Shown here: piece by piece, positions 1 to 64,000 of the stretch
How the letters are laid out: each line of letters begins with the position of its first letter
How positions within the stretch are numbered: the first letter of the stretch is position 1
NCBI RefSeq assembly: GCF_003367905.1
Contig: NZ_CP029462.1
Coordinates: forward strand, 1,550,001-1,614,000
Length of the DNA stretch: 64,000 bases
Origin: Megasphaera stantonii
GTDB taxonomy: Bacteria; Bacillota; Negativicutes; Veillonellales; Megasphaeraceae
Reading direction: 5' to 3'
Translations under genes and position numbers: made by a program
The notes under the pieces: generated by a model
The model's input: the letters and a program-made list of their open reading frames with translations, nothing else
Databases searched by the model: none
What the model was told of the DNA's origin: nothing

Positions 1-39
1 CTATGCATATCCTGATAACGGTCTTAAACAGGGACGACC

Positions 40-870
40 TTATCGTATCAGGCGGGACAGGCAGGGTTCGAACTGGACGCCTTCGCGGTAGTCCGAGCCG
101 GAGCGGTAGGTGTACTCGATGGCGCAGCTGACGAAATCCATGGCCTGCAGCACGGCTTCGTGGAGCGACGCGCCGTTCATCGTCGCGCCGGTCAGGACGC
201 TGGCGAAGAGGTCGCCGGTGCCGCAGGTGCTGAAGGGGATGCGGGGCGTTGTGCTTTCGTCGAAGGTGGCCGTAGCCGCGTCGTAGCTGGCGACTTTGAT
301 TTCTTCGTTCGGAGCGGGCACGCTGGTGACGACGATTTTCTGCGGGCCCAGCTCGGCCAGTCCGCTGCATACTTCCCGGATGCGCTGGGTATTGGGAACT
401 GTTTCGTCGAAGGACGTGCCCAGCAGCAGGCAGGCTTCCGTATAGTTCGGCGTGATGATAGTCGCGCGGCTGACGAGCTTTTTCATTTCCGTGATGATAT
501 CCGGCGTAAAGACGGGGTACAGGACGCCGTTGTCGGCCATGGCCGGGTCGACGACGATCAGCGTATCTTCGCTGGCGAAGCGGCGGATGGCGTCGGTTAC
601 GATGGCGATTTGGCCGGCGTCGGCCAGAAAGCCGCTGTAGATGGCGTCGTAGGAAAGGCCCAGCTCCTGCCATTTATCCATAAAGCCGTTCATATGGGGC
701 GTAAAATCGGAAAAGGTGTAGTTTCCGTAGGTAAGATTATTGCTGAACATGGCCGTCGGAAAGGGACATACCTGGATTCCCATGGCGGAAATGACGGGAA
801 TGGCGGCAGTCAGGGAACAGCGGCCGAAGGAACACATGTCGTGAATTGCAAGTACTCGTTTGGTTGCCAT
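40..870 (-). CDS. pdxY: pyridoxamine/pyridoxine kinase (PdxY/PdxK type)
   Basis: This ribokinase-fold enzyme (276 aa) phosphorylates pyridoxal, pyridoxamine or pyridoxine with ATP in the vitamin B6 salvage pathway in the cytoplasm. The N-terminus has the family's 'AIHDMCSFGRCS' substrate-site segment, and near the C-terminus 'CGTGDLFAS' gives the anion hole and catalytic Asp (D220). The start is set at 870 because GAGGAGG lies about 9 nt upstream. A longer frame to 906 exists but has no ribosome binding site. The gene runs divergently from the NUDIX gene. Substrate preference between pyridoxal and pyridoxamine cannot be read from the sequence; the family call is firm. Confidence 0.88.
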   Translation of the reverse strand: MATKRVLAIHDMCSFGRCSLTAAIPVISAMGIQVCPFPTAMFSNNLTYGNYTFSDFTPHMNGFMDKWQELGLSYDAIYSGFLADAGQIAIVTDAIRRFASEDTLIVVDPAMADNGVLYPVFTPDIITEMKKLVSRATIITPNYTEACLLLGTSFDETVPNTQRIREVCSGLAELGPQKIVVTSVPAPNEEIKVASYDAATATFDESTTPRIPFSTCGTGDLFASVLTGATMNGASLHEAVLQAMDFVSCAIEYTYRSGSDYREGVQFEPCLSRLIR

Positions 871-1041
871 AAATATCGCGCCTCCTCGCATAAACTGTAT
901 ACCCATTTTACCGCATTATCTGGCAGGAGTAAATGAGACAGATAGGGGCGATTCTGTATTCTTTGCGGCCAATCTACTCGCGGCGTCTGTCCTATGATAT
1001 AATAACAGAAAATCTGTTGGCATGGAGATGGAGGAATTAGG

Positions 1042-1497
1042 ATGGCCCAAGAGGAACGGGTAATTATGGGACTGAGCGTAAAAGCCATGGTATTTTTTGA
1101 AGGGCGGTTGCTGCTGCTGCAGAAAAACGACGCCGAAGGGCTCCACCACTGGGAATTTCCCGGCGGCGGCCTGCACTTTACGGAGGATTTCGAAGCCGGC
1201 CTGCGCCGGGAGGTGCAGGAGGAAACGGGGCTGACTGTGGATCTCGAAGCGCCTGTCGGCATTTGGAGCTACCAGAAGCGGGACGGCCAGTTTTTAAACG
1301 GCGTCATCTTTTCGGCCCTGGCAGACAGCGGCGACGTCGTCTTGTCGGACGAGCACCTGGCCTATCGCTGGGTGTCGTCGGAAGAGTTTCACACCTACCG
1401 GATTCACGGCTCCCTGCGGCGGTCCCTGCGGCAGATGAAGGGCTTTGCTTACGAGCGGAGCTACGAGCTGCTGCGCGATTTTTTAGCGATCGATTGA
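1042..1497 (+). CDS. NUDIX hydrolase
   Basis: Small (151 aa) NUDIX-fold hydrolase. The full Nudix box (G-x5-E-x7-REUxEExGU) is at residues 42-64, with R56-E57, E60-E61 and G63 intact, so Mg-dependent pyrophosphohydrolase activity on a nucleoside diphosphate derivative is expected. GGAGG just upstream supports this start; a second Met at residue 9 is possible. It ends 10 nt before the decarboxylase-like gene and probably shares a transcript with it. A TATAAT at 998-1003 is a possible -10 without a good -35. The substrate is not predictable from sequence. Confidence 0.85.
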   Translation: MAQEERVIMGLSVKAMVFFEGRLLLLQKNDAEGLHHWEFPGGGLHFTEDFEAGLRREVQEETGLTVDLEAPVGIWSYQKRDGQFLNGVIFSALADSGDVVLSDEHLAYRWVSSEEFHTYRIHGSLRRSLRQMKGFAYERSYELLRDFLAID

Positions 1498-1507
1498 GGA
1501 GATGCAA

Positions 1508-2974
1508 ATGGATAGAAAGAGACAGGAACGGGCTCCCTTTATCGAGGCCCTGGAAGCCTACTGCCGGCTGGGCATGACGCCCTTTCACACGCCGGGGCAC
1601 AAGGGCGGGCGGAGCAGCTCAGCGTATCAGCGCGGCCTGTTCGGCGACGCCCTGCGCCGCGATTTGGGGCTGATGTATGCGCTGGACGATTTGTTCCAGC
1701 CCGAAGGGCCGCTGAAGGAGGCTATGGAGCTGGCGGCAGACCTATACGGCGCGGGACGGACCTTCTTTTCCGTCAACGGCACGACGGCCTGCATTGAAGC
1801 CATGATACTGGCTGTCTGCCGACGCGGCGATTATATCATCATTCCGCGGGAGGCCCACCGGTCGGTCATGGGCGGCCTCATACTGAGCGGCGCCATACCG
1901 GTGTACATGGAGAGCCGCTTTGCAGAAAAAGAGCAAATTTCTTTGGGACCCGATCTGGAAAGCTTGCAGGCCGCCATTGCCGCCTGCCCGCAGGCCAAGG
2001 CCGTCTTGTTTACCTACCCGACGTACGACGGCGTTGCCGGAAATCTGGAGGAAATGGCCCGCTATGCCCATGAGCAGGGGATGTTCGTCCTCGTCGACGA
2101 AGCCCACGGGGCTCACTTGCCCTTTTGCGGCGATTTGCCGAAGGATGCCTTATCCTGCGGCGCCGACTGCACGGCTCAGAGCACCCATAAGCTGACGGGC
2201 TCCCTGACGCAGACGTCTATGCTCCACTGCCGCCGCGCCTTTCCCCTGACGGATAAGGTCGCCGCGGCCATGGCCCTCGTCCAGTCCACGAGCCCCCATT
2301 ACTGGTTTTTGGCCTCCCTGGACAGCGCCCGCCGGCAGCTGGCCCTCCATGGGACGGAACTCATCGGGCAGGCGGTGTCACTGGCCCGCAAGGTGCGTTC
2401 GGAACTCAACGGCATAGACGGCCTGTATTCCTTCGGGACAGAAATCACCGCCTACGACGCCGTCGGGGCCTTCGACGAGACGAAGGTGACTATCGATTTC
2501 TCCGGCTTGGGGATGGACGGCAGGCAGGCTGAAAAACTGTTGCGGCAGGAGGGCGTCGAGGCGGAGCTGACGGCAGGGAATCACGTGCTGGCCCTTATCA
2601 CGATGGGCGACGACGAAGAGTCGGCCCGGACGCTGTGCCGGGCGTGCCGCCGCGTCGCCGAAGGACAAGCGGGACGGACGGCAGGAACCAGTCATCGGAT
2701 GGCGGAGCTGCCCCTGCCGGTCCCCCGCGTCGTCGTGCCGCCCCAGGAGGCCTGGAATGCCGAGACGGAGGCCGTGCCCTTTGCCGAGTCTTTGGGACGC
2801 GTCGCCGCCGAGACGGTGACCTTCTATCCGCCGGGCATTCCCGCCGTCGGGCTGGGAGAAGAGATTACGGCCGACGTCATGATATATATAAAGGAAAAAT
2901 TAGCGCGAGGCTATAGTCCCAACGGCCCGGCCGACGGGACCCTCGGCACGATTCGCGTGATCAAAGAAGGATAA
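1508..2974 (+). CDS. Orn/Lys/Arg decarboxylase family PLP protein
   Basis: Fold-type I PLP enzyme (488 aa) of the Orn/Lys/Arg decarboxylase major-domain family, like the YaaO/SpeA-type genes that sit before tmk in many Firmicutes. The N-terminus has the diagnostic 'HTPGHKGG', and the PLP lysine is K228 in 'STHKLTGS'. A shorter C-terminal decarboxylase domain follows, with 'PPGIP' near the end. The ATG at 1508 is chosen because the GAGGAG at 1496-1501 is 6 nt away; an ATG at 1502 abuts the ribosome site. The neighbouring tmk-holB order is conserved in Firmicutes. Whether it decarboxylates arginine, lysine or ornithine is undetermined. Confidence 0.85.
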   Translation: MDRKRQERAPFIEALEAYCRLGMTPFHTPGHKGGRSSSAYQRGLFGDALRRDLGLMYALDDLFQPEGPLKEAMELAADLYGAGRTFFSVNGTTACIEAMILAVCRRGDYIIIPREAHRSVMGGLILSGAIPVYMESRFAEKEQISLGPDLESLQAAIAACPQAKAVLFTYPTYDGVAGNLEEMARYAHEQGMFVLVDEAHGAHLPFCGDLPKDALSCGADCTAQSTHKLTGSLTQTSMLHCRRAFPLTDKVAAAMALVQSTSPHYWFLASLDSARRQLALHGTELIGQAVSLARKVRSELNGIDGLYSFGTEITAYDAVGAFDETKVTIDFSGLGMDGRQAEKLLRQEGVEAELTAGNHVLALITMGDDEESARTLCRACRRVAEGQAGRTAGTSHRMAELPLPVPRVVVPPQEAWNAETEAVPFAESLGRVAAETVTFYPPGIPAVGLGEEITADVMIYIKEKLARGYSPNGPADGTLGTIRVIKEG

Positions 2975-2979
2975 TAGAT

Positions 2980-3654
2980 ATGAGAGGAAAATTGATTATC
3001 ATCGAAGGCGGCGACGGCAGCGGCAAGGCGACGCAGACGGCTATGCTCGTCGAGCGGCTGGCGGCGGAAGGCCGGCCGGTGCGGTCCGTCAGCTTTCCCG
3101 ATTACGACAGCGATTCCAGCGCCCTGGTCAAGATGTACCTGCGCGGCGACTTCGGCGGCGACGCCGACGGGGTCAACCCCTATGCGGCTTCGGCCTTTTA
3201 CGCCGTCGACCGCTTCGCGTCGTACCAGACGCAGTGGAAATCGTTTCTGCAGGACGGCGGCATCGTCGTCGCCGACCGCTATACGACGAGCAACATGCTG
3301 TATCAGATGATTAAAATAGACGACGCGGCGGCGCAGGAGGCCTACCTGGACTGGCTGTGGGATTTCGAGTTCGGCAAGCTGGGCCTGCCCGAGCCGGACA
3401 TGGTCGTTCTCCTGGACGTGCCCCTGGCGGTGACGGAGCGGCTCATGGCCGGCCGGACGGGAAAGACCGGCGGACGCACGGGCGACATCCACGAGAAAAA
3501 CGAAGGCTTCCTGCGGAAGTGCCACGACGCCTACGACGTGCTGGCGAAGCGGTACGGCTGGCAGCGCATTGCCTGCGCCGACGGCCTTGCGATGCGCACG
3601 CCTGAGGCGATTTGCGACGACGTGTACGAGGCCGTCCGGGCCTTGTGGAAATAG
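2980..3654 (+). CDS. tmk: thymidylate kinase
   Basis: dTMP kinase (224 aa) makes dTDP from dTMP and ATP for DNA synthesis. The P-loop 'GGDGSGKATQ' lies near residue 10, a 'DRY' substrate motif follows 'IVVADRYTTSNM', and a flexible lid with arginines and glycines lies at about 145-165. It is slightly longer than the usual 205-215 aa. It starts 5 nt after the decarboxylase-like gene with AAGGATAA upstream, so the two are co-transcribed. A terminator follows it, which separates it from holB. Confidence 0.92.
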   Translation: MRGKLIIIEGGDGSGKATQTAMLVERLAAEGRPVRSVSFPDYDSDSSALVKMYLRGDFGGDADGVNPYAASAFYAVDRFASYQTQWKSFLQDGGIVVADRYTTSNMLYQMIKIDDAAAQEAYLDWLWDFEFGKLGLPEPDMVVLLDVPLAVTERLMAGRTGKTGGRTGDIHEKNEGFLRKCHDAYDVLAKRYGWQRIACADGLAMRTPEAICDDVYEAVRALWK

Positions 3655-3676
3655 GGGGCCGGAAACGGCTGAATTT

Positions 3677-3711
3677 GGCGGTGAACCTAGACTTTACCGC
3701 CATTTTTTTTT
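3677..3711 (+). terminator. intrinsic terminator after tmk
   Basis: A 9-bp stem (3677-3685 with 3693-3701, one G-U pair) with a 7-nt loop is followed by a run of T at 3703-3711. It ends the NUDIX-decarboxylase-tmk transcript. Confidence 0.8.
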
Positions 3712-3716
3712 ATAAT
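3688..3716 (+). promoter_or_regulatory. predicted sigma70 promoter for holB operon
   Basis: TAGACT (3688-3693), 17-nt spacer, TATAAT (3711-3716). It overlaps the tmk terminator and would start transcription about 35 nt before holB. The -35 matches 4 of 6 consensus bases. Confidence 0.45.
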
Positions 3717-3757
3717 AAATTAGTTAAGATGATTTTTCCGGCGACAGGAGGCAGGCC

Positions 3758-4747
3758 ATGTACGAGCAGTATTTTCAGGATATTATCGGCCACGGCGCCA
3801 TCAAGGAGCGGCTGATCCGCCTGCTGGAAAAGGACCGCCTGCCTCACGCCATGATTTTTGCCGGTCCGTCCGGCGTCGGCAAGACGATGATGGCCTTTGC
3901 CGTCGCGTCGGCCCTGGCCGGCCGCCGCGTCTTTGCCGGTCAGGACATGAAAGGCGACGGGCCCTTCGCGGCCGACGGCGACGAGGCCTATTACGTAGCG
4001 CCGCAGGGGGCGATGCTGAAGGTGGACCAGTTCCGCCAGCTTCAAAGCCGCCTGATACTGCAGGGACGGGTCGGCTGCATGCGGGTCTGCATCATCGACC
4101 ACGTAGAGACGATGAACGCCGAGTTTGCCAACCGCATGCTGAAAATATTGGAAGAACCGCCGCAGGGCGTCTGCTTCATCCTCGTGACGGACCAGCCGTC
4201 TCTGCTGCTGCCGACGATCGTGTCCCGCTGCGCTGAGATCGCTTTTGAGCCCGTCGGCGACGCGGAGCTGACGGAAGGGCTCCTTCGCCTGCGCGGCGGC
4301 CGGCCTGCCGACTACGAGCAGGCCGTGGCCTGGGGCGGCGGCATCGTCCAGTCCGTCCTGGCCCATCTGGACGGCGGCGGGGGTGAGGAGGCGGCGCGGG
4401 CCCTGGAATTTCTCCGCATCGCGGCGACGCACCGCTGCCCCTACGCCAAGTGGCTGTCCGTCTGCGCCGATATGACCGAAACGGAAACGATAGAAACGCT
4501 GCGTTGGGCCGGCATGTTCCTGCGGGATATGGCTGTGCTGCGCAGCGGCGCCGAGCCGTCATTGTTGCGGCTGAAACGGCATACCGAAGACATGATGAAG
4601 CTCATGACCTATTGGACAGACGAGGCCATATTCGCCATGCTCCGGGCCTTCGACGAAGGCATGGAAGCGGCAGGCCGCCACGTCAATACGCGCCTTGTAT
4701 GGGATTACGTCTGTATACAGTGCATACAGGCCAAAGGAGGTATTTAG
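3758..4747 (+). CDS. holB: DNA polymerase III delta' subunit
   Basis: Clamp-loader subunit delta' (329 aa), part of the complex that loads the sliding clamp. Walker A 'GPSGVGKT' is at residues 36-43. The AAA+ core continues through 'RMLKILEEPPQG' and the 'SRC' sensor-1 region. The zinc-binding cysteine cluster usual between Walker A and the 'K-V-D-x-(V/I)-R' segment is not present: the stretch at about residues 55-75 has no cysteine. The gene lies in the standard tmk-holB-ricT order and directly abuts ricT. Function is assigned with high confidence from family and context. Confidence 0.92.
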   Translation: MYEQYFQDIIGHGAIKERLIRLLEKDRLPHAMIFAGPSGVGKTMMAFAVASALAGRRVFAGQDMKGDGPFAADGDEAYYVAPQGAMLKVDQFRQLQSRLILQGRVGCMRVCIIDHVETMNAEFANRMLKILEEPPQGVCFILVTDQPSLLLPTIVSRCAEIAFEPVGDAELTEGLLRLRGGRPADYEQAVAWGGGIVQSVLAHLDGGGGEEAARALEFLRIAATHRCPYAKWLSVCADMTETETIETLRWAGMFLRDMAVLRSGAEPSLLRLKRHTEDMMKLMTYWTDEAIFAMLRAFDEGMEAAGRHVNTRLVWDYVCIQCIQAKGGI

Positions 4748-5587
4748 TTGATAGTAGTAGGTATACGATTTAAACCTGCTGGTAAGATATATTATTTCGA
4801 TCCGACGGGCATCCCCCTGGATTTGGAAGACGGCGTCATCGTCGAGACGGCCCGGGGCATGGAATACGGCTCCGTCGTCATCGCCCCGCGCAGCGTCGAC
4901 TCGGCCGAGGTGGTGCAGCCCTTGAAGCCGATCATCCGGAAGGCCACGGCCAAGGACCTGCGCCAGGTAGAACGCAACAAAGAGCGGGAAAAGAAAGCCT
5001 TCGGCATCTGCCAGGAAAAAATTGCCAAGCATAAGCTGCCCATGAAGCTCATCGACGTGGACTACACCTTCGACATGGGCAAGATCATATTCTTTTTTAC
5101 GGCCGACGGGCGCATCGACTTCCGCGAGCTGGTCCGCGATTTGGCCGCCGTGTTCCGCACCCGCATCGAGCTGCGCCAGATAGGCCTGCGCGACGAAGCG
5201 AAGATGGTCGGCGGCATCGGCTGCTGCGGCCGGCCCCTGTGCTGCGCCACCTTCCTGGGCGATTTCAAGCCCGTGTCGATCCGCATGGCCAAGAGCCAGG
5301 GCATGAGCCTGAACCCGACGAAGATTTCCGGTATCTGCGGCCGCCTCATGTGCTGCCTGCGCTATGAAAACTCCCTGTACACGTCGGGCGAGCTGAAATG
5401 CGCAAGCTGCCAGCAGAAGGCGGAGCAGCAGAAGCCGCCGGCCGTAGGCCGCAAGGTCATTACCGACGAAGGGACGGGCACGGTCCTGCGGGTCCACATG
5501 AAGGACCACACCGTCAAGGTACAGCTGGAAAACGGCCATACCATCAACGTGTCCTGGTCCGACGTAGCGGAAGTGGAACATGACTGA
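4748..5587 (+). CDS. ricT: PSP1 domain protein RicT (YaaT)
   Basis: PSP1-family protein (279 aa), a subunit of the RicA-RicF-RicT complex that affects RNase Y-dependent mRNA maturation in Bacillus; its role here is inferred from that family. The TTG start immediately follows the holB stop and has AAAGGAGG 7 nt upstream, which settles the start. Two cysteine pairs, 'GCCGRPLCCA' and 'GRLMCCLR', are the known Fe-S ligand region of the family. Translation is probably coupled to holB and to trmN6, which overlaps its end by 8 nt. Confidence 0.9.
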   Translation: MIVVGIRFKPAGKIYYFDPTGIPLDLEDGVIVETARGMEYGSVVIAPRSVDSAEVVQPLKPIIRKATAKDLRQVERNKEREKKAFGICQEKIAKHKLPMKLIDVDYTFDMGKIIFFFTADGRIDFRELVRDLAAVFRTRIELRQIGLRDEAKMVGGIGCCGRPLCCATFLGDFKPVSIRMAKSQGMSLNPTKISGICGRLMCCLRYENSLYTSGELKCASCQQKAEQQKPPAVGRKVITDEGTGTVLRVHMKDHTVKVQLENGHTINVSWSDVAEVEHD

Positions 5588-6314
5588 CCTGCTGCGGCCC
5601 CACGAGCGCCTCGACGACCTCGTATTGGACGGCATGAAGCTCATCCAGCGGGACGACCAGTTCTGCTTTTCCATCGATACGGTGCTCTTGGCCCATTTCG
5701 GCCCGGTCCTGTGCGGCCCGGCCCTGGACCTGGGGACGGGGACGGCGGCCATTCCCCTCATCCTGACGGCCCGCGGCGCGGCGGACGTGACGGGCGTAGA
5801 GCTCAATCCGGTCATGGCCGACATCGCCCGCCGCAACGCGGCTCTCAACGGGCGGGACGACAGGATACGCATCGTCGAAGGCGACTACCGCCGCATTAAG
5901 GAATGGTCGCCCAGCGGCTATTACAGCGTCGTTTACGCCAACCCGCCGTACCGGGAAAAGAGCCGCGGCGCTTACAGCGAGGCCGACGGCATCCGCCGGG
6001 CCCGCCACGAAGAGACGGCTACCCTGGACGACGTGATGGAAGCCGTCAAATACGCCTTGAAATACCGGGGGCGGTTCCGCATGGTCCACATTACGGAACG
6101 GCTGACGGACATACTGGAATCCATGCGCCGCCACGACGTAGAGCCTAAGGTACTGCAGATGATTCACGGCCGGCCCGATAAAAAGGCCAAGCTGTTTCTC
6201 GTCGAAGGCGTCCGCGGCGGCAGCGCCGGCTTAGACGTACTGCCGCCCCTCGTCGTCCACGAAGCAGACGGCTCGTACAGCCGGGCCGTCCTGGATATGT
6301 ACGGCAAGGAATAG
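5580..6314 (+). CDS. trmN6: tRNA1(Val) adenine-37 N6-methyltransferase family
   Basis: SAM-dependent N6-adenine methyltransferase (244 aa) of the YfiC/YabB (TrmN6) family. The SAM-binding loop is 'DLGTGTAAIPL', and the catalytic 'NPPY' motif of N6-adenine methylases is present in 'YANPPYREK'. It overlaps ricT by 8 nt and precedes rsmI, as in other Firmicutes. The expected substrate is a tRNA anticodon-loop adenine, but the exact tRNA is inferred from the E. coli homologue. Confidence 0.87.
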   Translation: MTDLLRPHERLDDLVLDGMKLIQRDDQFCFSIDTVLLAHFGPVLCGPALDLGTGTAAIPLILTARGAADVTGVELNPVMADIARRNAALNGRDDRIRIVEGDYRRIKEWSPSGYYSVVYANPPYREKSRGAYSEADGIRRARHEETATLDDVMEAVKYALKYRGRFRMVHITERLTDILESMRRHDVEPKVLQMIHGRPDKKAKLFLVEGVRGGSAGLDVLPPLVVHEADGSYSRAVLDMYGKE

Positions 6315-6329
6315 GGGAAAGGAGATACG

Positions 6330-7175
6330 ATGGCTGAAGTTTTTCAAAAGGGAACGCTCTATTTATGCGCGACGCCCATAGGAAATTTGGAAGATATTAC
6401 GTACCGCGTCGTCCGCTGCCTGCGCGAGGCCGACGTCGTCGCCGCCGAAGACACGCGCCACACGAAGCAGCTTCTGGCGGCCTATGATATCGATACGCCC
6501 CTGACGAGCTATCATGAGCACAACAAGGCCGAAAAGGGGCCCCAGCTCATCGACCTGCTCCGCCAGGGGCAGATGGTGGCCCTGGTCAGCGACGCCGGCA
6601 TGCCGGCCATCTGCGACCCCGGCAGCGACCTCGTGCGGCTGGCTATCGAGGCCGGTATTCCCATCGTGCCCCTGCCCGGGGCCAACGCCGGCCTGACGGG
6701 CCTCATCGCGTCGGGCATGGACACGACGCAGTTTACTTTTATCGGATTTCTGCCCAAGACACAGAAGCATCGCCGGCCCGTGCTGGAGCGCGTGAAACAC
6801 TACGGCGGGACGCTCATCTTTTACGAAGCGCCCCACCGCATCCAGACGGTGCTCCGGGAGCTCCTGGACGTCCTGGGCGACCGGCAGGCCGTACTCTGCC
6901 GGGAACTGACCAAACGGTATGAACAATATATGCGCGGCCCCTTGAGCCAGGTGACGCAGGAGCTGGCCGAACAGGGCGCGCGCGGAGAATTTGTCATTCT
7001 CGTCGCCGGGGCGGCCGATTCGGAAGACGCGCCTGCCGGCGACGGCGATTACGCCGCCCAGGTCCGGGAACTCATGGATCAGGGCGTCGATAAAAAAGAA
7101 GCCGTCCGCATCGTAGCCAAGCGTTGCGGCGCGCCGAAACGCAGCGTCTATCAGGCTGCGCTCACGTTATCATAA
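6330..7175 (+). CDS. rsmI: 16S rRNA (cytidine-1402-2'-O)-methyltransferase
   Basis: RsmI (281 aa) 2'-O-methylates C1402 in the decoding centre of 16S rRNA. The tetrapyrrole-methylase fold is recognisable from 'YLCATPIGNLEDIT', 'AAEDTRHTKQLL', 'LVSDAGMPAICDPG' and 'PLPGANA', all in the expected order. The C-terminal third carries the short helical domain seen in the family. AAAGGAG lies 5 nt before the ATG. It is the last gene of the holB-ricT-trmN6-rsmI run before metG. Confidence 0.94.
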   Translation: MAEVFQKGTLYLCATPIGNLEDITYRVVRCLREADVVAAEDTRHTKQLLAAYDIDTPLTSYHEHNKAEKGPQLIDLLRQGQMVALVSDAGMPAICDPGSDLVRLAIEAGIPIVPLPGANAGLTGLIASGMDTTQFTFIGFLPKTQKHRRPVLERVKHYGGTLIFYEAPHRIQTVLRELLDVLGDRQAVLCRELTKRYEQYMRGPLSQVTQELAEQGARGEFVILVAGAADSEDAPAGDGDYAAQVRELMDQGVDKKEAVRIVAKRCGAPKRSVYQAALTLS

Positions 7176-7211
7176 GCCGGCTCATTTGCCGGTATAGGAG
7201 GAACAGAACTC

Positions 7212-9149
7212 ATGGCTGAAAAGAAGACCTATTACATTACGACTCCCATCTACTACCCCAGCGCCAAGCTGCACATCGGGCATACGTACTGCACGACCAT
7301 CGCCGACTCGCTGGCCCGTTTCCACCGCCTCCGCGGCGACGACGTCTTTTTCCTGACCGGCTCGGACGAACACGGCCAGAAAATCCAGCGTGCCGCCGAA
7401 GCCAAAGGCGTCAAACCTATCGAATACGTCGACGAAATCGTCGCCCTCTTCCAGCAGCTCTGGAAAAAGCTCAACATTTCCAACGACGACTTCATCCGCA
7501 CGACGGAAGAACGGCACGAAAAGGTCGTACAGAAGCTCATGCAGATTTCCTACGACAACGGCGACATCTACAAGGGCGAATACGCCGGCTGGTACTGCAC
7601 GCCCTGCGAATCCTTCTGGCCGGAAAACAAGCTGCCTGAAGGACAGCACATCTGCCCGGACTGCGGCCGTCCCCTTGAGCTGGTCAAGGAAGAAGCCTAC
7701 TTCCTGAAAATGAATAAATACGCCGACCGCTGGCTGAAATTCATCGAAGAAAATCCCGATTTCATCCAGCCCGAATCGCGGCGCAACGAAATGATCGCCT
7801 TCGTCAAGAGCGGCCTCGAAGACCTGTGCGTATCCCGCACGTCCTTCGACTGGGGCATCAAGGTACCCTGGGACCCGAAGCACGTCGTATACGTCTGGTT
7901 CGACGCCCTGGCAAACTACCTGACGGCGGCGGGTTACATCGACGACCCGGAAAAATTTGAAAAATTCTGGCCGGCCAACCTGCACCTCGTCGGCAAGGAA
8001 ATCGTCCGCTTCCATACGATCATCTGGCCGATCATGCTCATGAGCTGCGGCCTGCCCCTGCCGAAGAAGGTCTTTGGCCACGGCTGGCTCATCGTCGACG
8101 GCACGAAGATGAGCAAATCTTTGGGCAACGTCGTCGACCCCATTCCCCTCATCGAACGGTACGGGGCCGACGCCCTGCGCTACTACCTGCTCAAGGAAGT
8201 GCGCCTCGGCCAGGACGGCAACTTCTCCCTGCCGTCGTTCATCAACCGCATCAATTCCGATCTGGCCAACGACCTGGGCAACCTCCTGCAGCGCACCCTG
8301 GCCATGGTTGAAAAATACGAAGGCGGCGTCGCCGCCGGCCCGACGGTCAAAGAACCTGTCGACGACGAACTGGCAGCCTGCGCCGTCGAAACGGCCAAGC
8401 AGTTTGAAGCCCTCATGGACGACATGAAGATCAACGACGCCATCAACGACGTCTGGGGCCTCATCCGCCGCAGCAATAAATACATCGACGAAACGACGCC
8501 GTGGGTCCTGGCCAAAGACGAAGCCAAGGCCGAACGCCTCCAGACCGTCTTGTACAACCTCCTCGAATCGCTGCGGGTCATCGCCCTCCTCGTCAGCCCC
8601 TTCATCCCTGTCAGCGCCGCCGACATGTGGAAACAGCTCGGCCTGGCTGACTTCGACAAGGCCCTCCTTTCCGACGGCCAGACCTGGGGCGGCTATCCGG
8701 CCGGTACGAAGGTCTGCAAGGGCAATGCCCTCTTCCCGCGGTACGACTTGAAGGAAGAAATCGCTGAAGACGAAGCGGCTAAGAAGGCGGCCCAGGCCTG
8801 CCCGGCAGCGCAGGAACCGACGAAGCCGGAAATCTCCATCGACGATTTCGGCGCCGTAGATCTGCGCGTCGGCAAGGTCGTCGCCTGCGATAAGATTCCC
8901 AAGGCGAAAAAACTCCTGAAGCTGCAGATCGACCTCGGCACGGAAACGCGCCAAGTCGTCAGCGGCATTTCCCAGTACTACGAACCGCAGGACCTCGTCG
9001 GCAAGAGCGTCGTCGTCGTGACGAACTTGAAGCCCGTGAAGCTGTGCGGCGTCGAATCGAAGGGCATGATTTTGGCAGCCTCCGACGGCAATGGCAACCT
9101 GCAGGTCGTCTTCGCCGACGGCATGGCGCCGGGAAGCCGGGTGCGCTGA
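7212..9149 (+). CDS. metG: methionyl-tRNA synthetase
   Basis: Class I synthetase (645 aa) that charges tRNA-Met. 'LHIGH' is at residues 20-24 and 'KMSKS' near residue 300. A zinc knuckle with two CxxC pairs ('CTPC', 'CPDC') lies near 125-150. The anticodon-binding helical domain follows, and a C-terminal Trbp111-like tRNA-binding domain starts at 'IDDFGAVDLRVG' near residue 545. AGGAGG precedes the ATG. The stop TGA shares its A with the ATG of tatD, so the two genes are translationally coupled. Confidence 0.96.
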   Translation: MAEKKTYYITTPIYYPSAKLHIGHTYCTTIADSLARFHRLRGDDVFFLTGSDEHGQKIQRAAEAKGVKPIEYVDEIVALFQQLWKKLNISNDDFIRTTEERHEKVVQKLMQISYDNGDIYKGEYAGWYCTPCESFWPENKLPEGQHICPDCGRPLELVKEEAYFLKMNKYADRWLKFIEENPDFIQPESRRNEMIAFVKSGLEDLCVSRTSFDWGIKVPWDPKHVVYVWFDALANYLTAAGYIDDPEKFEKFWPANLHLVGKEIVRFHTIIWPIMLMSCGLPLPKKVFGHGWLIVDGTKMSKSLGNVVDPIPLIERYGADALRYYLLKEVRLGQDGNFSLPSFINRINSDLANDLGNLLQRTLAMVEKYEGGVAAGPTVKEPVDDELAACAVETAKQFEALMDDMKINDAINDVWGLIRRSNKYIDETTPWVLAKDEAKAERLQTVLYNLLESLRVIALLVSPFIPVSAADMWKQLGLADFDKALLSDGQTWGGYPAGTKVCKGNALFPRYDLKEEIAEDEAAKKAAQACPAAQEPTKPEISIDDFGAVDLRVGKVVACDKIPKAKKLLKLQIDLGTETRQVVSGISQYYEPQDLVGKSVVVVTNLKPVKLCGVESKGMILAASDGNGNLQVVFADGMAPGSRVR

Positions 9150-9928
9150 TGCTGTTCGATACGCACTGCCACATTACGTCGGGCTCGTATACCAAAGACC
9201 GGGAAGACGTGATCCAGCGGGCCTTTGACGCCGGCATGAAATATATGATGTGCCCCGGTACGGACGTGCCGTCGTCTGCGGCGGCCGTCGCCCTGAGCCA
9301 TCAGTACAAGGAAGTCTACGCCGCCGTTGGCATCCATCCCGAAGACGCGGCGTCGGCGACTCCCGAAGGCTTCGAGCAGATTCGCCAGTGGCTCAAGACG
9401 GAGCCGAAGGTCGTGGCTATTGGCGAAGTCGGCCTCGATTATTACTGGCCCGAGCCGTCCCACGAAATCCAGCAGGAAGTATTTATCGAGCAGATCAAGA
9501 TGGCCCTCGAATTCGACATGCCCCTGGATATTCATGACCGGGAAGCCCACGGCGACACGATGGACCTCCTGCGCAAATACGGCAAGGGGACGCGGGGCGT
9601 CTTCCACTGCTATTCGGGGAGCCTCGAAATGGCCGAAGAGCTCATCAAGATGGGCTATTACATCGGCTTTACAGGTACTATGGTGTTCCCGAAGTCGACG
9701 AAGCTCAAGCGCATCGCCGCCGAACTGCCCATCGACCGCATCCTCATCGAAACGGACTGCCCGTACCTTACGCCGCCGCCGTACCGGGGCAAGCGGAACG
9801 AACCGGCCTACGTCCAGTACGTAGCCGACGAAATCGCCCGCCTGCGGGGCATGACGACGGAAGAAGTGCGGCAGATTACCCTGGAAAACGGCAAGCGCAT
9901 CTTCGGCATCACCGGTGACGAAGGATGA
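9149..9928 (+). CDS. tatD: TatD family metal-dependent hydrolase
   Basis: TIM-barrel metal hydrolase (259 aa) of the TatD/YabD family, linked to 3'-5' DNase and D-aminoacyl-tRNA-related activities in other species. Metal ligands are visible as 'DTHCH' at the start, 'GEVGLDYYW', 'DIHDREAH', 'VFHCYSG' and 'ETDCPYL'. The start overlaps the metG stop (TGATG), the arrangement common in Firmicutes. The next gene overlaps its stop by ATGA. The exact physiological substrate is unknown. Confidence 0.9.
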   Translation: MLFDTHCHITSGSYTKDREDVIQRAFDAGMKYMMCPGTDVPSSAAAVALSHQYKEVYAAVGIHPEDAASATPEGFEQIRQWLKTEPKVVAIGEVGLDYYWPEPSHEIQQEVFIEQIKMALEFDMPLDIHDREAHGDTMDLLRKYGKGTRGVFHCYSGSLEMAEELIKMGYYIGFTGTMVFPKSTKLKRIAAELPIDRILIETDCPYLTPPPYRGKRNEPAYVQYVADEIARLRGMTTEEVRQITLENGKRIFGITGDEG

Positions 9929-10188
9929 CGCGGCCGAAGATCAAGCTGACGCTCATCGATAAGAAGGGCCCCTGCGGATGCCATCGGGGCCACCGCATCG
10001 GCGATACCTTTGATTACGACACGGAGCGGGGCAAGCTCTGCCCCATGGCGATGCACGTCGCCTTTCCCTACGTCGATATCCTGCGCTATGGCGGCGCCAT
10101 TCCGGGACAGCCCGAGGGCACGGCTGTCTTCTGCTGCCCCGACGCCGACGTCATCAACGTATTCAAAGCGGAAATCGTAACGGAATAA
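9925..10188 (+). CDS. TIGR04076 family protein
   Basis: Small protein (87 aa) matching the TIGR04076 family by its Cys-rich start 'GPCGCHRGHRIGD', the central 'CPMAMH' and the 'CCPDAD' near the end. The cysteines suggest metal or redox chemistry, but the family has no established function. Its ATG overlaps the tatD stop (ATGA), so it is the distal gene of the metG-tatD transcript. Confidence 0.75.
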   Translation: MTRPKIKLTLIDKKGPCGCHRGHRIGDTFDYDTERGKLCPMAMHVAFPYVDILRYGGAIPGQPEGTAVFCCPDADVINVFKAEIVTE

Positions 10189-10193
10189 CAACG

Positions 10194-10230
10194 AAGCAGC
10201 AGGCCGGTCCCGCGGGGCAGCCTGCTGCTT
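10194..10230 (+). terminator. possible terminator hairpin
   Basis: Perfect 11-bp stem (10194-10204 with 10220-10230) and 15-nt loop directly after the TIGR04076 gene. It lacks a T run, so it may act as a weak terminator or an mRNA-end stabiliser. Confidence 0.5.
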
Positions 10231-10273
10231 GCTATATCCTGTGATATTATTTGCTGCAAAGGAGCGAATCGGC

Positions 10274-11257
10274 ATGATCCAACAGCTGTACCACAACCCC
10301 GACATCTACCAGATTCACGTAGATTTGCCGGACAACCCCCTGAAATACCTCAACTCGTACGTCGTCAAGGGGCCGACGCGCCACCTGGTCATCGACACGG
10401 GGTTCAACCGGCCCGAATGCCAGGCGGCCTTGTGCGGCGGCCTGCGCGAGTTGGACGTCGACCTGAGCCGGACGGACTTGTTTCTGACCCACCTCCACGG
10501 CGACCACAGCGGCCTCGTCGGCTTGTTTACCGCCGCCGGCTGCCCCGTATACATGAATGAAATAGACTATACCTATTTGTGCGACGAACACGCCGGACAA
10601 GCCTGGCAGTTCATCGAAGACACGTACATGAAGGAAGGCATGCCGCCGGAGGACATCAAGAGCCAGTTCACCAATCAGGCCCGCCGCTACTCGCCGCGCA
10701 TCGATTTCCCCATCCATGCCGTAGCCGACGGCGACGTCGTGCGCCTGGCCGACATCGACTTTCACGTCATTCATACGCCGGGACACACGAAGGGTATCTG
10801 CTGCCTCTACCTGCCGGAGCAGGAAATCTTCTTCACCAGCGACCACATCCTCTTCGACATTACGCCGAACATCCAGGTGTGGCCCAATATGAGCGATTCG
10901 TTGGACCATTACCTGGAAAGCCTGGAAAAGGTGCGGAGCCTGCCGGTCAAGCTGGCCCTGCCGGGACACCGCAAGGGCAGTACGTCCATCGTCGGGCGCA
11001 TCGACGAAATCAAGGAACACCACCGCCGCCGCCTGAACGAAGTCCTGTCCATCGCCGCCGCCCAGCCGGGCTCGACGGCCTACGACATCGCTCCCCATAT
11101 GACCTGGTCCATGCGCGGCAAGAAGTGGCATGAATTCCCGCCGACGCAGAAATGGTTCGCCATGGGCGAGACCCTAGCCCACATCGAATACCTGCTCCAT
11201 CACGGCCAGCTGCGCCGGGAAGAGCAGGGCGGATTGTTCCGCTATTATCCCGTATAA
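10274..11257 (+). CDS. MBL-fold metallo-hydrolase
   Basis: Metallo-beta-lactamase-fold hydrolase (327 aa). The metal site is 'THLHGDHSG' (HxHxDH), and later ligands are in 'TPGHTKG', 'SDH' and 'LPGHRKG'. A C-terminal helical segment ('GSTAYDIAPHM...') resembles the winged-helix tail found in LACTB2-like and RNase-like members. AAAGGAG lies 9 nt before the ATG at 10274; a longer frame from 10229 lacks a ribosome site. Substrate unknown: thioester, phosphodiester and lactone hydrolysis are all possible for the fold. Confidence 0.8.
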   Translation: MIQQLYHNPDIYQIHVDLPDNPLKYLNSYVVKGPTRHLVIDTGFNRPECQAALCGGLRELDVDLSRTDLFLTHLHGDHSGLVGLFTAAGCPVYMNEIDYTYLCDEHAGQAWQFIEDTYMKEGMPPEDIKSQFTNQARRYSPRIDFPIHAVADGDVVRLADIDFHVIHTPGHTKGICCLYLPEQEIFFTSDHILFDITPNIQVWPNMSDSLDHYLESLEKVRSLPVKLALPGHRKGSTSIVGRIDEIKEHHRRRLNEVLSIAAAQPGSTAYDIAPHMTWSMRGKKWHEFPPTQKWFAMGETLAHIEYLLHHGQLRREEQGGLFRYYPV

Positions 11258-11265
11258 GGGAATGC

Positions 11266-11304
11266 AAAAAGACTCGTACTGCACGGAAGCGTACGAGTCT
11301 TTTT
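11266..11304. terminator. bidirectional intrinsic terminator
   Basis: Perfect 14-bp stem (11266-11279 with 11291-11304) whose A and T ends serve both strands. It lies between the convergent MBL hydrolase and methionine gamma-lyase genes. Confidence 0.9.
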
Positions 11305-11319
11305 ATGAAGAGGGGACAC

Positions 11320-12522
11320 TTATTTTGCAATCAAGTTCAAAGCTTGTTCCAGGTCGGCGATGATGTCTTCTGCGTTTTCTAGCCCTACGGACAGGCGGAC
11401 CAGCCCTTCGCTGATGCCGGCCATTTTTAATTCGTCCGGCGTGTAGGTCGAATGAGTCATGGATGCGGCGTGCTCGATGAGGGTTTCGGCGTCGCCTAAG
11501 GACACGGCCAGCTTGCAGAGTTTGACGTTGTCCATGACGACGGCTCCTTCGGCCTTGCCGCCCTTGAGCTCAAAGGAAATCATGCCGCCGGGCAGGGCCA
11601 TCTGCTTCTTAGCCAGGTCGTACTGGGGGAAGCTCTTGAGGCCGGGATAGCTGACCGAGGCTACGGCCGGGTGGTCTTCCAGGAATGCGGCTACCTTCAT
11701 GGCGTTGGCGCAGTGCCGTTCCATGCGGATTTCCAGCGTTTTCAGGCCGCGGGCGATGAGGAAGGCGTCGAAGGGGCTCAGGACGGAGCCTGTCATGTCC
11801 TTGATGCCGAAGAGGCGGACCTGGTCGATGTAGTCCTTGCGGCCGCAGACGAAGCCGGCGATGACGTCGCCGTGGCCGTTCAGGTACTTCGTCGCCGAGT
11901 GGACGACGATATCGGCGCCCAATTCGACGGGCCGCTGGATGTAGGGCGTGCAGAAGGTGTTGTCGACGACGACTTGGCAGCCCTCGATCTGGTGGGCCAT
12001 GGCGCTGATTGTTTCGATATCCATGATTTTCAGCGTCGGGTTGGCCGGCGTTTCCAGATAGACGGCCTTCGTGTCAGGGCGCAGGGCCTTCTGCACGGCG
12101 TCTAGATCGGTCATGTCGACGAAGGTCACGTCGACGCCGTAGCGGGTCAGGCCGTGGTTCATGAGGGCGAAGGTGCAGCCGTACAGCGTTTCGCTGGCTA
12201 CGAGGTGGCCGCCCTGCCCCAGGAGAGTCCACAGGGCCGAGGAAATAGCACCCATGCCCGAGCCGGCGGACACGCAGGATTCCGTGCCTTCCAGCAGGGC
12301 GATTTTTTCTTCGGCGACGGCGCAGGTCGGGTTTCCCAAGCGGCTGTAAATGTAGCCGTCCTCCTGCAGGGCGAAGCGGCTGCCGCCCTGGGCGGCCGAG
12401 TCGAAGACAAAGGTCGACGTCTGATAGATCGGGGCGGATAAGGCTCCGAACGTATTGGGCGCGGCTCCGCCGTGAATAGCCCGCGTAGCAAATCCTAACT
12501 GCATTAATTCTTCTCGTTTCAT
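11320..12522 (-). CDS. megL: methionine gamma-lyase
   Basis: PLP enzyme (400 aa) of the Cys/Met metabolism family that splits L-methionine into methanethiol, ammonia and 2-oxobutyrate. The gamma-lyase assignment rests on 'YGCT' with Cys at residue 116 and Tyr at 114, the same numbering as the Pseudomonas putida enzyme, where that Cys marks MGL. The PLP lysine is K212 in 'SATKYLNGHGD'. AAGGAGG lies 9 nt upstream of the chosen ATG. It is transcribed divergently from a LysR gene, and a shared dyad plus the nearby NhaC-type carrier suggests methionine-inducible uptake and breakdown. Cystathionine gamma-lyase activity is the main alternative. Confidence 0.88.
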   Translation of the reverse strand: MKREELMQLGFATRAIHGGAAPNTFGALSAPIYQTSTFVFDSAAQGGSRFALQEDGYIYSRLGNPTCAVAEEKIALLEGTESCVSAGSGMGAISSALWTLLGQGGHLVASETLYGCTFALMNHGLTRYGVDVTFVDMTDLDAVQKALRPDTKAVYLETPANPTLKIMDIETISAMAHQIEGCQVVVDNTFCTPYIQRPVELGADIVVHSATKYLNGHGDVIAGFVCGRKDYIDQVRLFGIKDMTGSVLSPFDAFLIARGLKTLEIRMERHCANAMKVAAFLEDHPAVASVSYPGLKSFPQYDLAKKQMALPGGMISFELKGGKAEGAVVMDNVKLCKLAVSLGDAETLIEHAASMTHSTYTPDELKMAGISEGLVRLSVGLENAEDIIADLEQALNLIAK

Positions 12523-12600
12523 AAGTACCAGCCTCCTTGTCATACTATCGGCATGTATATAAATCCGAATGGCGAGGGCTTATCGGGCCCTCTTGCTATC

Positions 12601-12625
12601 TCAAAGTATATCAGCTATACTTTGA
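12601..12625. promoter_or_regulatory. 10-bp inverted repeat over the megL -10 region
   Basis: TCAAAGTATA, 5-nt gap, TATACTTTGA is a perfect dyad in the megL/LysR intergenic region. It contains the best -10 for megL (TATACT on the minus strand, 12610-12605). It could be an operator for a second regulator or part of the megL 5' end. Confidence 0.45.
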
Positions 12626-12654
12626 CTTGAATAATATCGGGTAATGCCAATAAA

Positions 12655-12673
12655 CCATAGATAAAAACTATGG
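12655..12673. promoter_or_regulatory. predicted LysR operator, megL/LysR intergenic
   Basis: CCATAG-N7-CTATGG, 19 bp. The same dyad geometry recurs at 13655-13673 before the NhaC-type gene. Its centre is 56.5 bp from the megL -10 centre, placing it near -66 of megL, the usual site for a LysR activator. Confidence 0.6.
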
Positions 12674-12695
12674 AATAACGAGGAGGCGACAAAAT

Positions 12696-13628
12696 ATGAC
12701 GCTGCAGCAGCTTAGGTATATCGTGGAGGTGTATAAGTGCGGGTCCATTACGGAGGCAGCCCACCGGCTGTTTATTGCCCAGCCGAGCCTGAGCAAGGCC
12801 ATTAAGGACGTAGAGGACGAATTTCACATTACGATTTTAAAGCGCGGCCGCCACGGCGCGTCGTTTACGGAAGACGGCATGAAATTTCTCCAGTTTGCCC
12901 ATCGGGTTCTGGACGCGTCCGACGACATCTACGAGTATTTCTCTCAGGGCCAGCCTAAGGAAAAGGATATCTATCTGTCCGTATCGTCGCAGCACTACAT
13001 GTTCCCCGTCGACGCGCTGATACGGTTCATGCAGCGGAAGGCCGGCGCGGCGGGCTACGTCGCGCGCATTCGGGAGGTCAAGACGCTGCAGGTCGTACAG
13101 GACGTCCTCGTGCAGGACAGCCAGATCGGGATTTTATATGTGTCCGACCTCATCGCCTCGTATATGCACCGGCTGTTTGAGAAAAACAACTTGGAGTTTA
13201 TCCCCTTTTATAAATTCCCGCCCTACGTCTATCTCAGCAAGCGTCATCCCCTGGCGGGGCAGAAATCGCTGACCGTGCAGAAGCTGGCCCGCTATCCCTA
13301 TGTGCGGTATGAGCAGGGAGGCGATCCCTATCAGTTTTCCGAAGAATTCGTCATACCGGAAATCTGCTCCCAAAAGGTCGTCTACGTGACGGACCGCTCG
13401 ACGATGTTCAGCATCTTGTCCCATACGGACGCCTACAATCTGGGCACGGGCTGCCTGATTCCTTCCGTTGCCAGCGACGACATTACGGCTATTCCCCTCA
13501 AAGGGGAATTCGGCGGCATGACGATCGGCTGGATACAGCTCAAGAACATGTCTCTCAGCGCGGAAATGGAAGAATACATCCGCCTCCTGCGGGAATCGCT
13601 GTGCCAGGTAGCCCATGTCAGGACATAG
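12696..13628 (+). CDS. LysR-family regulator of the methionine-degradation unit
   Basis: LysR-type regulator (310 aa). The N-terminal winged helix-turn-helix (residues 1-60, 'SITEAAHRLFIAQPSLSKAI') is followed by a periplasmic-binding-like effector domain. GAGGAGG precedes the ATG. It sits between divergent megL and the co-directional NhaC-type carrier, both preceded by the same dyad, so it most likely activates both genes in response to methionine or a derived metabolite. The effector is inferred from the target genes only. Confidence 0.87.
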   Translation: MTLQQLRYIVEVYKCGSITEAAHRLFIAQPSLSKAIKDVEDEFHITILKRGRHGASFTEDGMKFLQFAHRVLDASDDIYEYFSQGQPKEKDIYLSVSSQHYMFPVDALIRFMQRKAGAAGYVARIREVKTLQVVQDVLVQDSQIGILYVSDLIASYMHRLFEKNNLEFIPFYKFPPYVYLSKRHPLAGQKSLTVQKLARYPYVRYEQGGDPYQFSEEFVIPEICSQKVVYVTDRSTMFSILSHTDAYNLGTGCLIPSVASDDITAIPLKGEFGGMTIGWIQLKNMSLSAEMEEYIRLLRESLCQVAHVRT

Positions 13629-13654
13629 GATATATCCTGGGATGAATTTCCTAT

Positions 13655-13673
13655 CCATATAAAATATCTATGG
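13655..13673. promoter_or_regulatory. predicted LysR operator, NhaC promoter
   Basis: CCATAT-N7-CTATGG, matching the 12655-12673 dyad in length and followed by the same GGAATA. It is centred 56.5 bp before a TATCAT -10 at 13718-13723, i.e. near -66. Confidence 0.6.
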
Positions 13674-13805
13674 AATACTGTTACGGATATATATTTTTTG
13701 TTTGCCGCCGTTCATGGTATCATGAAGGAAAAATACATATGCCGCGGACGTATGTATATCTTGCGTGAAGAGTTTGATTATTTTTATACAGGAAGGAGCG
13801 AATAC

Positions 13806-15212
13806 ATGGATATTAAGGAAGAAATCAAAACGGGGAAAAAGCTGCTTCGCCAATCCGCCGTCGAGCCGAGCGGAAAGGCACTGATTCCCTTCGCCATCTT
13901 TGTCATCGTGTATTTAGGCTGCGGCGTCATCTTGGAATATCAAGGGGCGGAAATGGCCTTTTATCAGTTCCCGGCGCCGCTGGCAGCGATTATCGGCGTC
14001 ATGGCCGCCTTCGTCTTGCTGACGGGGAGCTTTGACGAGAAGTTTGAGACCTTCGTCCGGGGCTGCGGCGATTCGAACATCCTCATCATGTGCATTATCT
14101 ACCTGCTGGCCGGGGGCTTTGCCGCCGTGTGCAATGCCAGCGGCTGTCTGGACTCGACGGTCAACCTGGGGTTGACCTATATTCCGGCAGAATACTTGGC
14201 TGCAGGGATTTTCATCATTTCCGGCTTCATCGCGACGGCTACGGGCACGTCCTGCGGCAGCGCCGCCGCCGTCGGGCCCATCGCCATTGCTGTCGCCGAC
14301 AAGGCGGGCATTTCCCTGCCCTTTATCATGGGCTGCGTTATCGGCGGCATCATGCTGGGCGACAACCTGTCCATCATTTCCGACACGACCATCGCGTCGA
14401 CGCGGACTCAGGGCTGCGAAATGAAGGACAAGTTCAAGCTGAATTTCTGGCTGACCTTAGCGCCGGCAGTCATTACGGTCATCTTACTCATCGCCTTCGG
14501 CGAATCGGGAGCCGGCGCGACGTCGGGGCCTTACGAATTCGACTGGATCAAGGTCTTGCCGTATATCGCCGTGCTGGTGACGGCCGTCATGGGCGTGAAC
14601 GTGTTCGTCGTCCTCGTAGGCGGTATTTTCCTGGCCGGAGCCATCGGCCTGTGGTACGGCGCGCTGGCTCCCTTGTCCTTTGCCCAGGCCATATATAAGG
14701 GCTTCCTCAGCATGAGCGACATTTTCCTCCTGTCCTTATTCACCGGCGGCCTGGCGGAAATGGTCAGCCGCGCCGGCGGCATCGCCTTCCTGCTGGACCG
14801 GGTGCAGCGCTTTATCCACGGGAAGAATTCGGCCGAGCTGGGGATTTCGGCCCTCGTGTCCATTACGGACATCGCCCTGGCCAACAATACCGTGGCCATC
14901 ATCATCAACGGCGAAGTCGCCAAGGGAATCTGCTGTACCTTCCGCGTCGACCCGCGCCGCAGCGCCGCGTTGCTCAGCACCTTTTCCTCCATCTTCCAGG
15001 GCCTCATCCCCTACGGCGCCCAGATGCTCATTGTGACCAGCTTCGCCGCCGGCAGAGTCTCGCCGCTGGAAGTCATCCCCTACGCCTGGTTCATTTACCT
15101 CTTAGCCATTTCAGCTATCGTCTCGGTTTTCATCCCCTTTTCTGACGGCTTTATCAAGAAAGACCCGTGGAACTTTGAAACGGGGAAGCCGCAGAGCAAG
15201 TCGGCTCTGTAA
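13806..15212 (+). CDS. NhaC-family carrier, probable methionine transporter
   Basis: Polytopic membrane protein (468 aa) of the NhaC Na+/H+ antiporter family with about 11-12 hydrophobic segments. 'GTSCGSAAAVGPIAIAVADKAG' and 'GDNLSIISDTTIAS' are typical conserved transport-site stretches. The start at 13806 has GGAAGGAG about 6 nt upstream. The family includes organic-acid and amino-acid carriers, and comparative genomics has proposed NhaC-type 'MetT' methionine transporters. The shared operator with megL favours methionine or a related amino acid over simple ion exchange. Confidence 0.8.
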   Translation: MDIKEEIKTGKKLLRQSAVEPSGKALIPFAIFVIVYLGCGVILEYQGAEMAFYQFPAPLAAIIGVMAAFVLLTGSFDEKFETFVRGCGDSNILIMCIIYLLAGGFAAVCNASGCLDSTVNLGLTYIPAEYLAAGIFIISGFIATATGTSCGSAAAVGPIAIAVADKAGISLPFIMGCVIGGIMLGDNLSIISDTTIASTRTQGCEMKDKFKLNFWLTLAPAVITVILLIAFGESGAGATSGPYEFDWIKVLPYIAVLVTAVMGVNVFVVLVGGIFLAGAIGLWYGALAPLSFAQAIYKGFLSMSDIFLLSLFTGGLAEMVSRAGGIAFLLDRVQRFIHGKNSAELGISALVSITDIALANNTVAIIINGEVAKGICCTFRVDPRRSAALLSTFSSIFQGLIPYGAQMLIVTSFAAGRVSPLEVIPYAWFIYLLAISAIVSVFIPFSDGFIKKDPWNFETGKPQSKSAL

Positions 15213-15233
15213 TTTCATAGGACGTTCGTGCAG

Positions 15234-15266
15234 ACCTGCCCTCGTATTGCCGGGGGCAGGTTTTTT
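15234..15266 (+). terminator. intrinsic terminator after the NhaC-type gene
   Basis: 8-bp GC-rich stem (15234-15241 with 15254-15261) and a T run to 15266. Confidence 0.88.
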
Positions 15267-15279
15267 CTGTGTGAACTAG

Positions 15280-15309
15280 TTGACCGAAAAAAGAATACTT
15301 TGCTATAAT
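15280..15309 (+). promoter_or_regulatory. predicted promoter of the DeoR gene
   Basis: TTGACC (15280-15285), 18-nt spacer, TATAAT (15304-15309). The 9-mer AACATAAAA occurs twice just downstream (15314-15322 and 15334-15342) and once after the pdxA2 promoter, making it a candidate site for the DeoR regulator. Confidence 0.65.
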
Positions 15310-15382
15310 GAGTAACATAAAAGAACAAATAAAAACATAAAATTTAGAAATCTAGGCTATATACCCTAAAGGAGGAGTACCC

Positions 15383-16150
15383 ATGCTGCCTGTAGAACGA
15401 CGGCAGTTCATTCTGGACGAACTGTATAAGAACAAGGCCGTGGCAGTAAACGAGCTGGCGCAGCAGCTCGGCGTCACGACGATGACCATACGAAGGGACT
15501 TGCAGCTGCTGGAAGACAACGGATTGGTGGAAAAGAGTCACGGCGGAGCCGTGCTGACGGAATCGCTAATCAAGGAAGCGACGTATCACAACCGCAAGCT
15601 GGTGCGGATACAAGAAAAGCGGCAGATTGCAGAAGCCGCCTTGCCGCTCATCGAATCGTCCATGAGCATTTACCTAGACGCTGGGACGACGAATTACGAA
15701 TTGGCTGAATTGATCGCCAAGAAGCGCTGGGACGGGCTGACCGTCGTCACGAACGACCTGGCCATCGCCCAGGTATTGATGCCGGCGGCGGGGCTGGACG
15801 TGATTATGCTGGGCGGCTACGTCGACGAAGAATCGGGTTCGACCTGCGGCGCCTTGGCTACGAACATGGTCCGGCAGATGCATTTCGATTTGAACTTCCT
15901 GGGGACCCAGGCCGTGACGCCTGATTGGCGGGTCATGACGGCCAACGCCCAGAAAATTGATTTGAAGCGGGCCTGCGTGGAAGCCGCTGACAAGACCGTG
16001 CTGGCGGCGGATCATTCCAAGTTCAAAAAGCACAAGCTGCATTATATTTTTGATATCTGGGCCATGGATGTGGTCATCAGCGATTACGTCCTGGAGCCGG
16101 AGGAAGAAAAGCTGTTTCAAGAGCATAACGTGACGTTTATACACGTGTAA
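15383..16150 (+). CDS. DeoR/GlpR-family transcriptional regulator
   Basis: DeoR-type repressor (255 aa). The N-terminal HTH (residues about 6-57) has the typical 'TTMTIRRDLQLLEDNGLVEKSHGGAVL'-region pattern. The C-terminal sugar-phosphate sensor domain includes 'LDAGTTNYELA' and 'DHSKFKKHKL'. AAAGGAGG lies upstream. It is the first gene of the acid-sugar cluster and should repress it until a phosphorylated intermediate binds. The effector is inferred from family habit and from the adjacent kinase. Confidence 0.88.
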   Translation: MLPVERRQFILDELYKNKAVAVNELAQQLGVTTMTIRRDLQLLEDNGLVEKSHGGAVLTESLIKEATYHNRKLVRIQEKRQIAEAALPLIESSMSIYLDAGTTNYELAELIAKKRWDGLTVVTNDLAIAQVLMPAAGLDVIMLGGYVDEESGSTCGALATNMVRQMHFDLNFLGTQAVTPDWRVMTANAQKIDLKRACVEAADKTVLAADHSKFKKHKLHYIFDIWAMDVVISDYVLEPEEEKLFQEHNVTFIHV

Positions 16151-16162
16151 CGGAGGGATAGC

Positions 16163-17371
16163 ATGCATGAATTTGTTGTAATTGCCGACGATTTTACCGG
16201 CGCGAACGACACGGGCGTCCAGATCTGCAAGAAGGGGATTCCCGTGCGAGTGCTATTGGATGCGGCGCAGGTTGCCGGCAGCGAAGACAGCCTCGTCGTC
16301 GATACGGAGAGCCGTGTCGTATCGCCCCAGGAAGCGTACGACAAGGTCTTTGGCGCCGTACAGGCCGTCATGGCTTCCGGCGGCTGCCGCTATTTGTACA
16401 AAAAGGTGGATTCTACCCTGCGCGGCCATATACGGGAAGAAGTCCGGGCTGCTATAGACGCCTATGAGCCGGAAACGATTCTTTTCGCGCCGTCCTATCC
16501 GGCCCAGGGACGATGGGTGCAGGGGAAGCGACTGTATGTGCAGGGAACGGCGCTGCTGGATACGGAAATCGCCAAGGACCCGCGCAATCCGCTGGAGTGC
16601 GATAATATTGCCGAGCTGCTGGAGCCCTGTACGGGATCGGTTCGTCATTATGCCGTGTCCGATTTAGAAGGAGAGACCGTGCGCATTGGCGCAGGAGCCT
16701 ATACCTTTGACGCCGTGTCGCCGGACCATTTGACGTATATCGCCCGGCAGGCCGTAGATTCGGGCCGCCGGATCCTGTGGATTGGTTCCGCCGGCTTGGC
16801 GGAAGCCTTGCTGAACGTCCTGTATCCGCCGAAACCGGCCGTCGCCATCGTCGGCAGCATCAGCGGCAAGACGATGGAGCAAATCGCCTATTGCCGGGCC
16901 CAGGGCGTGCCTGTCATTCGCATCGACATGGCGAAGGCTCATCAGACCGGCAGCATACGGGAAGAGCTTGCTCAGGCGGCGGCGTTCCTGCAGAGCGGTA
17001 CGGATGTCGTCGTTACGGCGGCGGCCTGCCGGCAGGATTATGAAGACTTCGTCGCTTATGGAAAGCGGATCGGCTTGTCGACGGATGCCTTAGCCGAATG
17101 TACGAAGCGCACCCTGAGCGAGGCCGTCCCGCAGCTGCTGCAGAAGGCCGACGCGGCGGGATTGTTCCTGACTGGCGGAGACACGGCGATCGCCGTCATT
17201 CAGGCCCTGCAGTGCGCAGGCTCGCATATTCAGCAGGAAATCCTGCCGGGATTTGTGCAGGGACGACTTTGCGGCGGCCCATGGGACAGCATGGCTGTCG
17301 TCACGAAAGCCGGGGCCTTCGGCAGCAAGGCGGACATATGGGCCTGCATGCAGCGCTTGCGAATGCTGTAA
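16163..17371 (+). CDS. four-carbon acid sugar kinase (DUF1537)
   Basis: Kinase of the former DUF1537 family (402 aa), which phosphorylates acid sugars such as D-threonate or erythronate at the 4-hydroxyl. The N-terminal substrate domain begins 'VIADDFTGANDTG' and continues with 'KKVDSTLRGH'. The C-terminal nucleotide domain has 'LTGGDTAIAV' and ends in a glycine-rich 'GAFGS'. Neighbours are the DeoR regulator and a PdxA2-type dehydrogenase, the pair known from D-threonate catabolism (DtnK plus PdxA2), giving a 4-phospho acid sugar and then dihydroxyacetone phosphate. Which stereoisomer is used cannot be told here. Confidence 0.87.
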   Translation: MHEFVVIADDFTGANDTGVQICKKGIPVRVLLDAAQVAGSEDSLVVDTESRVVSPQEAYDKVFGAVQAVMASGGCRYLYKKVDSTLRGHIREEVRAAIDAYEPETILFAPSYPAQGRWVQGKRLYVQGTALLDTEIAKDPRNPLECDNIAELLEPCTGSVRHYAVSDLEGETVRIGAGAYTFDAVSPDHLTYIARQAVDSGRRILWIGSAGLAEALLNVLYPPKPAVAIVGSISGKTMEQIAYCRAQGVPVIRIDMAKAHQTGSIREELAQAAAFLQSGTDVVVTAAACRQDYEDFVAYGKRIGLSTDALAECTKRTLSEAVPQLLQKADAAGLFLTGGDTAIAVIQALQCAGSHIQQEILPGFVQGRLCGGPWDSMAVVTKAGAFGSKADIWACMQRLRML

Positions 17372-17393
17372 AGAACATAAAGCCTAAATGAAC

Positions 17394-17443
17394 GAAAAAG
17401 CTGCGGAATGGAGAAAGAATCTTCATTTCGCAGCCTTTTTGTT
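17394..17443 (+). terminator. probable terminator after the acid sugar kinase
   Basis: Imperfect stem pairing GCTGCG-GAATG with CATT-CGCAGC, followed by five T's. The 340-bp gap up to pdxA2 otherwise holds the pdxA2 promoter and A-rich leader. Confidence 0.6.
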
Positions 17444-17606
17444 TGAATATGTTTGTTTGTGTTTTGGTCATGTTAAAATATCATAATGCAGACGTATTCA
17501 GCAGTTCAGAATCATGAACTAAAATAGCCGTACAGGCTGAAATGTTGCGGCGTATCGGCCGTTGCGGCACATGATAAAAAAGCATGCCGTCGATATGACT
17601 TTTGTA

Positions 17607-17635
17607 TTGACTTATAGGGCGTTGAAATTTATAAT
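17607..17635 (+). promoter_or_regulatory. strong predicted promoter of the pdxA2 operon
   Basis: TTGACT (17607-17612), 17-nt spacer, TATAAT (17630-17635), nearly consensus. The A-rich leader after it contains AACATAAAA (17665-17673), shared with the DeoR promoter region. Confidence 0.75.
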
Positions 17636-17710
17636 AAAAGCAACAAAAATAAACAAAACAAAACAACATAAAACTTGCATATCTGTTGCTTTGTGGAAGG
17701 AGGAGCTGTC

Positions 17711-18694
17711 TTGGCAGCAAAATTTGTCGGCATTACGATGGGCGATCCTGCCGGTATCGGCCCTGAAATATCGTTAAAAGCTCTGGAATATCATCATGAA
17801 TATCAGCAATCTACGGTGATTTACGGCAGCTACGGCGTGTTGAAATACTATCATGACGCGCTGAAGATGAAGACGCCCTTGGCGCGTATCGACAGCGTGG
17901 GAGATTTCAAACCGGGCTGTATCAACGTCATTTCCGTCGTAGAGTTGGAAGTGGGAAAGGACTTTAAAATCGGTCAGGTATCTGCCGCCGCCGGCGACGG
18001 CGCGTATCAGTATATCGCCCGGGCTATCGACGACGCCATGAAAGGCGATATCAGCGTCGTCACGACGGCGCCGCTCAATAAGGAAGCCCTTCACAAGGGC
18101 GGCCATAACTTCGACGGCCACACGGAAATATTCGCGACGCTGACCGGCACTCAGACGTATACGATGATGCTCTGGTGCGAAACGATGTCCGTCGTCCACG
18201 TTTCGACGCACTGTTCCCTGCGGGAAGCCTGCGACAGGGCGACGAAGGCCCGCGTCCTCGAATGCATCCATTTAGCCGACGACGCCATGAAGCGGCTGGG
18301 AAAACCGTCGCCGCGAATTGCCGTCGCCGGGCTCAATCCGCACAGCGGGGAAGCAGGTATCTTCGGCCGGGAAGAAATTGAAGAAATCACGCCGGCCATT
18401 GAAGCTGCGAAGCAGGAAGGCCTTTGCGTAGACGGGCCCGTATCGCCGGACACGGTATTCTTAAAGGCCCATAAGGGCGTATACGACATCGTCGTGGCCA
18501 TGTACCATGACCAGGGACATATCCCCGTGAAGATGATGGCCTTTGATTCGGGCGTCAACGTCACCCTGGGCCTGCCGATCATCCGCACGTCTGTCGACCA
18601 CGGCACGGCCTTCGATATTGCCGGAAAGGGAATCGCCAACGAAGAAAGCATGCTGTACGCCTTGGATTTAGGAAAAAACTTTATTACACAATAA
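17711..18694 (+). CDS. pdxA2: 4-phospho-D-threonate 3-dehydrogenase-like (PdxA2)
   Basis: PdxA-fold NAD-dependent oxidative decarboxylase (327 aa). In this context it should convert a 4-phosphorylated threonate or erythronate into dihydroxyacetone phosphate and CO2. Family motifs are 'GITMGDPAGIGPEIS', 'GHTEIFATLTG', 'HVSTHCSLREA' and 'YHDQGHIPVKM', which supply the metal-binding histidines. The TTG start at 17711 is chosen for its AAGGAGGAG; the frame stays open further upstream without a ribosome site. No other vitamin B6 gene is nearby except the distant salvage kinase, so PdxA2 is preferred to biosynthetic PdxA. Confidence 0.85.
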   Translation: MAAKFVGITMGDPAGIGPEISLKALEYHHEYQQSTVIYGSYGVLKYYHDALKMKTPLARIDSVGDFKPGCINVISVVELEVGKDFKIGQVSAAAGDGAYQYIARAIDDAMKGDISVVTTAPLNKEALHKGGHNFDGHTEIFATLTGTQTYTMMLWCETMSVVHVSTHCSLREACDRATKARVLECIHLADDAMKRLGKPSPRIAVAGLNPHSGEAGIFGREEIEEITPAIEAAKQEGLCVDGPVSPDTVFLKAHKGVYDIVVAMYHDQGHIPVKMMAFDSGVNVTLGLPIIRTSVDHGTAFDIAGKGIANEESMLYALDLGKNFITQ

Positions 18695-18718
18695 GATGAT
18701 CTTGAGGGAGGGGATAGA

Positions 18719-19600
18719 ATGGCGTTTAAAGCGAAAGGGCTTATTACACCGGTAGTTACTGCATTGACAGAGGCAGAAGCGTTTAATAAATTAGAATATC
18801 AATCTTTTATTAACCATTTGATTGAAGCGGGAGTTCACGGTATTTTCCCTTTGGGGACGAACGGTGAATTTTACGCCTTTACGGCCAAAGAAAAATTGGA
18901 AATCATCGAAGCTGCTGTAGAAGCCGTCGACGGCCGCGTTCCCGTTTACGCCGGTACGGGCTGCGTGACGACGAAAGAAACGATTGAATTGTCCAAAGCT
19001 GTACAGGCTATGGGCGGCGTAGACTGTTTGTCCATCATCACGCCGTACTTCGCAAAGGCCTCTCAGGGCGATCTCATCGAGCACTACAGCGCCATTGCCA
19101 AGAGCGTAGATATGCCTATTCTCCTGTACAATATTCCAGCCCGGACGGGAAATTCTATCGAATATAAAACGGTGAAGCAGCTGGCGGCATATGAAAACAT
19201 CATCGGCATTAAGGACTCGAGCGGCAACTTCGACAACATGCTCAAATATATCGAAAATACGGATCCGCGCTTGTGTGTATTAGCCGGCAGCGATTCTCTC
19301 ATCCTGTGGACCCTCATGGCTGGCGGTACGGGAGCCATCTCGGGCTGCTCCAACGTCTTCCCCGAATTGATGGTCAGCATTTACAACTATTGGGAAGCAG
19401 GCGACATGGAAAAAGCGAACGAATCGCAGAAGAAAATCCGCGCCTTCCGCAACGTCATGCAGATGGGCAATCCCAACTCGGTCGTTAAATTAGCCGTCAA
19501 CATGAGAGGCTACAACGTAGGGCCGGCCCGGCAACCGTTAAATTGTACGGATCCCAGTATAGTACAAGCGCTTAAAGAAGTATTCAAACTGTATGAGTAA
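18719..19600 (+). CDS. DapA-family class I aldolase/lyase
   Basis: TIM-barrel lyase (293 aa) of the DHDPS/N-acetylneuraminate lyase superfamily. The Schiff-base lysine is in 'GIKDSSG', the catalytic Tyr and carboxylate-binding Arg in 'YNIPARTG', and the oxo-acid loop in 'GTNGEFYAFT'. GGGAGGGG precedes the ATG. Its place between PdxA2 and an aminotransferase argues for a catabolic aldolase rather than lysine synthesis. Base composition starts to become AT-richer here. The substrate is not known; a 2-oxo acid built on pyruvate is expected for the family. Confidence 0.8.
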   Translation: MAFKAKGLITPVVTALTEAEAFNKLEYQSFINHLIEAGVHGIFPLGTNGEFYAFTAKEKLEIIEAAVEAVDGRVPVYAGTGCVTTKETIELSKAVQAMGGVDCLSIITPYFAKASQGDLIEHYSAIAKSVDMPILLYNIPARTGNSIEYKTVKQLAAYENIIGIKDSSGNFDNMLKYIENTDPRLCVLAGSDSLILWTLMAGGTGAISGCSNVFPELMVSIYNYWEAGDMEKANESQKKIRAFRNVMQMGNPNSVVKLAVNMRGYNVGPARQPLNCTDPSIVQALKEVFKLYE

Positions 19601-19613
19601 GGAGTGATTCATC

Positions 19614-20822
19614 ATGTCTATTTCCAGCACGTATCTCGATTCTTTAACTCCGTCGGCAATTCGCAGTATTACTGCAAAAATTAGAGATAAGGCAAGCCAA
19701 GGAATCAAAATTGATTCTTTTGCCGGGGGATTGCCGGCGCCGGATTTATTCCCTGTAAAGGAATTGGAAGAAATTACAGTTAAAGCCTTCCAAGAAGAAG
19801 GTGGAGAAGTAATTCAATATGCGGCATCAGATGGATATACTCCTTTACGAGAAGAGATTGCCCGCTTGATGAAAGAGAAATTTGATGTAACGAATATTAC
19901 TTTTAAAAATGTCTTCATTACTTGCGGGTCTCAACAGGGCCTCAACTATATATCCAAAGGGCTGATTGAAGACGGAGATTGCGTTGTATGTGAGACACCG
20001 ACATATGTAGGAGCCATTGACAGTATAAAAGCTTATAACCCGACTGTAATCGGCGTTCATATGGATGACGACGGTATTAATTTAGAGGAATTAGAAGCCG
20101 TTTTAAGAGGAAATACCGTAAAATTTATTTATCTGATTCCCGACTTTCAAAATCCCAGCGGCCGCAGTATGTCGGTCGAAAAACGCAAACAAATTGTAGA
20201 ACTGGCAGAAAAATACGATACATATATTTATGAAGATGCGCCGTACAGTCTCATTTCGTTTACTGGTAACATTATGCCAGCTGTCAAATCCTTCGATAAA
20301 TATAACAGAGTGATATATGCGGGATCTTTTTCTAAAACGATTGCTCCGGGACTTCGTGTAGGTTGGATCGTTGCAGACGAAGAAAGCATTACAAAATTAG
20401 TATATATGAAAATGAGGGATGACTTGCAGGTTAACAATATTGCGCAAAGACAAGTATACGGATATCTGTACAACTATAATTTTGATGAGCATTTAGCTAC
20501 GATTCAAGGCATATACAAAGAACGCAGAGACTGCATGTTGCAGGCTGTTAAAACCTATTTCCCTGAAGATACGAAAGTGGTCGTGCCGGAAGGCGGATTA
20601 TTCATGTGGTTGGAATTAAATCCGTCTATTGATACGCTGCAAATGTTTGATTATGTTTTTAGCAAAAATATTGCATATGTGCCGGGAACGTTCTTTTGCG
20701 TAGGGGAAAAGGGACTCAATACGATGCGGCTGAATTTTGCGACGCTGGATACGGACGTTATCCAAACGAAAATTGCCGAATTAGGAACGCTGATAAAATC
20801 TTATATGGAAGCCCGTAAATAG
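19614..20822 (+). CDS. fold-type I PLP aminotransferase
   Basis: Class I/II aminotransferase (402 aa), like 2-aminoadipate transaminases (LysN group). The PLP lysine is K241 in 'SFSKTIAPGLRVGW', with 'PDFQNPSG' and 'YEDAPY' as cofactor-binding stretches. It begins 14 nt after the aldolase with AAGGAGTG upstream. The gene is clearly AT-richer than the GC-rich surroundings, as is the next one, suggesting the two came in together. Its natural role may be to interconvert an amino acid brought in by the adjacent symporter with the oxo acid used by the aldolase (inference). Confidence 0.82.
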   Translation: MSISSTYLDSLTPSAIRSITAKIRDKASQGIKIDSFAGGLPAPDLFPVKELEEITVKAFQEEGGEVIQYAASDGYTPLREEIARLMKEKFDVTNITFKNVFITCGSQQGLNYISKGLIEDGDCVVCETPTYVGAIDSIKAYNPTVIGVHMDDDGINLEELEAVLRGNTVKFIYLIPDFQNPSGRSMSVEKRKQIVELAEKYDTYIYEDAPYSLISFTGNIMPAVKSFDKYNRVIYAGSFSKTIAPGLRVGWIVADEESITKLVYMKMRDDLQVNNIAQRQVYGYLYNYNFDEHLATIQGIYKERRDCMLQAVKTYFPEDTKVVVPEGGLFMWLELNPSIDTLQMFDYVFSKNIAYVPGTFFCVGEKGLNTMRLNFATLDTDVIQTKIAELGTLIKSYMEARK

Positions 20823-20842
20823 GGGAAAAGAGGGTGTGACTG

Positions 20843-22126
20843 ATGACAAGTAAAAAGAAAATGTCCCTTGGGACTAAATCTTTGATTGGCGTAGGATTAG
20901 GGTTATTATTAGGCGCGGTATTAGTACAAATTCCGCCGGGAATGATTCGAGACGAATTCTTGGTCAATGGGGTATTCGAATTTATTGGAAAAGCGTATTT
21001 AACGTTATTAAAGATGACCATCATTCCCTTCGTATTTTGTTCGTTGATTGTGGGAATGTCTTCGGCGACTGACGTAAAACAGGTAGGCCGCGTAGGTTCT
21101 AAAATATTAATGTTATACGTTGTCTTTGAAATCGTAGCGTCTGCCTTTGGTATTTTAGGTGGCATCATACTGCAGCCCGGCAGCGGCGTCGATATGGGAA
21201 CTATTTCGCTGGAAGAAACTGCCGCAGCTAAAGCTACGTCCATATCTTTTGTAAACGTATTGCTGAATATGCTGCCTTCCAACATCTTTGCGTCCTTAGC
21301 TAAAGGGGACATGATACATGTTGTCTTATTTGCCACATTGATCGGCGTTGTTATCAGTTTAATTCAAGAAAAGGCTAAACCGGTTAAAGACGTCGTTGAT
21401 TCGTCTTATGCTATCATGACCAAAGTTGTTGATATCGTCATGCAGTTAACTCCTATCGGCGTTTTTTGCCTGATGGCTAAGACGGTTGTAACGGCGGGAT
21501 ATGCAGTCATTTTTGCCTTGGCTAAGTATGCTGTTTGTGAAATTTTCTTATTTGTTCTATTTGGGATTATCGTTTATATTCCGCTGTTAAAGTTTGGAGC
21601 AAAAGTCAGTCCTATCCCCTATTTGAGAAAATTCTCTCAAATGGCAATTATTCCCTTTTCCACTACGTCGTCTAATATCAGTATCCCTTATTCCTTAAAG
21701 CTATGTGATAATTTGGGCGTGTCGAATAAGATATCTTCCTTTACTATTCCTCTTGGTGCTACGGTAAATATGGATGGCAGCGCTATTATGCAGGGGATGA
21801 CAGCGATGTTTGTGGCGCAGTTATATGGAATTGAACTGACGGCCTCTATGATTATTACCATTGTTATTACGGCTACGTTAGGGACAATCGGTTCGCCCGG
21901 TATGCCTGGCGTAGTTATGGTTACGCTGCTGACCGTGCTTTCGTCGGTAGGCTTTCCGTTGGATGCGATTGCTATCATTGTTGGTATTGACCGCTTTACC
22001 GATATGTTCAAAACCGTACTAAATGTCATGGGGGATTCTGTTTGCACTTGCGTTGTAGGTCGTTCTGAAGGCGAATTAAACGAAGCAGTTTATTATGACA
22101 TGAGTAGGAAGATTGACTTCAATTGA
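20843..22126 (+). CDS. dicarboxylate/amino acid:cation symporter (DAACS)
   Basis: Membrane symporter (427 aa) of the glutamate/aspartate/serine/dicarboxylate family. The hairpin and substrate motifs are present: 'PFSTTSSN', 'GATVNMDGSAIMQG', 'GTIGSPGMPG' and 'DRFTDMFKTVLNVMGDS'. About eight membrane helices are visible. AT-rich, like the upstream aminotransferase. It lies 20 nt after that gene and just before the alcohol dehydrogenase, so it probably imports the substrate of this catabolic cluster, with Na+ or H+. Confidence 0.88.
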   Translation: MTSKKKMSLGTKSLIGVGLGLLLGAVLVQIPPGMIRDEFLVNGVFEFIGKAYLTLLKMTIIPFVFCSLIVGMSSATDVKQVGRVGSKILMLYVVFEIVASAFGILGGIILQPGSGVDMGTISLEETAAAKATSISFVNVLLNMLPSNIFASLAKGDMIHVVLFATLIGVVISLIQEKAKPVKDVVDSSYAIMTKVVDIVMQLTPIGVFCLMAKTVVTAGYAVIFALAKYAVCEIFLFVLFGIIVYIPLLKFGAKVSPIPYLRKFSQMAIIPFSTTSSNISIPYSLKLCDNLGVSNKISSFTIPLGATVNMDGSAIMQGMTAMFVAQLYGIELTASMIITIVITATLGTIGSPGMPGVVMVTLLTVLSSVGFPLDAIAIIVGIDRFTDMFKTVLNVMGDSVCTCVVGRSEGELNEAVYYDMSRKIDFN

Positions 22127-22137
22127 GGAGGAACACG

Positions 22138-23286
22138 ATGAATCAATGCCAGTTAACGATTCCCGGCGTTACGTATGCCGGCCCGGGAAGTATTGAAAAG
22201 ATTTCAGAGATTATAGAAAAAGAAGGGGTTTCTTCCGTCTTATTGTTTACGGATAAGGGGATTCGCAGTACGGGCTTGACGGCCCCGATTGAAGCTCTTT
22301 GTGCAGACGTGGCCTTGACTGTCATCGACGATTTGGCGACGGAGCCTTCCTATCAGGATGTAGAGCGGGTCATCGCCGAAGTCGAAGACAGCCGTATTGA
22401 CCTGATTATCGGCGTCGGCGGCGGCAGCGTCATGGATGCGGCGAAATTGGCCAGCATCGTCATCGGCGCCGACTACGGCGTCCGCGATCTCTTAAAGGAC
22501 CCGACGATTGCTAAGAAGTACATCAAGTCGCTCATGATTCCTACGACTTGCGGCACTGGCTCGGAAGCGACGTGCAATTCTATCGTCGCCGTGCCGGAAC
22601 AGCAATCCAAGCAGGGCATCGTCAATACCTGCATGATTCCCGACTACGTTATTTTGGATGCGGCCATGATTCACGGGCTGCCGCCGAAGATTGTGGCCTC
22701 TACGGGCGTAGACGCCTTGGCGCATGTCGTCGAATGCTTTACGTCTAAAAAGGCGACGATTCTCAGCGACACCTATGCAAAGGAAGGGGCGCGCAAGATA
22801 TTCCGCAACATTCGCGAAGCCTATGCCGACGCCGATAATATGAAAGCGAAGACGGAGCTGCTCATCGGCGCATATTACGGCGGCATCGCCATTACCGGCT
22901 CCGGCACGACAGCCGTCCACGCCTTGTCTTATCCGCTAGGCGGGAAATATCATATTCCCCACGGCGTGTCGAACGCTATCCTCTTCGCCCACGTCATGGA
23001 GTTCAATAAGGACGCCTGCGCCGACCGCCTGGCTCTTCTCTGCGATGCCGTGTACCCGGAAAAGTACGCTGAAACGGTCGAAGCGAAGGCAGATTACATC
23101 ATTTCGGAAATCAAGGACATCGTTGCCAAAGTACAGATTCCGACCAATCTGGAAGAATTAGGCGTAAAGAAAGAAGATATTGATTTCCTCGTAGAGGCCG
23201 GCAGCCAGCAGCAGCGCCTTTTGGTAAACAACTGCAAGGAACTGAGCCTGGACGATATTCGATACTTATATAATAAGTTGTTTTAA
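22138..23286 (+). CDS. iron-type (group III) alcohol dehydrogenase
   Basis: Fe-dependent alcohol dehydrogenase family protein (382 aa). The NAD site 'GVGGGSVMDAAK' and metal histidines in 'DALAHVVECF', 'HALSYPLGGKYHIPHG' are present. GAGGAGG sits 7 nt before the ATG at 22138; an upstream in-frame start at 22123 is less likely. Composition returns to the GC-rich background. It is the last gene before a strong terminator and probably belongs to the pdxA2 transcript. Substrate unknown: oxidation of a hydroxy acid or reduction of an aldehyde released by the DapA-like aldolase would fit. Confidence 0.85.
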   Translation: MNQCQLTIPGVTYAGPGSIEKISEIIEKEGVSSVLLFTDKGIRSTGLTAPIEALCADVALTVIDDLATEPSYQDVERVIAEVEDSRIDLIIGVGGGSVMDAAKLASIVIGADYGVRDLLKDPTIAKKYIKSLMIPTTCGTGSEATCNSIVAVPEQQSKQGIVNTCMIPDYVILDAAMIHGLPPKIVASTGVDALAHVVECFTSKKATILSDTYAKEGARKIFRNIREAYADADNMKAKTELLIGAYYGGIAITGSGTTAVHALSYPLGGKYHIPHGVSNAILFAHVMEFNKDACADRLALLCDAVYPEKYAETVEAKADYIISEIKDIVAKVQIPTNLEELGVKKEDIDFLVEAGSQQQRLLVNNCKELSLDDIRYLYNKLF

Positions 23287-23329
23287 AAAGACTTTAATAT
23301 CATAGCCTCCCAAGCGATAATACAGTAAC

Positions 23330-23374
23330 AAAAAAAAACGGTAATTCCTGTGACAGGGAATTACCGTTTTTTTG
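23330..23374. terminator. bidirectional intrinsic terminator
   Basis: A GGTAATTCC/GGAATTACC-centred stem with a 7-nt loop is flanked by an A run on the left and a T run on the right. It separates the alcohol dehydrogenase and the convergent VWA gene. Confidence 0.92.
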
Positions 23375-24781
23375 TTATAAATGCATGCTCTCCTGATTGT
23401 TCATGGAGAAGCCGCCCCGTTCTACGTTGTCGAAGTCCAGGGCCGGGTCGTATTCTGCTTTGATGGCTTTTAGTTTTTTTACGAGGCCCCAGGGCTCCTG
23501 TACGGACAGGGTTTCGCCGCGGCCGGAGAGGACCCACAGGACTTTATAGCCTCGCGGCGGCTCGGCGAGCTTGGTTTCGCCCTTGCCGTCGGTGAAGTAG
23601 ATGAGGAGGTCGGTGTCCTTGGCCTCGTTGGCGTATTGGAAGACCGGCGAGTAGGACGTGCCGCCTCGGACGTCGAGGCGGTTTTTGATGTCGGCCAGCT
23701 CGCGGACTTGATAGACGCGGCGGATTTCGTCGTCGCATTCGATGAGGGTGATGTCGTGCTTATAGTTGCGGACGATGTGGAAGACTTCCTGCATGGCCTG
23801 CTTGAACTCGCTGTCGCTGATGCTGCCGCTGATGTCGACGGCGACGATGAGCCTGGCCACGTGGGCCCGCAGGTGGCCGGGCAGGTCCAGCCGTTCCGGC
23901 TGGCGGCGGTTGCGCCGGGCCGTCGTCTTTTTCTTGCCGCTGGCGATGGAGCCGACCAGTTTTTTCAGGTACCAGTGCCAGGGCAGGTCTTCGTCTTCCG
24001 CTTTCAGGGCGGAAATCATGCTTTCCAAATAGTTGGAGAGCTGGCCCTTGTGGGCCGAATCGATGTATTTAGCCGTAAACTTCCGCAGGGTTTGTTCGTC
24101 TATGTCGTCCGATTCGTCCCAGGCGTCGTGAGTCTGGTCGGGACTGTAGGACACGGCGATGGTTTCGTCGCGGCGGCTCCCTTCTTCAATGGCGTCTTTT
24201 TTGTCCGTCCGCAGATCCAGGGCCGTCTGTATTTTTTCCACGTAGTATTCGAAGGACTCGAACGGCGTCAGCAGGAGGTCGAAGTTGATGTTGACCCAGT
24301 CGATGGTCGTGGAAAAGGGCGGCAAATGGTCCAGGTAGGTATTAACGACGACGTCCATGGCCAGGTTAATGGCCTGCTTGCTGTAGCTGCCCTTCAGCTC
24401 TTTGGCACGGACGAGGTGCATGGAGACGACGTGCAGGATTTGGTGCTTGATGGACGTTTCCATCTGCTCCGGCGACAGGGCGAGGAAGATGAGGGGGTTG
24501 AAATAGAGGATATACCGCGTGCCTTTGAAGGTGACGCTGGTGGCGTCGGCGATGCTGAAGCGGATTTCCTTGCCCATTTGAAACAGGAAATAGCCGAAGA
24601 AATTGTCCTTGTCCTCCATGAGGCGCAGGTTCAGCCTGTCGATGAAGGCGAAAAATTCCCTGGCGAAGGCCCTTGGGACGGGAGGCCGGGTTCCCTGGTT
24701 TTGCTGCTTCCGCAGGTCGTCGGCGACGAGGGAGGCTTTTTGGTACAGCAGGATGGCTTCGACGGTCAGATTGTGTTCCAT
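23375..24781 (-). CDS. VWA protein with DUF2201-type metallopeptidase-like N-domain
   Basis: Two-domain protein (468 aa). The N-terminal half resembles the DUF2201 putative metallopeptidase domain, but the zinc motif reads HQILH instead of HExxH, so peptidase activity is doubtful. The C-terminal half is a von Willebrand A domain with the MIDAS start 'VDISGSIS', a Thr in 'GGTSYSP' and 'FTDGKGE'. It ends the cassette downstream of a MoxR ATPase (4-nt gap), the standard ATPase-adaptor pair (compare RavA-ViaA). The ribosome site (AGGTGA) is modest, suggesting translational coupling. Cellular role unknown. Confidence 0.78.
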   Translation of the reverse strand: MEHNLTVEAILLYQKASLVADDLRKQQNQGTRPPVPRAFAREFFAFIDRLNLRLMEDKDNFFGYFLFQMGKEIRFSIADATSVTFKGTRYILYFNPLIFLALSPEQMETSIKHQILHVVSMHLVRAKELKGSYSKQAINLAMDVVVNTYLDHLPPFSTTIDWVNINFDLLLTPFESFEYYVEKIQTALDLRTDKKDAIEEGSRRDETIAVSYSPDQTHDAWDESDDIDEQTLRKFTAKYIDSAHKGQLSNYLESMISALKAEDEDLPWHWYLKKLVGSIASGKKKTTARRNRRQPERLDLPGHLRAHVARLIVAVDISGSISDSEFKQAMQEVFHIVRNYKHDITLIECDDEIRRVYQVRELADIKNRLDVRGGTSYSPVFQYANEAKDTDLLIYFTDGKGETKLAEPPRGYKVLWVLSGRGETLSVQEPWGLVKKLKAIKAEYDPALDFDNVERGGFSMNNQESMHL

Positions 24782-24785
24782 AGGA

Positions 24786-25892
24786 TCACCTGATAGGGCG
24801 GTACGCCTTGAAGTAGGCGTCGACGAAATTGGCGTTTTCGATAGCGTAGGCGTAGACCCGTTCGTTCGTGGCCTTGATGTCCTTCATGATGCCGATGAGG
24901 AGATCGACGGGATAGAGGGACAGGTATTCCATGAGGCGGTCTATCGCTTCGTCGGCCTGGCCGTCGTCTATGACATCGTCCAGGCGGCGGAGGATGTTCT
25001 TGGCCGCCAGGTACAGGCGCGTGTGGCTTTCGCCGGCGACGCGCTCTGCCAGGGACGGGTTCAGGGCCGGGCCGGAGAACACGTCGTCGTAGCCGATGAG
25101 GGGCTGGGCGTCCGATTCGATGAAGTTTACGAATTCTTCGGCGATGAGCTTGCCCACGTTGCCGCGGATGACGTTGAAGAATACAGCCTTCGGCACGTCG
25201 CCCTGCTGCGTGTAGAGCTTGTAGAGGTCGGAAATGCGCTCGTAGCTGCGCGGCGTGGCGTTGATGTCGCCGTCGTTGTGTTTATCCAGGTATTCCGGGA
25301 AGGTGGAAATAAATTCCATGACCTTCGGGTCGATGCCGGCGTCGGCGGCCCAGTCCAGCCACTGCAGGTAGTCCGCTTCCATATACAGCCAGACGAAGCG
25401 GTTTTCCTGGGCGGCATCCATGGCGACGGCTTCGTAGTCGTATGAGTCTGCCGGGTTCATGGCGGCGACGATGCGCACGTCCTTCGACAGGACGTAGCCG
25501 TTGATTTCCCTGTTGAGGATGAGGTTCATCAATTCCTGCTGCACGGCGTGCTCGCAGCGGTTGATTTCGTCGATAAACAGCAGTACGGTGCCGCCGGTGG
25601 CGATGACTTCGTCGATGGCCCGCAGCTTATGATGGACGGCGTAGACCGTCGTCTTTTCTTCGACGGTCTGTCCCGCGTCGTCGCGGCGCGTGTAGGTTTC
25701 AATCGTCGGCAGGCCGCCGATTTCCCCCTCCTTCAGGAGGTTGCCGTCGATATTGATGAGGGTCCAGCCGTGTTTTTCCGCCAGCTGGTGAGCCAGGGAG
25801 GTCTTGCCGATGCCGGTCTCGCCGACGAGAAGGGGCACTTCGCCGGCGGCCAGGACTAATTCTACGCTTCGTAAGGTGTCGATAAAATTCAT
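24786..25892 (-). CDS. MoxR-family AAA+ ATPase
   Basis: AAA+ ATPase (368 aa) of the MoxR group, which act as chaperones or remodelers with VWA partners. Walker A is 'GETGIGKTS' near residue 24, Walker B 'LLFIDEINR' near 105, and sensor-1 'VAAMNPA' follows. The C-terminal part is helical. It is flanked by the VWA gene (4 nt after) and the repeat protein (9 nt before), so all three are one operon. Function is inferred only at the level of the ATPase-adaptor class; the client is unknown. Confidence 0.85.
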   Translation of the reverse strand: MNFIDTLRSVELVLAAGEVPLLVGETGIGKTSLAHQLAEKHGWTLINIDGNLLKEGEIGGLPTIETYTRRDDAGQTVEEKTTVYAVHHKLRAIDEVIATGGTVLLFIDEINRCEHAVQQELMNLILNREINGYVLSKDVRIVAAMNPADSYDYEAVAMDAAQENRFVWLYMEADYLQWLDWAADAGIDPKVMEFISTFPEYLDKHNDGDINATPRSYERISDLYKLYTQQGDVPKAVFFNVIRGNVGKLIAEEFVNFIESDAQPLIGYDDVFSGPALNPSLAERVAGESHTRLYLAAKNILRRLDDVIDDGQADEAIDRLMEYLSLYPVDLLIGIMKDIKATNERVYAYAIENANFVDAYFKAYRPIR

Positions 25893-25901
25893 GATAGTCT
25901 C

Positions 25902-26699
25902 CTATTTTATGGTTAATTTTTCGTCTACGGTGATTTTTTTGGCCTTGGCGCTGCCCCACTGGTCGACGAACAGGACCTTGTCGACGGGGCTCATGTCCAG
26001 GGCGCTGCAGTTGATAAAGGCGCGGACGTACGGCTCCGATACGTCGTCTTGAGACAGGACGCGCCGCAGCACCTCTTTGAGCTCGTCCCGGCTGATAACG
26101 CAGTCCTTGGGCACGTATTTCATGACCATCGGGTTGAGGGCGAAGAAGGACAGCATTTGTTCCTTCGTCGGATGGGAGAGGAGCAGGACGGCCTGCTCGG
26201 CCTTCTGGACGGCGGCGAAGACTGCCGACGGGGCCGGGGACTCGATATAGCGCAGGGCCTCATAGTTTTCGGCGATGGCCGCTTCCTGAACAGCTGCGCT
26301 GGGGTTCTTGATGTATTTTACGGCGTCGTAATTCTTGCGCACGGCCTGCAGCTGCAGCTCTTCGCTGGGATTGGGGATGTAGCGGATAGCCCATCCCGAC
26401 TGGGAGAGAGCCGCCTGAATGAGGGCCGGCGACGGGTTTTCCACGTAGGCCAGGTTGTTCCAGCCGCTCTGCACGGCATGGAGCAGCAGGTCTTCCGGCG
26501 GATTGTCGATGAACTGGATAGCCCGCGCCGTATTGGCGATGGCCGCTTCTTCCATCTCCCGCGTCGGATTGTCGATGTACTGGAGGGCCAGGCCGTTGGT
26601 CTGGACGGCGAGGAGCTTCATAGCGTCGGTCGGGTTTTCTATGCGAGCGATGACGTAGGGGTTGTTCCGTATCATCTTCATGTATTTTTCAGTTTCCAT
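25902..26699 (-). CDS. seven-repeat alpha-helical protein of unknown function
   Basis: Unrecognised protein (265 aa). Residues about 15-180 consist of some seven tandem 22-23-residue units with the pattern 'Y-I-x-N-P-(S/T)-x-E' followed by 'A-(V/I)-x-x-N-x-x-A-(I/L)', which should stack as short helices like other solenoid repeats. The remaining ~85 residues look like a small separate domain. AAGGAAG lies 7 nt before the ATG at 26699, preferred over an upstream ATG at 26720 lacking a ribosome site. As first gene of the MoxR-VWA operon it may be the substrate-recognition or scaffold part. This is inference. Confidence 0.7.
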   Translation of the reverse strand: METEKYMKMIRNNPYVIARIENPTDAMKLLAVQTNGLALQYIDNPTREMEEAAIANTARAIQFIDNPPEDLLLHAVQSGWNNLAYVENPSPALIQAALSQSGWAIRYIPNPSEELQLQAVRKNYDAVKYIKNPSAAVQEAAIAENYEALRYIESPAPSAVFAAVQKAEQAVLLLSHPTKEQMLSFFALNPMVMKYVPKDCVISRDELKEVLRRVLSQDDVSEPYVRAFINCSALDMSPVDKVLFVDQWGSAKAKKITVDEKLTIK

Positions 26700-26769
26700 A
26701 GAACGCTTCCTTTTCTTCATATACTATAAAACAATACAATGGGCGTATGGTAAGGCCCATACATGATTA

Positions 26770-26824
26770 TATTAAACAAAAAAAAACAGGCCTGCAACTA
26801 CATTTTGAAAAATGCGTTGGGCCT
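26770..26824 (-). terminator. probable terminator for the exported-protein gene
   Basis: On the minus strand CAGGCC pairs with GGCCTG around a long loop with an inner CAAC/GTTG pairing, followed by nine T's. Confidence 0.7.
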
Positions 26825-26839
26825 GCTGCTAAGGGCGGC

Positions 26840-27319
26840 TTATTTCCGTATCAGCGCCGCCGCGCGGTGGATGTTGATGAACGTCCCCATGACGTCGCGG
26901 AGGCGGAGGGGATCACCGGATGTATTGACGTAGAAGGACTGGCCGTCCGGCGCGTATACGCCGGTCAGGGTGCTGTCGAAGGAATAGGACTGCTCCCGCT
27001 TATTGGCGTGGAACGACGCCTTGTATTCGTTGATCTGGCGAATCAGCCGGCCCGATTGATAGGCTTCGGCGTCTAAGGGGTCGGCATACGTTTCGACGTA
27101 GAGGGTGCAGGACAGGTTTTCGAGGCTGTTGGGATAATCCATGGTCTGAATGGCCTGAATGGTATTGATATCGACGTAGACGACGCTGTCGTTCTGGGCG
27201 CTGACGACGCGGTAGCGGTCGGGCGACTGGAGCAGCGTGTCCGAATCCATAGCCTGGGACGTAGCGGAACCAGCTAGGAGCAGGAACGACAGGGATAAGA
27301 GGGAGAGAAGTTTTTTCAT
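26840..27319 (-). CDS. exported protein of unknown function
   Basis: Protein of 159 aa with a clear Sec signal peptide: 'MKK', a Leu-rich core and a cleavage site after 'TSQA' near residue 23. The mature part has repeated short beta-like stretches ('YVDINTI', 'LYVETYAD', 'FYVNTSGD') and one cysteine. The arrangement recalls small secreted or periplasmic proteins common in Veillonellaceae, but I cannot name a family. A TATACT lies upstream on the minus strand. It has its own terminator and is probably monocistronic. Confidence 0.65.
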   Translation of the reverse strand: MKKLLSLLSLSFLLLAGSATSQAMDSDTLLQSPDRYRVVSAQNDSVVYVDINTIQAIQTMDYPNSLENLSCTLYVETYADPLDAEAYQSGRLIRQINEYKASFHANKREQSYSFDSTLTGVYAPDGQSFYVNTSGDPLRLRDVMGTFINIHRAAALIRK

Positions 27320-27449
27320 AGGGCTTCATCCTTTCTTCAGAGCGTATAGTATAAGAGAATTGTACATATTGTACCATACTCCAGAAGAAACGCAACGTCG
27401 GAAACGGTCGGGGCATGGCAGCGCCCGGCGGGAAAATGGAAGAAATATA

Positions 27450-27478
27450 TTGAAAAATATATAAAGAATAGATATAAT
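27450..27478 (+). promoter_or_regulatory. strong predicted promoter of the LysR gene at 27.7 kb
   Basis: TTGAAA (27450-27455), 17-nt spacer, TATAAT (27473-27478). Transcription would begin near 27485, leaving a leader of about 180 nt before the LysR start. Confidence 0.65.
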
Positions 27479-27663
27479 GGCAAGGTATTGTAAACGTCTG
27501 CGTGGGAACGCATCAGTCCCGATAACTAAGGCGTTTTCAGCCGTATTCCACTTGCGGAATCAAGGAAAATATCATAAAATACTCCTATGGAAAACGTAAA
27601 TCCGTAATGTTGAATGGAGTTCTTGATGACCATATTGTAGTATACGGGAAAGGATTGGTTCAT

Positions 27664-28539
27664 ATGTTAGATTTTCGTATCCATACATTTTTATGCGTTT
27701 GCCGCTACATGAATTATACGAAGGCTGCCGCCGAATTGCAGATTACGCAGCCTGCCGTATCGCAGCATATCCGGCATTTGGAAAAAGAGTACCAGACTAA
27801 ATTGTTCGACTACACGGGCAAGCGGCTGGAACTGACCCAGGCCGGTCAAATACTGCTCAACGCGGCGACGACGATCAGCCATGACAACGTCATGCTCAAG
27901 CAGCGCCTGCAGGACCTGCAGCAAAACAATAAATCCGTCGCCTTTGGGGCGACCCACACGATCGGCGAATTCGAGATCATCGACCGCCTGGCCGATTTCC
28001 TCCACGAGCACGCCGACGTGAACATCCGGATGAAGATTGCCGATACGGACAAGCTGCTGAAAGCCGTCGACGAGGGGATTATTGATTTTGCCATCGTCGA
28101 AGGGTTCTTCGACCAGGACCAGTACGAAACGCTGCTGTTTTCCAACGAGCCGCTCATCGCCGTATGCGGGCCCGATTACGACGCGCCGTCGGAAATGTCT
28201 TTGGCCGACTTGATGCGCTATCGGCTCATCGTCAGGGAAAAAAGCGCCGGCACCCGGGAGCTCCTGGAACGGAGCCTGGCCGAGCACAGCCTGACGATTT
28301 CCGATTTCCCCCTTCGCCATGAAGTAGGGAGCCCCCAGGCCGTAAAGGGACTGACGTGCCGCAACTGCGGCGTTGCCTTTTTATATGAAAAGTCCGTGCG
28401 GCAGGAAGTAAACGACGGACGGCTCAAAGAAATCGCCATCCGCGATTTTTCCGTTACCCACGCCGTGACGTTTTTGTGGCGTAAAGGCAGTATGTACAGC
28501 GCGATGTTCCGGCAGATGTACAATCAGCTCAAAGGCTGA
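27664..28539 (+). CDS. LysR-family transcriptional regulator
   Basis: LysR regulator (291 aa) with the N-terminal HTH ('NYTKAAAELQITQPAVSQHI', residues about 17-37) and an effector-binding domain. AAAGGA upstream supports the ATG at 27664; the frame is open to 27607 with no ribosome site there. The resemblance to CysL/CbbR-like members is general. It precedes the NifU-like/GGGtGRT pair on the same strand, so it may regulate them, but no shared operator was seen. Confidence 0.83.
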   Translation: MLDFRIHTFLCVCRYMNYTKAAAELQITQPAVSQHIRHLEKEYQTKLFDYTGKRLELTQAGQILLNAATTISHDNVMLKQRLQDLQQNNKSVAFGATHTIGEFEIIDRLADFLHEHADVNIRMKIADTDKLLKAVDEGIIDFAIVEGFFDQDQYETLLFSNEPLIAVCGPDYDAPSEMSLADLMRYRLIVREKSAGTRELLERSLAEHSLTISDFPLRHEVGSPQAVKGLTCRNCGVAFLYEKSVRQEVNDGRLKEIAIRDFSVTHAVTFLWRKGSMYSAMFRQMYNQLKG

Positions 28540-28596
28540 GGGACGCGTCGCTGATTCATGATGTAGTAGTTATGTTTTCTGAAAGGGTGAAATATC

Positions 28597-29289
28597 ATGT
28601 TATATTCGACAGAAGTAAAGAATATGTGTCCCGTAAAAAAGGGCGCGTATCACGGCCCGGCACCGATTCCTGAAGAAGGCAAATGGGTGCAGGTCAAAGA
28701 AATTAAGGATATCAGCGGTCTGACTCACGGCGTAGGCTGGTGCGCTCCTCAGCAGGGCGCCTGCAAGCTGACGCTGAACGTAAAGGACGGCATCATCGAA
28801 GAAGCCCTCGTAGAAACCCTCGGCTGCTCCGGCATGACCCATTCGGCAGCGATGGCTTCGGAAATCCTGCCGGGCAAGACGCTCCTCGAAGCGCTGAATA
28901 CCGACTTGGTATGCGACGCTATCAACGTAGCTATGCGCCAGCTCTTCCTGCAGATCGTATACGGCCGCACGCAGACGGCCTTCTCCGAAGGCGGCCTTCC
29001 CATCGGCGCCAGCCTGGAAGATTTGGGCAAGGGCCTGCGCAGCCAGGTCGGCACGATGCTCGGCACGAAAGCCAAGGGCACGCGCTATCTGGAAATGACC
29101 GAAGGCTATGTCACCCGCATGGCTCTCGACGAAGAAAACCAGGTCATCGGCTATGAATTCATCCACCTCGGCAAGATGATGGACGCTATCAAAAAAGGCG
29201 TAGAACCGGCGCAGGCCATGGAAGACGCCAAAGGCCATTACGGCCGCTTTGACGAAGCAGCTTCGTATATCGATCCGAGAAAAGAATAA
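28597..29289 (+). CDS. NifU-like iron-sulfur scaffold protein
   Basis: NifU N-terminal/IscU-like fold protein (230 aa) of the group always found before GGGtGRT genes. Candidate cluster cysteines are in 'GWCAPQQGAC' and 'TLGCSGMTHS'. A helical C-terminal extension follows. AAAGGGTG precedes the ATG. It lies 12 nt from the GGGtGRT gene and is co-transcribed with it. A role in Fe-S or selenium/sulfur handling is suggested by the fold but not proven. Confidence 0.75.
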   Translation: MLYSTEVKNMCPVKKGAYHGPAPIPEEGKWVQVKEIKDISGLTHGVGWCAPQQGACKLTLNVKDGIIEEALVETLGCSGMTHSAAMASEILPGKTLLEALNTDLVCDAINVAMRQLFLQIVYGRTQTAFSEGGLPIGASLEDLGKGLRSQVGTMLGTKAKGTRYLEMTEGYVTRMALDEENQVIGYEFIHLGKMMDAIKKGVEPAQAMEDAKGHYGRFDEAASYIDPRKE

Positions 29290-29301
29290 GGAGGGCTCAT
29301 C

Positions 29302-30312
29302 ATGGAATTGTTTGAAAGCTACGACAGAAGAATAGATAAAATCCTCGGCGTGCTGAAAGAATACGGCATCGGCAGCGTGGAAGAATGCCGCGACATCTGC
29401 GCCGCCGCAGGCATCGATCCGTATCAGATCGTAAAGACCGTTCAGCCTATCGCCTTTGAAAACGCCGGCTGGGCCTATACGGTAGGCGCGGCCATCGCCA
29501 TCAAGAAGAACGCCCGCACGGCTGTAGAAGCGGCGAAAGCTATCGGCGAAGGCCTGCAGGCCTTCTGTATTCCCGGCTCCGTCGCCGACGACCGCAAGGT
29601 AGGCCTCGGCCACGGCAACCTGGCGGCTATGCTGCTCCAGGACGAAACGCAGTGCTTCTGCTTCCTTGCCGGCCACGAATCCTTCGCCGCCGCTGAAGGC
29701 GCTATCGGCATCGTCCGCAACGCCAACAAGGCCCGCAAGGTGCCCCTGCGGGTTATCCTGAACGGCCTCGGCAAGGACGCTGCCCAGATTATTTCCCGCA
29801 TCAACGGCTTTACGTACGTACAGACCCAGTTTGATTACGGAACGGGCGAACTCCACATCGTCCGCGAAATCCCCTATTCCAAGGGTGAACGGGCCAACGT
29901 CCGCTGCTTCGGCGCCGACGACGTCCGCGAAGGCGTGGCTATCATGCATCACGAAGGCGTCGACGTATCCATTACGGGCAACTCGACGAACCCGACCCGC
30001 TTCCAGCATCCCGTTGCCGGCACGTACAAGAAAGAATGCGTCGAAATGGGCAAGAAGTACTTCTCCGTCGCTTCCGGCGGCGGTACGGGCCGCACGCTCC
30101 ATCCGGACAACATGGCTGCCGGTCCGGCTTCGTACGGCATGACCGATACGATGGGCCGCATGCACTCTGACGCTCAGTTTGCCGGCTCGTCTTCCGTACC
30201 GGCTCACGTAGAAATGATGGGCTTCCTCGGCATGGGCAACAACCCCATGGTCGGCGCGTCCGTCGCTGTCGCCGTAGCCGTAGAAGGCGCAGCCAAGGAA
30301 GGCAAATTCTAA
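29302..30312 (+). CDS. GGGtGRT family protein
   Basis: Protein of 336 aa recognised by its name-giving motif GGGTGRT within 'SVASGGGTGRTLHP'. The family is widespread in anaerobes and is of unknown function. It has several cysteines ('EECRDICAA', 'TQCFCF', 'KECVEM') that might interact with the Fe-S scaffold encoded just upstream. AAGGAGGG precedes the ATG. It is soluble with no signal peptide. The constant pairing with a NifU-like partner is the only functional hint. Confidence 0.82.
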   Translation: MELFESYDRRIDKILGVLKEYGIGSVEECRDICAAAGIDPYQIVKTVQPIAFENAGWAYTVGAAIAIKKNARTAVEAAKAIGEGLQAFCIPGSVADDRKVGLGHGNLAAMLLQDETQCFCFLAGHESFAAAEGAIGIVRNANKARKVPLRVILNGLGKDAAQIISRINGFTYVQTQFDYGTGELHIVREIPYSKGERANVRCFGADDVREGVAIMHHEGVDVSITGNSTNPTRFQHPVAGTYKKECVEMGKKYFSVASGGGTGRTLHPDNMAAGPASYGMTDTMGRMHSDAQFAGSSSVPAHVEMMGFLGMGNNPMVGASVAVAVAVEGAAKEGKF

Positions 30313-30341
30313 TTCGGCATTGCCTCATATTCGCAAAGTGC

Positions 30342-30377
30342 AAAACGCAGTTTCCCAATCGGGAAGCTGCGTTTTTT
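30342..30377 (+). terminator. intrinsic terminator after the GGGtGRT gene
   Basis: AAAACGCAG-TTCCC / GGGAA-CTGCGTTTT stem with a 4-nt loop and a T run. Its T tail overlaps the -35 of the next promoter. Confidence 0.9.
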
Positions 30378-30404
30378 GACGCTCCTGTAGTATTGTGATA
30401 TAAT
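30376..30404 (+). promoter_or_regulatory. predicted promoter of the NlpC/P60 gene
   Basis: TTGACG (30376-30381), 17-nt spacer, TATAAT (30399-30404). The ~150-nt leader has a hairpin, GCTATCCG (30438-30445) with CGGATAGC (30469-30476). I saw no known riboswitch consensus. Confidence 0.6.
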
Positions 30405-30558
30405 ATATCCCGACAAAAATATATAAAGCGACAAAAGGCTATCCGGCAAGATGCGTTTCGGTCTGTTGCGGATAGCTTGTTTCTTGTGAAATCATATATA
30501 ACCTGCTAATAAGACAAGATGTAAACGGTAATGACGTAGTAGTGAAATGGGGTATTCG

Positions 30559-31533
30559 ATGAAGACGAGAAAAAAAATTGCAGCTATGATATGTTTCATG
30601 ATGATGACTTCTGTATCGGTTGTCGGCGCGACGTTTCATCCCGGTGACCGGGGCGATCAGATCGTGGCGATTCAAAACGCCTTAGTCCGCAACGGCAGCG
30701 ACATCGCCGTCGACGGCGATTACGGCACGGGGACGAAGGAAGCCGTCAAGGCCTTTCAGGAACGGCACGGCCTGGACGTAGACGGCATCGTCGGCGCTCA
30801 GACCTACGAAGCGCTCATGGGAGCGGCTATGCCGGAAAACGTGAGCAGCCACTTTATTGAAAAAAAAGCGATTAAAAACAAGGGGAAAGAAAACCTCATG
30901 TTCCCTCTGGTCACGGCGGACAACGCCATCAGCGTCGTCCAGCAGGCCTTGGCCAATAAGGGCTATAACCTCGACGTAGACGGCGTCTTCGGCGTTGGCA
31001 CGGAACAGGCCGTCCGCAAATTCCAGGCTGACAACGGCCTCGACGTAGACGGCGTCGTCGGCAAGGCGACATTCTACGCCCTGACAGGGGAAGCGCTGCC
31101 CGGCGGCCCCCTGCGCCGCTTCGGAAACGGCGGCTACGGCAGCGCGACGGGCACTGCTAACTCCCGCCTCGCCAAGCAGCTCCTGGGTATCGCCAACCAG
31201 TATAAGGGCGTGCCCTACGTCTTCGGCGGTTCTACGCCGTCGGGCTTCGACTGCTCAGGCTTTACGCGCTACGTCTATTCGGCCGTAGGCATCAGCCTGC
31301 CCCGCTGCGCCGACGAACAGTACAGCGTCGGCAGCGACGTATCTATGTCCAACCTCCAGCCCGGCGACCTGGTATTCTTCTCGACGTATGAACCGGGCAT
31401 TTCCCACGTAGGCATCTACATCGGCGACAGCCAGTTTATCAACGCCTCCAACGACGGCGTCAGCGTAGCCGACCTCAACAGCCGCTACTGGGCGTCCCGC
31501 TACGTAGGAGCCAAACGGGTCATCAACGGATAA
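30559..31533 (+). CDS. NlpC/P60 endopeptidase with two peptidoglycan-binding repeats
   Basis: Secreted cell-wall hydrolase (324 aa). A signal peptide (residues 1-24) is followed by two PG_binding_1 repeats (about 27-90 and 120-178), each with 'VDGxxG...T..AV..FQ...GLDVDG.VG'. The C-terminal NlpC/P60 domain has catalytic C232 ('DCSGF'), H283 ('SHVGIYIG') and N295. It should cleave peptide bonds in peptidoglycan in the periplasm. The ATG at 30559 has GGGG upstream and follows an in-frame alternative at 30547. The leader is about 150 nt. Confidence 0.9.
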   Translation: MKTRKKIAAMICFMMMTSVSVVGATFHPGDRGDQIVAIQNALVRNGSDIAVDGDYGTGTKEAVKAFQERHGLDVDGIVGAQTYEALMGAAMPENVSSHFIEKKAIKNKGKENLMFPLVTADNAISVVQQALANKGYNLDVDGVFGVGTEQAVRKFQADNGLDVDGVVGKATFYALTGEALPGGPLRRFGNGGYGSATGTANSRLAKQLLGIANQYKGVPYVFGGSTPSGFDCSGFTRYVYSAVGISLPRCADEQYSVGSDVSMSNLQPGDLVFFSTYEPGISHVGIYIGDSQFINASNDGVSVADLNSRYWASRYVGAKRVING

Positions 31534-31563
31534 ACCGCACGAATTTCATATGGCAACATACAG

Positions 31564-31613
31564 CGCGCCCTTCTGCGCCAGATAGAGTTATCTGGTACAG
31601 AAGGGCGCGTTTT
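31564..31613. terminator. bidirectional terminator between NlpC/P60 and response regulator
   Basis: Perfect 12-bp outer stem (31564-31575 with 31598-31609) and an inner CCAGATA/TATCTGG stem, ending in TTTT. Confidence 0.85.
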
Positions 31614-31614
31614 G

Positions 31615-32250
31615 TCATTTCAGCAGTTTATGGGCTAAGGCGTAGTCGACGAGCTCTGATTTCGTCGTGCAGCCCAGCTTCTGCATGAGCCGCGACTTGT
31701 ACGTCGATACGGTCTTGATGGAAATGTGGAGCGTATCGGCGATGGCCGCCAGGGAATAGCCGTGGACGAGGTAGGTCAGGACTTCCCGCTCGCGGGCCGA
31801 CAGGTCGACGGGGTCCTTCGGCGGGTCGATGAGGCTGTTTAAGAGGGTGTGGGCGTCCTTGTCGCTGAGGTAGCGGCGGCCGCTCATGACGGTGCGCAGG
31901 GCCTGGAACAGCTCCGTGTCGATGGCGTCCTTGCAGATGTAGCCGTCGGCCTCCTGGGTCATGACCTCCTTGATGTACTGCTGCTCGCTGTACATGGTGA
32001 GGACCAGTATTTTGACGGCCAGGCCGCGCCGTTTGATTTCCTTCAGGCAGTCGAGGCCGCTCATGACCGGCATGGACAGATCGAGCAGGACGACGTCGAC
32101 AGGCGTCGTTTTTAAGATGTCCAGTACCTCGCGGCCGTTGGAGGCCTCGGCGGCGACGTGAAAATCGCCTTGGGACGACAGGAGCAGCTTGAGGCCCGTG
32201 CGCAGGATGCGGTGGTCGTCGGCGAGCAGTATGTTAATCGGTTTGGTCAT
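31615..32250 (-). CDS. NarL/FixJ-type response regulator (UhpA-like)
   Basis: Response regulator (211 aa): receiver domain with D11-D12 and phospho-acceptor D57 ('LLDLSMP'), then a LuxR-type HTH ('LSAREREVLTYLVHG', 'IADTLHISIKTVSTYKSR'). It overlaps the histidine kinase gene by 17 nt, so the two are coupled. The neighbouring binding protein and organophosphate antiporter suggest it activates the antiporter gene, as UhpA does for uhpT. This is inferred from context. Confidence 0.87.
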   Translation of the reverse strand: MTKPINILLADDHRILRTGLKLLLSSQGDFHVAAEASNGREVLDILKTTPVDVVLLDLSMPVMSGLDCLKEIKRRGLAVKILVLTMYSEQQYIKEVMTQEADGYICKDAIDTELFQALRTVMSGRRYLSDKDAHTLLNSLIDPPKDPVDLSAREREVLTYLVHGYSLAAIADTLHISIKTVSTYKSRLMQKLGCTTKSELVDYALAHKLLK

Positions 32251-33682
32251 GGGAGACGCCTCCTTCGTCAGATGAATCTTTCAGCGGCAAGGTAATGACG
32301 ATGCACGTGCCGTCGTTGGGGTAGCTGTCGATATAAAAATGGCCGTTGAGCAGCTCCGCCCGTTCGCGCATGCTGACGATGCCCAGGTGGTTGTCGAGGC
32401 GGGCCTGCTCCAGCGTATCTTCGCTGAAGCCGACGCCGTTGTCCGTAATAGACAGGGTCAGGGTCTCGTCGTCGGTTTTGATTGTAATATCTACCGCATC
32501 GGCCTGGGAATGGCGGACGATGTTGGTCAGGGCTTCCTGCATCAGGCGGTAGCACAAGAGGGAAATCGGATGGGACAGGTGGGAAAAATCGCCGCTTTGG
32601 GAAAAGGAAATGTGAATGTGCGGCTGGGCGCGGCGGAACGTGTCGAGGTATTTTTCCATGGCGACGATGAGGCCCAGGTCGTCGAGCAGGGGCGGGTGCA
32701 GGTTGACGGCCAGGTGGCGCAGCCCTTCCAGGGTGTCCTTCATCAGGTCGCGGACGCCGCACAGTAGCTCCTTGGCGTCGGCGTCGCTTGTCTTATCCAT
32801 GATGATGCGCAGATAGGCCAGCATGGTGACCATGGACTGGCTCGTCTCGTCATGGAGCTCCCGGGAAATACGCCGCCGCTCGTCTTCGCGGGCCGAAAAG
32901 AGCTGGCTGATGAGCCACATCCGCATTTTTTCCTTTTCCTGCAGGGCCTGGAGCAGGCGTGAGTTTTCCTGCTCGCGGGCAGACAGGCGCAACGACAGGG
33001 TGTTGAAGGCCCGGGCCAGGCGGCCTACGTCGTCAGGCGTCTTTTCCGGTACCTTTACCTGATAATTGCCCCGTCCCAGCTGGCGCACGGCGGCGGCCAT
33101 CTGCTGGATCGGCTTGAGGAAGCTGCGGGCGTAACGCGTAGCCAGCCATGAAGAAGCGAGGCAAATGAGGATGATGAGGACGATCATTTCCAGAAAGCGG
33201 CGCTGCATGACCTGTGTCATGGTCTTTTCCGACAAGCCGATGCGGAAATATCCGACCAGGCCGTTGTCGATGGGGCAGAGCACTTCGCGGATGTACCCTT
33301 CGTTGCTGTCGAAGGTCATCGTATCTACGGTGACGCCGGGCTTCGGCTCCCGCACCAGGGGCAGGCCCTTGGGGATGCCGTTCGTAAAGGTGCTGGCTAA
33401 AATCTGGCCGTTGGGGTGGAAGACGATGATGTAGCGGATCTGGTCGTTCAGGGACTGAATCTGCATGAGCCGCTCCGTCATGGAAAACCGGTCGTCCAGG
33501 AGAATGTCGCTGCTGATGACGGCGCTCATGGTCTGGCCGATTTCGACGCCCGACTTGTCGAGCTCCCGCTCCATTTCGGAGCTCGTCGTGTACAGCAGGA
33601 GGCTGCCGATGAGCAGGCCGCAGATGAAGATGGTGCCGACGATGAGGGCGTTAAATTTTACGTACAAACTGTAATTTCTCAT
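32234..33682 (-). CDS. sensor histidine kinase (HisKA_3, UhpB-like)
   Basis: Membrane histidine kinase (482 aa). TM1 is at about residues 8-31, an extracytoplasmic sensor at 32-162 and TM2 at 163-182. A HAMP domain follows, then the HisKA_3 dimerisation domain with the phosphorylated histidine H277 in 'RELHDETSQS', then the ATPase domain with 'NIVRHSQA' and 'DNGVGF'. It is the partner of the NarL-type regulator, and its start lies 2 nt past the stop of the upstream binding lipoprotein gene. The ligand may come through that protein. Confidence 0.87.
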   Translation of the reverse strand: MRNYSLYVKFNALIVGTIFICGLLIGSLLLYTTSSEMERELDKSGVEIGQTMSAVISSDILLDDRFSMTERLMQIQSLNDQIRYIIVFHPNGQILASTFTNGIPKGLPLVREPKPGVTVDTMTFDSNEGYIREVLCPIDNGLVGYFRIGLSEKTMTQVMQRRFLEMIVLIILICLASSWLATRYARSFLKPIQQMAAAVRQLGRGNYQVKVPEKTPDDVGRLARAFNTLSLRLSAREQENSRLLQALQEKEKMRMWLISQLFSAREDERRRISRELHDETSQSMVTMLAYLRIIMDKTSDADAKELLCGVRDLMKDTLEGLRHLAVNLHPPLLDDLGLIVAMEKYLDTFRRAQPHIHISFSQSGDFSHLSHPISLLCYRLMQEALTNIVRHSQADAVDITIKTDDETLTLSITDNGVGFSEDTLEQARLDNHLGIVSMRERAELLNGHFYIDSYPNDGTCIVITLPLKDSSDEGGVSHDQTD

Positions 33683-33684
33683 GG

Positions 33685-34623
33685 TTATTCTCCAGGTACG
33701 TTGTTGCGGATACTGTATTTATGGCGGAGGGCGGCGTACAATTCCGGCTCAGGCGGCACGAATTTGTCGATGAGGGTGCGCTGCATGGCCTCGTGCAGGG
33801 CCGGGTCCTGGTCCATGCTGTAGAAGATGCGGCGCAGCTCGGCCTTTTCGGCGTCGGGCAAATCGCTGCGCATCACGACGGGCCCTGTCGGAGCCGCCGG
33901 CAGGACGGCGAAGACCCGGACCTTTTCGCACAGCTGGGGATTCCGCCGGTTTACGAAGTCGTAAATCTGGCTGTCGACGCTGGCAGCGTCGGCCAGGTGG
34001 TTGGCGACGGCCCAAATGGATTTATCGTGGTTATAGGTGTAAAAGGTCGATTTGAAATAGGCCGAAGCCGACGTATTCATGTCCAGCAGGAGAAAGTCGA
34101 TGGCCTGCCGGCCCGAATAGCTGAGGGGGTCCGTAAAGGCGAAGACCCGGCCCTGCAGCTGGCTGAAGTCGGTAATGTCGCTGTCCGAGGCGGCGATGAG
34201 ATAGGTCTGGTACAGTACGGACCCGTTGGTCTGGGTCATGGCCAGCAGCTCGATCGGCGTTTTGCCCCGGTAGGCCGAGTAGGCCCCGGTGGAGAAAAAG
34301 GCGATGTCGGCGCCGCCGTTGTCCATGAGCTTGTTTAGTTCCTCGTAGGTCCGCTTTTGCAGGAGGACGGCCGGCTTCTGCCGCTCCTGGGAAATGTGGT
34401 TGACAAACTGCTGGTACGACTGGCGCGTTTCCTTAGGCGACATGACCGAGGCGAAGGCGATGCGCAGGGGCTGGACGGACGACGCCGTCGCCGCCGGGGC
34501 CGTCTGCGGCTGAGTCTGGGTAAAGTCGATGTTTCCCGCCGGCCGGTCGCAGCCGGCGCAGCACATCAGGACGGCTGCCGCCGCCGCAGCGAGCAGGCGA
34601 AGCCAGGTTTTGCTCCGTTTCAT
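33685..34623 (-). CDS. PhnD-like periplasmic binding lipoprotein (HptA-like sensor)
   Basis: Phosphate/phosphonate-type substrate-binding protein (312 aa). It has an N-terminal lipoprotein signal with likely acyl Cys C25 ('CAGC'). The mature part follows the PhnD family ('RIAFASVMSP', 'ADIAFFSTGAY', 'VFAFTDPLSYSGR'). No ABC permease or ATPase is nearby; instead it is operonic with a kinase and regulator, as in the HptA-HptS-HptR glucose-6-phosphate sensing system of Staphylococcus or TtrB-type sensors. It therefore probably presents a phosphorylated ligand to the kinase. GAAGGAG supports the start. Confidence 0.77.
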   Translation of the reverse strand: MKRSKTWLRLLAAAAAAVLMCCAGCDRPAGNIDFTQTQPQTAPAATASSVQPLRIAFASVMSPKETRQSYQQFVNHISQERQKPAVLLQKRTYEELNKLMDNGGADIAFFSTGAYSAYRGKTPIELLAMTQTNGSVLYQTYLIAASDSDITDFSQLQGRVFAFTDPLSYSGRQAIDFLLLDMNTSASAYFKSTFYTYNHDKSIWAVANHLADAASVDSQIYDFVNRRNPQLCEKVRVFAVLPAAPTGPVVMRSDLPDAEKAELRRIFYSMDQDPALHEAMQRTLIDKFVPPEPELYAALRHKYSIRNNVPGE

Positions 34624-34643
34624 AGCATAGCTCCTTCACAGAA

Positions 34644-34668
34644 TGATACGTAGTCTTTATATGTATCA
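34644..34668. promoter_or_regulatory. inverted repeat before the sensor operon
   Basis: TGATAC-N13-GTATCA lies just upstream of the binding-protein start and close to a TATGAT -10 on the minus strand. It is a candidate operator. Confidence 0.4.
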
Positions 34669-34710
34669 TATCATGAAATGACAGAGAGAGAAACTGACGG
34701 CGCCGTATAA

Positions 34711-34747
34711 AAAAAGAAGCAAAGAACGATGTCTTCGCTTCTTTTTC
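34711..34747 (-). terminator. terminator after the organophosphate antiporter gene
   Basis: AAAAAGAAGC pairs with GCTTCTTTTT around a loop of about 16 nt, with A/T runs on both sides. It separates the antiporter transcript from the sensor operon. Confidence 0.75.
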
Positions 34748-34812
34748 TAACTGCCGGAGCAGTTCCCTAGAAGAGTTTTGAGATGTATATGAAAGAGAGA
34801 AAGCAAGAGGGA

Positions 34813-36162
34813 TTAATCTTCCTGCGGCTTGGCGTTCCAAACGAGGAGAGCCAGGAGCGTCGAGGCGACAGCCGCGCCGACCCAGAATTCCGTAGCGTAG
34901 CCGAAGTCGTATACCTTTTCGCCGCCTACGACGGTGATGGTCATGAGCTTGCCTGTGACGAATTCCTGAATGGCCGCGCCGGCATAGCTCAGGAGGCCGA
35001 TCATGCCCATAGCCGCGCCGGTAACGCGCTTCGGCACGATGTCGACAGCCATGAGGCCGCCCATGTAGCAGACCAGAGCGCCCATCGTAAATCCGTAGAA
35101 GGTCATGCAGAGCATGTCGACCGTAAAGGAATGGGGAGCCCAGACGAATCCTGCAATAGACATGGAGTACAAAATACCGTAAAGCAGAGCCGGCTTATTG
35201 CGCTTATGATTGAAGAACTTGTCGGAAATGAGGCCGCACAGGAGGGCACCGAAAATACCGGCAACCTGCATGTAAGCCATAACGCCTGCAGCGCCCATGA
35301 TGTCGTAGCCTTTTTCCGTCGTCAGATAGATGACGCCCCAGCTTTCGACGGCATAGCGGGCGATGTATACGCAAAGGGAAGACAAGCCGAGAATCCAGAC
35401 AGCAGGATTTTTGACGACGGCGTTCCACTGCTGAGAGCTGACGGATTTTTTCTTTTCCGCGTCGACTTGTTCCTGTGTCTTTTCACCGTAGTAAACGGCA
35501 CCGTTGGGAAGCCCCATCGTTTCGGGACGGTCGCTCATGCCGAAGTAAATGAAAGCCGTGCCGATCAAGGAAATGATACCGGCGGCAACGAAGCCCATGG
35601 ACCAGTTGTAGGCCGATACGATGGCGGCGATGGCGAAATAGGCGAAGGAAGAACCGAGGTTATGGCTCGTAAACCATACGCCGTACAAGGTGCCGCGCTG
35701 CTTGTTGCTGAACCACTGGTTCAGGGCGACGATGGACGGGCCTGCGCCGTAGGACTGGAACCAGCCGTTGAGGCCCCATAATACGGCTAAGGGGACGAAG
35801 GAGTTTACCAGGCCCATGCCGACCATCGTAAGAGATGAAATGAAAAGACCGAAGGAAAAGAACCGCTTATTGTTCATTCGGTCGGCGAGGAAGCTGTTGG
35901 TAAATTTCCCTAAGCCGTACGTGACGAAGAAGATAGAACCGATAATACCGATTTCCGTCGGCGTGACGATGCCCGACGCCAGGAGCGGCTTTTTGATGAC
36001 CGAATAGCTCTGGCGGATGATGTAGTAAAAGGCATAGCCAATGGTGATGGAGGCGAATACGCGCCAGCGGACGCTGTTGAACTTCCGCTTGACGACTTCC
36101 GAATCGGCGATCTGCGCGATATCCGGACCGGTTTTGAAGAACTGCCACAATAAATTCAACAT
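34813..36162 (-). CDS. organophosphate:phosphate antiporter (UhpT/UhpC/GlpT family)
   Basis: MFS permease (449 aa) of the OPA family, 12 TM helices. The first part 'RWRVFASITIGYAFYYIIRQSYSV' matches the GlpT/UhpT/UhpC signature including the conserved Arg. 'LNGWFQSYGAGPSIVALNQWFS', 'SHNLGSSFA' and the C-half 'MTFYGFTMGALV' are also family features. Transport of a sugar phosphate, glycerol-3-phosphate or phosphoglycerate against phosphate is expected. AAAGGAG precedes the ATG. The two-component sensor genes downstream on the same strand probably regulate it. Confidence 0.83.
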   Translation of the reverse strand: MLNLLWQFFKTGPDIAQIADSEVVKRKFNSVRWRVFASITIGYAFYYIIRQSYSVIKKPLLASGIVTPTEIGIIGSIFFVTYGLGKFTNSFLADRMNNKRFFSFGLFISSLTMVGMGLVNSFVPLAVLWGLNGWFQSYGAGPSIVALNQWFSNKQRGTLYGVWFTSHNLGSSFAYFAIAAIVSAYNWSMGFVAAGIISLIGTAFIYFGMSDRPETMGLPNGAVYYGEKTQEQVDAEKKKSVSSQQWNAVVKNPAVWILGLSSLCVYIARYAVESWGVIYLTTEKGYDIMGAAGVMAYMQVAGIFGALLCGLISDKFFNHKRNKPALLYGILYSMSIAGFVWAPHSFTVDMLCMTFYGFTMGALVCYMGGLMAVDIVPKRVTGAAMGMIGLLSYAGAAIQEFVTGKLMTITVVGGEKVYDFGYATEFWVGAAVASTLLALLVWNAKPQED

Positions 36163-36299
36163 ACAGAAAAACTCCTTTCTTCATACTGCCTGTGTTTGGT
36201 CGTTCTTATTTGTTGAATTTATTATAATAAAACATAGTAACCATGCGGTATCGGAAAAAGTCTGATTTTGTTGTAGGAATTTTTCTGACAAAGAAAAGG

Positions 36300-36342
36300 C
36301 CGCGGCGATAAACGGAATAAGCGTATCCCTTTATCGCCGCGG
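36300..36342 (-). terminator. terminator after the 36.4-kb hypothetical gene
   Basis: Perfect 13-bp stem (36300-36312 with 36330-36342) followed on the minus strand by CCTTTTCTTT. Confidence 0.85.
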
Positions 36343-36370
36343 ATTGCGTTCATTTGATGAAATATGAATT

Positions 36371-37156
36371 TTATTGACGGAAACGATAACAGGTCGTTTC
36401 GATGGATGTCACTTCTTCTTTGGTAAGACCGGGAAGCTCCGTTGTCATGGCCTGTTCGATGGCCTTGGCATCGACGGTCCAGCGGGTTTTCTTCATGTCT
36501 TCGCCGTGGGCCTGGAGGTACCGGGCTGTGCTGCGGGCCGCGGCGCTGCAGGGCAGGCTTTGGACGACGTAGCGGAAGTTGGTCCGCGGCACTGATTTCA
36601 TGGGCTGCTTCCACACGTCTTCGATTTCCAGGGTATAGTCGCATTCGTGGTAGCCGTTGGACACGGCTTCGCGGCCGATGTCTTCCGTGTTTTTCAGGCC
36701 CATATCGAGGAGCAGGTAGTCATAGAGAAGGACATGTTCCCATTTGTCCTTAAGAAATTCCCGTTCGGGAAAGAGGCCGCACGGGTCATCGCCGTATAGC
36801 CGGAGCAAATCCAGCAGGAAGGCCAGGCGGTGGCGCTTGAAGGTGAAGGACACGGCTTTGAGGAATATCTCGCGCATCATGACGTATCGCTCCGCTTCGT
36901 CGCGGAAGTCGGCGTCAAAGTAGCTCAGCGGCGTTTCTTCCCGTATGTAGCGGACGAGCTTGCCCTCCAGGTCGACGAGGCGCCGGCGGGCTGCCCTTCG
37001 TTCTGCCGGCGGCAGGGACGGGTCCAGCCGCCTCCGGTTCAGCCGTTCCATGCGGTTCAGGCAGGCCGTTTCCACGGCTAAGGCGCTGAACAGGCCGTTG
37101 GCCTGCTGGCGTGAAAATATTTCCGATATATCGTCTTTCGATAAGGACTGGGCCAT
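36371..37156 (-). CDS. hypothetical alpha-helical protein
   Basis: Unrecognised soluble protein (261 aa), rich in Arg/Leu/Glu helices, with no signal peptide or membrane helix. Segments such as 'CLNRMERLNRRRLDPSLPP' and 'HVLLYDYLLLDMGLKN' are distinctive but do not match a family I know. The start has AAGGAG 11 nt upstream, a rather long gap. The IS30 element begins about 50 nt upstream of the start, so the native promoter may have been displaced. Confidence 0.6.
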   Translation of the reverse strand: MAQSLSKDDISEIFSRQQANGLFSALAVETACLNRMERLNRRRLDPSLPPAERRAARRRLVDLEGKLVRYIREETPLSYFDADFRDEAERYVMMREIFLKAVSFTFKRHRLAFLLDLLRLYGDDPCGLFPEREFLKDKWEHVLLYDYLLLDMGLKNTEDIGREAVSNGYHECDYTLEIEDVWKQPMKSVPRTNFRYVVQSLPCSAAARSTARYLQAHGEDMKKTRWTVDAKAIEQAMTTELPGLTKEEVTSIETTCYRFRQ

Positions 37157-37208
37157 TAGATATCATGCTCCTTATGGCGAGATTAGTCGTCGATGGTAAT
37201 TTTTACGT

Positions 37209-38308
37209 CGGCGAATTTACAATACAAGTGCAACACCTATAAAAAATGACACATAGGTTTCTGATATAATAATGCTACCAAACAAAATCTATATCTCGGA
37301 GGAAACCTATGTGCCACTATCATCATCTTACTCTATCTGAACGAGAAAATCTACTCTTTTTTCGCGCGCAGTCCTATTCTATCTCTCGAATTGCGGCGGC
37401 CCTCGGCCGAGATAAATCCACGATCTCACGGGAACTACGCAGAAATACAGTGAACGGCAAGTATCTGCCCATCACCGCACAACAACAGTATGCCCGCCGC
37501 CGTAAGGCATGCAAGCCTCACAAGCGGTTAGAGAATGCCGAGCTATTCGCATTGGTTAAAAATCTCTTCCTGGTGCATCATTGGTCCCCAGAAGAAATTG
37601 CCGGACGCTTGCAGCTGGAACATCAGAAGGCACTCCTTAGCTATGCAACGATTTACCGCGCCATATATGCCGGTATGTTTGATGAAACGTCGTCCTCCCA
37701 TGGGTCCCGCGGTGCGGTCCGCCGCTTGCGGCATCATGGAAAATCCCGGCATACCCGGCAATATCAGGAACGACGGGGTTCTATTCCCATCTCTCACGAT
37801 ATTTCGGAACGGCCAGCAGGAGCCGCTAACCGCTCCCGGCGAGGACATTGGGAATGTGATACCATAGCAGGAAAGACAGGAAAAGCCTGTCTGGTTACGT
37901 TGGTAGATAGAAAGAGCCGGTATCTGGTAGGAGGCAAAGCAGCCAAAAAGACAGCACAAGCCGTCAATACGGTATTGCTTCAGGTACTGCAAGGGCAACC
38001 TGTAAAAAGCCTTACGCCGGACAGAGGAAAAGAGTTCGCCCATCATGCCGCTGTCACGGAGGCCTTGAACGGCGTGCCGTTTTATTTCCCGCCGCCGCAT
38101 CAGCCCTGGCAGCGGGGAAGCAACGAAAATACCAATGGCCTAGTCCGAGAGTATTTCCCGAAAGGGACGGACATCACACTCGTTCCAGAAGCCTATGTGC
38201 AAGCTGTTTTTGCAGAACTAAATCGCCGTCCCCGAAAATGTTTAGGATACAAAACGCCATACGAAGTACATTACTCTAAAAAGTTGCACTTAGCTTGACA
38301 ATTCGCCG
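37209..38308. mobile_element. IS30-family insertion sequence
   Basis: A complete-looking element of about 1,100 bp. Terminal 26-bp inverted repeats match at 21 of 26 positions (37209-37234 and the complement of 38283-38308; conserved blocks CGGCGAATT, CAA and AAGTGCAAC). It holds a single intact transposase gene. No clear target-site duplication is visible. The right repeat overlaps the last codons of the neighbouring LysR gene. Confidence 0.75.
37309..38298 (+). CDS. IS30-family transposase
   Basis: Transposase (329 aa) with an N-terminal HTH ('SISRIAAALGRDKSTISRELRRNT') and a C-terminal DDE catalytic core. Probable catalytic residues lie in 'WECDTIAG', 'TPDRGKEFA' and 'SNENTNG'. CGGAGG precedes the ATG. 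The frame is intact, so the element may be active. The stop overlaps, on the other strand, the stop of the adjacent LysR gene. Confidence 0.93.
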   Translation: MCHYHHLTLSERENLLFFRAQSYSISRIAAALGRDKSTISRELRRNTVNGKYLPITAQQQYARRRKACKPHKRLENAELFALVKNLFLVHHWSPEEIAGRLQLEHQKALLSYATIYRAIYAGMFDETSSSHGSRGAVRRLRHHGKSRHTRQYQERRGSIPISHDISERPAGAANRSRRGHWECDTIAGKTGKACLVTLVDRKSRYLVGGKAAKKTAQAVNTVLLQVLQGQPVKSLTPDRGKEFAHHAAVTEALNGVPFYFPPPHQPWQRGSNENTNGLVREYFPKGTDITLVPEAYVQAVFAELNRRPRKCLGYKTPYEVHYSKKLHLA

Positions 38309-39192
38309 TCTTTAAAATAGTCTTTAAAGGATTGGACCCACGTGCGGGCCGGATGGGACAGGAAGCCCTTGCTCTTCCATATCAGGGCCAGGGTCCAGTA
38401 GATAGACGGGGCGACGAGGGGCACGTGGACGGCCTTGTCGGCGGGAATGCGCTGACAGATGCTCCGCGGCAGCAGGGCAATGCCCATGCGGGCGATGACC
38501 ATTTCTATCTGCAAATCCCAGTTGTTGCTCTGGCAGATGATCTTGGGATGGGCCATGATGTTCTGGTAGAACGAGTGTATGTACGGATTGAGGGCAAAAG
38601 ACGGCGCATAGTATACGAGGGGCTCGTCTTTGATGTCGTCGAGGGTCAGCTCGCGGGCCTTCGCCAGCCGGTGGTCGGGAGGCATGACGATTTCCAGGGG
38701 TTCCCGGTGGAAAATGAAGAAATCGTAGGGCATTTCCGTCGTAATCGGCAAGGCGACGAAGCCGACCTGCACGAGACCGTCGTCGATGGCCGAGACGATG
38801 TCCAGTGAGCCAACCTCTGTCAGTTCCAGCTCGATTTGCGGATAAGACGTGATGAAATGGCCGATAAACGGCGAAATGAGAGACGACGCGATCATCGGCG
38901 GGACGCCGACGGTCAGCTTTCCGGCATTCAGCAGCTGCGGCGATTCCATTTCTTCGTTCAGCGCTGTGAAGTCGTTTAAAATGCCTTCAATACGGGGAAG
39001 GAGATACGCACCCATTTCCGTCAGCTCGACGTTTTTTCCCTTGCGGTCAAAGAGGCGTATGTTCCAATGTTCTTCCAGCGCCTTGATGCCTTTGCTGATG
39101 GAAGGCTGACTGATATGAAGCGCTTTGGACGCTTTTGTAAAGCTTTTTTTATGGGCTACTTCGACGAAGTAGGTCAGCTGGAATAAATCCAT
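38290..39192 (-). CDS. LysR-family transcriptional regulator next to IS30
   Basis: LysR regulator (300 aa) with an N-terminal HTH ('SFTKASKALHISQPSISKGI') and a CynR/CitR-like effector domain. Its last six codons and stop lie inside the right terminal repeat of the IS30 element, so the natural C-terminus was probably altered by insertion, although the domain looks full-length. No adjacent target operon remains on its side except dinB further away. Confidence 0.8.
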   Translation of the reverse strand: MDLFQLTYFVEVAHKKSFTKASKALHISQPSISKGIKALEEHWNIRLFDRKGKNVELTEMGAYLLPRIEGILNDFTALNEEMESPQLLNAGKLTVGVPPMIASSLISPFIGHFITSYPQIELELTEVGSLDIVSAIDDGLVQVGFVALPITTEMPYDFFIFHREPLEIVMPPDHRLAKARELTLDDIKDEPLVYYAPSFALNPYIHSFYQNIMAHPKIICQSNNWDLQIEMVIARMGIALLPRSICQRIPADKAVHVPLVAPSIYWTLALIWKSKGFLSHPARTWVQSFKDYFKDGELSS

Positions 39193-39431
39193 AGTTATAT
39201 TTCACCTCGCATTAATATCCTTAATAGTACCATATTTCAAAAGAGAATAGAATACGGTTGCCTTCGATTCCTTCCGAATTTCGTCACTTCGGCGGGATAT
39301 GCTGAGATTTTAAGCGCAGGCTGTGGACAGGCGCAGGTTTTTGTGGGAAAATTTAATATGGATACGATTCTGTTTTACAGAGACAAAAGGATGTATAATA
39401 CTTACAGAGAGAAGACGAAAAGGAGGAGCCT

Positions 39432-40607
39432 ATGACGACGGTACGTTGGATCATGCACGTCGATATGGACGCGTTTTACGCGTCTATCGAGCAGCGGGAC
39501 AATCCGGCCCTGCAGGGGATGCCGGTCATCGTCGGCGGACTGACGGGGCGCGGCGTCGTCGCGACGGCGTCGTACGAGGCGCGGCAGTTCGGCGTGCATT
39601 CGGCTATGAGCATGAAGCTGGCCCGCAGGCTGTGCCCGAACGGCGTGTTCCTGCCGGTGCGCATGTCCCATTACCGGCGTATTTCCCACCAGATTCGGCT
39701 CATCCTGTCCCATTACTCGCCCTTCGTAGAGCCCCTGGCGCTGGATGAAGCTTTTCTGGATGTGTCGGGCATGGGACTGAAATATCCGAACATCGTCGAC
39801 ATCGCCAAGGCGGTCAAGCAGGATATCCGGCGGACGACGGGCCTCGTCGCCTCGGCCGGCATCGGGCCGAATAAGTTTTTGGCCAAGCTGGCGTCGGATT
39901 TGAAAAAGCCCGATGGACTGATGTGGATTCCCTACGGCGAGGAACGGGCCATCCTGGCGCCCCTGCCGGTGAGCCGCCTGTGGGGCGTCGGCAAGGTGAC
40001 GGAGCAGGCCCTGCGGCGGGCTGGATTTCATACCATCGGCGACGTTGCCGATGCCGGCCCGGAGGCGCTGATGCCCATTGTCGGCAATCAGGCTCATCGG
40101 CTGCACGACCTGGCGTTAGGCAAGGACAACCGGCCCCTGGAGGTCAGTCGCCGTCCCCAATCTGTCGGCAACGAGCATACCTACGCCCACGATTTGGTCA
40201 GCGACGACGAAGTGGACGAGCAGTTCCGCCTGCTGGCCAACGAGGTGTCGTGGCGGCTGCGGCAGAATCATCTGATGGGGCGGACGATTACGATCAAAGT
40301 GCGCTTCGCCTCGTTCCGCACCATTACGCGGTCCCTGACGATCGACGGCATGGGGACCTGCTCGGAAGAGCAGCTGTATTTCTCGGCCAAGCGGCTGTAC
40401 AATAAATGTAGCGGTGCAGAGCCTATCCGGCTGCTGGGATTGTCCGTCAGCCAGCTGCAGCCCCTGCAGGTACAGTGCGATTTATTTTCCGACGATTCGG
40501 AAACGAAGGCCAAGGTAGCCGAGGCCATCGACAAGCTGCAGAAGCGGTTTGGCCGCCAGGCTATCATGAAGGGATTTTTATGGGAAATGTCTCATGAAAA
40601 AGACTAA
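39432..40607 (+). CDS. dinB: DNA polymerase IV
   Basis: Y-family error-prone polymerase (391 aa) for translesion synthesis. Catalytic carboxylates are in 'HVDMDAFYASIE' (near residue 10) and 'LALDEAFLD' (near 105). The helix-hairpin-helix part 'SAGIGPNKFLAKLASDLKKP' and the little-finger domain are present. AAAGGAGG precedes the ATG. No clear LexA box of the Bacillus type was seen upstream. The N-terminal numbering matches the family. Confidence 0.94.
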   Translation: MTTVRWIMHVDMDAFYASIEQRDNPALQGMPVIVGGLTGRGVVATASYEARQFGVHSAMSMKLARRLCPNGVFLPVRMSHYRRISHQIRLILSHYSPFVEPLALDEAFLDVSGMGLKYPNIVDIAKAVKQDIRRTTGLVASAGIGPNKFLAKLASDLKKPDGLMWIPYGEERAILAPLPVSRLWGVGKVTEQALRRAGFHTIGDVADAGPEALMPIVGNQAHRLHDLALGKDNRPLEVSRRPQSVGNEHTYAHDLVSDDEVDEQFRLLANEVSWRLRQNHLMGRTITIKVRFASFRTITRSLTIDGMGTCSEEQLYFSAKRLYNKCSGAEPIRLLGLSVSQLQPLQVQCDLFSDDSETKAKVAEAIDKLQKRFGRQAIMKGFLWEMSHEKD

Positions 40608-40640
40608 AGCACCATATACTATAAACGAGGAGTGTATATC

Positions 40641-40931
40641 ATGGCGATTTTTAAAGTAGCAGCCCATACGGGAGACAACAACAACGGATACATCGAATAC
40701 GATACGGAAACGAAGGAGCTGGGCGTCCATCTGAACGACGAAGACATCAATGCCAAGGTCCGGGAGTACTTGACGACGGAACGGCCCCTGCACCGTTTTA
40801 CGGATTTGTCGTACTACGAAACGGTCAGCGTCGTGCCGACGGACGACGTAGAGTCGCTGAAATTAGCCTTGTGCTATATCTGGCTGGCTCTGGGTGTCCA
40901 CGTCGACTGGAGCCGCCCTGTCGAAGGGTAA
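40641..40931 (+). CDS. small hypothetical protein
   Basis: Unrecognised acidic protein (96 aa) starting 'MAIFKVAAHTGDNN'. It has no signal peptide or membrane helix. GAGGAG lies 8 nt before the ATG at 40641. It begins 33 nt after dinB and may be co-transcribed with it. It lies just upstream of the DnaA-box cluster. Confidence 0.65.
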   Translation: MAIFKVAAHTGDNNNGYIEYDTETKELGVHLNDEDINAKVREYLTTERPLHRFTDLSYYETVSVVPTDDVESLKLALCYIWLALGVHVDWSRPVEG

Positions 40932-40954
40932 GGCGAAACGAGAGGGAAAACGAC

Positions 40955-41308
40955 ATGTCCACAAGATATCCACATTCTGTGCCCTGCGGTGTGGCTAGAA
41001 TGTGGATGTTTTTTGCAAACGGCGAAAATACGCCGTCCGCGGCGGTGCATAACTTGGCGGATGAAGCGGGCAAAATGTGTATAACTGGACGCCAGGCTAT
41101 GAAAACAAGCGTTTGCGTTAACATAAAAACCGCATAGCTGCGCCGTTTTCAGAAATTTGTAAAGACTTGTTTACAATGTGCATAACTGACGATGAATTGT
41201 GGATAATTTTTACGCACAGCCTGTGGATATCTGAAGGGAAGAGAAAATATCAGGTAAATACAGGCTGTGCGGGAATTTTCTTGCTGTGAAATTTTCCAGT
41301 TATCCACA
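40955..41308. promoter_or_regulatory. cluster of DnaA-box-like 9-mers
   Basis: Two perfect DnaA boxes (TTATCCACA at 41300-41308; its complement TGTGGATAA at 41198-41206) and several near matches. These are ATATCCACA at 40966-40974, TGTGTATAA at 41076-41084, TGTGCATAA at 41177-41185 and TGTGGATAT at 41222-41230, with weaker ones at 40955-40963 and 41001-41009. An 11-bp inverted repeat (GCACAGCCTGT 41214-41224 with ACAGGCTGTGC 41260-41270) lies among them. The ~420-bp gap holds no gene. It could be an origin element or a DnaA-titration or regulatory site. Confidence 0.6.
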
Positions 41309-41349
41309 ATGTGTGCAGTGAATTTGATATGTAGGAGTGGAGTAGACAA

Positions 41350-42504
41350 ATGAAAGCGATTATTGACGGATTACTCGTATTGTCTAATGAAATCGTAACG
41401 GGACATATTCTGATGTATGAAAAGGACATATGGAAAATCGTACCGCGGCACCAGTTCCGCGCCGGCATGTGCACGGAATTGATTGACGCCAACGGCGGCT
41501 TTGTCGTGCCGGGCTTTATTAACGAGCACATCCACGGCTGCGCCGGCGCCGACGTGATGGACGAAGACGGGCAGGCCTTGGAAACGATGCGGAAGGCCCT
41601 GCCGGCTACGGGCGTCACGTCCTTTGTGGCGACGACTATGACCCAGTCGAAGGAAGCGATGGCCGGGGCGCTGGAACGCATTCGCCAGGCCATGGGCAAG
41701 CAGGGCGGCGCCCAGGTTCTCGGCGCCCATCTGGAAGGACCCTTCGTGAGCGAAGCCTATAAGGGGGCCCAGGCGGCGGGACACCTCGCCGCTCCCGATT
41801 TTTCCTGGATTGCGCCCTATGCTGACGTCGTGAAGATCGTCACCGTAGCGCCGGAAGTATTGAAGAACAAAGACTTTTTGAAGGATTGCCGGGACCATCA
41901 GATTCTCGTGTCGCTGGGACACAGCGCGGCGACGTATGAAGAGGTCATGGAAATCGTCGACGCCGGCGGACTGTGCCATGCGACGCACCTGTACAACGCC
42001 ATGGCTCCCTTCCACCATCGGCAGCCCGGCCTTGTCGGCGCGGCCCTGCTGTCGCCGAAGGTACACTGCGAGTTGATCTGCGACAACCTGCATGTCCATC
42101 CGGCGGCGCAGAAGCTGGCTTATCAGCTGAAAGGCCGCGACGGCATTATTCTCGTAACCGATTCGATGCGGGCCTGCCTGCAGGGCGACGGCGAATCGGA
42201 ATTGGGCGGCCAGGCCGTATACGTCAAGGATGGACAGGCTCGTTTGGCCGACGGTACGCTGGCCGGAAGCACAGCCGTCATGAATCAGGTCGTGCTCAAC
42301 TTCCTCATCAACAGCGGCGCGTCCCTGCCCGACGTCGTGGCCATGGCTTCAGCTAATCCGGCAAAGGACTTGGGCCTGTACGACCGCCTGGGCTCGCTGG
42401 AAGAAGGAAAGCAGGCCGACGTCGTCGTATTGGACAGCAACGATTTCCACGTGAAGCAGACGGTCATCGCCGGCGAGCTTGTGTATGATGAATTGGCAAA
42501 ATAG
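41350..42504 (+). CDS. nagA: N-acetylglucosamine-6-phosphate deacetylase
   Basis: Amidohydrolase (384 aa) converting N-acetylglucosamine-6-phosphate to glucosamine-6-phosphate. Metal-site histidines are in 'NEHIHGCAG' and 'SLGHSAATYEE...CHATHLYNAM', and the catalytic Asp is in 'VTDSM'. It is coupled to a GH3 enzyme whose gene overlaps its end, suggesting cell-wall amino-sugar recycling or chitin/GlcNAc use. The start has GGAG about 9 nt upstream. Confidence 0.92.
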   Translation: MKAIIDGLLVLSNEIVTGHILMYEKDIWKIVPRHQFRAGMCTELIDANGGFVVPGFINEHIHGCAGADVMDEDGQALETMRKALPATGVTSFVATTMTQSKEAMAGALERIRQAMGKQGGAQVLGAHLEGPFVSEAYKGAQAAGHLAAPDFSWIAPYADVVKIVTVAPEVLKNKDFLKDCRDHQILVSLGHSAATYEEVMEIVDAGGLCHATHLYNAMAPFHHRQPGLVGAALLSPKVHCELICDNLHVHPAAQKLAYQLKGRDGIILVTDSMRACLQGDGESELGGQAVYVKDGQARLADGTLAGSTAVMNQVVLNFLINSGASLPDVVAMASANPAKDLGLYDRLGSLEEGKQADVVVLDSNDFHVKQTVIAGELVYDELAK

Positions 42505-43636
42505 GTTAAATCGATGGATCACAATCGGGGTCGGTTTTCTCGTAGCAGCAGCGCTGCTTACGGCCTGTCAGCCGGCCCCGGAAACAAAGGCAAATGTATC
42601 TGGCAGCGAAACAGTGGAAGAACGAGCTGCGCGCATCGTTGCGGCCATGTCGCCGGAAGATAAGGCCGGACAGGTGATGATGGTCGGTTTAATGAATGAG
42701 AAGCTGCAGCCTGAAGACCTGCGGCAGCTGGCAATCTGCCGGGCCGGCAACGTCATTTTGTTTGACCGCAATATGCAGTCGCCGGCGCAAGTCCGGGCTT
42801 TGTCCGGCGAAGTGAAACAAACGATTGAAAGGCAATGCGGCATAGCGCCATTTATTGCTGTTGACCAAGAAGGCGGACAGGTACTGCGCATGCGGGATCA
42901 GTTTCTTCCTGTTCCCAGTCAGGAAGAAATCGGCCGCGGCGGCAGCCCTGGGAAAGCCAGACAATGGGCTGCCGATACAGGACGTGAATTGAAGTCTATG
43001 GGGATTAACGTCAATTTTGCGCCCGTTGTCGATTTAGGTTCTTCGGCAGAGCGCTCATACGGCAGCGATCCGGAAATGGTATCGGCATATGCAGTACAGG
43101 CTTGTCAAGGCTATGCAGAGGCGGGTATTTGGTGTGCTATTAAACACTTTCCCGGAATCGGCAAGGTTCAGACAGATCCGCATATAGACGGAGACAGCGT
43201 TGCGGCTTCTAAAGACGAGCTGATGCAGCAGGATCTGAAGCCCTTTGCAGTGATTATACGGCAAATACCTGCTGATGCCATGCTCATTATGGTGTCGAAT
43301 GTTACCTTTCCCTCTTTGGATGCGGAATATCCGGCATGCGTATCGCAGACGGTTATGACGGATTTGTTGCGGGAGACATATGGCTACAAGGGCCTTATCG
43401 TATCGGACGATATGGAAATGGGCGCCATGGCCAAGCATTATGCCTTTTCCGACATGGGTGTCATGGCCTTGAAAGCTGGTGCCGATATGGTGCTGGTTTG
43501 TCATGATTACGGTCATGAACAAGAGACACATGACGGCATAGTAAGGGAATATAAGGCAAATCCGGAATTTCGCCAAATGGTTGATGAAAAAGTAATGCAT
43601 ATTGTAGAAACAAAATTGAAAATGAATTATTTGTAA
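42485..43636 (+). CDS. GH3-family beta-N-acetylhexosaminidase-like lipoprotein
   Basis: Glycoside hydrolase family 3 protein (383 aa), NagZ-like. The lipoprotein signal ends in 'LLTAC'. Substrate and catalytic motifs are 'KHFPGIG' with a D-P-H dyad a few residues on (NagZ has KHFPGHG plus DxH), and the nucleophile Asp in 'IVSDDMEMGA'. It starts within the nagA reading frame (20-nt overlap) and should act outside the cytoplasm on GlcNAc-containing sugars. The ATG at 42485 is chosen for its GGCGAG; TTG at 42479 and ATG at 42488 are alternatives. Confidence 0.85.
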   Translation: MMNWQNRLNRWITIGVGFLVAAALLTACQPAPETKANVSGSETVEERAARIVAAMSPEDKAGQVMMVGLMNEKLQPEDLRQLAICRAGNVILFDRNMQSPAQVRALSGEVKQTIERQCGIAPFIAVDQEGGQVLRMRDQFLPVPSQEEIGRGGSPGKARQWAADTGRELKSMGINVNFAPVVDLGSSAERSYGSDPEMVSAYAVQACQGYAEAGIWCAIKHFPGIGKVQTDPHIDGDSVAASKDELMQQDLKPFAVIIRQIPADAMLIMVSNVTFPSLDAEYPACVSQTVMTDLLRETYGYKGLIVSDDMEMGAMAKHYAFSDMGVMALKAGADMVLVCHDYGHEQETHDGIVREYKANPEFRQMVDEKVMHIVETKLKMNYL

Positions 43637-43660
43637 ACTGTGTTCTGTAGAATATAGTAA

Positions 43661-43710
43661 AAGACCATGCAGCGTCGGTTCGTAACGGCCGAACGAGGCA
43701 TGGTCTTCTT
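43661..43710. terminator. bidirectional terminator after the GH3 gene
   Basis: Perfect 10-bp outer stem (43661-43670 with 43698-43707) plus an inner GTTCG/CGAAC pairing, followed by CTTT. Confidence 0.75.
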
Positions 43711-43726
43711 TGTTTCCGAAACGGCT

Positions 43727-44713
43727 TCAGCGAGGAGCCTTTCGGTATGTTTTTCTGTAGTCGCGGGGAAGAAGCTGCGTCGCTTCCTTGAAGGCCTTGG
43801 TGAATTTTCCCTGCGTTTCGTAGCCTACGGCGGCGGCAATCGCGGCGATGGAGTCGTCCGTCTGCTGCAGGAGCTCCATAGCCCGGCGGATTCGGTAGGA
43901 TCGCATGTAGGCGGCGATGGGCTGGCCGTAGACGGCTTTGAAGGTCGTTTTCAGGGACGACGTGTTGATGAAATACGTCTTGGCTAATTCGTCGATGGTG
44001 TACCGCTTGTCCAAATTCGCCGTCATGAGGGCGTGGATGTCCTGTACGACCGACGCCAGCTGGGCGTCGCAGCTTTGCTGGGCCGCGGGAGCGTCGATGT
44101 CGGCGCGGACGAGATACAGGAGCAGCTCCAGGGCGGCGATCTTGCAGGCCGCCGGGCGGTAGGGCTCCGGCGTGTCGTACAGGGAGGAAAAGAGACGTTC
44201 CAGCTCCTGATTCGGCGGGAAAACGACGGGCGCCGCACCGTATTTTTCGATGAGTTTCTCCGCCGTCGTGCCGGCGCTGGCGATGATGTCGGCCGGCGTG
44301 CCATTCAGAGCGCGGAAATCGACGGCCAGTCCCGCCCCTTCAAAATAGCCTAAAGGCAGGGACATGGCCGAATCGGCGCAGCAGTCCATCATGTGAGCTG
44401 CCGTCGCTCCCGCGCCGACGTAAGAGACGAAGCCCTTCGTCAGGTTCCAGCCGGCCCGGCCGCTGCGGCAGAAGGTGACTTCGATGGCGTCGTGCAGCGC
44501 TTCATGGCGGAACGATACGGTCGGCGCGAGGATTTGCCAATAGGACAGCTCGATGCCGGGAAATATCGTCGCCGCCGTCATGCATCCCTTGCCCTCTGTG
44601 CGGACGGTCACGCTGCGGATAGGCGGCAGGCCCGTTTCCAGTATCTGAATGGAGCAGACGCCGTCCGGAATAGAGCGCAGCGCGTCTTCTAACTGAGCCC
44701 GGCGGTCATTCAT
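43727..44713 (-). CDS. AraC-family transcriptional regulator
   Basis: AraC/XylS regulator (328 aa). The C-terminal 100 residues carry two HTH motifs ('YTIDELAKTYFINTSSLKTTFK' and 'SIAAIAAAVGYETQGKFTKAF'). The N-terminal part is of a less common type with 'CCADSAMSLP'. The ATG at 44713 overlaps the ArsR gene's end by 8 nt and has AAGGAAGG upstream; a GTG at 44722 would abut that site. It is co-transcribed with the ArsR gene, so it is likely part of a metal-response unit. Target unknown. Confidence 0.8.
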   Translation of the reverse strand: MNDRRAQLEDALRSIPDGVCSIQILETGLPPIRSVTVRTEGKGCMTAATIFPGIELSYWQILAPTVSFRHEALHDAIEVTFCRSGRAGWNLTKGFVSYVGAGATAAHMMDCCADSAMSLPLGYFEGAGLAVDFRALNGTPADIIASAGTTAEKLIEKYGAAPVVFPPNQELERLFSSLYDTPEPYRPAACKIAALELLLYLVRADIDAPAAQQSCDAQLASVVQDIHALMTANLDKRYTIDELAKTYFINTSSLKTTFKAVYGQPIAAYMRSYRIRRAMELLQQTDDSIAAIAAAVGYETQGKFTKAFKEATQLLPRDYRKTYRKAPR

Positions 44714-45089
44714 AGGAATCACCTTCCTTGTCCGGCATCGGGCAGGCGATGTCGACGAGTTGCTCCGTCATGGCGTGCAGTGCTTCGGCTTGCCGGGTTC
44801 GTACGGCCTGATAGTATACTTCTTTGCCGTCGCGGCGGCTGGTAATGAGGCCGCCGGCCTTCAGCAGCTTTAAGTGATGGGATACGGCGGGGCTGCTCAT
44901 GCCGACGAGGGCGGAAATATTGATGACGCATTCTTCGCAGTGGCACAGCAGCCAGAAAATGCGCAGGCGGCTGGCGTCGCCCAATAATTTGAATATATTC
45001 GATACGGTTTCAAAATCCTGTACGGCCGGCATGTGCTCCAGATGCTCGATAGACTGGCCGTGATGGTGCGGCAACGTAATCGGTTCCAT
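44706..45089 (-). CDS. ArsR/SmtB-family metal sensor repressor
   Basis: Small winged-helix repressor (127 aa) of the ArsR/SmtB family. The HTH is 'ALVGMSSPAVSHHLKLLKAGGLI'. A metal-site candidate is 'CHCEEC' at residues 49-54 in the alpha-3 position (compare ELCVCDL), and 'PHHHG' near the N-terminus may add ligands. It is divergent from the HMA/P-type ATPase genes, whose promoter carries a perfect dyad, and should derepress them on binding Zn, Cd or Pb. Confidence 0.88.
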   Translation of the reverse strand: MEPITLPHHHGQSIEHLEHMPAVQDFETVSNIFKLLGDASRLRIFWLLCHCEECVINISALVGMSSPAVSHHLKLLKAGGLITSRRDGKEVYYQAVRTRQAEALHAMTEQLVDIACPMPDKEGDSYE

Positions 45090-45234
45090 AGGATCGGGTC
45101 TCCTTTCGCCTTTATTGTATCATAGGGGGCTGCCGAAGAAAACGGGAAGATAGGCTGCGGAAGCGGCGACACTGGACGATTTTGCCCGATTGGAAATGGT
45201 TTTTGCCCAAACGGAACGGACTGGCTAGGCTGCG

Positions 45235-45262
45235 TTGACTTTCGCCGCCTCTATGGTATGAT
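45235..45262 (+). promoter_or_regulatory. predicted promoter of the HMA-ATPase genes
   Basis: TTGACT (45235-45240), 16-nt spacer, TATGAT (45257-45262). Confidence 0.65.
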
Positions 45263-45274
45263 GTAGTCAAGAAA

Positions 45275-45298
45275 ACGATTAAACAATTATTTAATCGT
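45275..45298. promoter_or_regulatory. predicted ArsR operator
   Basis: Perfect dyad ACGATTAAA-N6-TTTAATCGT immediately downstream of the -10. It is AT-rich and similar in layout to SmtB/CadC operators, and is placed to block transcription of the metal-export genes. Confidence 0.65.
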
Positions 45299-45330
45299 AA
45301 ATGCCTATACAACGAGAGGAGAGCTTACAC

Positions 45331-45549
45331 ATGAAAAAGACCTATAAAATCGACGTAGACTGCGCGAACTGCGCCAATAAGATGGAAGATGCGGCCCGCC
45401 ATACGGCAGGTGTCGCGGCGGCGACGGTAAACTTCATGACCTTGAAGATGATCGTCGAATTCGAAGACGGGGCCGACGTAAAGGCCGTCATGGAGGAAGT
45501 CCGCAAGAACTGCAAAAAGGTCGAAGACGATTGCGAGGTTTTCATCTGA
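45331..45549 (+). CDS. stand-alone heavy-metal-associated (HMA) domain protein
   Basis: Small metallochaperone-like protein (72 aa) with the metal-binding CxxC at C11 and C14 ('DCANCANKM') and a ferredoxin-like fold pattern. The ATG at 45331 has GAGGAGA upstream. It lies 53 nt before the P-type ATPase, which itself lacks an HMA domain, so the two probably function as donor and pump. Confidence 0.88.
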   Translation: MKKTYKIDVDCANCANKMEDAARHTAGVAAATVNFMTLKMIVEFEDGADVKAVMEEVRKNCKKVEDDCEVFI

Positions 45550-45602
45550 TGTACAGAAGCCGCCTGGTACAAGGCGGCATTTGCTTTACGAGGTGACAGA
45601 AT

Positions 45603-47582
45603 ATGAATAAGAAACAGAAAAAAATGCTCCTGCGCATCGTCGCTGCGGCCATACTCATGGTGGCCCTGGCCTTTGCGCCTGTCGGTGGAGCGGCCCGGTT
45701 CATGGCGTACGCCGTGCCGTACCTGCTTGTCGGCTACGATATTTTATGGAAAGCCCTGAAGGGCATTAAGAACCGTCAGGTCTTCGACGAAAACTTCCTC
45801 ATGGCCGTAGCGACGGTCGGAGCCATCGCCCTGGCCGTATACAGCGGCAGCGGCGACTATACGGAAGCCGTCGCCGTCATGCTCTTTTATCAGATCGGCG
45901 AGCTCTTCCAGAGCTACGCCGTCGGCAAGAGCCGCCGCAATATCAGCGAGCTCATGGATATCCGCCCCGATTACGCCAATATAGAACGAAACGGCCAGTT
46001 GGAACAGGTCGACCCTGACGAAGTGGAAATCGGCAGCGTCATCGTCGTCCAGCCTGGCGAAAAGGTGCCCATCGACGGCATCGTAACAGAAGGAATGTCG
46101 AATTTGAATACGAGCGCCCTGACCGGCGAAAGCCTGCCGCGAGACGTCGCGCCGGGAGATGAAATCATCAGCGGCTGCATCAACATGACCGGCGTCCTGC
46201 GCATTCGGACGACGAAGGACTTCGGCGAATCGACAGTATCGAAGATTTTGGATTTGGTCGAAAACGCCAGCTCCCGCAAGTCCAAGTCGGAAGACTTCAT
46301 TTCCAAGTTCGCCCGCGTCTATACGCCGGCCGTCTGCATCAGCGCCCTCGTCCTGGCTATTGCGCCGCCTGTCGTCCGCATGGCCGCCATGGGCCTTGCG
46401 CCTGAATGGGGCACGTGGATTTACCGGGCTCTGACCTTCCTGGTCATCAGCTGCCCCTGCGCGCTGGTCATCAGCATTCCCCTGAGCTTCTTCGCCGGTA
46501 TCGGCGGGGCCAGCAAGGAAGGCGTTCTCGTCAAGGGCTCCAACTATTTGGAAACCCTGTCCCAGACGAACATCGTCGTCTTTGATAAGACGGGCACCCT
46601 GACCCAGGGCGTCTTTGAAGTCAACGGCATTCACCACAGCGGCATGGATGAGGCCGAACTCATCGAGCTGGCGGCCCTGGCTGAAAGCGCTTCGTCCCAT
46701 CCTATCAGCAAGAGCCTCCAAAAGGCTTACGGCAAGCCGATCGACAGAAGCCGCGCGACGGATATTCAGGAAATCAGCGGCCACGGCGTCATAGCCATGG
46801 TAGACGGCCGGCAGGTCGCCGTCGGCAACGACAAGCTCATGGCCAAGCTCGGCGTCAAAGCCATTCCCTGCCATCAGGCCGGCACGATTATCCACATGGC
46901 CGTCGACGGGGTCTATGCCGGCCATATCGTCATTTCCGATGTCGTAAAGCCCACGTCCCGCCGGGCCATCGCGGCCTTGAAGGACGCCGGCGTTCGCAAG
47001 ACCGTCATGCTGACGGGCGACGCCAAGGCTGTGGCCGCACAGGTTGCCTCGTTCTTAGGCATCGACGAAGTATTCAGCCAGCTCCTGCCGGCCGATAAGG
47101 TGACAAAGGTAGAAGAGCTGCTGAGCCGGAAAGGGAAGAAGGAAAAGCTGGCCTTTGTCGGCGACGGCATCAACGACGCGCCGGTCCTGCGCCGGGCTGA
47201 TATCGGCATCGCCATGGGGGCCATGGGCTCCGACGCGGCCATCGAGGCGGCCGACGTAGTCCTCATGGACGACGACCCGCTGAAAATCGCCAAGGCTATC
47301 CGCATTTCCCGCAAATGCCTGGGCATCGTATACCAAAACATCGTCTTTGCCATCGGCGTCAAGCTCCTCTGCCTTGCCTTGGGAGCTGTGGGCCTGGCCA
47401 ACATGTGGCTGGCCATCTTCGCCGACGTCGGCGTCATGATCCTCGCCGTCCTCAACGCCATCCGGGCGTTATTCGTACACAACCTAGGAGGAACAGACTA
47501 TGAAATTTCAACAGATTCGCAACGCGACGACCAAGCTGGAGTACGGGGGAACGACGTTCCTCGTCGATCCGTGGCTGGCTGA
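45603..47582 (+). CDS. P1B-type heavy-metal ATPase (Zn/Cd/Pb exporter type)
   Basis: Membrane cation pump (659 aa). The 'CPC' metal-site motif is at residues 284-286, phosphorylated Asp D328 is in 'DKTGT', and actuator 'TGES', 'HP' and 'GDGINDAP' are all present. The CPC signature fits the Zn/Cd/Pb or Cu/Ag class; the ArsR regulator and separate HMA argue for the former. There is no N-terminal HMA domain. Beyond 'NAIRALF' near 632 about 27 extra residues run 83 nt into the next gene in another frame, so a native stop was probably lost. Confidence 0.9.
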   Translation: MNKKQKKMLLRIVAAAILMVALAFAPVGGAARFMAYAVPYLLVGYDILWKALKGIKNRQVFDENFLMAVATVGAIALAVYSGSGDYTEAVAVMLFYQIGELFQSYAVGKSRRNISELMDIRPDYANIERNGQLEQVDPDEVEIGSVIVVQPGEKVPIDGIVTEGMSNLNTSALTGESLPRDVAPGDEIISGCINMTGVLRIRTTKDFGESTVSKILDLVENASSRKSKSEDFISKFARVYTPAVCISALVLAIAPPVVRMAAMGLAPEWGTWIYRALTFLVISCPCALVISIPLSFFAGIGGASKEGVLVKGSNYLETLSQTNIVVFDKTGTLTQGVFEVNGIHHSGMDEAELIELAALAESASSHPISKSLQKAYGKPIDRSRATDIQEISGHGVIAMVDGRQVAVGNDKLMAKLGVKAIPCHQAGTIIHMAVDGVYAGHIVISDVVKPTSRRAIAALKDAGVRKTVMLTGDAKAVAAQVASFLGIDEVFSQLLPADKVTKVEELLSRKGKKEKLAFVGDGINDAPVLRRADIGIAMGAMGSDAAIEAADVVLMDDDPLKIAKAIRISRKCLGIVYQNIVFAIGVKLLCLALGAVGLANMWLAIFADVGVMILAVLNAIRALFVHNLGGTDYEISTDSQRDDQAGVRGNDVPRRSVAG

Positions 47583-48297
47583 TACCGGTGCTATGGGCTC
47601 GTTTCGCCAGATCAATAATCCTGACTTTTCCCCAATGCTGGACGAACAGCTCGATATTCCCATGCCTATGTGCGGATTGCCCATGGCGGCCAACGAAGTA
47701 TTAAAAGGCGTCGACGCCTATATCGTGACGCACGTGCACCCGGACCATATCGATATGGGCCCCGACGGAACCTGCGGCGGACCACTCTGCCATGATACGC
47801 CCCTATGGGTGCAGAACGAAGGCGACGCCGCTGTCATGAAGGCATCCGGCTTTACCGATGTTCGCCTGCTATCGGAACAAGGGACGACGGTACAGGGCGT
47901 TAAGTTGACGAAGATTGAAGGTCAGCACGGTACCATCGAGCCCTGCGGCCCGTCGTGCGGCGTCGTCTTAGAGGCTGAAGGCGAACCGACGGTATACCTC
48001 GTCGGCGATACGGTCTGGTTTGACGCCGTAGAGCAGGCTCTTCGGACCTATAGGCCCGCCGTCATCGTCGTCAACGCCTGCGCGGCGTACCTCAAAAAGA
48101 ACGGCCGCCTCATCATGAATGCCGACGACATTGAGCTGATTCGCCGGGTTTGCCCCGACGCCTGGATTATTGCCAGCCATATGGACACAGTAGCCCACGC
48201 GGCTTTGACGAGGTATTCCCTGCGCCTGGTCTTGGAGGCTAAGGGCTTAGACAACGTATATATCCCCGACGACGGCGAAACGTACGTCTTCGATTGA
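47500..48297 (+). CDS. UlaG-like MBL-fold metallo-hydrolase
   Basis: Metallo-beta-lactamase-fold protein (265 aa) of the UlaG/Zn-dependent hydrolase group. It opens 'FQQIRNATTKLEYGGTTFLVDPWL' and has the metal motif 'THVHPDHID', later 'GDTVWFD'. TAGGAGG precedes the ATG. It overlaps the ATPase gene by 83 nt in another frame and is probably co-transcribed with it. Substrate unknown; a cyclic phosphate or lactone is possible by family. Confidence 0.83.
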   Translation: MKFQQIRNATTKLEYGGTTFLVDPWLADTGAMGSFRQINNPDFSPMLDEQLDIPMPMCGLPMAANEVLKGVDAYIVTHVHPDHIDMGPDGTCGGPLCHDTPLWVQNEGDAAVMKASGFTDVRLLSEQGTTVQGVKLTKIEGQHGTIEPCGPSCGVVLEAEGEPTVYLVGDTVWFDAVEQALRTYRPAVIVVNACAAYLKKNGRLIMNADDIELIRRVCPDAWIIASHMDTVAHAALTRYSLRLVLEAKGLDNVYIPDDGETYVFD

Positions 48298-48330
48298 TAT
48301 ATTCATATCCCCTCTTTAATATATAAACGC

Positions 48331-48371
48331 GGCGGGGCAGATTCCACGATGCAGTGGGAATCTGCCCCGCC
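48331..48371 (+). terminator. terminator hairpin after the MBL gene
   Basis: Perfect 15-bp stem (48331-48345 with 48357-48371) and an 11-nt loop, followed by TTTGCT. Confidence 0.75.
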
Positions 48372-48561
48372 TTTGCTATGCGCTGTCGGATATTGTGCAT
48401 TTGCAGTGAAAAAGACATGTCGGAACTTCTGGCGAGAATATAAGCTGGCGATACGATTGGCGATAAGCAGATAGTTGTTATGCCTGCCATGTTTTGATGG
48501 TATAATATAAATGAATAGAATTTTGTTTGCCATAGCAAAAGAATGAGAGGAGGCGATTGTT

Positions 48562-50031
48562 TTGAGTGAAATGGCTATGTTTTTTGGCGAGTCTCGGTAC
48601 ATAGAATATAAGCGGGAAGTTCCGAAAGATAGTTTAAAATACATGAAATCTGTTGTAGCGTTTGCTAATGGTGACGGCGGACAAATTATCTTTGGCGTTG
48701 AGGATAATACCGAAAAGGTTATTGGTGTACCTGCCGAGACCTTATTTCAAACGATGGATGCGTTGACGAATGCCGTAACGGATAGTTGTGAACCCATGAT
48801 TATACCTAATATAATGGTTAGAGAAATAGATGAAAAGCAAATTATTATCATGGAGATAATGCCGGGAATGGAACGGCCATATTTTATTAAAAGCAAAGGA
48901 ATGATTAACGGTACCTATATCAGGACTGCTGGAACGACTCGTCCTGCCGATCAAGTTATACTGCAAGAGCTAATTTTAGAAGGCCGTAATAAATTTTTTG
49001 ATCAGGAACCTGTTTGGCATGGAATGGTTGCCGACTATGAAATTGATGCATTATGCCGGCAGTTGTATGAGATTGCGTTAAAAAATGCTAAAACGGCAGA
49101 ACAAAGACAGGCTGTAAAAAGAGTTACAAAGAATACGCTGTTGTCTTGGGGCGTATTAGCGGAACGGCAGCATATGGTGCTGCCGACGAATGCATATTCC
49201 ATGCTGACGAATACGAACGGTTTGCCGCCGCTTATCCAATGCGCCGTCTTTAAAACGGAAAACAGAGCTATATTTGTAGATCGCAGGGAAATAACCGGGA
49301 CAGTACAGGAGCAAATAGAAAAGGCGCTGCAATATGTGCTGGAAAAAATAAATATGGGTGCCCGATTTCACGGCATCTATCGAGAAGATGTGTATGAATT
49401 GCCGCCAGATAGTCTAAGAGAATTAATTGCGAATGCAGTAGTACATCGAAGTTATTTAGAACCAGCTCCCATACAAATTGCCTTATTTGCCAATCGACTG
49501 GAGATTACATCTCCTGGTGGTTTGATGCGCGGCGTGACCGTGGCAAAAATGAAAGAAGGCTTTTCGAAGATTAGAAATAGAGCTTTAGCAAGCGCTTTTG
49601 CTTACATGAATATCATTGAGCAATGGGGAAGTGGTATTCCTAGAATTATGCATGAGTGCCAAGAGTATGGGCTTCCAGAATTGGAAATTATAGACTTAGA
49701 CGGAGATATGCGAGTTAATTTATATAGGTGTACCAAGGCGAAGACTGACCAAAAGACTGACCAAAAGACTGACCAAAAGACTGACCAAAAGACTGACCAA
49801 AAGACTGACCAAAAGACTGAAAGCAACCCTATACTAACAGACAATGAAGCGGCTATTTGGCAAATATTGCTGCAAAAACCAAGTTGTACGCAGAAGGAAA
49901 TGGCCGGGATCCTGCGATGGAAGCCGGGAAAAATTAAATACCATATCCGCAATTTGCAGGCAAAAGGCCGAATCATACGAGTTGGGTCCCATAGGAAGGG
50001 ATATTGGCAGCTCGTTCAGCCAGAAAAATGA
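48562..50031 (+). CDS. AlbA_2/HATPase-type ATP-binding transcriptional regulator with KTDQ repeats
   Basis: Protein of 489 aa with an N-terminal AlbA_2 (Schlafen-type) domain ('ESRYIEYKREVP', 'ANGDGGQIIFGV'). A central HATPase_c_4-like domain has 'ELIANAVVHRSY' and 'QWGSGIPRI', and a C-terminal winged helix follows. Between the last two lie six tandem KTDQ units from residue 394 on, encoded by a 12-nt DNA repeat. The TTG start is supported by GAGGAGG 8 nt upstream. It is clearly AT-rich compared with the flanks, suggesting acquisition. Members of this group are annotated as DNA-binding regulators; a defence role is only a possibility. Confidence 0.75.
   Translation: MSEMAMFFGESRYIEYKREVPKDSLKYMKSVVAFANGDGGQIIFGVEDNTEKVIGVPAETLFQTMDALTNAVTDSCEPMIIPNIMVREIDEKQIIIMEIMPGMERPYFIKSKGMINGTYIRTAGTTRPADQVILQELILEGRNKFFDQEPVWHGMVADYEIDALCRQLYEIALKNAKTAEQRQAVKRVTKNTLLSWGVLAERQHMVLPTNAYSMLTNTNGLPPLIQCAVFKTENRAIFVDRREITGTVQEQIEKALQYVLEKINMGARFHGIYREDVYELPPDSLRELIANAVVHRSYLEPAPIQIALFANRLEITSPGGLMRGVTVAKMKEGFSKIRNRALASAFAYMNIIEQWGSGIPRIMHECQEYGLPELEIIDLDGDMRVNLYRCTKAKTDQKTDQKTDQKTDQKTDQKTDQKTESNPILTDNEAAIWQILLQKPSCTQKEMAGILRWKPGKIKYHIRNLQAKGRIIRVGSHRKGYWQLVQPEK
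49741..49820 (+). repeat. 12-nt tandem repeat (KTDQ codons)
   Basis: AAGACTGACCAA occurs six times in perfect tandem, with a partial seventh copy. The 12-nt unit keeps frame, so copy-number change would only lengthen the linker. Confidence 0.95.
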
Positions 50032-50116
50032 TGAATATTCCCGATTCGAAATGAAGAAGCCGGCGATGCCGTTTACATTTTAGACTATACGCACAACGCT
50101 CCGGCTTTATAACGAG

Positions 50117-50158
50117 AAAACGCCCCGTGTCAGCAGTATGACTGATACAGGGCGTTTT
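50117..50158. terminator. bidirectional terminator, AlbA_2 gene/DMT gene
   Basis: AAAACGCCC (50117-50125) with GGGCGTTTT (50150-50158) and an inner TGTCAG/CTGATACA pairing; A/T runs at both ends. Confidence 0.85.
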
Positions 50159-50159
50159 G

Positions 50160-51029
50160 TCATTTCTTCGTATTGGACAGGACGATGGCGGCGACCATGA
50201 GGACGCTGCCCAGGCATTCCTGGAGGCTGACGCCGTGGTTGTAGAACCAGACGGCCAGGAGAAAGCCGAAGACGGCTTCCATGGAAATGATGAGCGAGGC
50301 GTGGGAGTCGCTCGTGTGCTGCTGGGCGATGTTTTGGGCCGAGAAGGCGAAGACCGTATTGAGCAGGACGAGGTAAGCGATGCCGATCAGGGCGTTTTCG
50401 CCGGCGCAGATCAGTGTGTCGGGCAGGCCGGAAAAGGGCAGGGCCAGCAGCCCCGGCGTCAGGAGCTGAAAGAAGGTCATGGAAAACATGTCAGCCCCCT
50501 TGATGAAGTTGCCGACATATACGATTTGAATGGAAAAGCAGATGGCCGCCATGAGGGACAGGACGTCGCCCAAGGTAGGCGTCAGATTTCCCGGCTTCAG
50601 GCACAGCAGGGCCAGGCCGGTTACGGCCAGCAGGGCGCAGCCGACGTCGCGGCGGCGCAGGGGATTGTGAGCCAGGGCGACGGACAGAAAGGGGACGAAA
50701 ATGGCGTAGGACGTGACGAGGAAGGAATGGCGCTCTACTGTCGTCAGGGCCAGGCCGTTGAGCTGGAAGATGAAGGCGATGAACTGAATGGCGCCGATAA
50801 TGACGCCGTATCGTATTTCGCGCCCCGTGCCGCGGAGTATCTGCTTATGGAAGAGCAGGAACATGACGGCGGCGGACAGGAGGAAGCGGGAGCTCATGAC
50901 GCCGAAGGCCGACAGGGAGGACAAGGCTTCTTTCGATGCGATAAAGCCGCCGCCCCAGATGACGGCGACGAGGAGAAGGGCAAGGTCTGCGGCGAGCATT
51001 TTAAGCCGCGGCGTACGGGACAGGTTCAT
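50160..51029 (-). CDS. EamA-family (DMT) metabolite transporter
   Basis: Drug/metabolite transporter superfamily member (289 aa) with ten hydrophobic helices arranged as two EamA repeats. The first ends near 'LALTTVERHSFLVTSY' and the second near 'ISMEAVFGFLLA'. AGAGGTG precedes the ATG. It is probably monocistronic. Substrate not predictable; efflux of amino acids or metabolites is typical. Confidence 0.85.
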   Translation of the reverse strand: MNLSRTPRLKMLAADLALLLVAVIWGGGFIASKEALSSLSAFGVMSSRFLLSAAVMFLLFHKQILRGTGREIRYGVIIGAIQFIAFIFQLNGLALTTVERHSFLVTSYAIFVPFLSVALAHNPLRRRDVGCALLAVTGLALLCLKPGNLTPTLGDVLSLMAAICFSIQIVYVGNFIKGADMFSMTFFQLLTPGLLALPFSGLPDTLICAGENALIGIAYLVLLNTVFAFSAQNIAQQHTSDSHASLIISMEAVFGFLLAVWFYNHGVSLQECLGSVLMVAAIVLSNTKK

Positions 51030-51147
51030 GAAAACACCTCTGTATCAATGTGGCTGAAGACGCGGCGATGGCGTCTTGACTAATTACTGTATTATAACAA
51101 GTTTTTGCCATGCTTAAAAGGTAGGGCGAGACATGTGTCCAAAGTAT

Positions 51148-51176
51148 TTGCCTGTCGGGGCTTTTCTTTTTATAAT
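51148..51176 (+). promoter_or_regulatory. predicted promoter of the flavoprotein gene
   Basis: TTGCCT (51148-51153), 17-nt spacer, TATAAT (51171-51176), about 55 nt before the start codon. Confidence 0.6.
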
Positions 51177-51234
51177 GGAAGACATGAAACCGAGAGCGCC
51201 GCAGCAGGCGCACTATAGAAAGGGAGAATATACG

Positions 51235-51771
51235 ATGAAACGCGTACTGATAATTACTTCGAGCCTGCGGGCTCACAGCAATTCCGACGCCCTGGCCGAG
51301 TCCTTTGCCCGCGGGGCGAAGGACGGCGGCTGCGACGTGACCTGCGTCAGCCTGAAAGGAAAGGACATCGCCTTCTGCCGGGGCTGCCTGGCCTGTCAGG
51401 AACGGCAGGACTGCGTCATTGCCGACGACGCCGCGCCCATTGCCGAAGCGATGAAAGAGGCCGACGTCATCGCCTTCGCTACGCCCGTGTACTATTACGG
51501 TTTGGCAGGACAGCTCAAGACCTTGCTGGACCGGGCCAACTGCCTGTTCTCGTCGGACTACCGGTTCCGTGATATTTACCTGCTGGCTTCGGCGGCCGAA
51601 AACGAGGCGACGACGATGGACGGGCCTATCCGCGGCATACAGGGCTGGATCGACTGCTTTGAAAAGGCACGGCTGGCCGGTACGGTCTTTGCCGGCGGCG
51701 TCAACGACGGCGGCGATATCGAAGGCCATCCGTCGCTGCAGCAGGCCTACGAAATGGGAAAAGAAATCTAA
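51235..51771 (+). CDS. NADPH-dependent FMN reductase/flavodoxin-family protein
   Basis: Flavoprotein (178 aa) of the NADPH-dependent FMN reductase group. The phosphate loop is 'SSLRAHSNSD' and the 'CRGCLACQ' cysteines may hold an Fe-S cluster, as in iron-sulfur flavoproteins. 'TPVYYYGLAGQLK' is the FMN-binding segment. AAGGGAG precedes the ATG at 51235; upstream in-frame codons are not coding. Likely an electron-transfer or quinone/nitro reductase role. Confidence 0.85.
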   Translation: MKRVLIITSSLRAHSNSDALAESFARGAKDGGCDVTCVSLKGKDIAFCRGCLACQERQDCVIADDAAPIAEAMKEADVIAFATPVYYYGLAGQLKTLLDRANCLFSSDYRFRDIYLLASAAENEATTMDGPIRGIQGWIDCFEKARLAGTVFAGGVNDGGDIEGHPSLQQAYEMGKEI

Positions 51772-51779
51772 AAAAAGAG

Positions 51780-51808
51780 TTGAAATCGCCGTTTTTTGGT
51801 GATATAAT
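51780..51808 (+). promoter_or_regulatory. predicted promoter of rpsF-ssb-rpsR
   Basis: TTGAAA (51780-51785), 17-nt spacer, TATAAT (51803-51808). Confidence 0.75.
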
Positions 51809-51813
51809 TAAAA

Positions 51814-51856
51814 AGCTTGAATCGTGTCAAGCTCCTAACCCTTCTGCGGGAAGGGT
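51814..51856 (+). promoter_or_regulatory. two-hairpin leader of the rpsF operon
   Basis: Hairpins AGCTTGA/TCAAGCT (51814-51833) and ACCCTTC/GAAGGGT (51838-51856) lie between promoter and start codon. They are candidates for the S6:S18 autoregulatory leader known in other bacteria. Confidence 0.45.
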
Positions 51857-51883
51857 CATATGTCCAAAAGAGGAGGTGATTTC

Positions 51884-52168
51884 GTGAACAAGTACGAAGT
51901 CATATTTATTGCAAAGCCGCTTGAAGAAGCAGAAGTAGATCCGATCGTTGAATTCGTGTCCAATTTGCTTACGAAAAACAGCTGCAATATCGAAAAGGTA
52001 GATCGCTGGGGCAAACGCCATTTAGCTTACCCGGTCAAGAAACAGGCCGACGGCTACTATGTGTTGATTAACTTTGAAGCAGATCCTGCTACGATCAAAG
52101 AAATCGACCGCGTTTTGAAGATCCGCGACGAAGTCCTGAAACACTTGATCGTCAAGATCGACGAATAA
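51884..52168 (+). CDS. rpsF: 30S ribosomal protein S6
   Basis: S6 (94 aa), starting at GTG (51884) with AGGAGGTGA upstream; the frame stays open to 51860 but those codons are non-native. 'YEVIFIAKP' and 'GKRHLAYPVKKQADGYYVLI' are typical of S6. First gene of the rpsF-ssb-rpsR operon, followed by ssb 16 nt later. Confidence 0.95.
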   Translation: MNKYEVIFIAKPLEEAEVDPIVEFVSNLLTKNSCNIEKVDRWGKRHLAYPVKKQADGYYVLINFEADPATIKEIDRVLKIRDEVLKHLIVKIDE

Positions 52169-52184
52169 CCGGAGGCGCGAAGGT

Positions 52185-52625
52185 ATGAATTCAGTACAGT
52201 TATTAGGCAATTTGGCCCGTGACCCGGAAATCCGTTTTACGAAGACGGGCAGAGCCGTAGCCATGTTTACCGTCGCCTGCACTCGCACGTACGTGCCGAT
52301 GGGCAGCACGGAACAGAGAGAATTAACTGATTTTATTCCTTGTGTTGCTTGGGGTAATTTGGCGGAAAGCTGCGGCAACAACTTAGCAAAAGGCAGCCGC
52401 GTGTTCGTTCAGGGCCGTATTTCCGTGCGTTCCTATGAAACGCCGGACGGTCAGAAACGGTACCGCACTGAAGTCGTTTGCGATCTCGTTGCCCAGGCCT
52501 TGGGAAGCGATCACCAGCAGATGCCTGTTCATCAGGCCGCTCCCGTACAGTCCAGACCGGCCGCTCCCGGCGCAGGTTTCGGCAGCATGGGGTCCGACGC
52601 TGTTGACGAAGAAATCCCATTCTAA
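52185..52625 (+). CDS. ssb: single-stranded DNA-binding protein
   Basis: SSB (146 aa). OB-fold domain from 'MNSVQLLGNLARDPEIRFT' through about residue 105. A Gln/Pro-rich linker leads to the acidic partner-binding tip 'EEIPF'. Placed between rpsF and rpsR as in other Firmicutes; CGGAGG precedes the ATG. Confidence 0.96.
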   Translation: MNSVQLLGNLARDPEIRFTKTGRAVAMFTVACTRTYVPMGSTEQRELTDFIPCVAWGNLAESCGNNLAKGSRVFVQGRISVRSYETPDGQKRYRTEVVCDLVAQALGSDHQQMPVHQAAPVQSRPAAPGAGFGSMGSDAVDEEIPF

Positions 52626-52668
52626 AGTCAAACAAAGCCCTTCTTAATTTTTGAAGGAGGATACATAG

Positions 52669-52899
52669 ATGAGAAGAGAACGCTCGAGAAAACCGAGAAG
52701 AAAAGTTTGCAGCTTCTGCGTAGATCATGCTGAACAGATCGACTACAAAGATATTGCAAAACTTCGCCGTTTCACAACAGAACGCGGCAAAATCCTGCCG
52801 CGCCGCATTTCCGGCGTTTGCGCGAAACATCAGCGCAAACTGACTGTTGCAATCAAACGGGCAAGAGCTATCGCTCTGCTTCCGTACACGGCAGAATAA
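52669..52899 (+). CDS. rpsR: 30S ribosomal protein S18
   Basis: S18 (76 aa) with '[12 protein letters not shown]', '[21 protein letters not shown]' and '[13 protein letters not shown]', all typical. It keeps the zinc-type cysteines near the N-terminus ('VCSFCVDH'), so it is likely the C+ paralogue. GAAGGAGG upstream. Confidence 0.95.
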
Positions 52900-52913
52900 T
52901 ACACCATGACATG

Positions 52914-52952
52914 AACTGTCCTGTAAGATCGTCTTGCAGGACAGTTTTTTTT
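52914..52952 (+). terminator. terminator of rpsF-ssb-rpsR
   Basis: AACTGTCCTG pairs with CAGGACAGTT around a 14-nt loop, then eight T's. Confidence 0.88.
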
Positions 52953-53035
52953 GCGCCTGTTTTGCGGCAGATGCAAGGGGCGAAATATGGTATAATTTGA
53001 AGCGTAACTGCGAAGGAGAAAGGGAGGGGCCGCGC

Positions 53036-53752
53036 GTGTCGATGGTGGAAGAAATACTGTTTTTGCTTGTCCTGTTTGGGGCGAACGTCATTCAGGGGAT
53101 TACGGGCTTTGCCGGGACGCTCCTGGCGATGCCAGCGTCGATTCTGCTCATCGGGCCGGATAAGGCCAAGGCTATTTTGAATATCATGGCCGTGCTGTCG
53201 TGCAGCATCATCGCCGTGCAGTCCCTGCGGTACGTCGACGTCCGGGAGCTGCTGAAAATCATCGCGGCGATGCTGGTGGGCATGGGCGTCGGCATGTATG
53301 CCTACGCCGTCTGTCCATTGACCTATCTGATTCCCGTGTACGGAGCCTTCGTCATGGCCGTCGGAGCGCGGAATCTGTATGCGAAAAAAGCCCCTTCCTT
53401 CTCGCGGAAAGGGGCTTGGGCCGTTCTCCTGGGAGCCGGCGTCGTCCACGGCATGTTCGTGTCCGGCAGGGCCCTCCTCGTCGTGTATGCGGCGGCGACG
53501 TTCCGGGACAAAGAGGTGTTCCGCAGCACCCTGGCCGCCGTGTGGGTCATTCTCAACGGACTGCTCATGGGAAAGGATTTTTTCAGCGGCGTGTATGACG
53601 GCGACGTCGTCTTTCTTACGGCGGTCAGCGTCGTCCCCCTGGCGGCGGCTATTTACGTCGGCACGGCGATTCACCGCCGCATCAACCAGGCCCTGTTCAT
53701 GAAGCTGTCCTACGCCCTGCTGATCCTGTCGGGAGCCATGCTCGTCCTTTAG
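53036..53752 (+). CDS. TSUP (TauE/SafE)-family membrane protein
   Basis: TauE/SafE-like anion transporter (238 aa) with about seven to eight membrane helices. The first repeat starts 'FGANVIQGITGFAGTLLAMP', the family's GxxGxxG-type helix start. The second half has 'VVHGMFVSGRALLVVYAAA'. The GTG start at 53036 has AGGGAGGGG 6 nt upstream; ATG at 53042 is possible. It overlaps the convergent LOG gene by 4 nt. Sulfite, sulfonate or organic-acid export is typical for the family. Confidence 0.82.
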   Translation: MSMVEEILFLLVLFGANVIQGITGFAGTLLAMPASILLIGPDKAKAILNIMAVLSCSIIAVQSLRYVDVRELLKIIAAMLVGMGVGMYAYAVCPLTYLIPVYGAFVMAVGARNLYAKKAPSFSRKGAWAVLLGAGVVHGMFVSGRALLVVYAAATFRDKEVFRSTLAAVWVILNGLLMGKDFFSGVYDGDVVFLTAVSVVPLAAAIYVGTAIHRRINQALFMKLSYALLILSGAMLVL

Positions 53753-54282
53753 CGGCGGAGGATTTTTTCGATGCCTTCAATAGACGTAACGAAATTTGCC
53801 TTTTCACGGCCGGCTTGATTGAGAAAGCCGGCCTTTACCATGTGGTCGAATAATTTCTCTAAGTGGTCGTAGCAGCCATGGATGTTGTACAGCATACAGG
53901 GCTTGGCGTGGCGTCCCAGGCGGGCCGCCGAGATGGCTTCGGCGATTTCCTCCAGTGTGCCGGCTCCGCCGGGCAGGGCGATGAAGGCGTCTCCCATTTG
54001 AAGCATGGTGTCCTTGCGCTGGCTCATCGTGTTTACCGTAATGAGCCGAGTCAGGCCCGTGTGGACCTCTTCGGCTGTCTTGAGAAATTCCGGGATGACG
54101 CCGATGGCCTTGCCGCCGTTAGCTAAAACGGCGTTTGCCAGCTTGCCCATCAGGCCGGTCCGGCCGCCGCCGTATACCAGCGTAATGTTGTGGGCGGCCA
54201 GCCATTGGCCCAATTCCGACGCCTTGTGTTCATAAATCGGTTCGCTGCCGGCGCTGGCGCCGCAGTAGACGGTAATATTCAC
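53749..54282 (-). CDS. LOG-family (TIGR00730) nucleotide phosphoribohydrolase
   Basis: Rossmann-like protein (177 aa) of the LOG family, which cleaves nucleoside 5'-monophosphates to free base and ribose-5-phosphate. The diagnostic 'PGGAGTLEE' motif is present, with 'YGGGRTGLMGKLANA' forming the nucleotide loop. It overlaps the convergent TSUP gene by 4 nt. GGAGGA upstream of the ATG. Confidence 0.9.
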   Translation of the reverse strand: MNITVYCGASAGSEPIYEHKASELGQWLAAHNITLVYGGGRTGLMGKLANAVLANGGKAIGVIPEFLKTAEEVHTGLTRLITVNTMSQRKDTMLQMGDAFIALPGGAGTLEEIAEAISAARLGRHAKPCMLYNIHGCYDHLEKLFDHMVKAGFLNQAGREKANFVTSIEGIEKILRR

Positions 54283-54416
54283 GAGTGTGTCCTCCTGTCT
54301 TTGTCTTTTCTTTATTATACAGTAATATGCCTTCGGCTTTTGTAATCCCTTGGCGAAATATACGTAATATTTTTGTCGGAGCCTTGGAACGGGCCGTCGT
54401 TTTTCTGCGATTTTCG

Positions 54417-54445
54417 TTGTATTCCGGGAAGGGCAGGCGTATAAT
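54417..54445 (+). promoter_or_regulatory. predicted promoter of the exported-protein gene
   Basis: TTGTAT (54417-54422), 17-nt spacer, TATAAT (54440-54445). Confidence 0.6.
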
Positions 54446-54483
54446 GTGATGTTGCAAGAGGTAACAAAAGGAGTTGACCTGAA

Positions 54484-55245
54484 TTGAAAGCAACTACATG
54501 TATCGCCTGCGCAGTCTGTGCCTTAGGCCTGACGGCGCCGTGTCTGGCTGAGGAACCGCTGCCCGCCGCGGCTGTCGCCGTCGTATCGGTTCAGCCGGCG
54601 CAGGATGCGTCGGCTGCGTCGTGGCTCGAACCGGCTGCCGGCGAATGGTACGACCTGAAGGGCGAATTGGCTATGACGATCAGCGGCAGCACGATCAACG
54701 GCTGCCCCGTCGCGGCATCAGGAAACTGTACGTATGGATATCCCCGCACGGGCCATTTCACGATTTCCGAAAGCCAGGGGACGAGAACTCTGACGTTGGA
54801 TTTGCTGGGCCATAAATCCCACCAGTATCTCATCGTCGACGGCAAGACGACCCTGCGCCGCTCCATTCATCCCGAATACAGCGAATCGGTCGGCGGCATA
54901 TACCTGGGCATGACGAGAGACGACGTGACGGCAAAGTACGGCTATCCCAATGAAATCACGGCCGATCAGGGCATGGAGCACTGGTCGTACGGCCTTCACC
55001 GTATGGACGTATTTTTCCAGGGCGGCATCGTCATGGCCGTCCGCCTGTATAAAGGCAGCGATATCAAATTTGATAAGTCCGGCCTGGGAGCCGACGCGGC
55101 GATGGCGGCCTACGCCGAAGCGTATAAGCTCGCCGCAGTGCCGGTTATTCCGGCGGAAGACGGCGTCCTGTCGCCGGCCTACGACTTGCCTCAGGGCGAA
55201 AAATTCCACGTCAGCCAGCGTTACGTCCAGCTGTCCGTGGACTGA
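54484..55245 (+). CDS. exported protein with SmpA/BamE-like repeat region
   Basis: Secreted protein (253 aa) with a signal peptide ending near 'PCLA'. The middle part is beta-rich. The C-terminal part has 'GGIYLGMTRDDVTAKYGYPNE', the pattern of SmpA/BamE-like (OmlA) domains often found in periplasmic proteins. The TTG start has AAAAGGAG 10 nt upstream. Function unknown. Confidence 0.65.
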   Translation: MKATTCIACAVCALGLTAPCLAEEPLPAAAVAVVSVQPAQDASAASWLEPAAGEWYDLKGELAMTISGSTINGCPVAASGNCTYGYPRTGHFTISESQGTRTLTLDLLGHKSHQYLIVDGKTTLRRSIHPEYSESVGGIYLGMTRDDVTAKYGYPNEITADQGMEHWSYGLHRMDVFFQGGIVMAVRLYKGSDIKFDKSGLGADAAMAAYAEAYKLAAVPVIPAEDGVLSPAYDLPQGEKFHVSQRYVQLSVD

Positions 55246-55258
55246 CGAAAATATATTC

Positions 55259-55311
55259 ATAACGCAGGTTCTTTACCCTGTTTTGCGGGGCAAAGGGCTT
55301 GCGTTATTTTT
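55259..55311. terminator. bidirectional terminator, exported protein/GNAT
   Basis: ATAACGCA (55259-55266) pairs with TGCGTTAT (55300-55307), with additional inner GC pairing, then T's. Confidence 0.8.
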
Positions 55312-55789
55312 GTATAGAACGCTCCATGGCAAAATTGACCAGGACGTGTCCTGCCCGATGAACGCACTGCCGGCGGACGACGGCGTAGCCTCGCTGCTCA
55401 AAAAACGGCCGGGCCGTCAGGGAGGCGTTGGTGCGGATCTTCGCATGGCCTTCGGCGGCGGCGCGCCCTTCGATGCGTTCCGCCAGGGCTTTGGCGACGC
55501 CGCGGCGCTGGTAGTCCTTGTGGACGTAGAGGCAGTCGAAGTACTCGCCGTCCCGGTTGGCGAATCCGACGATACGGCCGTCCTGCACGGCGACCCACGT
55601 GTCTTCCCCTTTTAAGAGGCCCTGCCATCGGGAGAGGTCCGGCTTTTTCGGGGCCCAGGCGTCGGCCTGCTCCGGTGTGTAATCCTTGAGGTTTACGCTG
55701 TGAATCGTATCGTAAAACAACGATACGACGGACTGTAAATCCCCTTCGTCGTAGGGGCGCAGGCAGAGCTGCGCTGCTGATGGTTTCAT
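55304..55789 (-). CDS. GNAT-family N-acetyltransferase
   Basis: GNAT acetyltransferase (161 aa). The acetyl-CoA loop 'QRRGVAKAL' lies near residue 93, and the C-terminal 'PFFEQRGY' is the standard fold end. It starts 9 nt after the XRE-regulator stop with AAGGAGAGG upstream, so it is co-transcribed with it. Acceptor unknown. Confidence 0.87.
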   Translation of the reverse strand: MKPSAAQLCLRPYDEGDLQSVVSLFYDTIHSVNLKDYTPEQADAWAPKKPDLSRWQGLLKGEDTWVAVQDGRIVGFANRDGEYFDCLYVHKDYQRRGVAKALAERIEGRAAAEGHAKIRTNASLTARPFFEQRGYAVVRRQCVHRAGHVLVNFAMERSIQK

Positions 55790-55798
55790 ATCCTCTCC

Positions 55799-56506
55799 TT
55801 ATCCCGTGACGGCCAGCATGTTGTAGAGCTTTAAAATGCGGATGTCTTCCTTTGAAATATGCAGGGCCTTGATGAAATCGGCCGTTTCCGCAGCCGGCTT
55901 CTTCGTAATCAGAGCCTTGGCAGCAATGGGCATGAAGGGCCGCGACGACAAGCCGTAGTTTAAGACCCATTTGTACGGGGCGTCTAAATACGAGGCCAGC
56001 ATGTTGATGGTATACTGCTCCATGGGCGTGTCCCTGTTCTGAAAAACGAGGCGCGTCAAGGCGTCGTAGTGGACCATGCGGCCTGTGTAGGTGTTTTCGC
56101 AGTGCTGATACTGGGAGACGTCGTCATAGGTCATGTACATCATGACCTTGTACGTGTTATCGGCCTGCTTTCCGCCGATTTCGATGAGGCTCCGCGACAG
56201 GCTGTTGTTGCGGCCGTCGAAGGTGTACATATACAGGCGGCGTATTCCCTGGAAAAAGGAGGGGACGGCGTCTTCCTGGCGGACGGGCTCCGGCTCGGGC
56301 GCATAATACAGAAGCTGCTCCGGCGAAACGCCTAAGGCCGCGGCGATGTCGTATAAGGTGTCGACGTCTAAGGAAATCTGCCCCTTTTCATATTTGGAAA
56401 CGGTGGCCTTGCTCTTGCAGATAGCGTCGCCGAGTTCCTGTACGGTCCAACCCTTCTTTTTTCTGAAAATATTAATTTTTTTGCCTATTTCCTCGCTTAT
56501 ATGCAT
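55799..56506 (-). CDS. XRE-family transcriptional regulator
   Basis: Regulator (235 aa) with an N-terminal XRE HTH ('WTVQELGDAICKSKATVSKYE', residues 20-40). A C-terminal part of unknown type has 'RRLYMYTFDGRNNSLSRS'. ATG at 56506 with AGGTGA is preferred over GTG at 56515. It is divergent from malY and in operon with the GNAT gene. It most likely controls malY and itself. Confidence 0.8.
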   Translation of the reverse strand: MHISEEIGKKINIFRKKKGWTVQELGDAICKSKATVSKYEKGQISLDVDTLYDIAAALGVSPEQLLYYAPEPEPVRQEDAVPSFFQGIRRLYMYTFDGRNNSLSRSLIEIGGKQADNTYKVMMYMTYDDVSQYQHCENTYTGRMVHYDALTRLVFQNRDTPMEQYTINMLASYLDAPYKWVLNYGLSSRPFMPIAAKALITKKPAAETADFIKALHISKEDIRILKLYNMLAVTG

Positions 56507-56600
56507 GATGCTCACCTGTTTCTTATAAATCTTTCTGGAATCGGAAATACGAGGTTATATACATAGTATAAGGAAAAAATCGGAGATTTTCTACTATAAG

Positions 56601-56625
56601 GAAACAAATTTAGAAATATTGTTTC
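56601..56625. promoter_or_regulatory. inverted repeat between the XRE gene and malY
   Basis: GAAACAA-N11-TTGTTTC, a perfect 7-bp dyad in the divergent promoter region, 23 bp upstream of the malY -35. Candidate operator for the XRE regulator. Confidence 0.5.
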
Positions 56626-56647
56626 GTTTCGCGAGAAAGGCCCTGCT

Positions 56648-56676
56648 TTGACGAGGGACGTCTTCTTTGGTATGCT
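56648..56676 (+). promoter_or_regulatory. predicted malY promoter
   Basis: TTGACG (56648-56653), 17-nt spacer, TATGCT (56671-56676). Confidence 0.65.
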
Positions 56677-56718
56677 GTGTACATAACGAAACGCATACTG
56701 ATGAAGGAGATGACTGCC

Positions 56719-57936
56719 ATGACTTACGATTTTGATGAAATCATCGACCGCCGCCATACAAACGCCCTCAATACGGACGGCTTCCGCGGCTATATTTTCC
56801 ACGCCGGGCCGGAAAAGAAGTTTCCCTTTGCTGACGACGAATTCGTCCGCATGTGGGTGGCCGACATGGAATTTGCCACGCCGCCGGAAATCTGCCAGGC
56901 CATGAAAGACCGCATCGACCGCCGCATTTTCGGCTATACCCTGCTGTGCGACGACTCCTACTACGACGTCTTTGCCGGCTGGTGCCAAAAGATGTACGGC
57001 TGGACCTTCCCCAAGGAAGAGCTCGTCTTTTCGCCGGGCATCATTCCGGCCCTGTACGAGCTCGTCGAAGACCTCGTCAAGGACACGGAAAAAATCCTCA
57101 TGGTATCGCCGGCGTACGGCTTTTTCCAGCACGCCGCCGAATACGCCGATCGGACTTACGTATGCTCGCCCTTGATGTACGATGCGGGCAAATTTTCCAT
57201 CGACTTCGACGACTTCGAGGCGAAGGCCGCCGACCCGCACATGAAGCTGGTCATCTGGTGCAATCCTCACAACCCGACGGGCCGCATCTGGACGGAAGAG
57301 GAGCTCCGGCGCGTCGCGGCCATCGTAGAAAAGTATAACCTCTGGATTATCAGCGACGAAATTCACTGCGATCTCCTGCGCTGCGGCAAGACCCACACGC
57401 CGATGGGCAAAATCATGGCGGATTATCCCAAGCTCGTGACATGCATGTCGGCAAGCAAGACCTTCAACATGGCCGGCCTCATGTTCTCGGACATCATCAT
57501 CCGCGACGCCGAGCTGCGGCGCCATTTTGCGGCCCGCGACAAGACTGTGGGATTCATCAATCCCTTGTCCCTCGAAGCCCACAAGGCGGCTTACCTCTCT
57601 TGCGGCGACTGGCTCGACCAGCTCCGGGCATATCTGGACGGCAACTTCCAGTTTGTCAAGGACTACGCAGCGGAGCACCTGCCGAAGATTTCCTTTGAAA
57701 TTCCCGACGCGACGTACCTGGCTTGGATGGACATGAGCCCCTACCTCGGCGACGTAGAAAATATCCCCGATTTCTTTGCTAACGAAGCGGGTGTACTCCT
57801 CGAAGGCGGCGACAGCCTGTTCGTCGGCAACGCTAAGGGCTTTATCCGCCTGAACCTGGCCATGCCCCGTTCGATCATAGCCGAAGGCCTGAGGCGAATG
57901 GACGAAGCGATTCAAAAGCATTTGGCGACGAAATAA
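56719..57936 (+). CDS. malY: MalY/PatB-family PLP enzyme (C-S lyase/aminotransferase)
   Basis: Fold-type I PLP enzyme (405 aa) of the MalY/PatB group, which cleaves cystathionine or cysteine conjugates. 'MWVADMEFATPPEI' is family-typical, and the PLP lysine is in 'SASKTFNMAGL', with 'DEIHCDLL' upstream. AAGGAG lies 9 nt before the ATG; the frame is open further up without a ribosome site. It is divergent from the XRE regulator. Cystathionine beta-lyase activity is likely but not proven. Confidence 0.87.
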   Translation: MTYDFDEIIDRRHTNALNTDGFRGYIFHAGPEKKFPFADDEFVRMWVADMEFATPPEICQAMKDRIDRRIFGYTLLCDDSYYDVFAGWCQKMYGWTFPKEELVFSPGIIPALYELVEDLVKDTEKILMVSPAYGFFQHAAEYADRTYVCSPLMYDAGKFSIDFDDFEAKAADPHMKLVIWCNPHNPTGRIWTEEELRRVAAIVEKYNLWIISDEIHCDLLRCGKTHTPMGKIMADYPKLVTCMSASKTFNMAGLMFSDIIIRDAELRRHFAARDKTVGFINPLSLEAHKAAYLSCGDWLDQLRAYLDGNFQFVKDYAAEHLPKISFEIPDATYLAWMDMSPYLGDVENIPDFFANEAGVLLEGGDSLFVGNAKGFIRLNLAMPRSIIAEGLRRMDEAIQKHLATK

Positions 57937-57968
57937 GAAGGCTTATTTTATAGCAATAAATTGACATG

Positions 57969-58007
57969 CCTCTCCGGCGAAGATGCGCCTTGCCTTTGCC
58001 GGAGAGG
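57969..58007 (+). terminator. terminator after malY
   Basis: Perfect 10-bp stem (57969-57978 with 57998-58007) followed by five T's. Confidence 0.9.
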
Positions 58008-58037
58008 TTTTTGCTGCCGATGCGGTTGGGCAGATAT

Positions 58038-58066
58038 TTGACGTGTTTTCGCAAATTCAGTATAAT
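58038..58066 (+). promoter_or_regulatory. predicted promoter of the queD operon
   Basis: TTGACG (58038-58043), 17-nt spacer, TATAAT (58061-58066). Confidence 0.75.
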
Positions 58067-58101
58067 GGAGGCATGCTGAGGCAGGGGCAGTGCTTGTATG
58101 G

Positions 58102-58141
58102 AACCGGCTCGGCGTACCGGGATGATACCGGTTATTTTTTT
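58102..58141 (+). promoter_or_regulatory. terminator-like hairpin in the queD leader
   Basis: AACCGG (58102-58107) pairs with CCGGTT (58128-58133), followed by an AT-T7 run ending at 58141, inside the ~113-nt leader. Inner CCGG repeats allow an alternative pairing. A riboswitch-like attenuator is possible, but the preQ1-I consensus was not found. Confidence 0.5.
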
Positions 58142-58185
58142 GCAGTTTTGATGACGTGTTTGATGCGAAATTGTGAGGAGTCTCT

Positions 58186-58515
58186 ATGTATACAGTAACG
58201 AAACGGCTGGAAATTGCGGCGGCTCACCGCCTGAGCCTGAACTACGAAAGCCAGTGCGAAAACCTGCACGGCCACAACTGGATTATCTACGTGACGTGCC
58301 GGCGGGAAGAGCTGAATGAAAACGGCATGGTCGTCGATTTCAAGGAAATATCCAATATCGTGAAGGGGAAGCTGGATCACGCCTATCTGAACGACGTGAT
58401 TCCCGGCAATCCGACGGCGGAAAACATCGCCAAGTGGATCTGCGATTCTATCCCCTTTTGCGTCAAGGTAAGCGTACAGGAGTCGGAAGGGAACGTGGCG
58501 ACGTATGAAGTATAA
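58186..58515 (+). CDS. queD: 6-carboxy-tetrahydropterin synthase
   Basis: QueD (109 aa), second step of queuosine (preQ0) synthesis from dihydroneopterin triphosphate. Zinc histidines H14 ('AAHRL'), H28 and H30 ('LHGHNW') and catalytic C24 are in place. It overlaps queE by 11 nt. The upstream leader holds a terminator-like structure. Confidence 0.93.
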   Translation: MYTVTKRLEIAAAHRLSLNYESQCENLHGHNWIIYVTCRREELNENGMVVDFKEISNIVKGKLDHAYLNDVIPGNPTAENIAKWICDSIPFCVKVSVQESEGNVATYEV

Positions 58516-59167
58516 GTTTCCCGTCGTAGAAATCTTCGACAGCATCGAGGGAGAAGGAAAGCGAACAGGCTACATGAGTACCTTTATCCGCTTCGCCGGC
58601 TGCAATCTCCGCTGCTCGTACTGCGATACGGCCTATGCCTTGTCGGCAGACGACGCGGCGGCGGAATACACGGCAGACGAATTGGCGCAGCTCGTACAGT
58701 CTAAGCCGTGGAGCCGCGTGACCCTGACGGGAGGCGAGCCCATGCTGCAGCCCCTGCAGGAGCTGACGGAACGGCTTTGCCGCGGCGGCTGCGAGATCAA
58801 TATCGAGACGAACGGGGCCGTCCTCTTGCCGAAGGAGCGTCCTGCGGGCCTGTTTTATACGATGGACTGGAAATCCCCCTCGTCGGGCATGAGCGAAGCC
58901 ATGAAGCTGGAAAACCTGCAGGAACGGCTGACGCCTGCCGACGTCGTCAAGTTCGTCGTCGCGACGAAGGACGATTTGGACGACATGGCCTATACGATTT
59001 CCCACCTGCTGCCGGCAGCGCGGCCCCTGCTGTACGTATCGCCCGTGTGGGGCGAAATCGAACCGGCGGCTCTCGTCGATTTCGTCAAGGAGAAGGGCCT
59101 GGACGACGTGTGCGTGCAGGTGCAGCTCCATAAAATCATCTACGATCCGGAGGCCAGAGGCGTATAA
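58505..59167 (+). CDS. queE: 7-carboxy-7-deazaguanine synthase
   Basis: Radical-SAM enzyme (220 aa) of queuosine synthesis. The cluster motif is C33-x3-C37-x2-C40 ('CNLRCSYC'), with 'TGGEPMLQ' as a typical radical-SAM glycine motif. It overlaps queD and folE (1 nt), so all three are one operon. Confidence 0.93.
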   Translation: MKYKFPVVEIFDSIEGEGKRTGYMSTFIRFAGCNLRCSYCDTAYALSADDAAAEYTADELAQLVQSKPWSRVTLTGGEPMLQPLQELTERLCRGGCEINIETNGAVLLPKERPAGLFYTMDWKSPSSGMSEAMKLENLQERLTPADVVKFVVATKDDLDDMAYTISHLLPAARPLLYVSPVWGEIEPAALVDFVKEKGLDDVCVQVQLHKIIYDPEARGV

Positions 59168-59724
59168 TGGACAGAGAAAAATTAAAGCAGGCAGCGGCGC
59201 TGATCCTGGAAGCCGTCGGGCAGGATGGCCGCGACGAGACGAAGGAGACGCCGGAGCGGTTTGCCAAGATGATGGAGGAACGGCTGGCCTATGCCGGCGT
59301 TTCCAACGAAGAAATCGCTAAGGAATTCGATAAGGTGTTTCCCTGTGATGACGGCAATATGGTCGTTGTCAAGGACATCGACGTGTTCAGCTTTTGCGAG
59401 CATCACATCGCCCTCATGTACGATATGAAAATCGCTATCGGCTATATCCCCAAGGGATGCGTCATCGGCTTGTCGAAGCTGGCCCGCATTGCCGACGCCG
59501 TCTGCCGGCGCCTTCAGCTGCAGGAGCGCATCGGCGCCGATATATACGACGTGCTGCGGCGCATCGTCAAGACCGACGACATCATCGTCTGCATTCAGGG
59601 CGAGCATTCCTGCATGACGGCCCGGGGCATCAAAAAGCCGGGCTCCCAGACGCGGACCTTGTACGCTGGCGGCGTCTTTGACGATCCCCTGCGGAGAAAT
59701 GAATTTTTTAACCTCATACGGTAA
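59167..59724 (+). CDS. folE: GTP cyclohydrolase I
   Basis: FolE (185 aa) makes dihydroneopterin triphosphate from GTP, the shared first step of queuosine and folate synthesis. Zinc ligands C77, H80 and C149 ('FCEHH', 'HSCM') are intact. Third gene of the que operon. No queC or queF is in the window. Confidence 0.94.
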   Translation: MDREKLKQAAALILEAVGQDGRDETKETPERFAKMMEERLAYAGVSNEEIAKEFDKVFPCDDGNMVVVKDIDVFSFCEHHIALMYDMKIAIGYIPKGCVIGLSKLARIADAVCRRLQLQERIGADIYDVLRRIVKTDDIIVCIQGEHSCMTARGIKKPGSQTRTLYAGGVFDDPLRRNEFFNLIR

Positions 59725-59730
59725 TGCATA

Positions 59731-59773
59731 CAGGCTCCCCATCAGACGGATACGCTGTCTGATGGGGAGCCTG
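59731..59773. terminator. strong hairpin after folE
   Basis: Perfect 17-bp stem (59731-59747 with 59757-59773), little T run. It ends the que operon and possibly the convergent PLP gene. Confidence 0.75.
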
Positions 59774-59787
59774 ACGTCGTTTGGGCC

Positions 59788-60804
59788 TTATGGGATGATT
59801 TGAATGGTGTCTTGCAGTTCTTTTTCTAATTTCAGGCGGTGGGCTTTTTCATATAAGCCGGCCATGCTGCCGTCGTGGAGGAAAATGACCTGCCGCCCTA
59901 ATTTGATTTTCTTTTCCTTGATCATGTCGAGGACGGCGGCGAAGGCCTTGCCGGAACTCGTCGGGTCGAGGAGAATTCCCTCGTGGCCGGCCATGAGGCG
60001 GACGGCGTCGCGGACATGGCGGTCCGGTTCGCCGTATCCCTTGCGGATATAGGCCGTCTCGATGTGCATGTCGCTGTCGTCGAAATCAAAGCCATACGTT
60101 TCCTTTACCTGCCGGAAGTAGTCGCCCAGGCGGTCTTCGTCGAGGGGCTTGACGGCGATGCCGACGGGCTTTAAGGACGAGCCGATGGCTTTCAGGCCGC
60201 AGTATAAGCCGACGTACGTGCCAAGGGTCGTCACGGGGACGTAGACCGTCGCTCCCTGCAGGTACTGTTCCTGAGCCTGCTTGTCCAGCTCGGCGGCGCA
60301 GTCGTAATAGCCCAGCATGCCCGTCGCGTCGCTGCCGCCCATAGGGATGAAGTACAGACGGTGGCCCTGGGCGATTTCCTGTTCCATGACGGCCCTTGCC
60401 GTTTCTTCCAGCTGGACCGCTTCAGGGCGGCCGTCGTCCTTCTTGATGACGGTGCGGGCGCCGAATAGGCTGCTGAGGAGCAGGTTGCCGCTCAGTTCGC
60501 CGTCGTAATTACCGACGGAAATGACGATGCTGCGCAGGCCGTATTTGGCTGCCGCAGCCGCCGTGAGACGGCAGTGGTCGGAGCGGATGTCGCCGACGGT
60601 GACGACGGTGTCGGACTGGGAATTGACGGCATCGAACAGCAGGTATTCCAATTTACGCAGCATGCCGCCGCCTCCGCCGAAGGGCGTCACATCGTCGCGC
60701 TTTATGTAGAGTTCCCGGAAGAGCTCCTGAGACAAGCCCGAAAGGTACTGCAGCGGCGTCGGGTGCTCGTCCAGAAGGGTCAGTTTCGGTCGTAATGTGT
60801 TCAT
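59788..60804 (-). CDS. D-cysteine desulfhydrase/ACC-deaminase family protein, non-canonical
   Basis: PLP-fold type II protein (338 aa) related to D-cysteine desulfhydrase (DcyD) and ACC deaminase. The usual 'GGNK-x-RKLE' PLP-lysine motif here reads 'GGGML-RKLE': residue M48 stands where the Schiff-base lysine should be. Further on 'GDIRSDHCRLTAAAAAK' differs from the usual GDIQSNHARQ. A nearby Lys (K51) is present but at another position. AAAGGAGG supports the start. It may be an unusual or non-PLP-lysine subgroup; activity uncertain. Confidence 0.75.
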   Translation of the reverse strand: MNTLRPKLTLLDEHPTPLQYLSGLSQELFRELYIKRDDVTPFGGGGGMLRKLEYLLFDAVNSQSDTVVTVGDIRSDHCRLTAAAAAKYGLRSIVISVGNYDGELSGNLLLSSLFGARTVIKKDDGRPEAVQLEETARAVMEQEIAQGHRLYFIPMGGSDATGMLGYYDCAAELDKQAQEQYLQGATVYVPVTTLGTYVGLYCGLKAIGSSLKPVGIAVKPLDEDRLGDYFRQVKETYGFDFDDSDMHIETAYIRKGYGEPDRHVRDAVRLMAGHEGILLDPTSSGKAFAAVLDMIKEKKIKLGRQVIFLHDGSMAGLYEKAHRLKLEKELQDTIQIIP

Positions 60805-60870
60805 AATCAGGCCTCCTTTTATCTTCTATGCTTAATAGTATCATAGATAAAATGGGGAGAAAAGAGGAAA

Positions 60871-60910
60871 CCACGGGCCCCGTCTGCGGAATATGCGGCG
60901 GGGCCCGTGG
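60871..60910 (-). terminator. probable terminator of the PiT operon
   Basis: Perfect 12-bp stem (60871-60882 with 60899-60910), followed on the minus strand by TTTCCTCTTTT. Confidence 0.65.
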
Positions 60911-60975
60911 TTGGAGAAGCGATATGAGTCGCGGCGGCTGGCGTCATTTAAGCGGGCGCTGCCGCCGGCGGTCGG

Positions 60976-61989
60976 TTATAAGCCGGGCAGTACGACTACC
61001 ATGAGGTGCGAAATGATGTAGTAGGAAATGGCCCCCATGATGGCCGTGCAGGGAATGGTCATGACCCAGGCCGTGACCATCTGACGGGCTACGTTCCAGT
61101 GGACGGCTTTGGCCCGCTGGGCCGCGCCGACGCCCATGATGGAGCCGGAGACGACGTGCGTCGTCGAGACGGGCAGGTGGAGCATCGTCGCCGAGAAGAT
61201 GACGACGGCCGAGTTCAAGTCGGCTGCAAAGCCGTGGATGGGGTGCATCTTGAAGATCTTGCCGCCGACGGTGCGGATGATTTTCCAGCCGCCGACGCTG
61301 GTGCCGAGAGCCATGGCCAGGGCGCAGAGGAACTTGACCATCGTCGGGACTTCCAGCGTGTCGATGACGCCGCCCGACAAGAGGGCCAGGGTGATGATGC
61401 CCATGGACTTCTGGGCGTCGTTGGAACCGTGGGAGAAGGCCATGAGGGCCGCTGAGACGACCTGCAGCCTGTTGGCCGTCATGTTGATCTTAGCCGGCTT
61501 GAAGTTGCGGCAGACGACGAACAGGATGTTCATGATGATATAGCCGACGACGATGGCCGTTACGGGCGACAGGATGAGGGACAGGAAAATCTTGATGATG
61601 CCCCAGTCGTTGAGGGCCGCCGTGCCGACGGAAAAGGCGACGGCGCCGATCATGCCGCCGATGAGGGCGTGGGACGAGCTGGAGGGCATGCCGAACCACC
61701 AGGTCAGCAGGTTCCAGACGATAGCGCCGACGAGGCCGGCGACGATGACCAGCTCGTTGATCATGGCCGGCGACGTGACGATGTCGCCGCCGATGGTCTT
61801 GGCGACGCCCGTAGAAATCATAGCGCCGACGAAGTTTAAGAAGGCCGACCCCATGATGGCGATGCCCGGCCGGATGGCCCGCGTCGAGACACAGGTGGCG
61901 ATGGCGTTGGCCGTATCGTGGAAGCCGTTGATAAAGTCGAAGGCCAGGGCCAGGACGACGACCAGGATAATTAACGGGGTATCAAGCAT
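60976..61989 (-). CDS. pit: PiT-family inorganic phosphate transporter
   Basis: Phosphate permease (337 aa) of the PiT family. 'FINGFHDTANAIATC' and 'MAFSHGSNDAQKSMG' are the two family signature repeats, with about ten membrane helices. Its start overlaps the DUF47 gene by 8 nt. A Pho-box-like array precedes the operon, so phosphate limitation may control it. Confidence 0.94.
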   Translation of the reverse strand: MLDTPLIILVVVLALAFDFINGFHDTANAIATCVSTRAIRPGIAIMGSAFLNFVGAMISTGVAKTIGGDIVTSPAMINELVIVAGLVGAIVWNLLTWWFGMPSSSSHALIGGMIGAVAFSVGTAALNDWGIIKIFLSLILSPVTAIVVGYIIMNILFVVCRNFKPAKINMTANRLQVVSAALMAFSHGSNDAQKSMGIITLALLSGGVIDTLEVPTMVKFLCALAMALGTSVGGWKIIRTVGGKIFKMHPIHGFAADLNSAVVIFSATMLHLPVSTTHVVSGSIMGVGAAQRAKAVHWNVARQMVTAWVMTIPCTAIMGAISYYIISHLMVVVLPGL

Positions 61990-62608
61990 ACTTCATCGTC
62001 ACCTCTTTTATGATATTGCCGAGCTCTTCCACTTCGTCCGACGTGTCTTCCAGCGTGCCCAGCACGTCTTTCCAGCGGATGATGTCGAGCAGGTCCATTT
62101 CGCCGTTGAAGATGCGGGAAATTTCGCGGCGGTAAATGTTGTCGACTTCCGTTTCGATTTTGCTCAGGCGGTTGGCCCGTTCCATGAGCTCCGCTTCGTT
62201 TTTGTCGATGTTTTTCAGGAGCGAGAAAATGTCTTTCAGCTCTTTTCCCATGAGCTCCAGCTGGTCGACGATGTCGACGGCGGCCGGCGTCATCGTTTCG
62301 ATATGGTACAGGCTGATGCGCATGAGCGAGCCGTGGAGCAGATCGATGCAGTCTTCGAGCTGGCATGTGAGCTTGTAAAAGTCTTCGCGGTCGATGGGCG
62401 TAATAAATACGCGGCATAACTTCATGATGACGTCTTCGTTGATTTTATCCGACGTGTGCTCCAGCTGGGCGATATCCTTCATGTACATGGAAATATTGGC
62501 CGTGTTGGTCATGACGTCCTTGGCGATGAGGGTGCCGCGGTGGAAGTTTTCGGCGTTTTCAACCAAATAATCAAAAAACTCTTCATGCTTGTTGCTGATA
62601 CTGAACAT
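61982..62608 (-). CDS. DUF47 (PhoU-like) phosphate-transport accessory protein
   Basis: PhoU-like helical protein (208 aa) of the DUF47/TIGR00153 group that always pairs with PiT transporters ('SISNKHEEFFDYL' start). TTAGGAGG upstream. It precedes and overlaps pit, so it is expressed with it and probably gates or regulates transport. Confidence 0.88.
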   Translation of the reverse strand: MFSISNKHEEFFDYLVENAENFHRGTLIAKDVMTNTANISMYMKDIAQLEHTSDKINEDVIMKLCRVFITPIDREDFYKLTCQLEDCIDLLHGSLMRISLYHIETMTPAAVDIVDQLELMGKELKDIFSLLKNIDKNEAELMERANRLSKIETEVDNIYRREISRIFNGEMDLLDIIRWKDVLGTLEDTSDEVEELGNIIKEVTMKYA

Positions 62609-62667
62609 CTATGTGACTCCTCCTAAGTAATGATTGGTTCCAGTATATAATATATCGTTTGTCATTA

Positions 62668-62695
62668 TGTAAAAGAAATGTAAAGAATTTGTAAA
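62668..62695 (-). promoter_or_regulatory. Pho-box-like direct repeats
   Basis: Three TTTACA units on the minus strand (62690-62695, 62679-62684, 62668-62673), exactly 11 bp apart, just upstream of the likely -10 of the DUF47-pit operon. This is the pattern expected of PhoP/PhoB-type binding. Confidence 0.6.
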
Positions 62696-62819
62696 ATTAT
62701 TGGGGAAAATGGGAAAAAATCGGGACGATAAACGTTTTTTTTACCCTTGTATATGCTATAATCTATACATACGAGTGAAGCAAATTTTACATACGCATGC
62801 CTGAAGGAGGATATGTTTT

Positions 62820-63773
62820 ATGGTAAACACACGCAAGGTGGTCATCGTCGGAGCCGGCCACGTAGGCTCTCACGTCGCATTGGCCCTGATTCAGTCCGGC
62901 GAAGCCGACGACATCGTCTTGATTGATATTTTGAAGGAAAAGGCCCAGGGACAGGCGATGGACCTGGACGACGGCGTCAGCGGCGCCTTGTGCGGCAACG
63001 ATGCCCAGATCCGCGCCGGCGGCTATGAAGAACTCAATGACGCCGACATCCTGGTCATGGCCTTTGGCCGCAGCCGCAAGCCCGGCGAAACGCGCCTCGA
63101 CATGTTCGACGATTCGATCCGCATGGCTCAGGAAGTCATTTCCCATCTGAAGCAGGTAGACTTCAAGGGCATCATGCTCAGCATATCCAACCCTGCCGAC
63201 ATCATCTGCGAATACATCCGCCGTCAAATGGGCTGGGAACGCAATCGCTGCTTCTGCACCGGCACGAGCCTCGAAACGTATCGCCTGCTTCGCGTCCTGT
63301 CCCATCGGACGGGATACGCCCGCCGCTCCATTCAGGGCATGTGCATGGGCGAACACGGCAACTCCAGCTTCATCGTCTGGTCCCAGGTCTATGTCGGCGG
63401 CAAGCCCTTCGCGGCCTTCATGGCGGAAAAGCCGGAGCTGGCGGCGCTCAGCCTGGACGACTTGCAGACGGAAGTCAAGCGGGCCGGCGACATTGAAATC
63501 GACGGCAAGGGCTGCACTGAATTCGGCATCGCCAACGCGGCGTGCATGATCATTTCGGCTATTTTCCATGACCAGAAGCTCGTATGGCCCTGCTCGACGG
63601 CCTTGTTCGGCGAATACGGCGAAGAAAACGTAGCGGCCGGCGTGCCCTGCGTCATCGGCAAGGACGGCATGGAAGGCGTCGTCGAAGTCGCCCTGACGGA
63701 AGAGGAACAGAAGAAGTTCCACGATTCGTGCGATATTCTCCGCAGCTTCCTGGACCGGGCCGAAGGATTATAA
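62820..63773 (+). CDS. lactate/malate dehydrogenase family protein
   Basis: NAD-dependent L-2-hydroxyacid dehydrogenase (317 aa). The nucleotide site is 'GAGHVGSHVA', catalytic H179 is in 'GEHGNSS', and R92 and 'NPAD' are typical. At the specificity position (102 in LDH numbering) it has R86 ('GRSRKPGETR') where lactate dehydrogenases have Gln; Arg there is the malate dehydrogenase type. Both lactate and malate/oxaloacetate must therefore be considered. GAAGGAGG precedes the ATG. It is followed by a terminator. Confidence 0.83.
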   Translation: MVNTRKVVIVGAGHVGSHVALALIQSGEADDIVLIDILKEKAQGQAMDLDDGVSGALCGNDAQIRAGGYEELNDADILVMAFGRSRKPGETRLDMFDDSIRMAQEVISHLKQVDFKGIMLSISNPADIICEYIRRQMGWERNRCFCTGTSLETYRLLRVLSHRTGYARRSIQGMCMGEHGNSSFIVWSQVYVGGKPFAAFMAEKPELAALSLDDLQTEVKRAGDIEIDGKGCTEFGIANAACMIISAIFHDQKLVWPCSTALFGEYGEENVAAGVPCVIGKDGMEGVVEVALTEEEQKKFHDSCDILRSFLDRAEGL

Positions 63774-63788
63774 TTTTTATGCGTTATG

Positions 63789-63827
63789 GCAGGCTGTGAC
63801 GAAGGCTTTCGCCGCAGTCTGCTTTTG
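63789..63827 (+). terminator. terminator after the dehydrogenase
   Basis: Stem of about 15 bp (63789-63803 with 63808-63822) containing G-U pairs, then TTTTG. Confidence 0.6.
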
Positions 63828-63860
63828 TATTTAACTACTGTGTTGAGGTGAAAAGAAGAC

Positions 63861-64000
63861 ATGAATTTCTTATTGACCAGACAGGCGTCTCATCCTGTAG
63901 ACCGGATGCTGCCGATGCCGAAATTGTTTGCCTATGGGCTGCAGCATGTCCTGGCCATGTATTCCGGAGCCGTCGCCGTGCCGATCATCGTGGCCCAGGC
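63861..64000 (+). CDS. nucleobase:cation symporter-2 family permease (partial)
   Basis: The first 46 codons of an NCS2 permease (xanthine/uracil type), cut by the window end. The visible 'PMPKLFAYGLQHVLAMYSGAVAVP' is the characteristic N-terminal stretch of xanthine and uric-acid permeases. GAGGTG lies before the ATG. Confidence 0.75.
   Translation, partial: MNFLLTRQASHPVDRMLPMPKLFAYGLQHVLAMYSGAVAVPIIVAQ

Follow-up and report, generated by a model that had tools for sequence, protein, structure and literature searches.

The analysed stretch of DNA (the window) is 64,000 nucleotides long and covers positions 1550001 to 1614000 of a Megasphaera genome made up of one contig of 2,652,760 bp. The named close relatives are also Megasphaera, and the two families of our search that are relevant here, f1 and f4, are presumably Megasphaeraceae and Veillonellaceae, an assignment based on labelled relatives and on general knowledge of the order. 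The locus comprises dinB, which encodes DNA polymerase IV, a small gene encoding a 97-residue protein, an intergenic gap containing an array of DnaA boxes, and a nagA-like amidohydrolase gene (Table 1). The gene for the 97-residue protein is located directly 3' of dinB in all 17 Megasphaeraceae loci, in 12 of the 13 loci of the Veillonellaceae genus g5, and in most of the Veillonellaceae loci examined. Beyond Megasphaeraceae, it was detected in f4, and the two remaining families of the sample gave no match. The protein had no informative match in Pfam or NCBIfam, and its AlphaFold model (pLDDT of 82) had no fold match in the PDB. Its invariant residues comprise HT, G, and, close to the C-terminus, DWSR. 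In one relative, G003, a change of frame divides the small gene into two matched pieces, yet the downstream array is retained. Two other features of the window were recorded. An open reading frame at positions 37309–38298 (+) resembles a transposase of the IS30 family, inserted near the dinB locus. A perfect 12-bp tandem repeat (6.7 copies, positions 49741–49820, KTDQ in the protein) falls inside an open reading frame (48562–50031, +) resembling an AlbA-type transcriptional regulator, and may provide a linker of variable length.

Table 1. Features of the dinB locus and of the downstream DnaA-box array (window coordinates).
Feature	Position	Strand	Remarks
dinB (DNA polymerase IV)	39432..40607	+	First gene of the upstream pair; Pfam IMS, IMS_HHH, IMS_C
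Gene for 97-residue protein	40638..40931	+	Array anchor; in 17/17 genomes of the family and 44/61 of the order
Intrinsic-terminator-like hairpin	40951..41024	+	Formed from R1/R2, then T run; RNA fold, repeat I1
Inverted repeat I1	40951..40978 / 40997..41024		
DnaA-box array	40966..41308	.	6 boxes with at most one mismatch
Box R1, ATATCCACA	40966..40974	+	One mismatch; left arm of hairpin
Box R2, ACATCCACA	41001..41009	-	Right arm of hairpin; placed by alignment; degenerate here, one-mismatch box in nearest relatives
Box R3, TTATACACA	41076..41084	-	One mismatch
Box R4a, TTATGCACA	41177..41185	-	One mismatch; always TTAT(A/G)CACA in relatives keeping R4a
Box R4b, TTATCCACA	41198..41206	-	Perfect; 21 bp from R4a, 122 bp from R3
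Imperfect 22-bp inverted repeat	41213..41234 / 41250..41271		
Additional box, ATATCCACA	41222..41230	-	One mismatch; within the 22-bp inverted repeat
Box R5, TTATCCACA	41300..41308	+	Perfect
nagA-like amidohydrolase	41350..42504	+	Next gene; Pfam Amidohydro_1; absent there in some relatives

An earlier note on this DNA had described two perfect and at least four one-mismatch boxes in about 350 bp, an 11-bp inverted repeat, the absence of any gene, and a density too high for chance. This description was accurate in each respect. Two perfect TTATCCACA boxes and exactly four boxes with one mismatch are present within 343 bp, an exact 11-bp pair is contained in the imperfect 22-bp inverted repeat, and no conserved gene was found in the gap, the listed open reading frames being antisense or running into coding sequence. 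The six boxes compare with 0.15 expected and a maximum of two in 3000 dinucleotide shuffles of the gap, which is richer in AT than the genome. The whole genome was scanned for TTATCCACA and TTATNCACA, whereas GC skew and clusters of one-mismatch boxes were determined in 884 kb of samples taken around the chromosome. At least three TTATNCACA sequences per 400 bp were found only at oriC and at the array, and at least four one-mismatch boxes per 400 bp only in the two halves of oriC and in the array. The locus is thus a chromosomal cluster of DnaA boxes outside oriC, with a density far above chance. The sole other tight pair of TTATNCACA sequences outside oriC and the array is an isolated one at genome positions 2105310–2105329, composed of TTATCCACA and TTATTCACA located 11 bp apart on one strand. 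An Rfam scan of the locus returned only implausible matches below threshold and no known RNA element.

The first two boxes form the arms of a hairpin with a predicted RNA folding energy of -27.2 kcal/mol in the window. The R1/R2 hairpin is found in 13 of the 17 Megasphaeraceae (-12.9 to -32.0 kcal/mol), with four or more T among the ten bases that follow it. A simple terminator scan did not list it. In most Megasphaeraceae, the hairpin has the appearance of an intrinsic terminator serving the dinB operon. Speculatively, transcription read-through and occupancy by DnaA could influence each other at this site.

In all 17 Megasphaeraceae genomes, 4 to 11 boxes are located immediately downstream from the gene for the 97-residue protein. 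In total, 118 boxes were counted in 17 segments of 480 nucleotides, whereas the reversed motif gave four and permuted motifs averaged 3.0. A blastn search of the gap against relatives returned a single 66-bp match, located over the hairpin, and conservation was therefore demonstrated from the positions of the boxes. The common layout comprises R1 (+), R2 (-) 23–37 bp further on, R3 (-) at about 75 bp from the latter, R4 (-) about 121–125 bp after R3, and R5 (+) about 95–122 bp after R4, providing the recurring order + - - - +. The strongest departures from this layout are found in G005 and G008. The spacing between R3 and R4b is 121–125 bp in most Megasphaeraceae, and R4a, where kept, is TTATACACA or TTATGCACA and lies 21 bp from R4b. 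In an alignment of nine Megasphaera gaps, identity reached 83% in the box columns versus 53% elsewhere, the intervening DNA having diverged. A two-box pattern with the R3–R4b spacing had one match in its own genome, at the array. Across the order, matches of this pattern outside the array were obtained in the Veillonellaceae genus g7, those checked corresponding to the rpmH–dnaA origin. When these matches were followed up, arrays were uncovered next to the small gene in g7, g11, and g13.

In these three genera, arrays within the same range of 4 to 11 boxes were present directly downstream from the gene pair in the 12 assessable genomes (56 boxes versus two for the reversed control), a count that leaves out two g11 loci ending too soon to be judged. 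The array is accordingly kept in 29 genomes of two families, 17 Megasphaeraceae and 12 Veillonellaceae. In genus g5, the dinB/small-gene pair is kept and the array is absent, with zero or one box at each locus and five boxes in the 13 loci versus five for the control. This sister genus thus provides an internal negative for the box counts, and its lack of an array counts against the function proposed below. The common ancestor of the two families probably already had the array, which would then have disappeared from g5; gain on separate occasions is possible and offers a less simple account. Where both loci are on one contig, the array lies 11–192 kb from dnaA (about 166, 192, 107, 52, and 114 kb in G002, G004, G008, G009, and G014, respectively, about 18 kb in G055, 37 kb in G042, and 11–12 kb in g11), and the unit is always directed away from dnaA, i.e. 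in the direction of the replication fork, on either arm. Since the operon is still located 87–118 kb from dnaA in three array-less g5 genomes, position near oriC is not an independent proof of function. It is the dinB neighbourhood as such that lies near oriC, in part by inheritance, which weakens the argument from a conserved distance.

Clustering by chance in AT-rich DNA between genes, or the presence of a repeat, might be invoked on the grounds that the boxes are short and that TTATNCACA is hardly enriched genome-wide (52 occurrences versus 41 for the reversed control); this explanation is refuted by the shuffles, the permuted-motif controls, and the conservation in 29 genomes, and deserves practically no credence. 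That the array is an origin of replication, be it secondary, former, or split, is also very improbable. In favour of this reading, the array has a number of boxes similar to that of one half of oriC and lies in DNA that is AT-rich relative to the genome, and the earlier note had envisaged an origin element separated or displaced from dnaA. However, dnaA maps at about 1.442–1.443 Mb, 148 kb from the array, with a full bipartite set of boxes and DnaA-trios. Gene order at that site is rpmH, boxes, dnaA, boxes, dnaN, recF, and gyrB. This bipartite oriC (rpmH–dnaA and dnaA–dnaN gaps, genome positions 1.4414–1.4436 Mb) resembles that of B. subtilis and carries a trio tract in the dnaA–dnaN gap. The end of the latter gap, TTTTCCACACTATCCACACCCTCTACTACTACTTCTTCTACT, combines boxes with a C-rich spacer and a tract of DnaA-trios, which is the standard unwinding module. 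A trio tract was found in none of the 17 Megasphaeraceae arrays, and there was no close match near the array. Negative values of GC skew extend to about 1.43 Mb and give way to positive ones from about 1.44 Mb on. The sign thus changes at about 1.434–1.442 Mb, beside dnaA, and not at the cluster, around 1.59 Mb, throughout which the skew is positive. In addition, the layout of the boxes at oriC is unlike that of the array, and the only replication gene adjoining the array is dinB. The origin reading was rejected on the basis of the position of dnaA, the GC skew, and the DnaA-trios.

DnaA is a known transcription factor, nagA is the next gene after the array in the window, and the R1/R2 hairpin with its T run resembles a terminator of the dinB operon in most Megasphaeraceae. 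The array could therefore serve DnaA-dependent transcription control of a neighbour, acting on nagA or on termination of the dinB operon. We regard this role as unlikely because the array persists while the downstream gene differs and because at least four boxes over 340 bp are more than a terminator needs. The nagA gene follows the array in the window and in close relatives, but not in seven Megasphaeraceae (G003, G004, G008, G009, G014, G015, and G016), in three of which a SAM riboswitch occupies that position; a tRNA, read from the sequence, follows the array in some Veillonellaceae. Given this variation, the array cannot have been conserved for the sake of regulating any one particular gene downstream. 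Likewise, the array goes with the small gene and not with nagA, which rules out its being a nagA promoter. In G005, the open reading frame after the array begins like nagA and then diverges strongly, and the genome is devoid of a good NagA match; nagA is possibly decaying or repurposed in this relative. A more elaborate and rather improbable scheme is a transcription-gated initiator sink. With boxes that also serve as the dinB-operon terminator, DnaA occupancy and read-through from the translesion-polymerase operon would control each other, linking DNA-damage tolerance to initiation, with the 97-residue protein possibly acting as a DnaA regulator.

The main rival to titration is a catalytic action of the DARS or datA type, in which a specific DnaA oligomer would exchange ADP for ATP or trigger ATP hydrolysis. 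The fixed spacings (121–125 bp between R3 and R4b, 21 bp between R4a and R4b) and the conserved non-consensus R4a suggest a defined oligomer in place of loose titration, and the first boxes overlap a terminator, as does box 1 of datA (PMC10950094). On the other hand, datA needs IHF (PMC5742627), and the genome contains only one gene of the HU/IHF family, and hence no two-subunit IHF. Furthermore, the array boxes taken as a whole are of mixed orientation, in possible contrast with the essential boxes of datA, which all point one way. A strict IHF-dependent datA mechanism is unlikely here, although a homodimeric substitute for IHF is possible, and catalytic action as a whole appears doubtful. 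Titration, ATP hydrolysis, and nucleotide exchange are indistinguishable by sequence. Because the single HU/IHF-family gene makes the strict datA mechanism unlikely, we prefer titration of the type attributed to the DnaA-box clusters (DBCs) of B. subtilis. Of the earlier proposal of a titration site similar to datA or DARS, the titration component fits with retention of the array in 29 genomes, whereas membership in the datA class proper is doubtful in view of the single HU/IHF-family gene.

We therefore propose that the array is probably an extra-origin DnaA-binding locus of the DBC type, restraining initiation by sequestering DnaA. Both the binding of DnaA to the boxes and its effect on initiation are inferred, and binding is predicted because the boxes match those present at the organism's own oriC. 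According to this model, DnaA would bind the boxes of the array cooperatively. The array, being close to oriC, would be copied soon after initiation, and its two copies would then sequester DnaA, leaving less of the free protein and preventing premature re-initiation. The array may also alter the nucleotide state of DnaA. Our literature search retrieved no paper on the control of initiation in the Veillonellales group and, within the literature searched, the extra-origin DnaA-box array of Veillonellales was previously undescribed.

Clusters of DnaA boxes located outside the origin restrain initiation in B. subtilis, Streptomyces coelicolor, and E. coli (PMC5295017; PMC5742627), and the B. subtilis clusters, as historically also datA, have been credited with absorbing DnaA after initiation (PMC5295017; PMC5742627). 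As cited in a review, the S. coelicolor cluster comprises boxes outside oriC that repress initiation (Smulczyk-Krawczyszyn et al., 2006, cited in PMC5742627). It shares the location of its boxes outside oriC with the array, but belongs to a different phylum. DARS1 and DARS2 of E. coli are likewise non-coding, lie at a distance from oriC, and contain several DnaA boxes; they are distinguished by a three-box core and, for DARS2, by IHF and Fis sites. The datA locus is, as the array, a non-coding DnaA-box cluster near oriC. Its activity requires IHF and drives hydrolysis of DnaA-ATP, with essential boxes in one direction (PMC5742627), as compared to an overall + - - - + order in the Megasphaeraceae arrays. 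Box 1 of datA shares sequence with the terminator of the tRNA operon located upstream, and read-through modulates datA activity (PMC10950094). This parallels the location of the first array boxes in the putative dinB terminator, the upstream unit being dinB in one case and a tRNA operon in the other. Understanding of non-origin DnaA-binding sites comes mainly from E. coli, the importance of the six clusters of B. subtilis being disputed because of their redundancy. A single dense array at one locus in two families of diderm Firmicutes, with a probable loss from one sister genus, lends itself to a cleaner natural test of selection on initiator titration. The closest counterparts include the B. 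subtilis DBCs, in which, as in the array, DnaA boxes are clustered apart from a bipartite oriC in a member of the Bacillota. They are described in reviews as oriC-proximal, deletion of all six leading to early initiation (Okumura et al., 2012, cited in PMC5295017 and PMC13220808). As far as these reviews allow the comparison, B. subtilis relies on six redundant clusters whereas one dense cluster was found besides oriC in Megasphaera, and the array differs from the DBCs in being tied to one gene pair, kept in two families, and combined with a terminator-like hairpin in most Megasphaeraceae.
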